Of a stretch of DNA of 43,005 nt, positions 1 through 43,005 are shown one piece after another. Under the pieces are notes generated by a model. It had not been told where the DNA came from. It saw only the letters and a program-made list of their open reading frames with translations, and made no database searches. The translations under genes were made by a program, and so were the position numbers. Within the stretch, counting starts at the first letter, position 1. Each line of letters begins with the position of its first letter. This DNA comes from Terriglobia bacterium (GTDB lineage Bacteria > Acidobacteriota > Terriglobia > Acidiferrales > UBA7541), in contig JAIQFB010000035.1 of the NCBI GenBank assembly GCA_020073485.1, forward strand, positions 1 through 43,005, read 5' to 3'.

Positions 1-675
1 AAGGCGACGCTGACCTTGGGCGATAACCGTCGCGTGGACTTGTCGCAGACCATGATTTTTCTGACGTCGAACCTGGGCGGCGGGGAAATCACGGAACTGA
101 TGACCGGCGGCATGGGCTTTGTGCAGCCGAAGGATAAGGTCGAGGATCATCTCGACGTGAAGGTGGAGCGGACGGCGCAGGAAGCGGCGAAGAAGAAGTT
201 TTCGCCGGAATTCATGAATCGTCTCGATAAGGTGGTGGTGTTCCACCCGCTACGGGAAGAGCAGTTGGAGCAGATTCTGGAAATTGAATTGGGGATGGTG
301 CAGCAGCGCGTGCTGGACACGGGACGCGGGCAGTTTTTGTTCCGTGTGACGCAACCGGCGAGGAAATTCCTGCTGCAGGAAGGTACGGACCTGAAGTACG
401 GGGCGCGGCACTTGAAGCGGGCGATCGAGAAGTTCGTGGTGTACCCGCTGGCGAATCTGCTGGCCACCGAGCAAATCCATTTCGGCGACATGCTGGTTGT
501 GGATAAAGACGCGGACGCGCAGGGCCTGTCATTTCATCGCGAAGGGCAAGGGGCTGTCATTGTGGTGCCAGCTAGGAAACCGGCACGAGCACCGGCAACG
601 CGGGTGGCGGTCACTGCTGCGAGTGAGGACGGAGGGAAAGTGCCTGTCCGGGAGTGGGAACCAGTTCTGAGTTAG
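1..675 (+). CDS. ClpA/B/C-type AAA+ ATPase, C-terminal part (5' end outside window)
   Basis: The reading frame is open from base 1, so the start lies upstream. The first visible residues (TLGDNRRVDLSQTMIFLTSNLG) are the conserved stretch of the second AAA+ module of Clp/Hsp100 unfoldases. They are followed by FSPEFMNRLD (arginine-finger/sensor region) and GARHLKRAIEKFV (sensor-2 arginine) of the small D2 subdomain. The last 50 or so residues are a poorly conserved tail. These ATPases unfold proteins for refolding (ClpB) or for ClpP (ClpA/ClpC). The visible part cannot tell which; I see no clear ClpP-binding loop, which would lie upstream. The gene is convergent with the gcv operon, with a palindrome between them. 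Confidence 0.9.
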   Translation, partial: KATLTLGDNRRVDLSQTMIFLTSNLGGGEITELMTGGMGFVQPKDKVEDHLDVKVERTAQEAAKKKFSPEFMNRLDKVVVFHPLREEQLEQILEIELGMVQQRVLDTGRGQFLFRVTQPARKFLLQEGTDLKYGARHLKRAIEKFVVYPLANLLATEQIHFGDMLVVDKDADAQGLSFHREGQGAVIVVPARKPARAPATRVAVTAASEDGGKVPVREWEPVLS

Positions 676-693
676 ATGCTTCCCTCTAAAATG

Positions 694-764
694 TAGAAAA
701 GGCTTCAGCCTGTCGGGTTTTTTGCCGTAACACAGCGAAACCAGGCAGGCTCAAGCCTTTTCTA
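694..764. repeat. Intergenic palindrome of the 'ggcttcagcc' family; possible two-way terminator
   Basis: Arms at 694-712 and 746-764 (19 bp each, one mismatch) can form a hairpin with a T-rich loop. It lies between the 3' ends of the Clp gene and gcvPB, so it could end transcription from both sides. The core matches other palindromes in this window. Confidence 0.75.
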
Positions 765-774
765 TTTGATACGT

Positions 775-2274
775 CTACGAACTATGCGCCTTCGGCTTCC
801 AGCGCAGAACGGGCTTGCGCGCGGCGGCAACTTCATCCAGGCGGCTCACGCGCGTGTTGTGCGGCGCGGTCTTGACCAGGTCCGGAGTCGTTGCGGCTTC
901 CTCGGCAATCGCGCGCATGGCCTCCACAAATAAATCGCACTCCTGCCTGGATTCCGACTCGGTCGGTTCAATCATCATCGCGCCGGGCACGATCAGCGGA
1001 AACGCCGTAGTGTAAGGGTGAAAGCCGTAATCGATCAGGCGCTTGGCGATATCCATGGTGCTCACACCATTTTTTTTCTGCCGCGCATCGCTGAAAACCA
1101 CTTCGTGCATGGAGGGCGAGTTGAACGGCATGTCGTACACGTCCTCGAGTTTCTTGCGGATGTAATTCGCATTGAGGACGGCGTCTTCGGTGGCCTGGCG
1201 GATGCCCGGGCCGTAAGCCAGCGTGTAGGCCAAGGCGCGTACCAGCACGCCGAAGTTGCCGCCGAACGCCCGCACCCTGCCGATGGATTTGCGTTTGTGA
1301 TGGTCGAGCGCCAAGTGCCCGTCTTTTTCGTCCAAAACCGGAACCGGCAAATACGGCTCGAGGATTTTTTTGACCATCACGGGGCCAGCGCCCGGGCCAC
1401 CGCCGCCATGCGGGGTGGAAAATGTCTTGTGCAGGTTCAGGTGCATCACGTCTACGCCAAAATCGCCGGGGCGCGCGACGCCGGCCAGCGCATTCATGTT
1501 CGCGCCGTCCATGTAGAGCAGGGCGCCGTGCGCGTGTAGCACTTCGGCGGCCTCGGCGATGTTTTGCTCGAACACGCCGAGCGTTGACGGGTTGGTGACC
1601 ATCATGGCGGCCACGTCGCCGGTCACAATTTCCTTCAGGCGCGCGATGTCGATCTGGCCGTGCTCGTCGGACGGCACGTTTTCGACTTCGTAGCCTGCGA
1701 TGACCGCGGTGGCGGGATTGGTGCCGTGCGCGGAATCGGGAATCAGAACTTTTTTGCGCGGGCCCCCCTGCGTGTCTTCGAGGTACGCACGAATCAGCAG
1801 CAGTCCGGTGAGTTCGCCCTGCGCGCCGGCGGCCGGTTCGAGCGTACCGGTATCCATTCCCGTGATTTCGGCGAGGCAATCCAGCAGCAACTTCAAAATT
1901 TTCAGGCAGCCCTGCGAGAGTTCCTGAGGTTGGTAGGGATGCTCGGTGGCGATGCCTTCCAGGCGCGCGACGAATTCGTTGACGCGCGGGTTGTACTTCA
2001 TGGTGCAGGACCCGAGCGGGTACATGCCCAGGTCGATGGCGTAGTTCCACGTCGATAGGCGCGTGAAATGGCGCATCACTTCGATTTCGCTGACTTCCGG
2101 AAATCCCGCGACGCTTTCGCGCGCGTAGGCCGTGCCCAGCGCGGTCCGCGCGTCGATCGCCGGGACATCCAGGGGAGGAAACTCCACGCCGCGCTTGCCG
2201 GGCGCGGACTGCTCGAAGATCAGGCCTTCGTTCTGGCTGACGTGGCGTCCTGCTTTCTTGATTCGATCGGTCAA
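775..2274 (-). CDS. gcvPB: Glycine dehydrogenase (decarboxylating) subunit 2
   Basis: This is the C-terminal half of the split P-protein. Together with GcvPA it decarboxylates glycine and passes the aminomethyl group to lipoyl-GcvH. The PLP-lysine region NLHKTFSTPHGGGGPG is intact, and the aminotransferase fold runs through AHGTNPATA and GANMNALAG. I place the start at a TTG at 2274, which has GGGAG seven bases upstream and gives the usual N-terminus leading to LIFEQSAPGKRG (499 aa). A TTG at 2304 would add ten residues but has no comparable ribosome site. It is the last gene of the operon, 67 bases after gcvPA, with a small palindrome in the gap. Confidence 0.95.
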   Translation of the reverse strand: MTDRIKKAGRHVSQNEGLIFEQSAPGKRGVEFPPLDVPAIDARTALGTAYARESVAGFPEVSEIEVMRHFTRLSTWNYAIDLGMYPLGSCTMKYNPRVNEFVARLEGIATEHPYQPQELSQGCLKILKLLLDCLAEITGMDTGTLEPAAGAQGELTGLLLIRAYLEDTQGGPRKKVLIPDSAHGTNPATAVIAGYEVENVPSDEHGQIDIARLKEIVTGDVAAMMVTNPSTLGVFEQNIAEAAEVLHAHGALLYMDGANMNALAGVARPGDFGVDVMHLNLHKTFSTPHGGGGPGAGPVMVKKILEPYLPVPVLDEKDGHLALDHHKRKSIGRVRAFGGNFGVLVRALAYTLAYGPGIRQATEDAVLNANYIRKKLEDVYDMPFNSPSMHEVVFSDARQKKNGVSTMDIAKRLIDYGFHPYTTAFPLIVPGAMMIEPTESESRQECDLFVEAMRAIAEEAATTPDLVKTAPHNTRVSRLDEVAAARKPVLRWKPKAHSS

Positions 2275-2317
2275 TGCAATTCTCCCGGGAAGATATCTCG
2301 TCAATCTTCAGGCTTTT

Positions 2318-2345
2318 GTAGCGCCTGCCTGAAGGCGGGCACTAC
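2318..2345. repeat. Small imperfect palindrome between gcvPA and gcvPB
   Basis: GTAGCGCCTGCC and GGCGGGCACTAC form a 12-bp stem with two mismatches. It is followed directly by the gcvPA stop codon. It looks like a member of the GTAG...CTAC-bounded intergenic palindromes seen elsewhere here, for example 6135-6215. Confidence 0.5.
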
Positions 2346-3688
2346 ACCGGCTTCGACAATATTTCGCGGACGGCCGCAGCCATGCGTTCGATCTCGGCGC
2401 GCGAAGTGGTTTCGGTGACGCAAAACAACGCGCGCTTGGTCAAGTCCGCATAGGAACTGCCCAGAGGCAGCGGGCCGATAATCTTCTCCCGCAGCAGATC
2501 CCGATTCACCAGTTTTACTGAGCGCGGGAATTGCACGGCAAATTCATTGAAAAACGGGCCGGAGAACGCGCGGCGCACGCCGGGAATGGATTCGAGCAGG
2601 TCCAGGGCAAAGCGCGCCTTGGCCAGATTCTGCGCGGCGAGTTCCTTCAGGCCTTCCTTGCCGAGCAGGCAGAGGTGAATCGTAACGGCAAGCGCGCACA
2701 AGGCCTGATTGGTGCAGATGTTCGACGTGGCCTTCTCGCGGCGGATGTGCTGCTCCCGAGTGGCAAGCGTCAGAACGTAGCCGCGCCGCCCGTTGCTGTC
2801 TACGGTTTCTCCCGCGAGGCGCCCCGGCATCTGGCGCACGAATTTGTCGCGCGTGGCGATGACGCCGGCATACGGCCCGCCGTAACTCGGCGCGAGGCCG
2901 AAGCTCTGCGTCTCCATGGCCACGATGTCGGCCTCGGCGGGTGGCCGCACCGCACCTAGCGAAACGCCTTCGGTGATCGCGACAACGAGCAACGCGCCTT
3001 TGGCGTGTGCGAGTTCGGCCAGATGCGGAATTTGCTCCAGCACGCCGAAAAAGTTTGGCGACTGCACGACCACGGCGGCGGTTTCTTTGTCGATCGCCGC
3101 TTCCAGGCGCGCGATGTCCGCCTGGCCGGAACTGGTAAATCCGATTTCGTGGATGTGCACGCCCAGATTGCGCGTGTAGGTGTCCAGCACCTGGCGGTAT
3201 TCGGGATGCAACGAGCGCGCCACGACCACGCGATGCCGTCCGGTCAGCCTCTCGGCCATCAGCACCGCTTCGGTGGTCGCGGTCGAGCCGTCCCACATCG
3301 ACGCATTGGCCACTTCCATGCCAGTGAGTTCGCACATCAGCGTCTGAAATTCAAAAATCGCCTGCAGTGTCCCCTGGCTGATCTCCGCCTGGTAGGGCGT
3401 GTAGGAAGTCAGAAATTCACCGCGCTGGATCAGCGAATCGGTGACCACCGAGCGCAGGTGATTGTAGACGCCCGCGCCCAGGAAGCTGGTGTAGCCGCCG
3501 GAATTTTCTGCGGCGCGCGCGCGGAAATAGTCGATGATCTCCTGTTCGGACATCGCCGCGGGAAGCCGCAACGGCTCTTTCAGCCGAAACTTTTCGGGAA
3601 TTGACGCGAATAAACTTTCGATGGACCGGGCCCCGATGGCCGCAAGCATGTCGCGGCGTTCCGCAGTGCTTTTCGGAAGATAGCGCAT
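2342..3688 (-). CDS. gcvPA: Glycine dehydrogenase (decarboxylating) subunit 1
   Basis: This is the N-terminal half of the split P-protein, 448 aa, the normal length for GcvPA. It starts [15 protein letters not shown] and contains the typical [24 protein letters not shown]-like and [15 protein letters not shown] stretches. It has a PLP-type fold but no PLP lysine of its own; the heterodimer with GcvPB makes the active site. Its ATG overlaps the gcvH stop codon (TGATG at 3686-3690), so the two are translationally coupled. Confidence 0.96.
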
Positions 3689-4080
3689 CAGGCGGAGGCT
3701 TCCTTTTCGGAGACGAAGGCTTGGTAGGCGGCGGCGCCCATCAGGCTGGTGACTTCGGCCGGATTGGCGAGCTTGATTTTGATCAGCCAGGCGGCGCCGT
3801 GCGGGTCCGAGTTGACGGTTTCGGGAGCGCCGGAAAGCGCCGCGTTCGCTTCGATCACTTCTCCGGAAACGGGCGCATAGATTTCGCTGACGGCCTTCAC
3901 GGATTCGACGGTGCCGAAGACGTCGCCGGTTGTGATTTTTGCGCCCACGGCGGGGAGTTCCACGAACACGACGTCGCCCAGCTCATGCTGCGCGTAGTCG
4001 GTGATGCCGATGGTGCCGGTGTTGCCGGACACTTTGATCCACTCATGTTCCTTGGTATAGCGATAGTCGCTTGGGTACAT
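3688..4080 (-). CDS. gcvH: Glycine cleavage system H protein
   Basis: This lipoyl carrier shuttles the aminomethyl group from P-protein to T-protein. The 130-aa product shows the family start YTKEHEW and the lipoylation site [12 protein letters not shown], with the modified lysine at residue 62. An upstream in-frame start at 4113 exists. I chose the ATG at 4080 because AAGGAG sits seven bases before it and the protein then begins as is usual. It lies 65 bases downstream of gcvT and overlaps gcvPA by one base. Confidence 0.96.
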
Positions 4081-4145
4081 TCCGGCTCCTTGGAAAAGCG
4101 TCCGGGGACGCATGCTTGCGGCCCGCGAATTCTACGGTCACGATT

Positions 4146-5255
4146 TTACTTTGCTCGCTTGTAAAACGGCATCGGAACAATCCGCGCGGGGGCCTGCTTG
4201 CCGCGAATCTCGACACTGATTTCCGTGCCGGGAGCGCGAAATTCCGGAGGTACGTAGGCCATGCCGATATTTTTCTTCAGGAACGGCGCGGGGGAGCCGC
4301 TGGTCACTCGTCCAATGGCCTTGCCGCCGGCGCAAACGCCGCAGGCGTCGCGCGCAATCAGCCGGTCCTGCATCTCGAAGCCCACCAGCGTACGTTCCAC
4401 TCCCTTTTCCTTTTGCCGCACGAGCGCTTCGCGCCCTAGAAACTCGCCCTTGTTCGGCTTACAGATCCAACCGAGCCCCGCCTCATAGGGCGTGGTGGTG
4501 TCGTCGATTTCGTGGCCGTACAGGCACATGGACGCTTCCAGGCGCAGCGTGTTTCGCGCGCCCAGGCCGCAGGGAAGTATTCCCACATCGCTGCCCGCCT
4601 CCATCAGATCGTTCCAAAGTTTTTCAGAATGTTCGGGCACAAAATAAATTTCAAAGCCGTCCTCGCCCGTATAACCGGTGCGCGCGATCAGGCAATCGAC
4701 GCCGTCTACTTCGCCGAACGTGAAATGATAATAGGGGACGGATTCGAGCGGTACTGGCGTAAGGGCTTGCAGAATGCCAAGCGCCTTGGGGCCCTGAATG
4801 GCTAGTTGAGAATACCGCGCCCCAGCGTTTTCAATCTGCGCTCCGGTGTGATTGTTGGCCCGGATGTATTCAAAATCCTGGTCCTGAGTGCCCGCGTTGA
4901 CGCACAGAAAATAATGCTTGTCGGAAATTTTGTGAACCAGCAGGTCGTCGACGAACGTGCCTTGCGGCGTCATCAGGCCGGAATATTGGGCCTGTCCAAT
5001 GGAGAGTTTGGACGCGTCGTTGCATGTGACATGCTGCACCAGAGCGAGGGCGTCGTCGCCGAACACTTCGATTTCGCCCATGTGGCTGACGTCAAACAGG
5101 CCAGCAGCGGTGCGCGTCGCCAGGTGCTCGGACACAATTCCCGAGTATTCGACGGGCATATCCCAGCCGCCGAAGTTGACCATCTTGGCCTTGAGCCGCC
5201 GGTGTTCGGCGTTCAGGGCGGTCTTGCGAAGTTGTGCCGTGGTCGGAGATGTCAC
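4146..5255 (-). CDS. gcvT: Aminomethyltransferase (glycine cleavage T protein)
   Basis: The T protein releases ammonia from the aminomethyl-lipoyl H protein and makes 5,10-methylene-tetrahydrofolate. The 369-aa product has the folate-binding N-terminus (MVNFGGWDMPVEYSGI), the typical DVSHMGEIEV motif, RTGYTGEDGFEIY and the C-terminal barrel (GRVTSGSPAPFLKKNIGMAYV). The start is a GTG at 5255 with only a weak ribosome site; no better in-frame ATG is close. It is the first gene of the minus-strand gcv operon. I found no glycine riboswitch in the leader (5256-5340). Confidence 0.95.
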   Translation of the reverse strand: MTSPTTAQLRKTALNAEHRRLKAKMVNFGGWDMPVEYSGIVSEHLATRTAAGLFDVSHMGEIEVFGDDALALVQHVTCNDASKLSIGQAQYSGLMTPQGTFVDDLLVHKISDKHYFLCVNAGTQDQDFEYIRANNHTGAQIENAGARYSQLAIQGPKALGILQALTPVPLESVPYYHFTFGEVDGVDCLIARTGYTGEDGFEIYFVPEHSEKLWNDLMEAGSDVGILPCGLGARNTLRLEASMCLYGHEIDDTTTPYEAGLGWICKPNKGEFLGREALVRQKEKGVERTLVGFEMQDRLIARDACGVCAGGKAIGRVTSGSPAPFLKKNIGMAYVPPEFRAPGTEISVEIRGKQAPARIVPMPFYKRAK

Positions 5256-5340
5256 GCGGAGTTCTCAACAAGCAAAGAGCAAAATCGAAACTAACACGCG
5301 CGTTTGAAACGTGTCAAGAAAAGGGACGGGGGTTGGTAGT

Positions 5341-6118
5341 GGGTCAGTTTGAAATTTTAGGCGTGACAAACGGGCTACTAGAATTGCGACTCGCCGCCCT
5401 GGCGAGGTAGCATAGCGGCATGTCGAACCCTTGGTTGGCCGTGCCTCTCTCCGACTACGAACAGCATATGAGCTCGGTCGAAGTCCAGCAATTAGGTGCT
5501 CTCTCCGATCTATTCGCGGAAGCGATAGGACGCTGCCGCCCAGTCTCGATCGCAGTCCTGGGAATCGCCGGAGGAAACGGACTGGACCATATCGACACCA
5601 GCATCACGGCACGAGTCGTTGGACTGGACCTAAACCCGCTGTACCTCGAAGCCGTCAGGAAGCGCTATTCGCATCTGCCTGGTCTTGAGCTCCAGTGCGT
5701 CGATCTGGCTGAACAGCACGCCCAATTGGAACCCGTTCAATTCGTTCACGCGGCTTTAATTTTCGAGCACGCGGGAGCCGGCAGTTGTTTCGAGAACGCC
5801 ATATCAATGATTGTTCCAGGTGGGAATTTGTCTGTCGTGCTCCAGTTGCCGACCGAAAGCGGACAAACAGTAGGCGCAAGCCAGTTTTCCTCGATTCAAA
5901 ATCTGAAGTCTCACTTTTCCGTGATCAGTCCCGCATGGCTGCGCGAATCGCTCGCAGTACGTGGATTTCGGCTGATTCATGAAACAAGACATGCACTACC
6001 CGCGGGAAAAGGTTTTTGGATGGGGCTTTTCTCCGCGCCCGAGGCGCACCACCGGAAATGAGACCACACCTTACGCCTAAAATTGTAGCCAGTTCCCCCC
6101 TAAATTTCAAACTGATCC
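5341..6118. mobile_element. Transposase-less unit with IS21-like composite inverted ends
   Basis: The outer ends at 5341-5361 and 6099-6118 are inverted copies of GG(G/A)TCAGTTTGAAATTT(T)AGG. Inside each lies a second related block (5372-5388 and 6074-6094). The right inner block shares AATTTTAGGCG with the left outer one. Two repeats at each end is the arrangement known from IS21-family elements. There is no room for istA/istB: the only gene inside is a methyltransferase. AGT flanks both sides, too short to count as a target duplication. The IS21 link is inference. Confidence 0.5.
5420..6061 (+). CDS. Class I SAM-dependent methyltransferase
   Basis: This 213-aa protein has a Rossmann methyltransferase core. 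Motif I is VLGIAGGNGLDHID (about residues 46-59), the acidic end of strand 2 is VVGLDLNPLYLEAV, and the later strand 4 region is QFVHAALIFEHAG. The substrate cannot be told. The gene is the sole passenger between inverted repeats that resemble insertion-sequence ends, so it may have arrived by transposition. No strong ribosome site is seen before the ATG. It sits divergently from gcvT. Confidence 0.8.
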   Translation: MSNPWLAVPLSDYEQHMSSVEVQQLGALSDLFAEAIGRCRPVSIAVLGIAGGNGLDHIDTSITARVVGLDLNPLYLEAVRKRYSHLPGLELQCVDLAEQHAQLEPVQFVHAALIFEHAGAGSCFENAISMIVPGGNLSVVLQLPTESGQTVGASQFSSIQNLKSHFSVISPAWLRESLAVRGFRLIHETRHALPAGKGFWMGLFSAPEAHHRK

Positions 6119-6134
6119 AGTATCGCGGGACCCT

Positions 6135-6215
6135 GTAGGACAGGCACTCTTGCCTGTCCGGATTGGTGTGCAACGAAGAGAATCTAAACCGGACAGGCAA
6201 GAGTGCCTGTTCTAC
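6135..6215. repeat. Large palindrome with 27-bp arms ('caggcactcttgcctg' type)
   Basis: Arms at 6135-6161 and 6189-6215 match in 26 of 27 positions and are separated by 27 bases. Each arm is itself partly palindromic (GACAGGCACTCTTGCCTGTC). The GTAG...CTAC borders and this core are typical of repeated intergenic palindromes in Acidobacteriota genomes (from memory). It abuts the stop codon of the next gene. Confidence 0.8.
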
Positions 6216-7637
6216 TTAATCCTGCAGCTGGACTTCCCGGTAGCCGAAAAAGTGACGGCTCTTGATGACCTCGGCAATCTCCGGAGGCACCATGGATTCC
6301 CATGCTGGATCGCCGTCCTTGATTCGATTCAGCACGTCGCGCGAAAAGATATGCAGCACGCCCTCGTCGAAATTGTCGAGCTGCCTGATCCGTTCGCAAT
6401 CCACCAGATGCCGGTAGAGATTAAGCATTTCCAGCGGCAATTCCACGTTATCCACGGTATGGATCATGCCCGTGTCCGCGTCCCGAAGAGGATACACATA
6501 GACGCGCAGATTCTTGGTGAACAGCTTTCCGAAAGCTTCCAAAATGCCGCCCTCGAGTTTCGAGTAATACTCCTGCTGAAACAAGTCCTTCAGGCTCCCG
6601 GCGCCCATGGTCAAGGCGATGGGTTCGTTGGTGTAGCGCGTCAGGTAGGCCGCCAGGCGGTAGTACTCGGAATAATCGGAGATCAGGACGGTCTTGCCGG
6701 CCGCCGCCAGCATGTCGGCTCGGGCCAGGAAATCGCTCAGATCGATCTTGCCCGTGACCAGCAGGTTGCGCATGGTAATTTCCATCAACTCGACGATGAC
6801 CTCGGGTCTGACCCCGAGTTCGGAGGAAAATCGCTCGTGGGCGCTGCGAACCATATCAATATTCACTTTCGTGACGGGGCGGAAGCTGCCGCGTTCCACT
6901 AGAATATGTTTTTTGCGCAGCACTTCCGAAGGCTGCAGCACTTCGCCCGCCGGGCCGAACATCGCCGCGCCGCTCAGGCCCAACTGCACCAGCTTGAGGC
7001 TCATCACGCGGTTGTCGACGTGCCGGAACTCGATGCCCGAAAACTCGATCATGTCGATCTCGATGCGCTCGATGCTGAGATTGTCGAGCAGCGACTCCAG
7101 CATCAGGTCCGGCCTGTGATGCAGGAAAAAAGCGCCATAGAGAAGATTCACTCCGACAATTCCCAGCACCTCCTGCTGCAGGCTGTTCTCGTGATCGAGC
7201 ATGCGCACGTGAATGATGACCTGGCTGTCTTCATCGCGCGGGTGCGTTTGGAATTTGACGCCCATCCACCCGTGGCACTCGTTGGTGCCTTCGTAGTTGA
7301 GCGCCGCCACCGTGTCGGCAAAGGCAAAAAAAGCGGTGGAATCTCCGCGCAACGCGCGCAGGCGCTCCAGGTTCAGGCGGTGCTCGTAATCGAGCATGCT
7401 GTGCAATCGTTCGCGCGATACGTACCGCTTGCAGCGGCCGTAGATCGCGTCGCTGACGGCCATGTCATACGCGGAAATGGATTTGGAAATCGTTCCCGCC
7501 GCCGCACCCACCTTAAAAAACCAGCGGGCCACCTCCTGCCCGGCGCCGATTTCGGCGAACGTTCCGTAGCGTACCGGATCGAGGTTGACTTTCAGGGCTT
7601 TCTGGCCCGTGCTCAGTTTTGGAGCATCATCGCCCAT
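6216..7637 (-). CDS. Conserved protein of unknown function (GTFAEIGAGQEVARWFF family)
   Basis: The product is 473 aa from the ATG at 7637; a TTG at 7649 is possible but its GGAG is too close. I recognise the N-terminal signature YGTFAEIGAGQEVARWFFKVGAAAGTI...SAYDMAVSDAIYG. It belongs to a widespread family that carries unreliable names in databases, including 'TonB-dependent receptor' (from memory). Nothing here fits a receptor: there is no signal peptide, no membrane segment and no beta-barrel pattern. It looks like a soluble cytoplasmic protein of mixed alpha/beta structure. No function is claimed. It is divergent from the Cys-rich gene at 7822. Confidence 0.85.
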   Translation of the reverse strand: MGDDAPKLSTGQKALKVNLDPVRYGTFAEIGAGQEVARWFFKVGAAAGTISKSISAYDMAVSDAIYGRCKRYVSRERLHSMLDYEHRLNLERLRALRGDSTAFFAFADTVAALNYEGTNECHGWMGVKFQTHPRDEDSQVIIHVRMLDHENSLQQEVLGIVGVNLLYGAFFLHHRPDLMLESLLDNLSIERIEIDMIEFSGIEFRHVDNRVMSLKLVQLGLSGAAMFGPAGEVLQPSEVLRKKHILVERGSFRPVTKVNIDMVRSAHERFSSELGVRPEVIVELMEITMRNLLVTGKIDLSDFLARADMLAAAGKTVLISDYSEYYRLAAYLTRYTNEPIALTMGAGSLKDLFQQEYYSKLEGGILEAFGKLFTKNLRVYVYPLRDADTGMIHTVDNVELPLEMLNLYRHLVDCERIRQLDNFDEGVLHIFSRDVLNRIKDGDPAWESMVPPEIAEVIKSRHFFGYREVQLQD

Positions 7638-7821
7638 GGTTGGTCCCAACTCCGATGGATTGCAACCCCGGCTGTCCTGTTAACCGGGATGGCACCAGCG
7701 GCTTGTTCCGGCGCTCCGGGGTAGCCTATAGTCATCCTAGGATTCTTCCCGGCTGGCCTGGCTGAAACCCTCGGAAGCGGGCTCCACATGGGATCTATCG
7801 GAAGAATCGCGAAGGAAGATT

Positions 7822-8001
7822 ATGCAAAGCGTCGTTTTATGTTCGCAATGCGATAAGGCGGAGAGCAAGTGCGATTGCGACCGCTATTGTTGCTACTGCC
7901 AGGGATTGGAAAATATTCGCCTGTGCATGGATGGCAAATATTATTGTCCGGATTGCCGGGAGGCCTGCGAGATTCACATCGCGGACAGCGATGACCAGTG
8001 A
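7822..8001 (+). CDS. Cys-rich 59-aa protein, probable zinc-binding
   Basis: This short gene starts with ATG after GAAGGAAGATT and encodes MQSVVLCSQCDKAESKCDCD... It has eleven cysteines in 59 residues, including CSQC, CDCDRYCCYC, CPDC and a last CREAC-like cluster, which could bind two zinc ions in ribbon-like knuckles. I do not recognise a named family. Its last 11 bases (ATGACCAGTGA) overlap the start of the next gene, so the two are likely translated together. This pairing suggests a regulatory partner, but that is inference. Confidence 0.75.
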   Translation: MQSVVLCSQCDKAESKCDCDRYCCYCQGLENIRLCMDGKYYCPDCREACEIHIADSDDQ

Positions 8002-8416
8002 ACCGGTCCAAGTGATGTTTCACTTGGACCAGAATTCCGCTCTGGTCGGCGTGTTGCGCGGCGCGGTGCAATTTCAAGCCGTGCAGGCGGGATTTGAGGC
8101 CGAAAGCAGCGCGGAAATTGCCGCGGCTTCCGAGGCCGTCTGCCGCGAAACGCTCTCTCAAGTGACCGATGCGGACGGCGGGCTCGACATTGCCCTGGAT
8201 ACCTATGCTGACCGCATGGAGGTTTCCTTCCTGCATCGCGGGCAAGCGGCGCCTGCCGTCGGGCTGGAAAAGTTCGCGCTGCCCGCTGATTTCGCCACGG
8301 GCTCCGAAGGAATCAATGGGCTGGAATTGCTTTCGCGAGTCGATCGCGTGCTTTACAACACGGAAAACGGAAGAGTTCGGACCACGCTGGTGAAGTTCTT
8401 GAAACCTCACAACTAG
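7991..8416 (+). CDS. RsbW-like (HATPase-fold) protein, degenerate
   Basis: The product is 141 aa from the ATG that overlaps the preceding stop region. The order of segments resembles anti-sigma factors of the RsbW/SpoIIAB type: a first strand (VQVMFHLD), a long helix with SEAVCRETLSQ in the N-box position, strands DIALDTYADRMEVSFLH, then GLELLSRVDRVLYNTENGRVRTTLVKFL, which matches the usual end of the fold. The asparagine of the N box and a clear ATP-lid glycine motif are missing, so it may not bind ATP. The function is unknown. An upstream in-frame ATG at 7931 lies inside the Cys-rich gene and is less likely. Confidence 0.6.
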   Translation: MTSEPVQVMFHLDQNSALVGVLRGAVQFQAVQAGFEAESSAEIAAASEAVCRETLSQVTDADGGLDIALDTYADRMEVSFLHRGQAAPAVGLEKFALPADFATGSEGINGLELLSRVDRVLYNTENGRVRTTLVKFLKPHN

Positions 8417-9001
8417 CTCAAAATTCCCGCACATACCGCGAAACTCCATACCGGTTCGACAGGCCGAACCGCGTTCCCTGCGGCACGGTTTTTCCGGCGC
8501 GTACGGCTCCCGAGACGCTGCCGCCGGAATTCGCCAATCTTGTAGATTGCCAAAATGGAAAAGGCGATTCGGCCCCGGCGACCATTACGGGAAAAACGGA
8601 TCCCGTGATCCTGGAAATCCATCAGGTGATGAAAACGAATGCACGCGAGCGGAGCGAAGCTCAACCGTCTCAACAGCGGTAAGATGATGCAGCGCCCGAA
8701 GATGCGAGCAGACTGGGTGGCGGATCGAGCCATCCGCACCGAATCCGGGCCCAAGCTGATTCGGGTGGAAGTGGAAACCAATGGCACGTTTTGTGCTCAT
8801 CAATGCTGGAGAAAGATTGTAGAATTCCTTCGGCCTCTGGAAGACCGTAAGGCGTTCTTTGGCGTCTTGCCTGAAGTTTCTTGCCGTCTTGCCGATTTCG
8901 GAAACGGTGCCTGGCAAGACAAACCTGTTGGGATCTGCAAGGGTGTGGGATTCGGGTCTTGGAAAATATCACATGTAAATCAATCCCGTGTCACCGCAAT
9001 C

Positions 9002-9017
9002 AGTGATACGGATCACA
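9002..9017. promoter_or_regulatory. CRP/FNR-type palindrome upstream of the decaheme cytochrome
   Basis: AGTGATACGGATCACA reads, on the other strand, TGTGA-N6-TCACT. That is one base from the consensus TGTGA-N6-TCACA of CRP-family regulators. It lies about 100 bases before the cytochrome start, a place where an activator could work. The regulator is not in the window. Confidence 0.45.
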
Positions 9018-9068
9018 GACTTGTTTGAAACAGTAGGGCAACCTTTGACTCGGAGCGTTGCAAATCAT

Positions 9069-9099
9069 TGAAAGGGAAAGAGTTTCTCGATCCCTTTCA
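9069..9099 (+). promoter_or_regulatory. Hairpin in the leader of the cytochrome gene
   Basis: TGAAAGGGA (9069-9077) pairs perfectly with TCCCTTTCA (9091-9099) around a 13-base loop. It ends eight bases before the AAGG ribosome site (9107-9110) of the gene at 9119. It could stabilise the mRNA or affect translation; no T tract follows, so it is not a terminator. Confidence 0.4.
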
Positions 9100-9118
9100 G
9101 AAAGTATAAGGCCTGAGA

Positions 9119-10210
9119 ATGATGCGCCAGCCATTTGCAGGAAAGCCCACGGCCTCACCCGGCATCTTGCGAGCGTTATTTGCCGCTTTCGCTATTTTTG
9201 CTTGCATGGCCGCCGCAAGCTACGCTCAAAAGCGCACCGAATCGCTCCAAGGCCCTTCGGTCGCCAGTCGCACTCCGGCCTATGACGCGCCCGCCAGCGA
9301 GTTTGCCGGCCCCGAAGCTTGCAGGGATTGCCACAAGAACGAAACCATCCAATACGAGAAGACCGGTCACGCCAAGATCGTTTTCCCGGGCAAAGATTAT
9401 ATTCACGGCTGCGAAACCTGCCACGGCCCGGGAAAAGCGCACAGCGACGCCGTTCAGGCGGCGCATGGCGACGATGCGGATATCGCCAAGGCGCTCGTGG
9501 CGCACCCGATCTTCGCATTTAAGGGCAAGGCGGAAGAAAACGCATCGCGCTGCCTGTCCTGCCACGTCTCCAGCAAGCAGCAATCGCTATTTGAACATTC
9601 CGAGCACGCCGGCCACGGTATTTCCTGCAACCAATGCCACTCGGCCCACTTGGTGGATGAAGTCAAGGACGCCGCAAAGGGCGACATGAGTTATCCCCAG
9701 GGTCACTTCTTCCAGCTTCCGCAGATCGCCGATGAAAACCGCTGGCGGCACAACAGCATGCTCAAGCGAGCCGAGCCTGCGCTGTGCTACGACTGCCATC
9801 AAACCGTGCAAGCGCAATTCGCGCAGCCCGAACACCACCGCGTTCCCGAGGGGCTGATGAAATGTTCAGACTGCCACAACCCGCACGGTTCGGAGAATGT
9901 GGCGGCCCTGAACCATCCCGGCGCGGAAACCTGCGTGAAATGCCATGTCGAGAAGCGCGGGCCATTCGTATTCGAGCACCCGGCGGTGAAGGTCGAAGGA
10001 TGCGTCACCTGCCACAATCCGCACGGGACTGCCAACCGCATGCTTCTGGTGCGTCGCGAAGGCCGGCAGCTCTGCCTGCAGTGCCACACCGGATTCCACG
10101 GGCAGCTGGGCGCTCCGCACGGCAAACTTGGATTCCAGACCAGCGGCGAGTGCATCCGCTGCCACGTGACCGTACACGGATCGAGCTTGGATCCGAATTT
10201 TCTGCGATGA
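9119..10210 (+). CDS. Decaheme c-type cytochrome, MtrA/DmsE family
   Basis: The 363-aa product begins with a signal peptide (hydrophobic stretch FAAFAIFACMAAASYA, cleavage near residue 36). It then carries exactly ten CXXCH heme sites: CRDCH, CETCH, CLSCH, CNQCH, CYDCH, CSDCH, CVKCH, CVTCH, CLQCH and CIRCH. Ten hemes at this length is the signature of MtrA/DmsE/MtoA/PioA cytochromes. These fill an outer-membrane beta-barrel and conduct electrons across the membrane. The ATG has AAGG seven bases upstream. Its stop overlaps a possible start of the following porin gene (ATGA), as expected for tight partners. Confidence 0.95.
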   Translation: MMRQPFAGKPTASPGILRALFAAFAIFACMAAASYAQKRTESLQGPSVASRTPAYDAPASEFAGPEACRDCHKNETIQYEKTGHAKIVFPGKDYIHGCETCHGPGKAHSDAVQAAHGDDADIAKALVAHPIFAFKGKAEENASRCLSCHVSSKQQSLFEHSEHAGHGISCNQCHSAHLVDEVKDAAKGDMSYPQGHFFQLPQIADENRWRHNSMLKRAEPALCYDCHQTVQAQFAQPEHHRVPEGLMKCSDCHNPHGSENVAALNHPGAETCVKCHVEKRGPFVFEHPAVKVEGCVTCHNPHGTANRMLLVRREGRQLCLQCHTGFHGQLGAPHGKLGFQTSGECIRCHVTVHGSSLDPNFLR

Positions 10211-10221
10211 GGGATGATGTC

Positions 10222-12252
10222 ATGAAATCCAGCGCCCGATCCATTCTGCTCGTAGCAGGTTTTCTGATGTTGGCGCCTTTGGCCGGCGCGCAGGACAATT
10301 CGCAGCCCACTCCCATCGTTCTGGGCGATTTCACATTGTCCGGCTCCACAACGGCCGGATACCGCTTCACCGACGTCAAGGGATACCAGCCCGAGTACCA
10401 GGAAATGCTCAATCTGGGAAAAGGCTTCCGGGTGCTCGATTTCAGCCTCTATGGCGAAGCGAGTGAGGGCAAGAATCCTTTCGCTGACGAATTCTCGCTG
10501 CAACTGGGAAGCTTGGGCGGCGATCCGTTTCCCACGGCCCAGTTCGCGATTTCCAAGAAAAAAGTGTACGACTTCCGCGCCGACTGGCGGCAGAGCTACT
10601 TCTACTGGAACCAGAATGACAACGTGGTCCTGCCGATCGTCGCAGCGGCCGCGCCGGGAGCAATCTCCAAGGGCCTGACCGCGAATCAAAGCTGGGCCAC
10701 GGTGCGCAAGTTCGGGTCCATGGATCTCACTCTCTACGCCACCGACAACCTGCGCTTCCATTTCGATTACTATCGCCCGTCCGACCAGGGCAACACGTAC
10801 ACCACGCGCGGGATGGACTTCTTCGGCTCTCCGAACTTTTGGGGCACCTATGTCCGGGCCAACCCATATGTCATGCTTGCTCCGCTCACCGATAACACCA
10901 ACCGGATTACCGGCGGGTTCGATTACACGCTGAAGGATTGGAACTTCCATTATTCCATCGGCTACCAGACTTTTACGGAAGATATAGCCTTGAACAACGT
11001 GACCGCGGGCGAGTTGAGCATTAATCCGATTGCCAGTTCTCTTACCGAACCCTTGGAGAATGTTTCCTGGTCGCAATTCCGGCGTCTATCCACTCCTATC
11101 AGCGAATTTAACTTTGTCGGCAAGCCAATCTCCAGGCTGGAATGGCGCGGCAGTTACATGTATTACCGCTACGAGGGCCCGGTCAACTTCACCCAAGCGT
11201 TCAACGGATTCGCTCCCCCCGCCTCCGGCCCGGTGGCGCCTTTCACGGTGAGTGAAGGGGCGAACGCCAATGTCACAGAGCCAAACCACATCCTTAGCCA
11301 GGGGCTGACCTTCACAATTCTCCCTTGGTGGAAGCTCGATCTCGACTATCGCTATTCGCGCTTCACCAGCGACTCCACGGGAAAGTACCAAAGTCTGTTC
11401 AACGGCGTGACCGCGGCGTCCGGGACCACCGAAACGATCTGGCGCGACGGCCTGAGCGACCTGGCCATCAGCATGGACTTCACGCCCATCCGCTCGCTGG
11501 TGATCCGCCCCGGTGTTCAATTCATGAAGTCCGACGTCGAGACCTTTACCAACGGCGTGATCAGTCCCGGACGCACCTTGAGGACGAAAACGGCGCGGCC
11601 GGAAATCAGTTTCGGCTTCGAGCCGTCGAAGCTGTTCAGTATCCGCGGCGACTATCACAGCACGGACAACAGCGCCTCCTATACGGCGATCTCCCCGCAC
11701 ACGCAGCAGGCCACCCATTTTGTGGTGCGCATCCATCCGATCGACAAGGTCACCATCGAGGATGAACTGAGTATCGCCAACAACCGCTTGCTCGCGGCTA
11801 ATTACCAGAACAATATCCGCTCCAATGCCATCACCGTTTCCTACGCGCTGGGAGACCGGTTCTCAGTCTTTGGAGGATTCAGCTACGACAGCTACTATGC
11901 GGCCGGAGACATCCAGTACGCGCGCGGAACGGGGCTATTGTCCCAAACTCTGCAGGATCAGGAACTGAACCGCACCTGGTCGGGCGGCATCGAGGGAAAG
12001 CCCACGAAGCGGCTCGGACTGCGCATTTCGGGGAATTACGACCGCTCGAGCGGCGTCGGCGCAATCTCCGGCGAACCGCCTGCCTACGGGCCCATGGTCT
12101 TTCCGCTCATTACCGGCACGGTATATTACAATCTTCCCGTCGTCGGGCAGTTCGCAGTAGACTTGCAGCGCACTTACTACGTCGAGCAGATTGTGCCGGT
12201 GAATAATTTCAGCGCCAATCTGTTGACCCTTCGCTGGACGAAGGCGTTTTGA
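10222..12252 (+). CDS. MtrB/PioB-family outer-membrane beta-barrel protein
   Basis: The 676-aa product has a signal peptide (MKSSARSILLVAGFLMLAPLAGAQ) and then a long series of alternating, aromatic-rich beta strands. It ends in phenylalanine (LLTLRWTKAF), the usual outer-membrane assembly signal. Segments such as DFTLSGSTTAGYRFTDV and the repeated 'WRGSYMYYRYEG' style match MtrB/PioB porins that sheath a decaheme cytochrome. I see no N-terminal CXXC, which some Shewanella MtrB proteins have. The start could also be the ATG at 10207, which overlaps the cytochrome stop; I prefer 10222 because GAGGG precedes it and the signal peptide begins there. Confidence 0.88.
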   Translation: MKSSARSILLVAGFLMLAPLAGAQDNSQPTPIVLGDFTLSGSTTAGYRFTDVKGYQPEYQEMLNLGKGFRVLDFSLYGEASEGKNPFADEFSLQLGSLGGDPFPTAQFAISKKKVYDFRADWRQSYFYWNQNDNVVLPIVAAAAPGAISKGLTANQSWATVRKFGSMDLTLYATDNLRFHFDYYRPSDQGNTYTTRGMDFFGSPNFWGTYVRANPYVMLAPLTDNTNRITGGFDYTLKDWNFHYSIGYQTFTEDIALNNVTAGELSINPIASSLTEPLENVSWSQFRRLSTPISEFNFVGKPISRLEWRGSYMYYRYEGPVNFTQAFNGFAPPASGPVAPFTVSEGANANVTEPNHILSQGLTFTILPWWKLDLDYRYSRFTSDSTGKYQSLFNGVTAASGTTETIWRDGLSDLAISMDFTPIRSLVIRPGVQFMKSDVETFTNGVISPGRTLRTKTARPEISFGFEPSKLFSIRGDYHSTDNSASYTAISPHTQQATHFVVRIHPIDKVTIEDELSIANNRLLAANYQNNIRSNAITVSYALGDRFSVFGGFSYDSYYAAGDIQYARGTGLLSQTLQDQELNRTWSGGIEGKPTKRLGLRISGNYDRSSGVGAISGEPPAYGPMVFPLITGTVYYNLPVVGQFAVDLQRTYYVEQIVPVNNFSANLLTLRWTKAF

Positions 12253-12302
12253 GCAGGGGAAGATCTTGAAAAATATACTCTTCGGAGGTCGAAGGAAATC
12301 CA

Positions 12303-12662
12303 ATGATTAAGGCGATCGGATTTGCAAGACTCGTGGTTAGCGCAGGCCTTGCCTTGGCCCTTATTTCAGGGGCGGAGGGCGTTTTGCGAGCCTCCCCGCT
12401 TCCTCAGAAGAGCGCACAGGACGTGTACCTCGACAAGTGCTCCGTGTGCCACGCAAAGGACGGCTCCGGGAACACGGCCAAGGGCCGCAAGGTCAAGGCC
12501 AAGGATTTGCGCTCGGCCGAGATCCAGAAAATGAGCGACGCCGACCTGATCCACGACGTTGCCCAAGGCAAGGGCAAGGACATGGACGGGTTTGAGAAGG
12601 AGCTCGGCGCCGATATGGTGAAGCAACTCGTCGCCTACTGCCGCTCGCTCGCCAAGCAGTGA
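12303..12662 (+). CDS. Monoheme cytochrome c, periplasmic
   Basis: The 119-aa product has a signal peptide (to about residue 34) and a single heme site, CSVCHAKDGSGNTAKGRKVKA. It ends with a helix ADMVKQLVAYCRSLAK typical of class I cytochromes c. A methionine near residue 97 or 103 may be the second iron ligand. The start has AAGGA seven bases upstream. It follows the porin gene by 50 bases and could carry electrons between the inner-membrane and outer-membrane parts of the conduit. A strong hairpin follows. Confidence 0.9.
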   Translation: MIKAIGFARLVVSAGLALALISGAEGVLRASPLPQKSAQDVYLDKCSVCHAKDGSGNTAKGRKVKAKDLRSAEIQKMSDADLIHDVAQGKGKDMDGFEKELGADMVKQLVAYCRSLAKQ

Positions 12663-12727
12663 CGCGCGCGGGCCGAAAGCTTCACAATAGTTGAAGTTTC
12701 TGGTGGCCTGAGTTTCAGCAAGAAAAG

Positions 12728-12780
12728 GCCCGTTACGTGACAGAACGAGCGCCAGTTTTCGTCACGCGGGCTCTCTTTTT
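12728..12780 (+). terminator. Rho-independent-type terminator after the monoheme cytochrome
   Basis: GCCCG-tta-CGTGAC pairs with GTCACG-CGGGC across a 19-base loop and is followed by TCTCTTTTT. It would separate the decaheme/porin/monoheme unit from the NapC-like gene. Confidence 0.65.
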
Positions 12781-12920
12781 GAAGGTTTCCGGGATGGGGG
12801 AGCATGCGTCTTAGCAGATTGCTCCCGAACAGTTTCGCTGATCGCACGGGTGCGGGTTGCACTTGCTTGTCCTGATGAAGATAAGGACAGCCCGCCGAAA
12901 TATGGAGCCGGTCTTTTCCC

Positions 12921-13562
12921 ATGGATACCACAACACTCATTCCGATTTTCTTCACAATGATTGTGGCCGTACTCGGTCTGTTCACCGCCATGCGCCCGGA
13001 ATTTACATCGGCGCGCGGCGGCAAGATCCTTGCCTTTGTGGCGCTCTGCATTTTGCCGGTGCTCTCCGTGTGGGCAGGCTTTGATGCTCAATTAGACCGT
13101 TCGACTTCCACACAGTTCTGCCTTTCCTGCCATGTCATGGCCGATTTCGGCAAGAGTCTTTATGTGGATGACAAGAGCTATCTCCCGGCAGCGCACTTCC
13201 AAAACAACTTCGTCCCGCGCGATCATGCCTGCTTCACCTGCCATACCGATTACACCATGTTCGGAGATTACAAGGCGAAGTGGCGCGGCGTGCACCACGT
13301 CATCGTGCAGTATTTGGGAACGATTCCAAAGCCCGCGGACATCAAGCTTTACACGCCCTACAACAACCGCGAATGCCTGCATTGCCACGCGGGCTCACGC
13401 GTGTACGAGGAAGCCGCCCCGCATCACAAGACCCCGGACATGCTCGCGCGCGCGGCGTCCAATCAGCTCTCGTGCATGTCCAGCGATTGCCACGAATTTG
13501 TGCATGACGTGGCGGACATCGGCGGCGCAGCATTCTGGAAGCCGAAGGCGGGTGGGCAATGA
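12921..13562 (+). CDS. NapC/NrfH-like tetraheme cytochrome, membrane-anchored
   Basis: The 213-aa product starts with two hydrophobic segments (about residues 6-22 and 35-52) and then has four heme sites: CLSCH, CFTCH, CLHCH and CMSSDCH. The last is a CX4CH site, a spacing known from tetraheme cytochromes c3 but unusual in this family. NapC/NrfH/CymA proteins oxidise quinol and pass electrons to periplasmic cytochromes, which fits the neighbours. The ribosome site is weak (GGAG 13 bases upstream), so the start is not certain. The stop overlaps the next ATG (ATGA, 13559-13562). Confidence 0.85.
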   Translation: MDTTTLIPIFFTMIVAVLGLFTAMRPEFTSARGGKILAFVALCILPVLSVWAGFDAQLDRSTSTQFCLSCHVMADFGKSLYVDDKSYLPAAHFQNNFVPRDHACFTCHTDYTMFGDYKAKWRGVHHVIVQYLGTIPKPADIKLYTPYNNRECLHCHAGSRVYEEAAPHHKTPDMLARAASNQLSCMSSDCHEFVHDVADIGGAAFWKPKAGGQ

Positions 13563-13753
13563 CGCCGGTCGTGATCCAACGAAACATCCGCTGGTCGGGC
13601 CGGCTCATCGTGATCGGGTTGGTGGTGCAGATGCTGTCTTTGCTTTGGACGCATCCGCTGGCCTTCGTGTGTTTTCTTCTAATTGGGTGCCCGCTGGTGG
13701 GCGCTGGAATCCTGTTTTTCCTTTACTCGCTGGTTTCCCACGAACACGCATGA
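13559..13753 (+). CDS. Small two-helix membrane protein linked to the NapC-like cytochrome
   Basis: The 64-aa product has two hydrophobic helices (about residues 14-32 and 35-58) and a short charged end (SHEHA). Its ATG overlaps the stop codon of the tetraheme cytochrome by four bases, so it is almost surely co-translated. I recognise no family. A role in assembly or stability of the cytochrome, or as a small subunit, is inference. Confidence 0.7.
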   Translation: MTPVVIQRNIRWSGRLIVIGLVVQMLSLLWTHPLAFVCFLLIGCPLVGAGILFFLYSLVSHEHA

Positions 13754-13800
13754 AAGCAGTTTCCTACACCGTGGGCTAAACGGACAGCCGCAAAAAAATT

Positions 13801-13947
13801 GATTGAAGCAGGGTTGAGTAGCACAGGCATCCGCCGCGGCGGACCTGTGTGATTTGTGCAATCGTGCTTCAATCGCCGGCGTACGTGCCGTTTCCAAAAC
13901 CGCACAGCCAGCCCCTCGATGGGGCTGGGGATAAAAAGCGGCTGTGC
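13801..13947. repeat. Nested palindromes between convergent genes
   Basis: An outer pair, GATTGAAGCA (13801-13810) and TGCTTCAATC (13865-13874), encloses GCACAGG...CCTGTGT (13821-13850) with a TCCGCCGCGGCGGA centre. A second hairpin follows: GCACAGCC (13902-13909) with GGCTGTGC (13940-13947), and AGCCCC/GGGGCT inside. It probably ends transcription of the genes on both sides. Confidence 0.65.
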
Positions 13948-13981
13948 TAATTAAGTGATTCCGCTCGTCGCAAAGCTTACG

Positions 13982-14986
13982 CTACATCTTCACGACAAAC
14001 GTATTGCGGCGGATCAGCGATTGCATCTGATCGTCGCTGAGGGTCAGCTTGAGGTCGAGCCGGTCGCCGGCAGGGGCGATTTGCGCGCTGTCGAGCAACT
14101 GGCCCAGGTCCGGGTTTGTGCTTCCCACCTGATATTTCTTGTACATCAGACCGGCCTGAAGCAGCGCGGCAAAGGTGTTGGCGTCGTCGGTGGAGCCGCA
14201 GACCGCTTCAAACTTGGCATCCACTCCGCTGCCGCCTTTGATACTGATGGTCATGGCCTTCAGTTTGGAGGTGAGTTGCGCGGCGGCGGGGAATTGTCCG
14301 GTTTCAGGCACCAGCTGCTGCATCGCCAGGCGCGTATACGCCGGATTGAGCACGGCCCAGACCGTGCCGCTGCCATTGGCTTGATCGACCAGAGCCGAAA
14401 AATCGGTGTTGGCGTAAAGTCCCTGCGCCTCGCCGAACCGCACGCCGATCATTTTTTCGAGCTGCGCGCGCTGGCCGAAGGCTGCGGTATTGGAGTCGAT
14501 GAAAAAGAAGAAAAGATCGTTGGGGCCGCTGCCGCCGCCAAACGCAAACAATGAGAAGGTCCGAATCTTCACGATGGGCAGCTTTTTAGCCGTGAAATAG
14601 GCTTCGGCGGTGGCGGGTTGAAACTGTCCGAGGGCGACTCCAACAATCTGGTCCGCGCTGGGGACCGAGCCCACGGCGCTGTCGGTGGTCGCCTTGCCTG
14701 GGACCAGCGCCCAGGCCAGTTCCGTGACCTGAGTGTTCGGATCGATGCCTGCCGAGGCGAGGAAGGTCTCAAAGTCGCGGAACTTCGGCGGCAGCATTTG
14801 TTCCTTGAGCTGCGCGAACCACGGAAATTGCCGCGCCTGCTTCAGGTCGGCATACGCAAGTTCGCCCGATTCCTTGGGGAACATGCTGAGAATATCGGAT
14901 CCGACGCTGCCCGCGCGAGAGGTTCGCGGCACGGCGCAAACCATCGCGACAAGAATGCTGGTCCAAATTATGATTTTTACTTTCAT
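13982..14986 (-). CDS. Secreted protein of unknown function
   Basis: The 334-aa product has a clear signal peptide (MKVKIIIWTSILVAMVCAVPRTSRAG). The mature part begins with ILSMFPKESGELAYADLKQARQFPWF. It contains a glycine-rich turn (FGGGSGPNDLFFFF) and several amphipathic strands, and it has no cysteine cluster or known catalytic motif. The pattern resembles secreted orphans common in Acidobacteriota (from memory). It stands alone, upstream of nothing on its strand and 38 bases from the end of ftcD's transcription unit. No function is offered. Confidence 0.8.
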   Translation of the reverse strand: MKVKIIIWTSILVAMVCAVPRTSRAGSVGSDILSMFPKESGELAYADLKQARQFPWFAQLKEQMLPPKFRDFETFLASAGIDPNTQVTELAWALVPGKATTDSAVGSVPSADQIVGVALGQFQPATAEAYFTAKKLPIVKIRTFSLFAFGGGSGPNDLFFFFIDSNTAAFGQRAQLEKMIGVRFGEAQGLYANTDFSALVDQANGSGTVWAVLNPAYTRLAMQQLVPETGQFPAAAQLTSKLKAMTISIKGGSGVDAKFEAVCGSTDDANTFAALLQAGLMYKKYQVGSTNPDLGQLLDSAQIAPAGDRLDLKLTLSDDQMQSLIRRNTFVVKM

Positions 14987-15023
14987 CGGTTTTCTCCCGC
15001 CTTGCTTTGCCTAAAGATTGATC

Positions 15024-16253
15024 TTAATCCGAAGAAGCGTTCCGAGTCGCGTGAATCGATTTAAGATTCGCGTCCACGGTGTCCAAAGCGTCGCGGGCAG
15101 CCGTTGCCGCCAATTGGCGCCCCGCGCGAAAGTCTGAAAGGATAGACGGCCCAGCTAGAGTTTCGAGTTGTATCCACCGTTCGAATTCTTGTAGCGCGGC
15201 AAGAGCCGTCTCCAGGTTTGCCCGGGCGGCATTCTGGGCGGCGCTCCGGGAGGCCGCCAGGCGTTCTGCGGAGGCCCCTGAGGCGAGATCGTGCGCCAGT
15301 CCGAGGTTTGCCTCACGCAAAGTGTCCAATCCCGGCTGAGCGGGCGCATTCATCACGGCGGACAGGCGGTTCTCGAGTATTCGCGCCGGCGAAAAATTCT
15401 CAAGCTGCAGATAATATTCCGCCGAAAGCTCGAGAGCCCTTCTCGGAAGCAGGCCGATCACCTCGCTGCCGACCACCTTGCAGCCGTGTCGTTCGGCTTC
15501 GCGTTTGACCATTTCGAACACGCGATGCAGCGGCGTCTGTTCGAAATCGGTCAAATTAATGGAAACCTGGGCGATGCCGCGGGATACCAGGTTTATGCCG
15601 ATGGCTTTGACGTGGCGCAGGCCGCCGCTGGAAAACCGTATCGATTTGGCGATGGACTTGGCAATGGTGACGTCGCTGGTATTGAGGTGAATGTTGTAGG
15701 CGATCAGGACCTTGCGCACGCCCACCGCGGTGGCGCCTGCCGTCGGGTGTAGCCGCGGCTCGCCCACATCGGGCGAACGGTCCGGATCGCGCAGCGCGGC
15801 TTCGCGCAGGCCTTCAAACTGTCCCTTGCGCACATTCTCCAGGTTCGCGCGTTCCGGCCTGGTTGCGGCGGCTTCATAGAAATAAACGGGTATCCGAAAG
15901 CGTTCCCAAATTTCGCGGGCCGATTCGCGGGCCAGCGCCACACACTCCTCGATCGAGACGCCCTCCAGGGGAATGAAGGGCAGGACGTCGGTCGCGCCGA
16001 TGCGCGGATGCGCCCCGGACTGCTTGGTCATATCGATGAGTTCGGCGGCCTTGCCCACTCCACGAATGGCGGCCTCGGCCACGGCCTCGGGCTCGCCGGC
16101 CAGAGTGACGACGGTGCGATTATGATCGGCGTCGCTCGAGCGGTCGAGGATCCAGGCCCCCGGAACGCCGCTCATGGCCGCGACGATAGCGTCGACCTTT
16201 GCAAGGTCGCGCCCTTCAGAGAAATTCGGCACGCATTCGATCAGGCGGTTCAT
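15024..16253 (-). CDS. ftcD: Glutamate formimidoyltransferase with C-terminal extension
   Basis: It transfers the formimino group of N-formimino-glutamate to tetrahydrofolate, a step of histidine breakdown. The N-terminal domain shows LIECVPNFSEGRD, DHNRTVVTLAG and SGAHPRIGATDVLPFIPL, all family hallmarks. The second domain follows (NLVSRGIAQVSINLTDFEQTP, EVIGLLP). The 409 aa exceed the roughly 300 of the stand-alone enzyme but fall short of the bifunctional form with a full cyclodeaminase (about 540). The last 100 residues are an Ala-rich helical tail (AAQNAARANLETALAALQEF) that may be a reduced cyclodeaminase piece; this is uncertain. No other hut gene is nearby. Confidence 0.92.
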   Translation of the reverse strand: MNRLIECVPNFSEGRDLAKVDAIVAAMSGVPGAWILDRSSDADHNRTVVTLAGEPEAVAEAAIRGVGKAAELIDMTKQSGAHPRIGATDVLPFIPLEGVSIEECVALARESAREIWERFRIPVYFYEAAATRPERANLENVRKGQFEGLREAALRDPDRSPDVGEPRLHPTAGATAVGVRKVLIAYNIHLNTSDVTIAKSIAKSIRFSSGGLRHVKAIGINLVSRGIAQVSINLTDFEQTPLHRVFEMVKREAERHGCKVVGSEVIGLLPRRALELSAEYYLQLENFSPARILENRLSAVMNAPAQPGLDTLREANLGLAHDLASGASAERLAASRSAAQNAARANLETALAALQEFERWIQLETLAGPSILSDFRAGRQLAATAARDALDTVDANLKSIHATRNASSD

Positions 16254-16479
16254 GATGTCTTGAGGAACTGGGCAGGGTCAGTTCCTGAACGGGGATATGG
16301 TTACCAATCGCCGCGGTCCGGTGCGCCGCAGCCAACCTATAGATATTATTATATTTTGCAACAGGGCTCCAGACCGAAGATCATCCCGTCCGTCTATCTG
16401 CCAACCTCTAGGAACCCGGCGGCGGGCAGGAAGTTTCATTGCGCACACCGAGAATCGTGCGGTAATGTTCCACTTCGCC

Positions 16480-18264
16480 ATGGCTTACGCAACGCTCACT
16501 GAAAAGCTGCTGAACGCGATAAACCGTTTCCCCTGCGACCGGGCTTTGCGGCTCCGCGTAAATGGCCTCTGGGAGCCGCTGTCATCGGCTGAATTTCTTC
16601 GCCGGATCGCGGGGCTCTCGAACGCCCTGGAACAGCTTGGCGTGAAACCCGGAGACCGCGTAGGCTTGCTGTCCCCCAACCGGCCGGAATGGCATATCGC
16701 GGATTTTGCGATCCTGGGACTGGGCGCAGCCGACGTCCCGATTTACTTCAACGAATCACCGGATCGCATTGTGTACATCCTGAATCACTCCGGGGCCGAA
16801 GTCGTGTTCGTCGCCGGTGAAATGCAGACGCGCCGGTTGCTGGAATGCCGCGGCAGGCTGAGGACGGTGAAGCACATTGTCTGCGCCGCCGCTCCGGAAG
16901 ATGTCGGGGACGACGTCTTGCGGTACGAGTCCTTCGCGGCCGCCACCGGCGATGACGCGGTCGCGGAATACAAGTTGCGCGCCGCGCGCGTGACTTCCGA
17001 CCAGCTCGCCACGATCATCTACACCTCGGGCACGACGGGTGAGCCCAAGGGCGTGATGCTCACACATAATAACTTGAGTTCCAATGAGCAATCCGCTTCG
17101 GCTGCGTTTCACATGACCCCGGCGGATACTGCCGTGAGTTTTCTCCCGCTTTCCCACGTTTACGAGCGCGCCATCGATTACTCCTATCTGTTTCAGGGAG
17201 TCCAGTTGGCCTACGTCGAGCAGATGGACAACCTGCCGCAGGCGCTGGTGGAAATCCGTCCCACGCTCTCGGCGGCGGTCCCCCGGGTGTTTGAGAAGAC
17301 CTACGCCAACATCCTGCAAAAAGGCCACGCGAATACGGGAGTGAAGCGGCGCCTGTTTGACTGGGCGGTACGCGTGGCGCACGATTCGATCCGGTGGAAA
17401 GCGTACGGCGAAACGGCGAAGCTCGGCCTGCGCATGCGCTGGGCGATTGCGGACCGCGTTGTCTTTTCAAAAGTACGCGAGGGCGTGGGCGGCCGCATGC
17501 GCGCCTTCATCTCGGGCGGAGGCCCGCTTGCCCGTGAGTTGGCGGAATTCTTTTGGGCCGTGGGCGTGCCCGTCTATCAGGGCTACGGGCTGACGGAGAC
17601 TTCGCCGGTGGCCAGCGCGAATTGTCCCGGCGCGAACAAAGTGGGAACGGTCGGGAAGCCGATCGCGGACGTGAGCGTACGCATCGCCGAAGACGGAGAA
17701 ATTTTTGTGCACGGCCCCTGTGTGATGAAGGGCTATTACCTGAAGCCGGAAGAGACCGCCGCCGTGCTTTCGGCGGACGGATGGATTGCGACCGGAGATA
17801 TCGGCAATCTCGACGAAGACGGCTATCTCAGCGTCACCGACCGCAAGAAGGACCTGTTCAAGACGGCGGCGGGAAAATTTGTCGCGCCGCAACCGATCGA
17901 GAATCAGCTGAAGTCGAGCGCGCTGATCCTGAATGCGGTTCTGGTCGGCGACCGGCACAAATTTATTTCGGCGCTCATCGTGCCCAATTTCGCGAACGTC
18001 GAGGCGGCCGCGCGCCGGCAGGGACGAACGTTCGCCTCGCACGAGCAGATGGCCGCGGATCCCTGGGTGCACGATCTGATCGGCGGGGAAGTGGCGCGGA
18101 TCAATGCGAAGCTCGCACAGTATGAAACGATCAAGCGCTTCGCGCTGCTCGACCATGATTTTACGTTCGATGGCGGGCAGCTTACGTTTACGCTGAAGCT
18201 GAAGCGCCGCATGATTGAGGAACGCTACGCGAAAATCATTGAGGGGCTTTATGCCGATACGTAA
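16480..18264 (+). CDS. AMP-forming long-chain acyl-CoA synthetase
   Basis: This 594-aa enzyme would activate a fatty acid to acyl-CoA through an acyl-adenylate. It has the phosphate-binding loop TIIYTSGTTGEPKGVMLTH, the A5 motif GYGLTETSPV, and TGDIGNLDEDGYLSVTDRKKDLFKTAAGK, which includes the hinge and the C-terminal lysine region. The overall pattern fits the FadD15/ACSL type of long-chain enzymes. The frame is open further upstream to 16297. I place the start at ATG 16480, where similarity to the family begins (MAYATLTEKLLNAINRFP); ATG 16465 is also possible. Neither has a strong ribosome site. Transcribed away from ftcD. Confidence 0.9.
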   Translation: MAYATLTEKLLNAINRFPCDRALRLRVNGLWEPLSSAEFLRRIAGLSNALEQLGVKPGDRVGLLSPNRPEWHIADFAILGLGAADVPIYFNESPDRIVYILNHSGAEVVFVAGEMQTRRLLECRGRLRTVKHIVCAAAPEDVGDDVLRYESFAAATGDDAVAEYKLRAARVTSDQLATIIYTSGTTGEPKGVMLTHNNLSSNEQSASAAFHMTPADTAVSFLPLSHVYERAIDYSYLFQGVQLAYVEQMDNLPQALVEIRPTLSAAVPRVFEKTYANILQKGHANTGVKRRLFDWAVRVAHDSIRWKAYGETAKLGLRMRWAIADRVVFSKVREGVGGRMRAFISGGGPLARELAEFFWAVGVPVYQGYGLTETSPVASANCPGANKVGTVGKPIADVSVRIAEDGEIFVHGPCVMKGYYLKPEETAAVLSADGWIATGDIGNLDEDGYLSVTDRKKDLFKTAAGKFVAPQPIENQLKSSALILNAVLVGDRHKFISALIVPNFANVEAAARRQGRTFASHEQMAADPWVHDLIGGEVARINAKLAQYETIKRFALLDHDFTFDGGQLTFTLKLKRRMIEERYAKIIEGLYADT

Positions 18265-18287
18265 CGGCGGTGATTAAGGATTTTGTT

Positions 18288-18358
18288 GGCACAGGCTTCA
18301 GCCTGTGCGCAGTTTCGATCGTACGGGAATTAAAACCGCACAGGCTGAAGCCTGTGCC
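18288..18358. repeat. Perfect 21-bp-arm palindrome before thiG
   Basis: Arms 18288-18308 and 18338-18358 are exact reverse complements (core CACAGGCTTCAGCCTGTG), with a 29-base spacer. Each arm is also partly self-complementary. Same 'aggcttcagcct' family as 694-764 and 20376-20447. Confidence 0.85.
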
Positions 18359-18400
18359 ACCGAGGGCAGACCGCGCTACAATATCTCCGGGAGAAATACA

Positions 18401-19177
18401 ATGAGCGATGAACTGGTGATTGCAGGGCGGGCGTTTCGTTCGCGCCTGATTGTAGGAACGGGGAAATACCGCAGCTTTCAGGAAATGGCGCGCGCGCATG
18501 CCGCTTCCGGCGCGGACATGGTGACGGTCGCGGTGCGCCGCGTGAATCTCACCGACCGCACGAAGGAATCGCTGCTCGACTATATCGACCGCGAAAAAAT
18601 CTTCATCCTTCCGAACACGGCGGGATGCTACAACGCCGACGAGGCCATCCGCGCCGCGCGCCTGGGCCGCGAAGTGGGGCTCTCGAACTGGGTAAAGCTC
18701 GAAGTGATTGGCGACCAGCAGACGCTGTTCCCGGACACCGAGGAGCTCGTGCGCGCGACGAAGGTTCTGGTAAGCGAAGGGTTCGTGGTGCTGCCCTACA
18801 CGAATGATGATCTGGTGGTCGCGCGGAAATTAATCGATGCGGGCGCGGCGGCGGTGATGCCGCTGGGCGCGCCGATCGGCTCCGGTATGGGCATTCAGAA
18901 TCACGCGAACCTGCGGATTCTGCGTGAACGCATTACCGAAGTGCCCATGATTGTCGACGCCGGCGTGGGCACGGCTTCCGATGCCGCGGTGGCCATGGAA
19001 TTGGGAGCCGATGGAGTCCTGATGAACACGGCAATTGCCGAGGCCCAGGACGCGGTCATGATGGCGGAAGCGATGCGCGACGCGGTTTCCGCCGGACGCA
19101 AAGCGTTTCTTGCCGGGCGCATGCCCAAGAAACTCTACGCCTCGGCGTCGAGTCCTCTTTCGGGCGTGGTACGGTAG
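18401..19177 (+). CDS. thiG: Thiazole synthase
   Basis: ThiG builds the thiazole phosphate of thiamine from deoxyxylulose phosphate, dehydroglycine or glycine imine, and ThiS thiocarboxylate. The 258-aa product has the TIM-barrel motifs [41 protein letters not shown] (Schiff-base lysine, residue 99), [13 protein letters not shown] and [28 protein letters not shown]. The start at 18401 has GGGAGA upstream and follows the palindrome; the open frame before it is not coding. No thiS, thiH, thiO or thiE is adjacent, and no TPP riboswitch is seen in the leader. Confidence 0.96.
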
Positions 19178-19212
19178 CGCAAGCTTGAATATGGGATTCG
19201 CCGCAAGGTGGT

Positions 19213-19229
19213 GGCGTCGGCGAGACGCC
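19213..19229. repeat. Short GGCGTC/GACGCC hairpin after thiG
   Basis: GGCGTC (19213-19218) and GACGCC (19224-19229) form a G+C-rich hairpin between the convergent thiG and CPBP genes. No T tract follows. It resembles other repeated intergenic hairpins in this type of genome. Confidence 0.35.
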
Positions 19230-19294
19230 GGCGCCATGAAGACGGTGTCCGCTTCACAAATCAATACCCTGCACCCGCGAATGCTTCGCGATTC

Positions 19295-20281
19295 TTACAA
19301 AGTCCGGAACAGCAAATGCCAGGTCGTGTCCACCAGGGCGTGGACGATTGCGGCTGGGAATATGCTTCCGGTTTTGCGCCAGGTGCGGCCATAGAAAATT
19401 CCAGCAATGGCAGCCAGCAGTGCATAGCGCCAGTTGGGGAACACGCCGTTGTTATTGATGTGCGCCAGGCCGAAGACCACGGAGGCTGCGATCCAGCCGC
19501 CCGCCTGGCTTGAGAAGGTGCGCGAAAACGAATTCTGCAGCAATCCGCGAAACAGCAATTCCTCGGGCATAGCCGTGAGCAGGAAAATTCCCAGCGCGTC
19601 GAGAGGCAGCGATCTCCAGTGCGCTTGCGCGGGATCGAAACGGATGAAATGGAGCACGGTCCCCAGAGGGATCACGATCAACGCCAGCAAGCCAAAGTGA
19701 AGTGCGATGTTAAACGCGACATCGCCTCCCCACACAATGTTGTAGCCGATGCCGTCGAATTGGCGCACGAACAGAAATGTGGCCAGCGCCACGCTCATGG
19801 CCAGCAGCGCCGTGGCCATGTACCCGATTCTCGCTCCCGGGTAAGGCCAGAAACCGTTGAGCCATCGCAGCTTCAAGGGCAGAAAAATTGCGAGCATGGC
19901 GAGATAGTCCTGCCACGCGCCGGGCCTCGCACTGCCCGCGGAAATGGCGATCAGGACGGGCGCCAGGATGTACGCCGCTGAGATTGCGACACGCCACCAC
20001 GTAAAACTGTTTGTTCCCAGCAGATAAATCAGGTATGCAAAGAAGGGGATGGTGCAGACCAGGATGCCGATCTGAGGACCGGTCCGCCGCGCCAGGCGTT
20101 CGCCGAGATTTCCAGCCGCAAAAAACAGCTGGACGGCGAGGAAGAACGCGAACACGCCAATTGCGGCGGCGAAGGCGCGGCCGCCAAATCCGTGCCACGC
20201 GCCGTAGACGGCTGCACTGGCAACGGCTGCGGTCCACAAGCCGAGCGCGGTCCACACAGTAAGCTGGCGTCCACCGGACAT
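19295..20281 (-). CDS. CPBP-family intramembrane glutamic protease
   Basis: The 328-aa protein has about eight hydrophobic segments. The C-terminal Abi/CAAX-protease domain carries the three catalytic motifs: EELLFR (Glu240/241, Arg245), FGLAH (Phe270, His274) and HALVD (His314, Asp318). This family includes prenyl-protein proteases and bacteriocin-immunity or self-defence proteins; the substrate here is unknown. The ATG at 20281 has no strong ribosome site. Nothing nearby suggests a bacteriocin. Confidence 0.88.
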   Translation of the reverse strand: MSGGRQLTVWTALGLWTAAVASAAVYGAWHGFGGRAFAAAIGVFAFFLAVQLFFAAGNLGERLARRTGPQIGILVCTIPFFAYLIYLLGTNSFTWWRVAISAAYILAPVLIAISAGSARPGAWQDYLAMLAIFLPLKLRWLNGFWPYPGARIGYMATALLAMSVALATFLFVRQFDGIGYNIVWGGDVAFNIALHFGLLALIVIPLGTVLHFIRFDPAQAHWRSLPLDALGIFLLTAMPEELLFRGLLQNSFSRTFSSQAGGWIAASVVFGLAHINNNGVFPNWRYALLAAIAGIFYGRTWRKTGSIFPAAIVHALVDTTWHLLFRTL

Positions 20282-20375
20282 GGCGCGATAGTGTAACGCA
20301 TTTGAATCATGTACGGTCGCAGGCTCTACTCGGCGCAGTGTTCTATTTTGTGTGAGATCAGATTTTAGAATGTCG

Positions 20376-20488
20376 GGGCTTCAGCCTCGATGAAACGTCC
20401 CGTCTGATCAGGGGTTTTAACCCCTGAAGCCGCAGAGGCTAAAGCCCAGGACTAAACGGAGCTGCTATGTCCGAGCTGAAGCTCGGAC
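20376..20488. repeat. Cluster of three nested or adjacent palindromes
   Basis: GGGCTTCAGCCTC (20376-20388) pairs with GAGGCTAAAGCCC (20435-20447), one mismatch. Within it lies CAGGGGTTTTAACCCCTG (20409-20426). A third palindrome, at 20469-20488, has GTCCGAGCT/AGCTCGGAC arms. The third overlaps the upstream in-frame ATG (20467) of the next gene, which argues against that start. Confidence 0.75.
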
Positions 20489-20550
20489 CTCCGAACGAAG
20501 GAAATGGTGAAATTAGAACAGCACCCTACTCAGAGCGCGCCCAAAGATTG

Positions 20551-21684
20551 ATGGCCGACAAGACCACAAAACGAATCGCCTACATCGACTGGCTGCGGGG
20601 GCTCGCCTGCGTGGTGATGTTCCAGACGCATTGTTACGACTCCTGGCTCGGCGGTTCCGCGCGCGACTCGGGCTTTTTCAAGTTGTCTCAGCTCGGCGGC
20701 ACGCTACCCGCGCCGTTGTTCTTGTTCCTTGCGGGTGTGTCCTTTGCGCTAATCACGGACAAACTGCGCCAAAGGGGGGCATCGCCCAACGAAGTTGCAC
20801 GCACGACGATTCTGCGCGGCGGCGAAATATTTCTGCTGGCGCTGCTTTTCCGCCTGCAGGAATTCGTGCTGGCGATGGGCTATGCGCCGTGGACGGATTT
20901 GCTCCGCGTGGACGTTCTGAACGTCATCGGGATTTCACTGATCCTCATGGGCATCGTTTGCAGGATCGCGGCCGCCGGCGGGGCCGCGGATTTTCGGCAA
21001 CTGCGGACAAGAACAATAGCGGTCGCAGTGGCCTGTGCTGCGGCAATTTCCGCGCTGACGCCGCCACTTTGGACCACGTGGCGGCCACACTGGCGTGCGT
21101 GGTGGCTGGAGTCTTACGTCAACGGAGTACATACGTTTGGCACGCCGCAAACTTGGCTGTTTCCGATGTTCCCCTGGTCCGCGTTCGCGTTCGCGGGACT
21201 GGCGATTGGCTTTCTGCTGCTCTCGGACTGGTCGCGCCGGAATGAATCTGCAACGGTGGCGTTGGCCGGCGCCGGCGGAGTTGGCCTGATTGCGTTGGGG
21301 CTGTGGCTTGACGCTCGGCCTTTACAAATCTACTCCGTTCATGACTTCTGGCACACCAGCCCTAATTTTTTTCTGGCGCGCGTAGGGGTTCTCCTCGTGG
21401 TTCTCCTTGTGGGTTACGTGTGGTGCCGGTGGGGAGCAGGCGAATGGGGCTTTAGTCCACTCATCGAAATGGGCAAATGTTCGCTGCTGGTCTACTGGGT
21501 GCATATGCAGTTTGTCTACGGGGGACTATCCATCCTGCACAAGCGTGGCGAAGGGATTGGGATAGCGACTTTCGGACTGGCGGTGATCTTCGTGGCGATG
21601 ACCCTGCTGGCCGTGGCGCGCAACCGCTTTCCTGGTCACAAGGCGGAAATCGTGGCGTTTTTCCGGCGCACCGTGCGTGCGTAG
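20551..21684 (+). CDS. DUF1624/HGSNAT-like membrane acyltransferase
   Basis: The 377-aa protein has about ten hydrophobic helices and begins RIAYIDWLRGLACVVMFQTHCYDSW. This resembles the N-terminal motif of the heparan-alpha-glucosaminide N-acetyltransferase catalytic family (DUF1624), with a conserved D-x-x-R-G. Further matches are FLFLAGVSFALITD and DVLNVIGISLILMG. Such proteins move acyl groups across membranes onto sugars or lipids; the substrate is unknown. I chose ATG 20551 over 20467 because the latter lies in a palindromic repeat and encodes repeat-derived residues (SELKLGPP). Convergent with the FtsB-like gene 14 bases away. Confidence 0.8.
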   Translation: MADKTTKRIAYIDWLRGLACVVMFQTHCYDSWLGGSARDSGFFKLSQLGGTLPAPLFLFLAGVSFALITDKLRQRGASPNEVARTTILRGGEIFLLALLFRLQEFVLAMGYAPWTDLLRVDVLNVIGISLILMGIVCRIAAAGGAADFRQLRTRTIAVAVACAAAISALTPPLWTTWRPHWRAWWLESYVNGVHTFGTPQTWLFPMFPWSAFAFAGLAIGFLLLSDWSRRNESATVALAGAGGVGLIALGLWLDARPLQIYSVHDFWHTSPNFFLARVGVLLVVLLVGYVWCRWGAGEWGFSPLIEMGKCSLLVYWVHMQFVYGGLSILHKRGEGIGIATFGLAVIFVAMTLLAVARNRFPGHKAEIVAFFRRTVRA

Positions 21685-21698
21685 AAGAAATTTGAAAA

Positions 21699-22067
21699 TT
21701 AATGCCGCGTGTCCGGTGCTTGCGGATCTCCCGGCTTGGCCGGATCGGGAAGCTTGAAAATCATTTCTCCCGGGCGCGCCAGGCCCATTTCCTCGCGTGC
21801 GATGCGTTCAATGGCTTTGGGATCGGACTTGAGCGAATTGACCTCGCTGGCGAGCGATTTGTTTTCCGCATTGAGCCTGCCGATTTGATCGCGGATTTGA
21901 TCGATCTCTTTTTGCGTGCGGCGCATGGCCACAAACCCGTGTGCGCCGAAAATGTCATGCACCAGCAGTGCCAGCAGGGCGATGCCCAGAACTTGCCGCG
22001 CATTTCGCCGCAGATAGGCGGCCGCTTCGCTTGGGGAAATTTTCAGAATTCGTTTTGCGTCCATCAT
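21699..22067 (-). CDS. FtsB/DivIC-like septum protein
   Basis: The 122-aa product has a short N-terminal cytoplasmic part, one membrane helix (VLGIALLALLVHDIF, about residues 26-42) and a coiled coil (KEIDQIRDQIGRLNAENKSLASEVNSLKSD). It then has the family's closing motif AIERIAREEMGLARPGEMIFKL. FtsB/DivIC joins FtsL and FtsQ at the division site. The start codons (ATGATG) overlap the stop of the phosphohexomutase gene, so the two are one operon. The Pro-rich tail after FKL is extra. Confidence 0.88.
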   Translation of the reverse strand: MMDAKRILKISPSEAAAYLRRNARQVLGIALLALLVHDIFGAHGFVAMRRTQKEIDQIRDQIGRLNAENKSLASEVNSLKSDPKAIERIAREEMGLARPGEMIFKLPDPAKPGDPQAPDTRH

Positions 22068-23485
22068 GCCTTTGCTTCCTGCGCGGTGCCCATGACCCAG
22101 GATTCCGTCTCCTTCGCAAGGCTCGACGACTCCTTCAGCGTCGCGGCCTCCGTGTAAATTCTCAGCAACGGTTCGGTGCCGGAAAGCCGCAGCAGCACCC
22201 AGGAACCGTTTCCGAACTCGAATTTCAAGCCGTCGGTGCGGTCCAGGCTTTTCACGGACCGTCCCAGAAATTTTGTGAAATCGGATTTCAAGCGGTCTAC
22301 CGTTTTCAATTTTACGGCCTCGGGCAGGTGCAGGTTGGTGCGCAATGGCCAGAATTCGCCGCCCACACGTTTGAACAGCGCGCGCAATTGCTCGGCAATC
22401 GGCGCGCGACGCGTCGCGACCATCTCAGCCACCAGCAGGCAGGCCAGGATTCCGTCTTTTTCCGGAACATGGCCGCGCATGGTCATTCCCGCGCTCTCTT
22501 CGCCGCCCATGGCGATTTTGTCCTGTTGGATCAGCTCGCCGATGTATTTGAACCCCACCGGGGTTTGAAAAACTTTTGCGCCATAGTGGCGGGCGACGGC
22601 ATCCATCAAGTGCGAAGTGGCCACGCTGCGCGCCGCGGGCATTTTCCAGCCGCGCGTTTCCACGATGTAGTCGTAGAGCAGAGCCAGGATGTGATTGGGC
22701 TGCATCCAGGTGCCGTCGGAATCGAGGATGCCGAAGCGGTCGGCGTCGCCATCGGTTGCGAGGCCCACGGCGGCTTTCTTCGCCAGCAATGCGTCGCGCA
22801 ACGGGCGCAGATTTTCATCGGAGACGTCGGGCCCGGAGCCCTCGAACAGCACGTCGCGCTCGGTGCGCAGGGCTTGCACATCGACTCCGTTCGCCGCCAG
22901 GACGCGGTCGAGATATCCTCCACCACATCCGTGCAGCGCGTCGGTGACGACGGCGCGCTTCGCGCCGGCGATCGCCTTGAAATTCACGAGTTCGGCGAGG
23001 CGTGCGAGATACGCATCGCGCAGGTCGATCTTCTCGAACGGTTTTTCATTTGGCTTTGCTGGAGCGCGCTGGCCGAGTTTTGCGGCTCGCGCTTCGATGT
23101 CGCGCGTGACTTCGGGCAGGGCAGGGCCACCGTCCGGGCCGGAAAATTTCAGGCCTTGATACTCGGCGGGATTATGGCTGGCCGTAAAGTTGATGGCTCC
23201 ATCGGCCTTGCGACGGCGGATTTCGTAGGCGATGGCGGGCGTGGGCGTTGCGCCCTGGCACTGCAACACGTGGATGCCGTACTCGCGCAAAATTTCCGAA
23301 GCGGCGCGCGCGAATTCCTCGCCGAAAAATCGTGTGTCGTGTCCCACGATCATCGTGGGCTTGGCGTTGCGGCTGCAGGCATGTTCCGCGATGGCTGCAG
23401 CGGCCAGGCGGACATTCGCGAACGTAAAATCATCGGCGATGATCGCGCGCCAGCCCGAGGTCCCGAATTTGATTGTGGCAGTCAT
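22064..23485 (-). CDS. Phosphoglucomutase/phosphomannomutase
   Basis: The 473-aa alpha-D-phosphohexomutase interconverts 1- and 6-phosphates of glucose or mannose. All four family motifs are present: the phosphoserine loop TASHNP (Ser103), the metal site DGDADR, the sugar-binding GEESAG and the C-terminal phosphate loop RLSGTEP. The frame is open upstream to 23788, but the family begins at MTATIKFGTSGWR, so the ATG at 23485 is the start. It overlaps the FtsB-like gene by up to four bases. The sequence alone does not decide between glucose and mannose. Confidence 0.93.
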   Translation of the reverse strand: MTATIKFGTSGWRAIIADDFTFANVRLAAAAIAEHACSRNAKPTMIVGHDTRFFGEEFARAASEILREYGIHVLQCQGATPTPAIAYEIRRRKADGAINFTASHNPAEYQGLKFSGPDGGPALPEVTRDIEARAAKLGQRAPAKPNEKPFEKIDLRDAYLARLAELVNFKAIAGAKRAVVTDALHGCGGGYLDRVLAANGVDVQALRTERDVLFEGSGPDVSDENLRPLRDALLAKKAAVGLATDGDADRFGILDSDGTWMQPNHILALLYDYIVETRGWKMPAARSVATSHLMDAVARHYGAKVFQTPVGFKYIGELIQQDKIAMGGEESAGMTMRGHVPEKDGILACLLVAEMVATRRAPIAEQLRALFKRVGGEFWPLRTNLHLPEAVKLKTVDRLKSDFTKFLGRSVKSLDRTDGLKFEFGNGSWVLLRLSGTEPLLRIYTEAATLKESSSLAKETESWVMGTAQEAKA

Positions 23486-23628
23486 TTTAGTGAATGAATG
23501 TTCAGTGGCGTACTCGTTGTGAAAAAAAAATACGATCGCCTCCGGCGAAGTATTGTAGCGTGGAGCGCAAGTTTCAAACAGAATGGAAATGTGCTGCGCG
23601 AGAAAGAGTAACGGGCGTGGAGGGTCCA

Positions 23629-23946
23629 TTGACGGATAAATTAGTGGTCCTTGTGACGTGTGGGAGCGCTGCGGAGGCCCGGCGAATCGCTCGCGCCGTC
23701 GTGCAGGCGCGCCTCGCGGCGTGCGTGAACATTCTTCCCGGAGCGGTGACGTCGATTTATCGTTGGAAAGGGAAGGTGGAATCCGCAAGCGAGCGGCTCC
23801 TGCTGATCAAGACATCAAAAAAGCAGTTGGCGAAACTCCGGGCAGCGGTCGTGCGGATGCATTCCTATGACGTTCCCGAGTTCATCGCGCTGCCGATCGC
23901 CGCAGGGTCGCCCGCGTACCTCGACTGGATCGAAGAGAACTTGTGA
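23629..23946 (+). CDS. cutA: CutA-like divalent-cation tolerance protein
   Basis: The 105-aa product is the normal size for this small trimeric protein. It shows LVTCGSAAEARRIARAVVQARLAACVNILPG, IYRWKGKVE and HSYDVPEFIALPIAAGSPAYLDWI, all hallmark stretches. The start is a TTG at 23629 with GGAGG six bases upstream; the open frame before it (from 23494) has no family similarity. CutA is linked to copper tolerance in E. coli, but its general role is not settled. Divergent from the phosphohexomutase. Confidence 0.92.
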   Translation: MTDKLVVLVTCGSAAEARRIARAVVQARLAACVNILPGAVTSIYRWKGKVESASERLLLIKTSKKQLAKLRAAVVRMHSYDVPEFIALPIAAGSPAYLDWIEENL

Positions 23947-23967
23947 AGCTACGGCCAAGCGCGGCGG

Positions 23968-25107
23968 CTAGATTCTTCGCAGCGCCTGATCGAGGTCGGT
24001 AATCAAATCTTCGACGTCTTCGATTCCGACCGAAATGCGGATCAGGCCGTCAGTGATTCCGACACGCCGGCGGGTTTCGGGCGGGACCGAGGCGTGCGTC
24101 ATGGTCGCCGGATGCGAGATCAGGGTTTCCACTCCGCCGAGGCTTTCCGCCAGCGAACAGAGTTTCACGTGATTGAGCACGGTGCGCGCGTTTTCCAACG
24201 TGACGACATCAAACGAAATCATGGCGCCGAAACCGCGCTGCTGGCGCACGGCAATGTCGTGCTGCGGGTGCGAAGGGAGTCCGGGGTAGAGCACGCGCTG
24301 CACGCGAGGATGGTCTTCCAGAAAACGCGCGATGGTCCGGCCGTTGGCGTCGTGCTGCTTCATGCGCACGGCCAGCGTTTTGATGCCGCGCGAGATCAGG
24401 AAACAATCCATGGGCGCCAGGCCCGCTCCGGTCGAGCGCTGCAGAAAATATATTTTGTCGGCATCGGATTGATTCGTGAGGATTACGGCGCCGCCGACCG
24501 CATCGCTGTGGCCGTTCAGATATTTGGTCATCGAATGGACGACGATTTGTGCGCCCAGGGCGATGGGCGACTGCAGGTACGGGCTCAAAAAAGTGTTGTC
24601 CACCACCAGGGTTGCGCCGTGGGCCGCGGAAATTTTCGAGATGGCGGCGATATCAGTGACGCACATGGTCGGATTGGTGGGCGTCTCAACGTAGATCATC
24701 TTCGTGTTCGGTTTGATAGTACGCTCGACCTGCGCGGGCGAGGACGTATCCACAAAGCTGAACTCGAGTCCCCATTGCACCAGAAATTGTGTCGTGAGGC
24801 GTATGACGCCGCCGTAGACCGCTTCCGAAATGATGGCGTGGTCGCCCGGCCGCAGCAGGCGAAACACGGAGTCGATGGCGGCCATGCCCGACGTGAAGAC
24901 AAACGCCGCACTGCCGCCCTCGAGTTTGGCCACGGTGCGTTCGAGCGCGCGGCGGTTGGGATGCGCCGTTCGGGCATAGTCGTAGCCTTTGTTCTTTCCA
25001 AGTTCCGGCTGAACGTAGGTGGAGGTCTGGAAGATCGGCGCGACGATTGCGCCAGTCGACGGCTCAGGCTCCTGCCCTACATGGATGGCGTCGGTTGCGA
25101 AGCCCAT
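23968..25107 (-). CDS. PLP-dependent transsulfuration enzyme (cystathionine gamma-synthase/lyase family)
   Basis: The 379-aa product belongs to the Cys/Met-metabolism PLP family. The PLP lysine lies in VVHSMTKYLNGHSDAVGG (Lys195). Other marks are YDYARTAHPNRRALE, ETPTNPTMCVTDI, VVDNTFLSPYLQSP and the C-terminal SLGGVETLISHPATMTHASVP. The last motif is typical of cystathionine gamma-synthase, gamma-lyase and beta-lyase alike, so the exact reaction is open. The ATG at 25107 has AGGAGA seven bases upstream; an in-frame start at 25176 is less likely. No other met gene is adjacent. Confidence 0.92.
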   Translation of the reverse strand: MGFATDAIHVGQEPEPSTGAIVAPIFQTSTYVQPELGKNKGYDYARTAHPNRRALERTVAKLEGGSAAFVFTSGMAAIDSVFRLLRPGDHAIISEAVYGGVIRLTTQFLVQWGLEFSFVDTSSPAQVERTIKPNTKMIYVETPTNPTMCVTDIAAISKISAAHGATLVVDNTFLSPYLQSPIALGAQIVVHSMTKYLNGHSDAVGGAVILTNQSDADKIYFLQRSTGAGLAPMDCFLISRGIKTLAVRMKQHDANGRTIARFLEDHPRVQRVLYPGLPSHPQHDIAVRQQRGFGAMISFDVVTLENARTVLNHVKLCSLAESLGGVETLISHPATMTHASVPPETRRRVGITDGLIRISVGIEDVEDLITDLDQALRRI

Positions 25108-25395
25108 GGGAAGATCTCCTTGATCTTGGCGGCCTTGCACGGCTGCGGGCTGGAAAATCGATTCCAGCAATGGCATCGGCGGGTCTTCAACCGAGAGTAC
25201 TCAATGGCCGTGGATTGCGCTAAATTCGTGCGCGGATTGAAAGTAGCTCAGGAGGGCAGCCGAGTCAATTATGTCCCGGGCATCCGGCAGCCTCGTACGC
25301 GTTTGAAACATATCTTGCTTGCGCGATTCCTTCAAAAGGACAAGAATGTGAAGCACAGGCGGCTCGGACGGCCTTGCCAGGGTGGCGCTGTGAGA

Positions 25396-25812
25396 ATGGA
25401 TCCAAACGCACTGAAAAATATCGGCCTGATTTTTTCTTCTCTGTTGCTGTGTTTCGCCGTGAGCCTGCGCGCGCAGGACAAGGGGGACGCCGCAAGAGGG
25501 AAGGACGCTGCCGTCGCGCAAGATTCGCGCCTGACGATCATCGTTACCGGCGGCGAGGAAAAGAAGCCGGTCGATAGCGCCAGCGTGTACGTGAAATTCG
25601 TCGAAGAGCGCAAACTGAGCAAAGACAAGAAGATCGAGATGAACTTGAAGACGAACCAGTCCGGCGTGTGCCACGTGCCCGTTCTTCCCCCGGGGAAATT
25701 CCTGATCCAGGTGATTGCCGAGGGATGGAAAACCTTCGGCGAATACTACGACATCACCCAGGTGGAGCAGACCATCCACATTGAACTTGTGCGTCCCCCC
25801 AAGTGGTATTGA
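25396..25812 (+). CDS. Secreted protein with carboxypeptidase-regulatory-like (Cna-B-type) fold
   Basis: The 138-aa product has a signal peptide (LKNIGLIFSSLLLCFAVSLRAQ). A single beta-sandwich-like domain follows, from about residue 44: SRLTIIVTGGEEKKPVDSASVYVKF...LKTNQSGVCHVPVLPPGKFLIQVIAEGWKTF. The pattern G-x-P-V-x-x-A-x-V and T-x-x-x-G-x-x-x-V-x-x-L-P-P-G is that of regulatory-like domains often found in exported Acidobacteriota proteins. It would sit in the periplasm or outside the cell. The role is unknown. The long frame upstream of 25396 is antisense to the PLP enzyme and not real. Confidence 0.8.
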   Translation: MDPNALKNIGLIFSSLLLCFAVSLRAQDKGDAARGKDAAVAQDSRLTIIVTGGEEKKPVDSASVYVKFVEERKLSKDKKIEMNLKTNQSGVCHVPVLPPGKFLIQVIAEGWKTFGEYYDITQVEQTIHIELVRPPKWY

Positions 25813-26122
25813 AATCTTTTCCTGAGAATTCTCGTTTTTCCGCGGCGCGTGCATTCGTAAACGCGCGTTCTATCGCGCGAATTTGTAAAATTGGAAAACA
25901 AAAAGCGAATGCAGTTCGTGATTGAGGTCACGCGTCGGGTGCTTCATCTTTGTGCAAATCGCATGAACCGCTGTGTTTCTCATGCAATTTGCGCGATGGC
26001 GGACCGATTTCCACAAAGTTTTCAACACAACTGTTGAAAACTTTTTTTGAATCCGTTCCGATTGCGCGCTTGGACATCGCGGCGCGGGATGTTAGATTGT
26101 GAGTCAGGAATTTGTTCAGCGC
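25813..26122. other. Dyad-rich intergenic region with DnaA-box-like 9-mers
   Basis: This 310-base gap holds no gene. It has GCAAATCGCATGA (25954-25966) paired with its near-complement at 25980-25992 (12 of 13). A perfect 13-bp stem follows at 26015-26044. The sequences ATTTCCACA (26008), TTTTCAACA (26019) and TGTTGAAAA (26032) each differ from the DnaA box TTATCCACA by two bases. The region is A+T-richer than its surroundings. Confidence 0.45.
26015..26048 (+). terminator. Terminator-like hairpin with T run
   Basis: AAAGTTTTCAACA (26015-26027) and TGTTGAAAACTTT (26032-26044) pair perfectly around CAAC and are followed by more Ts to 26048. It would end transcription from the gene at 25396. 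Because its arms look like DnaA boxes it could have another role. Confidence 0.5.
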
Positions 26123-27241
26123 ATGGATGAAAAACCGTACAAAGGATTCGTGATCTGGCATCTCCTGTGGAGCAACCTTGGGATGCGCCCGCTGCGCTCG
26201 GCGCTCAGCGTGATGGCGCTGTCGTTGCAGGTGTTTCTGGTCCTGCTGATCGTGGGGTTGACCTCCGGCGCGTTGTCGGACTGGCGCACGCGCGCCGAAG
26301 GAGTGGGCGCGGACATCATCGTTCAGCCGCCAAACTCGTCCATCTTCTTTGCGTTTTCCAGTGCGGTCATGCCGGAATCGCTGACCGATGAGATTGCCAG
26401 CCTTCCGGGAGTTGACGAGGTGGCGCCGGTTCTGATCGTCGTCGATCAACACAATCTGGGAGTGGTTTACGGGATCGATTTCGACCGGTTCGCCGGGCTG
26501 AGCCATGGTTTTACATTCCTCGATGGGGGCCCGTTCACGCAGCCGAACCAAGCGATAGCCGACGACCTGGCGGCGCAATCGCGCAAGCTGCGTGTGGGGC
26601 GGCCGGTGGCGCTTCTAGGCCACGAGTTCATGGTTTCGGGCATCGTCGTGCACGGCAAGGGCGCGCGATTCTTCATTCCCATCAAGACCGCGCAGGATAT
26701 CGCCGGCGCCGACAAGCGCGTCTCCATGTTCTACGTGCGCAGCAAGGGCGACACCGAAGCGGTGCGCAACGAACTGGTCAAAAAGCTTCCCACGTACAAG
26801 ATCCGCTCCATGGCCGAGTTCAGCACGCTGATGACGTCGTCCAACCTGCCGGAATTGAAGCCGTTTCTCCGGTCCTTCACCACTCTCGGGGTCATCATCA
26901 GCTTCCTGGTCATTCTGCTGACCATGCACACCATGGTCCTCGAGCGCACGCGCGACATCGGCGTTCTCAAGGCGCTGGGATCTTCGCGCCTGGAGATTTG
27001 CGGAATGATTCTGGGCGAGACGCTGGTGATGGTGGCGCTGGGCGTGGTGGTCGGATTGTGTTCCACGTACGGGGTCGTTGCGATATTGCACCGGACCTCG
27101 CCAACGCTGCAAATCTCAATTGAGGGCGCGTGGATTGTGCGAGCCATTCTGCTGACCATCGGCGGCGCGATTGCCGGGGCTACCTATCCCGCGCTGCGCG
27201 CCGCGCAAAGTGATCCGGTGGAAGCCCTTGCTTACGAATGA
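26123..27241 (+). CDS. FtsX/MacB-like ABC transporter permease
   Basis: The 372-aa protein has one N-terminal membrane helix (MALSLQVFLVLLIVGL), a periplasmic MacB-type domain (about residues 45-245) and three C-terminal helices, in the FtsX-permease order. Conserved marks are LERTRDIGVLKALGSSRLEICGMILGETLVM and the ending PALRAAQSDPVEALAYE. Such permeases work with a separate ATPase in export of lipoproteins, peptides or signals. No ATPase gene is next to it, so the partner must be elsewhere. A GTG at 26099 would add eight residues; AGGA 12 to 15 bases before ATG 26123 makes that start slightly better. Confidence 0.88.
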   Translation: MDEKPYKGFVIWHLLWSNLGMRPLRSALSVMALSLQVFLVLLIVGLTSGALSDWRTRAEGVGADIIVQPPNSSIFFAFSSAVMPESLTDEIASLPGVDEVAPVLIVVDQHNLGVVYGIDFDRFAGLSHGFTFLDGGPFTQPNQAIADDLAAQSRKLRVGRPVALLGHEFMVSGIVVHGKGARFFIPIKTAQDIAGADKRVSMFYVRSKGDTEAVRNELVKKLPTYKIRSMAEFSTLMTSSNLPELKPFLRSFTTLGVIISFLVILLTMHTMVLERTRDIGVLKALGSSRLEICGMILGETLVMVALGVVVGLCSTYGVVAILHRTSPTLQISIEGAWIVRAILLTIGGAIAGATYPALRAAQSDPVEALAYE

Positions 27242-27434
27242 TCCTCCAAAATCCTCAGTTCTCGCGCAGGAGCGGTTGATTTTCTCTGAGGGCGTCGGGT
27301 AAACTACGCCGCAACTGCCGATAATCCGGCGTCGGAGACTGAAAATTGGGCCATCCTCAGGAAAGAATGACTCCACAGATTGTATTGGGCCTTCCGGCGT
27401 CTGGATCCTTGGGCAAGGAGGAGAAACACATCCA

Positions 27435-28490
27435 ATGATGAACCTAAAAAGACGGCGTATCAGAAGCGCGCTGGTTGTCGTCTGTGCGCTGTGCAGCTTT
27501 GTATTTGTCGATTCTGCGGCCGCACAATTTCATCTTCCGGGAATGCCTGGCAGCAAGAAGGGCAAGAATCAACCCCAGCCGGATACGTCGCCAGAAGACC
27601 CCTCACAAATGCCGCAGATGCCACAAATGCCGCCACAAGGCCAGCAGCGCGGGCAAAGAAACGATGATTCGCAGGTGAAACCGCCGGGCGTGCCGGTTCC
27701 CATGGATAGTCCCATCTTCCAGTCCTTCCAGAAACTCGGGCAGCAAACGGCCTATCACACGCGAATCACAATGGTTTCAAACGATCCGCAAATGGCGCAA
27801 ATGATGGCGCAGATGGGCATGGGTCCGACCGAAACCATCGTCGCGGGCGACACCAAGCAAGTCATCATGCACATGAAGATGCCGGCGACGGATGTGCCCG
27901 GCCAGATTGACGACTGGGAGTTTCGAGCCGTCTCGCGCAATGGACGGACGGCGCGGCTGATTACATCTCCCGCCGTGCCTCGCCTTCTCAAGCTCGCTGA
28001 CGCACAGCTTGCGGCACAGATGGCGCAACAGAACCAGATGGCGGGCCGGGCAATTGCGGAATCGCTGGCTCAGGGGCCGATGGGATTGATCAGCGCGTCG
28101 GTTATGGCTGCCTCCACGGCGGCTTCCGATGCCATGGCAGTTTCGCTGCGTCAAAAGGCCCACGATTTTTACACTTGGCAATGTCTGCCCGCCAAGAACC
28201 AGGAGCAAAAAGAAAGCGTGAATCGGAAGACGCCGCCTCCGCTGACCGACTTGCGGGTGGTCGGCGACCAGATGTTGAACGGCGCCGCGGTCACAACCTA
28301 CGAGTTTTACGTGCTGGACAACGGCCAGTACCACGGCCCGTTGCTCATGCACGTCGCGAAAGATACAGGTCTCCCGGCACGAATCGAGATGAACGATCCC
28401 CGGATGCACGGCGGCATGCAGATGGATTACACCGACTTCAATAAGGGCGGCGACATAGAGGTCCCGCCGTGCATGGCGGAGGCCAAGTAA
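27435..28490 (+). CDS. Secreted methionine-rich protein of unknown function
   Basis: The 351-aa product has a signal peptide ending near VDSAAAQ, then a Pro/Gln/Met-rich linker with tandem QMP repeats (MPQMPQMPPQGQQ). A folded part follows, with further Met clusters (MAQMMAQMGMG, HMKM, MHGGMQM). The end (LLMHVAKDTGLPARIEMN...) resembles the strand pattern of LolA-like or other lipid-binding half-barrels, but this is weak. Methionine clusters may bind copper(I) or simply be flexible. GGAGGAG lies about 12 bases before the ATG pair. Confidence 0.8.
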   Translation: MMNLKRRRIRSALVVVCALCSFVFVDSAAAQFHLPGMPGSKKGKNQPQPDTSPEDPSQMPQMPQMPPQGQQRGQRNDDSQVKPPGVPVPMDSPIFQSFQKLGQQTAYHTRITMVSNDPQMAQMMAQMGMGPTETIVAGDTKQVIMHMKMPATDVPGQIDDWEFRAVSRNGRTARLITSPAVPRLLKLADAQLAAQMAQQNQMAGRAIAESLAQGPMGLISASVMAASTAASDAMAVSLRQKAHDFYTWQCLPAKNQEQKESVNRKTPPPLTDLRVVGDQMLNGAAVTTYEFYVLDNGQYHGPLLMHVAKDTGLPARIEMNDPRMHGGMQMDYTDFNKGGDIEVPPCMAEAK

Positions 28491-28791
28491 CCCTTCAGAC
28501 TTTACCCGGCGGAATCAAGGATTGTACTGAACTCCCGGCATGGGTGGCCACTGGTGCCAGACGCTGCGTTAGGGCGTGCCCGAAGAATCGGAACCGAAGC
28601 ATGTGATGCGGGATTGCATGGGAAAACGAGGCCAGCGGGACCCACCTTTTCGGCCATATTCGCCTTCTTAAGGGGATTCCAGCCACTTCGCCGATATATT
28701 AAACAGTTGGAAATGGTCCAGCTAGCCGCACGCCTAACCCGCGCGACCTGTTCGTTTGAACGTTCTCGCAGAAATGCGAAAGGAACCTTGG
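28491..28791. other. Intergenic stretch without recognisable content
   Basis: About 300 bases between the Met-rich gene and the reductase. Open frames on both strands lack ribosome sites and family motifs. I see no clear promoter, palindrome or RNA gene here. Confidence 0.5.
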
Positions 28792-29583
28792 ATGACCCCT
28801 TCGAGTGACAAGTTCTACTCCGCCCGGATTTTGGACCGGCGGGATATTTCAAACGACCTTTGGGCGATTCGCGTGGATCCGGGAGGGGAATTCGTGTATC
28901 GCTCGGGGCAATATGCAACCCTGGGAGTCGTCACGCCTGAAAAGCATCACGAGCGCCCCTACTCGATCGTATCGGCTCCTCACGAAAAATATCTGGAATT
29001 TTTCTTCGAGCTCGTTCCCCATGGTCAATTGACTCCTCGTCTTCACCGCGCGCAGGTGGGCGACCAGATCAGCATGCGAAAAGTTGCCAGAGGCAGTTTT
29101 ACGCTCGACCTGTCCGGCGGGCGCGCCAATCATTTTCTGATTGCCACGGTCACAGGCGTCGCGCCGTATGTCAGCTATGTCCGGTCTTTGTACAACGAGT
29201 GGAAAACGGCACAGTGGAGCGGAGCGCCCAGGTTATTTATCCTCGAGGGGGCGAGCCGGTCCTGGGAGATGGGCTATTCCGAGGAACTTCAGAAGGTAGC
29301 CGGTGAAGTCCCCTGGTTAACGTATATTCCCACCGTCAGCAGGCCATGGGAGGACGAGGGATGGCGCGGGGAAACAGGCCGAGTGGACGACTTGATCCGC
29401 AAGTATACGGACATGTGGAATCTGAACCCTGCGGATACGAAGATCTATCTGTGCGGCCATCCAGAAATGGTAGAGAACACGAGAGGTATCGTCAGGCGAC
29501 GCGGCTGGATGGAGAATGGCATCCAGGCGGAAGCCTATTTCGTTCCGCCTCGGCACGGCTATGCGGGAGAGCCTGAAGATTGA
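28792..29583 (+). CDS. Ferredoxin/flavodoxin-NADP+ reductase
   Basis: This 263-aa FAD enzyme would exchange electrons between NADPH and ferredoxin or flavodoxin. The FAD motif is RPYSIVSAP, the flavin-phosphate region continues with KVARGSFTLDL, the NADP motif is ATVTGVAPYVSYVRSL and the C-terminal one is YLCGHPEMVENTRGIVRRRG. The start at 28792 has AAGGA eight bases upstream; an in-frame TTG at 28756 and ATG at 28774 are less likely. The ending after AYFVPP is extended compared with E. coli Fpr, which stops at an aromatic residue. It stands alone. Confidence 0.9.
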   Translation: MTPSSDKFYSARILDRRDISNDLWAIRVDPGGEFVYRSGQYATLGVVTPEKHHERPYSIVSAPHEKYLEFFFELVPHGQLTPRLHRAQVGDQISMRKVARGSFTLDLSGGRANHFLIATVTGVAPYVSYVRSLYNEWKTAQWSGAPRLFILEGASRSWEMGYSEELQKVAGEVPWLTYIPTVSRPWEDEGWRGETGRVDDLIRKYTDMWNLNPADTKIYLCGHPEMVENTRGIVRRRGWMENGIQAEAYFVPPRHGYAGEPED

Positions 29584-29622
29584 TCGAGAGCTGCAGGCAA
29601 GGGCTAATCCGTTTGTCCCGGA

Positions 29623-31893
29623 TTACCAGCGCTCGCGCTTGAAATAGACGGCGGCCAGGGGCGGCAAGCGCAAATTGATGGAATAGGGATAATTTCCCCA
29701 GGGAATGGCCTCGGCATTCAGGCCGCCAAGGTTCCCCACGTTGGTTCCGCCGTATTTTTCCGCATCGGTGTTCATGATTTCGCGGTAGAAGCCCATCTCG
29801 GGCACGCCCACGCGGTAATTTTCCCTTAGCACGGGAGTGTTGTTGGTGACGACGGCGATGAAATCGCCGGGATCATGCGCCCGGCGCAGGAAAGAAAGCA
29901 CGCTGGCATCGGCGTCGCTGCAATCCAGCCACTCGAATCCGTGCCAGTCAAAATCCACCTGGTGCAGGGCCGGCTCGTTGCGATAGACGGCGTTCAAATC
30001 GGCGGTAAGATTTTGCAGCCCTTGATGGGGCGCGTAGGCTAGCAAATGCCATTCGAGGCTTGTGCTGGAATCCCACTCGGCGCGCTGCCCGAACTCGCCG
30101 CCCATGAACATCAGCTTCTTGCCGGGATGCGCGTACATGTAGCCATAGAGCAGTCGCAAGTTCGCGAACTGCTGCCACAGGTCGCCCGGCATTTTGTTCA
30201 GCAATGAGGATTTGCCGTGGACCACTTCATCATGAGAAAAAGGCAGCACGAAATTTTCCGTGAACGCGTAGAGCATCGAAAACGTCATGCGGTTGTGGTG
30301 ATACTTTCGATGGATGGGTTCCTGCGAGAAATACCCTAACGTGTCGTTCATCCAGCCCATGTTCCACTTCAGGCTGAAGCCGAGTCCGCCCAGATACGTC
30401 GGGCGGGACACCATGGGCCAGGACGTGGATTCCTCCGCAATCATCAGCACGCCGGAGTGCCGCGTGTAAACGACTTCATTCAGCCGCTTCAAGAACGCGA
30501 TGGCCGCAAGATTTTCGCGCCCGCCGAATTCGTTCGGCACCCATTCGCCTTCGCGCCGCGAATAATCCAGGTACAACATCGACGCCACCGCATCCACGCG
30601 CAACCCGTCGATGTGGTACTTGTCGATCCAGAAAAGGGCGTTCGAGATCAGGAAATTCTGGACTTCATTGCGGCCGTAGTTGAAGACCAGCGTTCCCCAG
30701 TCGGGGTGCGTGCCCTGCCGCGGGTCCGCGTGCTCATACAGATGCGTGCCGTCAAATTCCGCGAGCCCGTGCGCGTCCCGGGGGAAATGGGCCGGAGTCC
30801 AATCCAGAAACACGCCGATGCCGGCCTGATGAAACCGGTCCACAAGAGTCATGAAGTCGTCGGGAGACCCGAAACGGCTGGTGGCCGCAAAATAGCCGAG
30901 CGTCTGATAGCCCCACGACGCGTCAAACGGATGTTCCATCACCGGCAGCAATTCCACGTGCGAGTATCCCATCCGTTTCAGATACGGAATGAGCTGGTCG
31001 GCGAGTTCCGTGTAAGTGAGCCACCGGCTGCCGTCTTCCACGACGCGCCGCCAGGAGCCAAGATGGACTTCATAGATCGAAACCGGGGAGGTAAACCAAT
31101 CGTTCCTCGCGCGGTAGTCCATCCAACCTTGGTCGTTCCAAATATGGTGCTCCAGGCTGGCCACAATGGAGCTGGTGTAAGGGCGCAGTTCCGACCGGAA
31201 GGCGTAGGGATCGCTCTTGAGCACCGGCAAATCCGTGGACAACGGACGAATTTCGTATTTATAGAGCGAGCCTTCCGACAATCCCGGCACAAAAAGTTCC
31301 CAGACACCGGAAGGACCGCGGTTTCTCATCGGGTGCGTCCGGCCGTCCCACGAATTAAAATCCCCGACGACGCTCACGCGCATCGCATTCGGAGCCCACA
31401 CGGCGAACTGTACTCCGGCAACGCCGTCGACCGTTGTTGGATGGGCGCCCATTTTTTCGTATTTCAAGTAATGCGTTCCCTCGCCCATCAAGTACAAATC
31501 GAAATCGGACAGCAGGGGAGGGAACGCGTACGGATCGTGGGATTCGGCATTCGCCTGGCCCGGTTGACGCACGGTCCAGCAATAGCTGGATGGCGAAATA
31601 GGAAGTTCCGGAAACAACGGGAGGACGGCTTCAAAGATTCCTTCCGCGGAAATGCGCCCTGCGGGGATCGGGTCGGGATGCCCCTTCAGCACCACGGACA
31701 CATCGCTCGCCCTTGGAAAAAAGCCGCGAACCACGAGCCGCTTTTCTTCGGCCTCCTCGACAATATGGGGCCCAAGCAATCGGAAGGGATCGCGGTTTTC
31801 CGCGCACAGCAGGAGCGCGATGTCGCGCTCGAACTCGCTCACCAAGTCGGCTTCCTCGGCGCGTTCGTCGGTTGATTGCTTGACTACGTCCAA
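29623..31893 (-). CDS. glgB: 1,4-alpha-glucan branching enzyme
   Basis: GlgB adds alpha-1,6 branches to glycogen. The 756-aa protein has two N-terminal carbohydrate-binding (CBM48) parts (from about residue 30 and residue 140, [22 protein letters not shown]). The GH13 barrel has [27 protein letters not shown] (nucleophile Asp), AEESTSWP (acid Glu) and [15 protein letters not shown]. The all-beta C-terminus closes with [14 protein letters not shown]. Length and order are normal for the family. No other glycogen genes are adjacent. Confidence 0.96.
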
Positions 31894-32226
31894 CTGAACT
31901 CCCCCCTCGATGCCTTCAATTCTATCAGGGTACCTGCGTAGATGAAGAGCGCATTCTCTCCATAATCAATGGAGAATTGGAGTCCTTAAGCTCTCATAGG
32001 AGCTGGCTGAAGAGTGGAAAATTCATTCCTCTAGTGTGCACTTAGACACAAGTCCCGTGCACATGCGCGGTCTCTTCCTCGCCCGCATTTTCGTTAAGGC
32101 GTGTATTATGTGTTATTTAAAAGACTTTCGATCTGGCATGGGCCTTGCACTGCTTCATAGGGAAAGCGCTCCGGGCCGGACCGCAGCCCCTCTGGACCGC
32201 TCTAGAACATGAACCTAGGACCCCTT
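31894..32226. other. Long regulatory leader between glgB and a sigma-54-type promoter
   Basis: This 333-base gap has no gene. It contains a dyad TCTCCAT-aatca-ATGGAGA (31957-31975) and two copies of GTGCAC about 15 bases apart (near 32036 and 32057). Both lie within 200 bases upstream of the -24/-12 promoter at 32134, where an enhancer-binding activator would be expected. Confidence 0.4.
32134..32149 (+). promoter_or_regulatory. Near-consensus sigma-54 (-24/-12) promoter
   Basis: TGGCATGGGCCTTGCA matches the sigma-54 consensus TGGCACG-N4-TTGCW at every defined base but one (T for C), with correct GG-to-GC spacing. Transcription would start near 32160, giving a leader of about 65 bases to the ATG at 32227. 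It is on the same strand and directly upstream of that gene. Confidence 0.6.
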
Positions 32227-32619
32227 ATGCCAACCTGCCACAAAGCGGTCTGCAGCGTGACCAGGCTATTCTTTCTGGGTGCCGTCGCGCTTACCATCTA
32301 CGCGCTGCCTGCGCGCGCGGAAACCTACCTCTCCGGCACTTATGATTGCACGAAGGTTGAAGTCGCGGGAAAGACTCAGCCGTGCTCGGCTCCGTCCCTG
32401 GAGCTGAATTCAGACGGGAGCTATCAGATTCTGAGCGAGCGCGGGACGTACGAAATTGTGGCGGGCCACTGGCTTGTTCTTTCGACGTCCAAGAATCATG
32501 GCAAGGCTCGTTTGGATGGTAGCAAGTGGATCATCTTCGAATTCGTTTCCGGCGGGAAGAAAAGCAAGATCACGTACCGGCGGAAATACCAGAGATCACC
32601 CGGCTGGTTTTCCAGCTAG
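32227..32619 (+). CDS. Small secreted protein of unknown function
   Basis: The 130-aa product has a signal peptide (RLFFLGAVALTIYALPARAE). It is followed by a compact beta-rich domain of about 95 residues: TYLSGTYDCTKVEV...PSLELNSDGSYQILSERGTYEIVAGHWLVLS. The repeated G-x-Y pattern and the two mature cysteines (YDC and PCS, one possible disulfide) suggest a small beta-barrel or lipocalin-like fold; this is inference. AGGA six bases before ATG 32227 decides the start over 32209. It lies behind the sigma-54-type promoter. Confidence 0.75.
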   Translation: MPTCHKAVCSVTRLFFLGAVALTIYALPARAETYLSGTYDCTKVEVAGKTQPCSAPSLELNSDGSYQILSERGTYEIVAGHWLVLSTSKNHGKARLDGSKWIIFEFVSGGKKSKITYRRKYQRSPGWFSS

Positions 32620-32912
32620 ATTTGACGCCGCGAATTTCGTCTCGGTCCGGGGCGCCCACTTCATCTGCCCAGCGTTGGCGCATATAGAAAGATCCGTCGC
32701 AGGCTGGCACAATCCCGGGTCGTTTGTTTGAGATTGAAACACTCATACTTGCCCAGGTTCCTAACTTCCGCGGCGCCCACCTCTAACCCCTTTAAATCAG
32801 CCGTGCTGCGTCCCGTATTTCTTGGGGGATTTCCAGTAAATGGTCGCAAATTTGCCTTACTCAACCTCGTAAGTTCAGCGCGCCAAAAGGCCGCCGGACC
32901 TGAGGGGGCAAA
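32620..32912. other. Intergenic stretch without recognisable content
   Basis: About 290 bases with no supported gene, RNA or palindrome. Overlapping open frames on both strands show no family motif. Confidence 0.45.
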
Positions 32913-33182
32913 ATGTTGGAAGTTCAAGTTCACAATTCTGAAACTGAAGAAGTGCCGGAACAGAGGCTTTGGCGCGCCGTGCTCGCCAGCACGGTGCAGG
33001 AGTGGATCAGCGGCCCGCTGCGCAAGAAGCGGGAAGCCGAGCAATTCCTTTTTGAAGACAACGAAGACTACCGCATGGTCTGCTGCTCGGCTGGAGTTGA
33101 TCCCGCGCATTTTCGGAATCGATTGGAAAAGCTTCGCACCGGCGCAAACCTGAAAGCGTTGGTGCTCGCATCGCAAAACTAA
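32913..33182 (+). CDS. Small protein of unknown function (LWRAVL...FLF.D...VC..AG.DP type)
   Basis: The 89-aa product reads RLWRAVLASTVQEWI...REAEQFLFEDNEDYRMVCCSAGVDPAHFRNRLEKL. The pattern of a helix, an acidic 'WLF/FLF-DD' turn and 'VC-x-x-AG-x-DP' recurs in many small bacterial and phage-associated proteins of unknown role (from memory). A GGGGG ribosome site precedes the ATG. It lies just before the tRNA-fMet that hosts an integrated element, on the chromosomal side. Confidence 0.65.
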   Translation: MLEVQVHNSETEEVPEQRLWRAVLASTVQEWISGPLRKKREAEQFLFEDNEDYRMVCCSAGVDPAHFRNRLEKLRTGANLKALVLASQN

Positions 33183-33342
33183 TCGATCCCGCGGGCCCAT
33201 GCCCCGGGATTGCACATGGGCCTGGACTACGGTGTTTTGCTAAATGGCAGCCTCGAAGTTCAGCGCTCTGGGACCCGGGACACCGCAACGCTCGTAGCTG
33301 AGCTAGATTTGACGAACTGCAGTGCATCCGCTACTATGGATT

Positions 33343-33419
<77 letters not shown>

Positions 33420-33423
33420 AATT

Positions 33424-34728
33424 CTAGTTGATAAGACCGGGGTTAGCGGAAACGCTGACTCCGGTTTTTTTGTTGTTAGGTCCATCTGGGTCCAAAATTT
33501 CTCCCAATTGCATCGCGATTCGTTCGTCGTCACCGCTCGCGAGGTGGGTGTAAGTTCCAAGTGTAATCCTCGGGTCGCTGTGTCCGAGTCGCTGTTGACG
33601 GATCTTCATCGGTACGTGCAGTCGGTCCATCAACGTTGCATTGGCATGCCGGAATGCGTGAAGGCCACACCGTGCGATTTTGAGTTGCGCGAGCAGCGGA
33701 TGAAGCTTCCGCTTTACGAGCAAGTTTGCATCCCACGGAGTTCCGTTTCGACTAGCGAAAAGTAGCCGGTTATCGTTTGGCCTCCACCTAAGTACGAAAT
33801 TGCTTAGATGCAATGCGAGTTGATGTGAGAGTGAGAAACAACGGATTCCGTTCGCACTCTTCGGATCCAATATGCGGCCGCGCCATGCACTTTGATTGAC
33901 GGTGACCTGGCATCGTTCAAGACTCAGGTCCTCGATACGCAGACCGCAAAGCTCTCCAGCGCGCATACCCGTTTCGGCTGCCAGCCAGTAGAACGTTCTG
34001 TACGGCTCGTCGGCCGCAGCAAGCAGTCGTTGCACCTCTTCGAGCGTGAAACTCATTCGCCTTGGACTCCGCGACTTCGGAAGCCTGATGCCGGCGAATG
34101 GATCGTGGTCGACATAGCCCCAGGCTCTTGCGGAATTCCAAAGGACGCGGAGAGTTGCGACTGTATTCTTTGCCGTCTTCGGAGAGACCGTCAGAGAAGC
34201 GACGAACTGTTGTACTTTTTCAGCGCGCAGCTCTCTCAAATGTATTTCTCCAAAGAACGGCATCAGGTACTTCCGAAGGTGTGATCGGAAATTAGCCTGA
34301 GTTGATGGTTTCATTTGTGTGACGACTTCTTTTTCCCATCGTTCCGCGAAATCAGCGAACTTCGCGGCTTGGAGTGGACGATAGTCTTCACGGTTAACGC
34401 CCACATTTTTGATATGGCCTTCGAGCGCCCGAAGGGCCAGCTTCTTTGTTTCTAACTGCTTTAACGTTCCGAGAAAACGTCGACAGCGGAGACGAACGAG
34501 CTGGCCGTTCCGAACTTCGTCTTCTCTCCAACGACCTATCCATTCGCTCTGCTCTTTGTCAATGTGGCCGTTTTCATCGAACTTCTTTTTCAGCAGTACC
34601 TGACCTTTCTGGTACCGACGTCTCGCCAACGAGCCTCCTAGGCCGTTGACGTGTTGCCCTTGGTTGGAGAGTTTAACCGCGACCGTTGCCGATGGCAAAG
34701 AGACTTCGAGTTGGAGCGCAGTAGACAT
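33424..34728 (-). CDS. int: Tyrosine site-specific recombinase (integrase)
   Basis: The 434-aa protein has an N-terminal DNA-binding part, a SAM-like core-binding domain (about 120-200) and the catalytic domain with all key residues: Arg256 (AETGMRAGEL), His357 and Arg360 (HAFRHANA), His383 (LGHSDPR) and Tyr393 (GTYTH). It therefore looks active. The gene ends four bases from attL and points toward it, the normal place for an element's own integrase. Its last codons overlap a terminator hairpin for the tRNA strand. The ATG has only a weak ribosome site. Confidence 0.95.
   Translation of the reverse strand: MSTALQLEVSLPSATVAVKLSNQGQHVNGLGGSLARRRYQKGQVLLKKKFDENGHIDKEQSEWIGRWREDEVRNGQLVRLRCRRFLGTLKQLETKKLALRALEGHIKNVGVNREDYRPLQAAKFADFAERWEKEVVTQMKPSTQANFRSHLRKYLMPFFGEIHLRELRAEKVQQFVASLTVSPKTAKNTVATLRVLWNSARAWGYVDHDPFAGIRLPKSRSPRRMSFTLEEVQRLLAAADEPYRTFYWLAAETGMRAGELCGLRIEDLSLERCQVTVNQSAWRGRILDPKSANGIRCFSLSHQLALHLSNFVLRWRPNDNRLLFASRNGTPWDANLLVKRKLHPLLAQLKIARCGLHAFRHANATLMDRLHVPMKIRQQRLGHSDPRITLGTYTHLASGDDERIAMQLGEILDPDGPNNKKTGVSVSANPGLIN
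33436..33471 (+). terminator. Terminator for tRNA-fMet inside the integrase 3' end
   Basis: ACCGGGGTTAGCG (33436-33448) pairs with CGCTGACTCCGGT (33453-33465) around GAAA, two G-T or mismatched positions, followed by seven Ts. It reads on the plus strand 17 bases after the tRNA and lies within the coding region of int. Confidence 0.8.
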
Positions 34729-34860
34729 TCGCTAAATTGCTAATTCACCTTCTGACGTCTCCCAAAAACACTTGTTTCTGGAACTAATTTTCTTTGAAGG
34801 ATCGATGCCGAGAAATCAGCGGTTTACACGGCCCGAATTCGAAGGGTTTTTGGAACATGC

Positions 34861-36141
34861 CTATTGAATCAAATCAGTTTGCATCGGTGGCCAAACAATC
34901 GCTTCAACATCACGCCGATGGATGGGGGCTGAATAGTCCCGCACAAGTCCAGCCCTGATCCAATCAACAGCATCCCACCCAATCAGTCCGGCCATCGTGG
35001 GAGCGCCGAAGGTCGGCTCATCACTATCAAGCCGTTCTGCTGTCAGTTCCACATCTGCCGCATGCTCTTGCGTTGCCGGCTCGCTGTGCCCAGTTAGCGT
35101 AGCCAATTCAATGACGACATCTACCACATCATCCGGGTTCCACTCGGCTCGCAGAAGCATTCCCGCAAGTGCCCAAAATGCCTCACGGCAACTTTCATCG
35201 TCCTGCGGCCATCGGCGCGCTAGGCGTTCCAGTGTCCGCGTGCGCTTGTTTTTTTCATTGTCCTTTACCTCCTCAACGATGGATCCCCGGCGATTCTTGG
35301 CGATTCGGACCCGGTAGTCCTGTTCTGAGAACTTAACCCGGTCACACATCTCCATAAGTCGGCTTGCAATGCGCTCGTCAATCTGGTTTAGCGCCTCAAA
35401 ATCGATGTTGCTCGTCACCACAAGCACGATCTCGCGGGTGTAGCATTCGTCCACAAGGTGTAGAAGTGACTGGCGAACGTAGTCGGTAGCTTTTTCCGAG
35501 CCGAAGTCATCCAAGATCAGAAAGTCGGCGGTGTCAAGAATCTCGTAAACAACTTCTTCCGCGCTCTCCCTCCGACCGAACGCTGTCTGGCAAAGCAATA
35601 TGAAACGGCGAGCATTTATGAACCTGCCGCGAAGGCCACGCTTAATTAGCTCTCGCATTGCCGCCACGGCTAAATGCGTTTTGCCGGTTCCGACACTGCC
35701 GAACAGATACAGGCCAACCCCCAGATCGCTGGAGGTCCAGTTCCGTATAAATCTGACCTTTTCTGACAATCGCTCAGTGTGGGCTGTAAATCCGGAAAAC
35801 GTGCGGTCCAAGCATTTGAGGGGAACTCCAAAGCGTTGAAGCGTAGTCCGCACACACTTCTCGTGGCATTGTTCACTGCAATAGCCGAACCGCTGATGGT
35901 TTGGAATTTCATCCTGGGCGGGCGGAAGCTCGAATCGCTCATTACATCCTCGGCAGTATCTCTGGCGATTCTTGCGGTCTCTGCACACTGAGCACTCGGT
36001 TTCGCCTTCTGGAAGGCGGTCATCACAAGTCAAACAATGCCCGTGAGTCGGAGTTTCTTGGCAGTTGCAGTGCGCTTTGGCATCAAGGCGTTGTATCGTC
36101 TCGCGAATCTCAACGCATGGATTAATAGACTGGTAGGTCAT
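34861..36141 (-). CDS. DnaC-like AAA+ helicase loader with zinc-finger N-terminus
   Basis: The 426-aa product would load the replicative helicase at the element's origin. Residues 1-100 hold at least four Cys/His pairs (HCNC, HCLTC, CSVC, CRGC, YCSEQC), likely zinc ribbons. The ATPase core has Walker A GSVGTGKTHLA (148-155), Walker B LILDDFG (208-212), sensor 1 VVTSN (243-245) and arginine finger RIASR (257-261), as in DnaC/IstB. The last 130 residues (ALAGMLLRAEWNPDDVVDVVIEL...GAPTMAGLIGWDAVDWIRAGL) resemble C-terminal tails of phage primase-polymerases; this is inference. The ATG at 36141 overlaps the initiator gene's end by 20 bases. Confidence 0.85.
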   Translation of the reverse strand: MTYQSINPCVEIRETIQRLDAKAHCNCQETPTHGHCLTCDDRLPEGETECSVCRDRKNRQRYCRGCNERFELPPAQDEIPNHQRFGYCSEQCHEKCVRTTLQRFGVPLKCLDRTFSGFTAHTERLSEKVRFIRNWTSSDLGVGLYLFGSVGTGKTHLAVAAMRELIKRGLRGRFINARRFILLCQTAFGRRESAEEVVYEILDTADFLILDDFGSEKATDYVRQSLLHLVDECYTREIVLVVTSNIDFEALNQIDERIASRLMEMCDRVKFSEQDYRVRIAKNRRGSIVEEVKDNEKNKRTRTLERLARRWPQDDESCREAFWALAGMLLRAEWNPDDVVDVVIELATLTGHSEPATQEHAADVELTAERLDSDEPTFGAPTMAGLIGWDAVDWIRAGLVRDYSAPIHRRDVEAIVWPPMQTDLIQ

Positions 36142-36957
36142 CGAATTTACTCTTTTCTTCGGAATGTGATGCTCGCGACAGGGTCGCCACAACTTGTTCG
36201 TCCCAGCGACGATCATTCAGAAAGGTGGCAGGGTAGGGAATGTATCGCCCACCATCGCGGCTCCATTGGTCGGTTTTCTTCCACTCCTCGACAGAAGAAA
36301 GAATAGCTGGGACCTCTGAGGGTTTGATTTTCTTCCAAGATTGAGAAGACCTCCTCTTGTTCACCTTTCTTGGATATACCTTCCAAAACTCGTCAAAACC
36401 TCCACCCCCCGCTTCTAGGGGATTAGGTTCTTTCTCTCTGTTGTCACTCTGCCCTCTCATCTCTCTATTACCCGCCACTTTGCGGACAAAGTGACGACAG
36501 CTTTCCGACACTTCCCCGACAGGCTCGTACACCGGGTGACGCCAATCGGTTGTAGCTTCGGCGTTTACCCTGTATTCCTTCCCCGACAGATCATGAACAC
36601 TTCCCCGACAAAGTATCGTCGGATAGTTACCACGCTTTCCTGGGGTTTTGAACGTCTTCAACCATCCGATAGCCTCTAAATGCTTCAGGCATCGCTGGAT
36701 GGTACGTTCGGAAACACGACGGCAATGGGCGTGTATGGCCGGGGCACTGGTGAAGCAAACGCCAGCAGGGATCGAAGACTTGCTGCCGATAACGAGATTG
36801 GCTTTAAGACAGAGATAATCGTGTATCCCATTCTCCAAGAGATCAATCTTGTCATTCTCAATGTGTTCTAGTATCCCGCGACGCCGCTTGTAGAATCCGG
36901 CATTGGCGGTTTTGGTTTTTTCTGTTGACGCTGGTAATGAGGATGCCTTATTTGACG
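36122..36957 (-). pseudogene. Phage-type replication initiator, 5' end cut off by an IS3 element
   Basis: The frame stays open from 36957 (the IS edge) to the stop at 36122: SNKASSLPAS...GFYKRRRGILEHIENDKIDLLENGIHDYL, then a winged-helix part with SERTIQRCLKHLEAIGWLKT, and a C-terminal FDEFWKVYPRKVNKRRSSQSW...YIPYPATFLNDRRW typical of phage replisome organisers. There is no good start before 36838 (a TTG). Reading past the IS, the bases at 38204-38210 give ATG GTA A on the minus strand. Joined to CG TCA AAT AAG at 36957, this restores an intact gene starting MVTSNK (about 279 aa). The gene is therefore split by the IS after codon two. It precedes the DnaC-like gene in an operon. Confidence 0.75.
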
Positions 36958-37017
36958 TGACCGGCTTGAATTAGTCCAGCGGGAGTGAGAGAAAATCACT
37001 CTAAAGGAGAGCTGGAC

Positions 37018-37296
37018 ATGCCGATGAAGAGATACAAGCCGGAGCAGATCGTGAATCTCCTGCGGCAGATCGAAGTGGAAATCGCGAACGGAAAAACCAC
37101 ACCGCAAGCCTGCAAGGAAGCAGAGATTACTCAGCAGACCTACTACCGCTGGAGAAAAGAATTCGGCGGTCTAAAGCTGGATCAAGCGAAACGGATGAAG
37201 GAACTGGAACGGGAGAACGCGAAGCTGAAGCGTTTAGTGGCGGAACTGTCTCTGGAGAAGCAGATCCTGAAGGATGTGGCCTCGGGAAACTTCTAA
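37018..37296 (+). CDS. IS3-family transposase OrfA
   Basis: The 92-aa product ([27 protein letters not shown]...[22 protein letters not shown]) has the helix-turn-helix and leucine-zipper ([25 protein letters not shown]) of IS3-family OrfA. AAAGGAG lies eight bases before the ATG. It binds the element ends. Ribosomes can slip by -1 at GGGAAAC (37284-37290) to make an OrfAB fusion; the zero-frame stop comes six bases after. Confidence 0.93.
37284..37290 (+). promoter_or_regulatory. Programmed -1 frameshift site (G_GGA_AAC)
   Basis: In the orfA frame the bases read G GGA AAC, a canonical X_XXY_YYZ slippery heptamer, with the orfA stop TAA two codons later. Slipping here continues into orfB, which lies in the -1 frame. 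Confidence 0.7.
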
Positions 37297-37319
37297 GCCC
37301 TGAGCGGCGGCGTTGTGCG

Positions 37320-38162
37320 GTGGAGCATGCGCGCGAAAAGTATGAAGTAAGCGAGCGGCATGCCTGTCGGCTGCTGGGGCAGTGGCGAAGGACACAACGC
37401 TATGCCGCGATCCAGAGGATCGACGAGGATGAGCTGACCGGAACGATCATTGCCCTGACCAGTGAATATGGGCGCTACGGCTATCGGAGGATCACTGTGG
37501 AGTTGCGTAAAGCGGGCTGGCAGGTGGGTAAGGATCGGGTCCAGCGCATCTGGCGGCGGGAGGGGCTGAGGGTACCACAGAAGCAGAAGCCCAGAGGGCG
37601 GCTATGGTTCAACGATGGATCATGCGTGCGGCTGAGGCCAGAGCGGGCCAACCACGTTTGGGCCTATGATTTCGTGAGCGCGATGACGCACGACGGGCGG
37701 ATGCTGCGCCTTCTGGTGCTGATCGACGAATACACACGGGAATGCCTGGCAATTCGAGTGGCAAGGCGGTTGGGGAACTCTGAAGTGATCGAGACGTTGG
37801 CAGACGTGATGGTGTGGCGAGGTATCCCGGAGCACATTCGGTCTGACAACGGCCCAGAGTTCGTAGCCAAAGAACTGCGGAAGTGGCTGGGGATGATCGG
37901 AACGGGCACGCTGTACATCGAGCCCGGGAGTCCCTGGGAGAACGGCTACTGCGAGAGCTTCAACGGAAAGCTACGGGATGAATGCCTGAACGGGGAGATC
38001 TTTTACTCGCTGAAGGAGGCGCAGATCGTGATCGAAAAGTGGCGGGTGGAATACAACACCAGGAGACCACACTCGGCGCTCGGCTATAGGCCGCCGGCGC
38101 TGGCGGCCTATAGCCCCCTGGTTCCACCAAACTCAATTTCGAAACCAATGACTGTGATATAA
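37320..38162 (+). CDS. IS3-family transposase OrfB (DDE catalytic part)
   Basis: The 280-aa product, or more likely the back end of an OrfAB fusion, has the DDE triad: [15 protein letters not shown] and [17 protein letters not shown]. All appear intact. Upstream of the nominal GTG the frame is open across the slippery site and encodes [16 protein letters not shown], a conserved part of the fused protein. The ending [17 protein letters not shown] is the usual IS3 C-terminus. The IS may still be mobile. Confidence 0.93.
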
Positions 38163-38203
38163 AACTCTCTCACTTCTCCTGGACTAAAATCTCGACCCGG
38201 TCA

Positions 38204-38375
38204 TTACCATCGCATTTATTGTAATCGTCTAGTCCACACTTCGACCCTAAACGTTTACTCTTAAAGAAGTCACGCTGTCAACTGCACGAGTGACGTGTGC
38301 AGATTACAATGCAAGACTAACTATCTAAGTGTCGAGGGTAGTAGGTGTAGACCCTGCCTGGTTATTCGCGAATTC
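38204..38375 (-). promoter_or_regulatory. Leader of the interrupted initiator gene with possible operator
   Basis: Read on the minus strand, this stretch ends in the ATG GTA A start of the initiator (38204-38210). TTGACA (38276-38281) could be a -35 box, though the -10 is poor. An inverted repeat CTGCAC...GTGCAG (38282-38302) next to it may be an operator. The IS now separates this leader from the gene. Confidence 0.35.
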
Positions 38376-38681
38376 CTATTCCCAAGCTCGCAACGTAGCA
38401 CGAATGAATGCGGCGCGATTCGGTTCGATCTCGGAATCTTTACCAAAGAGTTTAAGAGAACTCCGAAAGTCGATATTCAATTGTACATCGTAAAACTTTC
38501 CGTCTTCATGCGACACCCAGTGCAACTTGGGTTTAAGCGGTGGCGTAACGCCTATTTCAGTCCAAGTGTCCACGAGCCAGTCTATCGCTTTCCCGGTTTC
38601 GCCAAGGTGAAGTGATGCCCACATGCTGATCGCCGTGTGAACGGTGCTGCGAGAGAATACCCTGACGGCTTGGGTTGGCAT
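38376..38681 (-). CDS. Orphan cargo protein of the integrated element
   Basis: The 101-aa product (MPTQAVRVFSRSTVHTAISMWASLHLGETGKAIDWLVDTWTEIG...) starts at ATG 38681 with GGAGG five bases upstream, a strong site. The N-terminal 45 residues look helical; the rest (HWVSHEDGKFYDVQLNIDFRSSLKLFG...NRAAFIRATLRAW) looks mixed. No membrane segment, signal or known motif is seen. It lies between the initiator leader and attR, the usual place for a regulator or a cargo gene. I do not recognise it. Confidence 0.65.
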   Translation of the reverse strand: MPTQAVRVFSRSTVHTAISMWASLHLGETGKAIDWLVDTWTEIGVTPPLKPKLHWVSHEDGKFYDVQLNIDFRSSLKLFGKDSEIEPNRAAFIRATLRAWE

Positions 38682-38923
38682 ATGAACCTCCATGCTTTAG
38701 GCTACGTCTAGTTTATATAGCAGTTAATGATATAGGTGTGTCAAATGGGCTATGCTGACAGTGAGACGAAGTGGAGTGAATATCATCCGCGCGCCTGCAC
38801 TATGGATATTCTATGGACGAACGGGGTGCAAAGGCCAGCGAAAGGGAGCTACCAACGTGGTGTCGGTATCATGATTTGTTTGGGTTTAGTTGTTTGGAGT
38901 TGTTCCGCGTGCAAACTGTGATT
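38682..38923. other. Element end before attR, no clear gene
   Basis: About 240 bases with two overlapping small plus-strand frames (38736-38921 and from 38813) that lack ribosome sites and motifs. It likely holds the promoter of the orphan gene and attR-proximal recombination sites. Confidence 0.4.
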
Positions 38924-38971
38924 GGGCTCATAACCCGAAGGTCGTTGGTTCAAATCCAACCCCCGCAACCA
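38924..38971 (+). other. attR (48-bp copy of the tRNA-fMet 3' part)
   Basis: Identical over 48 bases to 33372-33419. It lacks the 5' part of the tRNA, so it is not a functional tRNA gene. A new integrase remnant begins directly after it, so it may also be attL of an older element. Confidence 0.92.
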
Positions 38972-38977
38972 GCAATC

Positions 38978-39172
38978 TTACGCAGCTTCAAGGGCTTCCG
39001 ATTTTCGAGTCGGAAGCCCTTTTACTTGAATCGCAGCTAAGCTGACAGAATTCACCGCTTTTTCGATTGAGTCTCCCGCCAGCTTCGCAGCTTCCTCGTT
39101 CTCTTTCCATCCCCTGTGTGTGTAAACGTCAAGCGTCAAGGAGCCAGTCAGCGCATGGCCAGCTAGGCATCG
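38978..39172 (-). pseudogene. C-terminal remnant of a second tyrosine integrase
   Basis: The minus-strand frame encodes LAGHALTGSLTLDVYTHRGWKENEEAAKLAGDSIEKAVNSV, matching the end of tyrosine recombinases (H...TLxVYTH with the catalytic tyrosine). Upstream, in this frame and the other two, no integrase sequence continues; the frame runs into unrelated residues to 39256. It sits beside attR in the same place and direction as int beside attL. It is best read as the decayed integrase of an older element in tandem. Confidence 0.65.
38992..39023 (+). terminator. Terminator hairpin after attR
   Basis: GGGCTTCCGA (38992-39001) pairs perfectly with TCGGAAGCCC (39010-39019) and is followed by TTTT. 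It lies in the integrase remnant's 3' end, the same layout as the hairpin at 33436-33471. Confidence 0.75.
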
Positions 39173-39452
39173 AGGCGCTCGGGATGGATTCGGCGGAAGA
39201 CACCAGCCGTGCCATCGCAACGGGCAGGCTTCCCAATGTCGTTGTCCTCGAAGCAACCGCCAAGCTTCTTGACGGCCCTAGAATCCGGAATCTGGTCCAG
39301 CGTGTCCCCGCCGTTCTGATAGCCTCGCGCACCGCAAAAGTTTCCCTTCCAGACACCGCTGTCACTTTCTTCCGTGCCGTTCTTATCGCCGAGATTGTTG
39401 CCCCGGTGAGAGAATTTCTAGCACGCGACACCACCTGAAAGAGTGAACTATC
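39173..39452. other. Decayed sequence between two integrase remnants
   Basis: About 280 bases in which open frames exist on both strands (plus 39067-39438, minus 39129-39434) but none has a ribosome site or a recognisable motif. It is probably gene debris. Confidence 0.4.
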
Positions 39453-39671
39453 ATGCTTAGAAGCAGATGGCAGACCTACATCTGTTTAAGGTTGATGGAA
39501 GGGGCTGATGTTTATCAGCTTGCGAAAAACTGCTGCATCAGCGTCGAGATGATCGAGAAGCACTATGCGGCACATATCAAAAACATGCTGGATGCTGAAC
39601 TCAGTAATGTTAGAAAAGCGGAGAAATCATCAAAAAGCGTCAAAGATACCGATGAGGGTGAGGATTTGTAA
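39453..39671 (+). pseudogene. C-terminal remnant of another site-specific integrase
   Basis: The frame encodes TYICLRLMEGADVYQLAKNCCISVEMIEKHYAAHIKNMLDA. This matches the C-terminus of a class of integrases seen in Proteobacteria: the H/R-x-T-Y, leucine-rich helix, then the catalytic Tyr in EKHYAAH (from memory). Only about 72 residues of about 400 remain, and the catalytic Arg region is gone. Its orientation is opposite to the other remnant, so it comes from a different event. Confidence 0.6.
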
Positions 39672-39692
39672 AAACAGGGGGCAGCTGTCTCC

Positions 39693-42100
<2,408 letters not shown>

Positions 42101-42257
42101 TCTCGGGGGAAAGTTCTTGATTGACTTATAAAGTGCAGCCTCGACCTAGCGAGCAACGCTGCAAGCTGCGGAGAAACGGCGACTGAGGATGCTTCGAGGG
42201 TACTACTTTCTTTGTCGCGCATAACGGCATGCAGTTTTATGGTGTTTGGAGGTTGCC

Positions 42258-42689
42258 ATGACGATGCGCTTTGCAGTCTTGTTTAGCGTCTTGCTTTGCA
42301 TAGTCAGCTCATTAAGAGCCGATGGGCGATCAGAGATGGATAGCCCACAGCTTCCTTCGAACTATGTGCCCTCCGGTAAGGCGATGTACAAAGATTATTG
42401 CGCCGCCTGTCATGGTCTCGACGCCAAAGGCAACGGACCTATGGCTCATATGTTGAAGCTGCCACCAGCGGATCTCACGACTCTTGCCAATCGTCACGGG
42501 GGGAAATTCCCATACGAGTATGTTTCAGGCGTTTTCCGTTTTGGAACGGGTGCTACGATTCTTCACGGTGCAAAGGATATGCCCATATGGGGTCCCATCT
42601 TCAAATCCCTTGATAAGAACAACGAGCGTGTCATACAGCTACGTATCAAGAACCTCTGCAACTATCTGGCGTCTTTGCAAGTGAGGTAA
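42258..42689 (+). CDS. Monoheme cytochrome c, secreted
   Basis: The 143-aa product has a signal peptide (MRFAVLFSVLLCIVSSLRADG), one heme site (YCAACHGLDAKGNG) and a likely Met ligand in AKDMPIWGPIF. It ends with a helix RIKNLCNYLASLQV. The pattern is that of class I cytochromes of alternative respiratory chains. GGAGG five bases before ATG 42258 decides the start over TTG 42246. It follows katG by 157 bases and may serve as an electron donor in the same oxidative-stress unit, but that is inference. Confidence 0.9.
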   Translation: MTMRFAVLFSVLLCIVSSLRADGRSEMDSPQLPSNYVPSGKAMYKDYCAACHGLDAKGNGPMAHMLKLPPADLTTLANRHGGKFPYEYVSGVFRFGTGATILHGAKDMPIWGPIFKSLDKNNERVIQLRIKNLCNYLASLQVR

Positions 42690-42882
42690 CTCCGGTCACG
42701 TCCAGTGGCGAAACTCCGGATCGGATTGTGCGGTGACCCTCTCTAACGAGCCGGACGGCGGGGTGGGGTTGGCCCCGAGATGTCTATTAGCAGCCACAAT
42801 ACTTTGAATTGCGCTTACCATTATGGGGAATAGGCACTAGTTCCGTAATTGCCTTCTGATTCAATTGCGCTCCTTACTTGCC
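42690..42882. other. Intergenic stretch, nothing recognised
   Basis: Almost 200 bases between convergent genes. No palindrome of the backbone type, RNA or gene is seen. Confidence 0.4.
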
Positions 42883-43005
42883 TTATTCCGTCCCCAAGAA
42901 CGCGTAGCGTAGCAGAAAGAGAACCGAGAGGACCCAGATCAGCGGGCTGATTTCGCGGATTCTTCCCGTGCCAATTTTAATGAAAGTGAAGGAGAGCAGT
43001 CCGAG
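42883..43005 (-). CDS. NCS2/AzgA-like permease, C-terminal end (5' part outside window)
   Basis: The minus-strand frame is open from the window edge to TAA at 42883-42885 and encodes 40 residues: LGLLSFTFIKIGTGRIREIS, then PLIWVLSVLFLLRYAFLGTE. This matches the last two membrane helices of nucleobase permeases of the NCS2/AzgA group (ISYTxxKLxxGRxxxxxPLVWVLAxLFxxRF pattern, from memory). Too little is visible for a substrate. Confidence 0.65.
   Translation of the reverse strand, partial: LGLLSFTFIKIGTGRIREISPLIWVLSVLFLLRYAFLGTE

Follow-up and report, generated by a model that had tools for sequence, protein, structure and literature searches.

The window analysed here (the whole stretch of DNA, 43,005 nucleotides) makes up all of contig C1, a 43-kb contig from a 5.05-Mb Terriglobia bacterium genome (46 contigs, 97% complete). 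Positions 9119-13753 of the forward strand hold five genes, which encode a decaheme cytochrome, a barrel (porin) protein, a monoheme cytochrome, a tetraheme cytochrome and a small protein with two predicted helices (Table 1). The gaps between the first four genes are 11 bp (decaheme to barrel), 50 bp (barrel to monoheme) and 258 bp (monoheme to tetraheme). The G+C content is 0.583 for the operon and 0.578 for the contig, and a promoter and terminator scan of the operon returned counts near the shuffled expectation.

Table 1. Genes of the operon and their positions in the window.
Feature	Position	Strand	Remarks
Decaheme c-type cytochrome, DmsE/MtrA family, type-1 acidobacterial clade	9119..10210	+	363 aa, 10 CXXCH
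26-strand outer-membrane barrel, MtrB-like fold, likely decaheme sheath	10222..12252	+	676 aa, predicted fold
Monoheme cytochrome c, periplasmic, likely shuttle	12303..12662	+	119 aa, one CXXCH, PF13442
NapC/NrfH-superfamily inner-membrane tetraheme	12921..13562	+	213 aa, three CXXCH and one CX4CH, PF03264
Two-helix membrane protein	13559..13753	+	64 aa, ATGA overlap with tetraheme stop

The other window genes that were scanned, among them those for a glycine cleavage P protein and an AMP-binding enzyme, show no connection with these five, and three ORFs nearby have no Pfam match. The gene after the operon (13982-14986) lies on the opposite strand and also lacks a Pfam match; the preliminary description had stated that no DMSO-reductase gene follows, and none is found there or among the five genes. 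Its statement that no MtrC/OmcA-type gene adjoins the operon holds equally, since no further ORF of at least 80 aa in the 43-kb contig carries more than one CXXCH. Only one other contig ORF of this size has a CXXCH; it encodes a monoheme cytochrome (42246-42689) and follows a peroxidase-domain protein (731 aa, PF00141) within 39905-42689. Additionally, ORFs of the IstB-like ATPase and integrase-core kinds lie at 34861-38162 and probably belong to insertion elements.

The identical five-gene order is present in eight further named contigs (L010, L012, L013, L017, L018, L038, L049 and L061) and is kept down to about 34% decaheme identity, the nearest named relative in the scan being L013, from a Terriglobia MAG, whose decaheme is 91% identical to the one in the window. 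The conserved order, together with the profile matches given below, rules out chance or mis-framed genes. As a decaheme query was used to find the named loci, the order of their genes does not count as independent of it; a second sample, led by the tetraheme, is independent. Genes in the relatives are longest-frame calls, and strands and helices are predictions throughout.

The decaheme cytochrome scores 209.7 bits against the DmsE/MtrA model TIGR03508 (cut-off 192.2) and, with its ten heme motifs, belongs to that family. Its best PDB match is 6r2q_A (E 7e-32; printed under another molecule name, the entry 6R2Q being the Mtr complex), with NrfB 2ozy and 6qvm far behind. Its relationships were mapped in a maximum-likelihood tree of 77 decahemes (midpoint root for drawing only), which was kept small by omitting 22 of the 64 genome-contig loci and in which two of the 20 reference loci (L168 and L174) gave no clean row. 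In this tree, the window decaheme and 12 acidobacterial rows form a clade of their own, here called type 1, with support of 100/100. A branch supported at 100/97 separates 46 rows (the window and most other acidobacterial decahemes) from the side that holds the Mtr and Mto references, namely 11 rows that form an Mtr-type group (99/88) and five Mto or Mto-like rows, whose fork (97/87) includes one other row. One acidobacterial row, L109, falls on this second side, where it adjoins a Latescibacterota sequence. Because the 100/97 branch splits most acidobacterial rows off, the window decaheme is placed by its sequence outside both the Mtr and the Mto groups, among references labelled by gene order (their neighbours) and not by name. 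The comparison with MtrA and MtoA suggested in the preliminary description leads, in other words, to an acidobacterial clade distinct from both.

For the barrel, profile searches and predicted structure give different degrees of agreement with MtrB. The protein scores below the cut-offs of both TIGR03509 (MtrB/PioB; 20.1 bits, cut-off 240.05) and PF11854 (21.7 bits, cut-off 23). The AF2 model, built with 30 aligned relatives, has a mean pLDDT of 81.4, and 26 long strands can be counted in its DSSP line, the number described for MtrB (PMC7198977). Foldseek places 6r2q_B (MtrB) first (E 5.1e-15, TM 0.65/0.67), the next match standing at E 3.3e-11 and TM 0.39/0.36. In VIA-align, 6r2q_B gives a Z of 22.0 (rmsd 3.4, 560 of 649 aligned, 12% identity) and the runner-up a Z of 17.7 with an rmsd of 12.7. 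Since 244 PDB entries match the model at E <=0.001, mostly TonB-dependent and other barrels among those listed, the assignment to MtrB relies on the margin and coverage of 6r2q_B. The model supports an MtrB-like 26-strand fold, so that the proposed match of the porin to MtrB fails at the level of family profiles and stands at the level of predicted fold. The protein contains no cysteine and ends in F. An N-terminal CXXC is absent from it and from all three Mto-type reference barrels examined, and present in all four MtrCAB-type reference barrels examined (of six so labelled).

The inner-membrane end of the operon is where the new part lies, in a tetraheme with an extra helix and a CX4CH fourth heme, and in an unclassified two-helix partner. 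The tetraheme, which is the only PF03264 (NapC/NirT) match of the genome (42.0 bits, cut-off 24.1), falls in the NapC/NrfH superfamily. Its fourth heme site reads CMSSDCH, the first three being CXXCH. In the alignment of ten members (A1), all ten share a CLSCHxM (CXXCHxM) first heme, a CX4CH fourth heme and two N-terminal hydrophobic segments, and the lysine after heme 2 is invariant. Seven reference tetrahemes (from conduit loci of a Thiobacillaceae genome and of genomes in the same class as a betaproteobacterial one) have instead one hydrophobic segment and four CXXCH, and are 22-33% identical to the window protein over the aligned stretches. In a profile-profile comparison (probability 97.1, E 6e-11), the single helix of one Mto-type tetraheme (L177) pairs with the second helix of the window protein. 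Against the PDB, the A1 profile has one, weak match (NrfH 2j7a, E 0.22), and a further alignment profile (A3) has none at E 1. The structure model of the tetraheme, made from ten sequences, reached a mean pLDDT of 52 and was set aside. The small protein is conserved across relatives (alignment A2) and, at E 0.01, has no match in Pfam or NCBIfam. The monoheme cytochrome scores 32.2 bits against PF13442 (cut-off 27).

Searching with the tetraheme profile (E <=1e-20), we found matches in 67 of the 399 class genomes (including the one that holds the window), in 48 of the 317 good class genomes (25 of 136 genera) and in 20 of 396 genomes of a phylum-wide sample. The distribution is patchy, the protein being absent from most genomes examined, including several of the same family. 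The lowest-scoring class matches (E 1e-26 to 1e-33) may represent a sister family, the heme-4 motif having been read in the 65 fetched rows only (49 distinct by core sequence). The CX4CH motif occurs in 57 of these 65 rows, with the small protein downstream in 54 of the 57 and the monoheme upstream in 50. A decaheme lies within 8 kb of the tetraheme in 14 of the 20 class loci fetched. The remaining six comprise three with an octaheme protein (L123, L124 and L126), one with a three-heme ORF (L125) and two in which the contig ends about 2.5 kb upstream (L116 and L127). The monoheme-tetraheme-small protein module serves two decaheme/porin types, that of the window (type 1) and a type 2 (e.g. L110-L115). 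Beyond the class, nine further loci of the phylum-wide sample follow a looser pattern, with octahemes in L191 and L194, a nine-heme ORF in L193 and, in L192, the fused protein described below; four-CXXCH tetrahemes stand beside divergently transcribed decahemes in L186, L187, L188 and L190, and beside a broken decaheme in L189. An exclusive link between the CX4CH tetraheme and decaheme conduits, which looked strict in the class loci, was dropped, as four-CXXCH tetrahemes adjoin decahemes in L186-L190. As a separate observation, four-CXXCH relatives of the tetraheme adjoin an octaheme protein (PF13447 in L123) in L123, L124, L126, L191 and L194, where no porin was recognised. The L123 octaheme, the only one of the three class octahemes scanned, has hydrazine dehydrogenase as its best NCBIfam match, far below cut-off.

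The same loci show how the lack of a neighbouring surface cytochrome should be read. Among 22 distinct loci with both tetraheme and decaheme (nine named and 14 tetraheme-led, one genome being in both), another ORF with at least eight hemes occurs within 8 kb, as far as the sequence reaches and second decahemes aside, only in L118; L029 and L049 have, near the conduit, a protein of about 270 aa with five hemes. With one locus in 22, having no neighbouring surface cytochrome is usual in this operon family and not peculiar to contig C1. The suggestion, made from the window alone, that the missing neighbour points to a new partner is weakened by this, and also by the Mto system of Sideroxydans lithotrophicus ES-1, which is likewise described without MtrC (PMC8805035).

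The search for surface cytochromes elsewhere in the genome, recommended in the preliminary description, had a divided outcome: the OmcA/MtrC-family profile (TIGR03507) found no match in the genome, and a second decaheme/porin-like set and other multihemes provide candidates. The second set (contig C7, ~34.7-42.3 kb; L008 4692-12265) comprises a decaheme that is 35% identical to that of the window and above the TIGR03508 cut-off, followed by a porin-like protein of about 1000 aa (27% identity to the window barrel over ~200 residues; no NCBIfam match) and then by a cupredoxin-like protein that scores under the Pfam cut-off, a ferredoxin of the 4Fe-4S type and NrfD. On contig C2 (92.0-111.5 kb; L077 6317-18259), a 1273-aa multiheme (9 CXXCH and 1 CX4CH, LVIVD repeats) adjoins a possible barrel protein of 788 aa whose last residue is F, and multihemes of 454 aa (10 CXXCH) and 470 aa are also encoded. 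By eye, this cluster also includes a protein in which some stretches look cyclic-nucleotide-binding-like and others ferredoxin-like. Contig C45 carries a 548-aa protein with 9 CXXCH. The C2 and C45 multihemes could include surface cytochromes, and a statement that the genome has none was dropped, as only the absence of OmcA/MtrC-family matches was found and the C2 proteins are candidates.

In some relatives, the inner-membrane module itself is exchanged. The tetraheme and small protein are kept in five of the nine named type-1 loci (L010-L018), and the contigs of two others (L011 and L016) end within the barrel gene. L014 has a Rieske protein and cytochrome b in place of the pair. L015 has two multiheme proteins there, one with nine hemes and a formate-dehydrogenase-gamma-like domain, the other of NapC type. 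We tentatively take the L015 replacement proteins to resemble the quinol oxidases CbcL and ImcH. A survey of quinol oxidases counted homologues of both for Acidobacteria (PMC6295460). Rieske and cytochrome b genes were seen beside the conduit in L014 (8629-10623, the Rieske protein by profile), L110 (10072-12129, by eye) and L119 (6026-8176, by eye). The outer-membrane end varies as well: in L192 (6399-9132; the same genome as tetraheme row L180), a 423-aa fused monoheme-barrel protein is followed by the monoheme, the CX4CH tetraheme and the small protein. The fused protein carries its single heme site behind the signal peptide, is barrel-like by eye over the rest and has no Pfam match. Its heme motif is near the published Cyc2 consensus (PMC8406198) but does not meet it. 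Matches to this protein occur in 13 of the 396 phylum genomes, the genome of the window having none.

Taking the heme motifs, the decaheme phylogeny and the predicted barrel fold together with the gene content and its conserved order, we consider it somewhat probable that the five genes specify a conduit that is linked to the quinone pool, spans periplasm and outer membrane, and carries electrons outward to an extracellular acceptor. The conduit reading is supported by the decaheme and barrel having the A and B chains of 6R2Q as their best solved matches, and the quinone link by the membership of the tetraheme in the NapC/NrfH superfamily, with its CXXCHxM first heme and the invariant lysine after heme 2. 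The parts of a full path between the quinone pool and the outer face, as the preliminary description had outlined it, are borne out by heme motifs, profiles and predicted barrel fold. In the proposed mechanism, the tetraheme and its two-helix partner would take electrons in the inner membrane from menaquinol, the quinone of the phylum. The monoheme would shuttle them from the tetraheme to the decaheme, and the decaheme, presumably assembled within the 26-strand barrel, would deliver them to the outer face. There, without a dedicated MtrC, they might pass directly to an extracellular acceptor, such as humic quinones, Fe(III) in mineral or chelated form, or a surface cytochrome whose gene lies elsewhere. 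The likely job would be quinol-linked extracellular respiration (Fe(III), humics). The shuttle role is proposed by analogy, because the monoheme PmcA of the Mto system was shown to interact with both ImoA (tetraheme) and MtoA, whereas MtoD interacted with neither of the two (PMC13390432). In support of outward transfer, MtrAB or MtoA/MtrB alone are reported to move electrons outward for Fe(III) reduction (PMC4245776), and acidobacterial decahemes have been proposed for Fe reduction in peat soil (PMC3669403).

The direction of flow is the point at which this reading meets its strongest competitor, namely that the same conduit works inward, with extracellular Fe(II), an electrode or a partner cell oxidised at the decaheme and electrons passing through the monoheme and tetraheme to the quinone pool, as proposed for Mto. 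We judge inward flow unlikely. The parts are like those of ES-1 Mto (MtoA, MtoB, ImoA, MtoD and PmcA; PMC13390432), a characterised system described as lacking MtrC (PMC8805035) and assigned to Fe(II) oxidation, which by analogy speaks against outward flow. The absence of an N-terminal CXXC in the barrel is shared with the Mto-type barrels, and the Cyc2-like fused monoheme-barrel of L192, joined to the same module, would fit electron uptake. Nevertheless, the decaheme lies outside the Mto group, and ImoA itself is reported to oxidise quinol in Shewanella although Mto is assigned to Fe(II) oxidation (PMC9600427), so that such a tetraheme can be argued in either direction. Outward flow is favoured because the replacements in L014 and L015 look like quinol oxidases and because the genome has no match to the RuBisCO large chain (the only carbon-fixation marker searched). 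The Rieske/cytochrome b pair could also run in reverse, and for the octaheme partners of L123, L124 and L126 either a reductase or an oxidase role is conceivable.

A further alternative, which we consider improbable, is that the conduit is half of a larger surface network, in which the decaheme would either feed a cytochrome, surface-bound or extracellular, whose gene lies elsewhere (e.g. the LVIVD multiheme of C2) or work with the C7 set. It draws on the ten heme sites of that multiheme and the possible barrel beside it, and on L108/L010, where the type-1 operon is directly followed, in tandem, by counterparts of the C7 decaheme, porin-like protein, cupredoxin and ferredoxin. However, the conduit and the C2 and C7 sets are not co-located in their own genome, no OmcA/MtrC-family protein was matched there, and L118 is alone among the 22 loci in having another such multiheme nearby. 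That the conduit serves a specific extracellular reductase, in the way that DmsEF serves DmsAB, is highly improbable, for although the DmsE family model takes in both the window decaheme and the second one of the genome, on C7, the operon has no molybdopterin-type gene and is followed by the opposite-strand gene without a Pfam match.

Outward conduction remains our preferred reading, and a more general proposal can be attached to it with some hesitation. The tetraheme and its two-helix partner may form an unnamed acidobacteriotal inner-membrane quinone complex, which would plug, via the monoheme, into several outer-membrane ends (the two decaheme/barrel classes and the fused monoheme-barrel), the direction perhaps being set by the partner; we put this forward as a tentative idea whose chances are somewhat below even.

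Acidobacteriota are abundant in soils, and the case for their role in the redox cycling of iron and humics comes mostly from hints in genomes. The two-helix CX4CH tetraheme and the two-helix protein offer a marker that surveys based on CymA or MtrC may miss; the quinol-oxidase survey, for instance, counted zero CymA homologues in Acidobacteria (PMC6295460). Additionally, the five-gene kit is a simple test bed for an outer-membrane wire without an adjoining surface cytochrome. Conduits without a surface cytochrome have already been published, as have acidobacterial decaheme or decaheme/porin genes (PMC13390432, PMC10654088, PMC3669403, PMC8805035 and PMC7399161). A five-gene acidobacterial operon with a two-helix CX4CH tetraheme and small partner was not met in the open-licence PMC literature searched, and we make no claim that it is unpublished.

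Based on a comparison with known systems, the operon combines familiar outer-membrane parts with an unfamiliar inner-membrane end. It differs from DmsEFABGH in having no molybdopterin DMSO reductase among its five genes. With PioABC of Rhodopseudomonas palustris, as described in PMC10654088, it shares the decaheme and barrel, but the barrel gene is followed by the monoheme, tetraheme and two-helix protein instead of a HiPIP gene (pioC). The decaheme family and barrel fold are also those of Shewanella MtrCAB (6R2Q), from which the window differs in lacking MtrC and the CXXC, in a barrel only 12% identical and in a quinone module within the operon. The Group 5 Acidobacteriia MtrCAB is likewise an acidobacterial decaheme/barrel conduit; by its description (PMC8805035), it has MtrC and a periplasmic tetraheme without an adjacent inner-membrane quinone oxidoreductase, unlike the window, which has a NapC-like protein and no MtrC. 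PF03264 and the CXXCHxM first heme are common to the window tetraheme and the NapC/NirT/NrfH proteins (CymA, ImoA and NrfH), to which the window adds an N-terminal helix, a CX4CH fourth heme and a small membrane partner. The closest gene set is that of Mto from ES-1 (compared here through Mto-type loci such as L177, standing in for the ES-1 sequences), which likewise joins a decaheme, a barrel, a NapC-superfamily tetraheme and a periplasmic monoheme without MtrC. The closeness to MtoAB-type pairs put forward in the preliminary description accordingly holds for layout and gene set and stops at the proteins themselves: the window decaheme is split from Mto by the 100/97 branch, its tetraheme has two segments and a CX4CH fourth heme where the references have one segment and four CXXCH, and its operon encodes, in addition, the two-helix protein.
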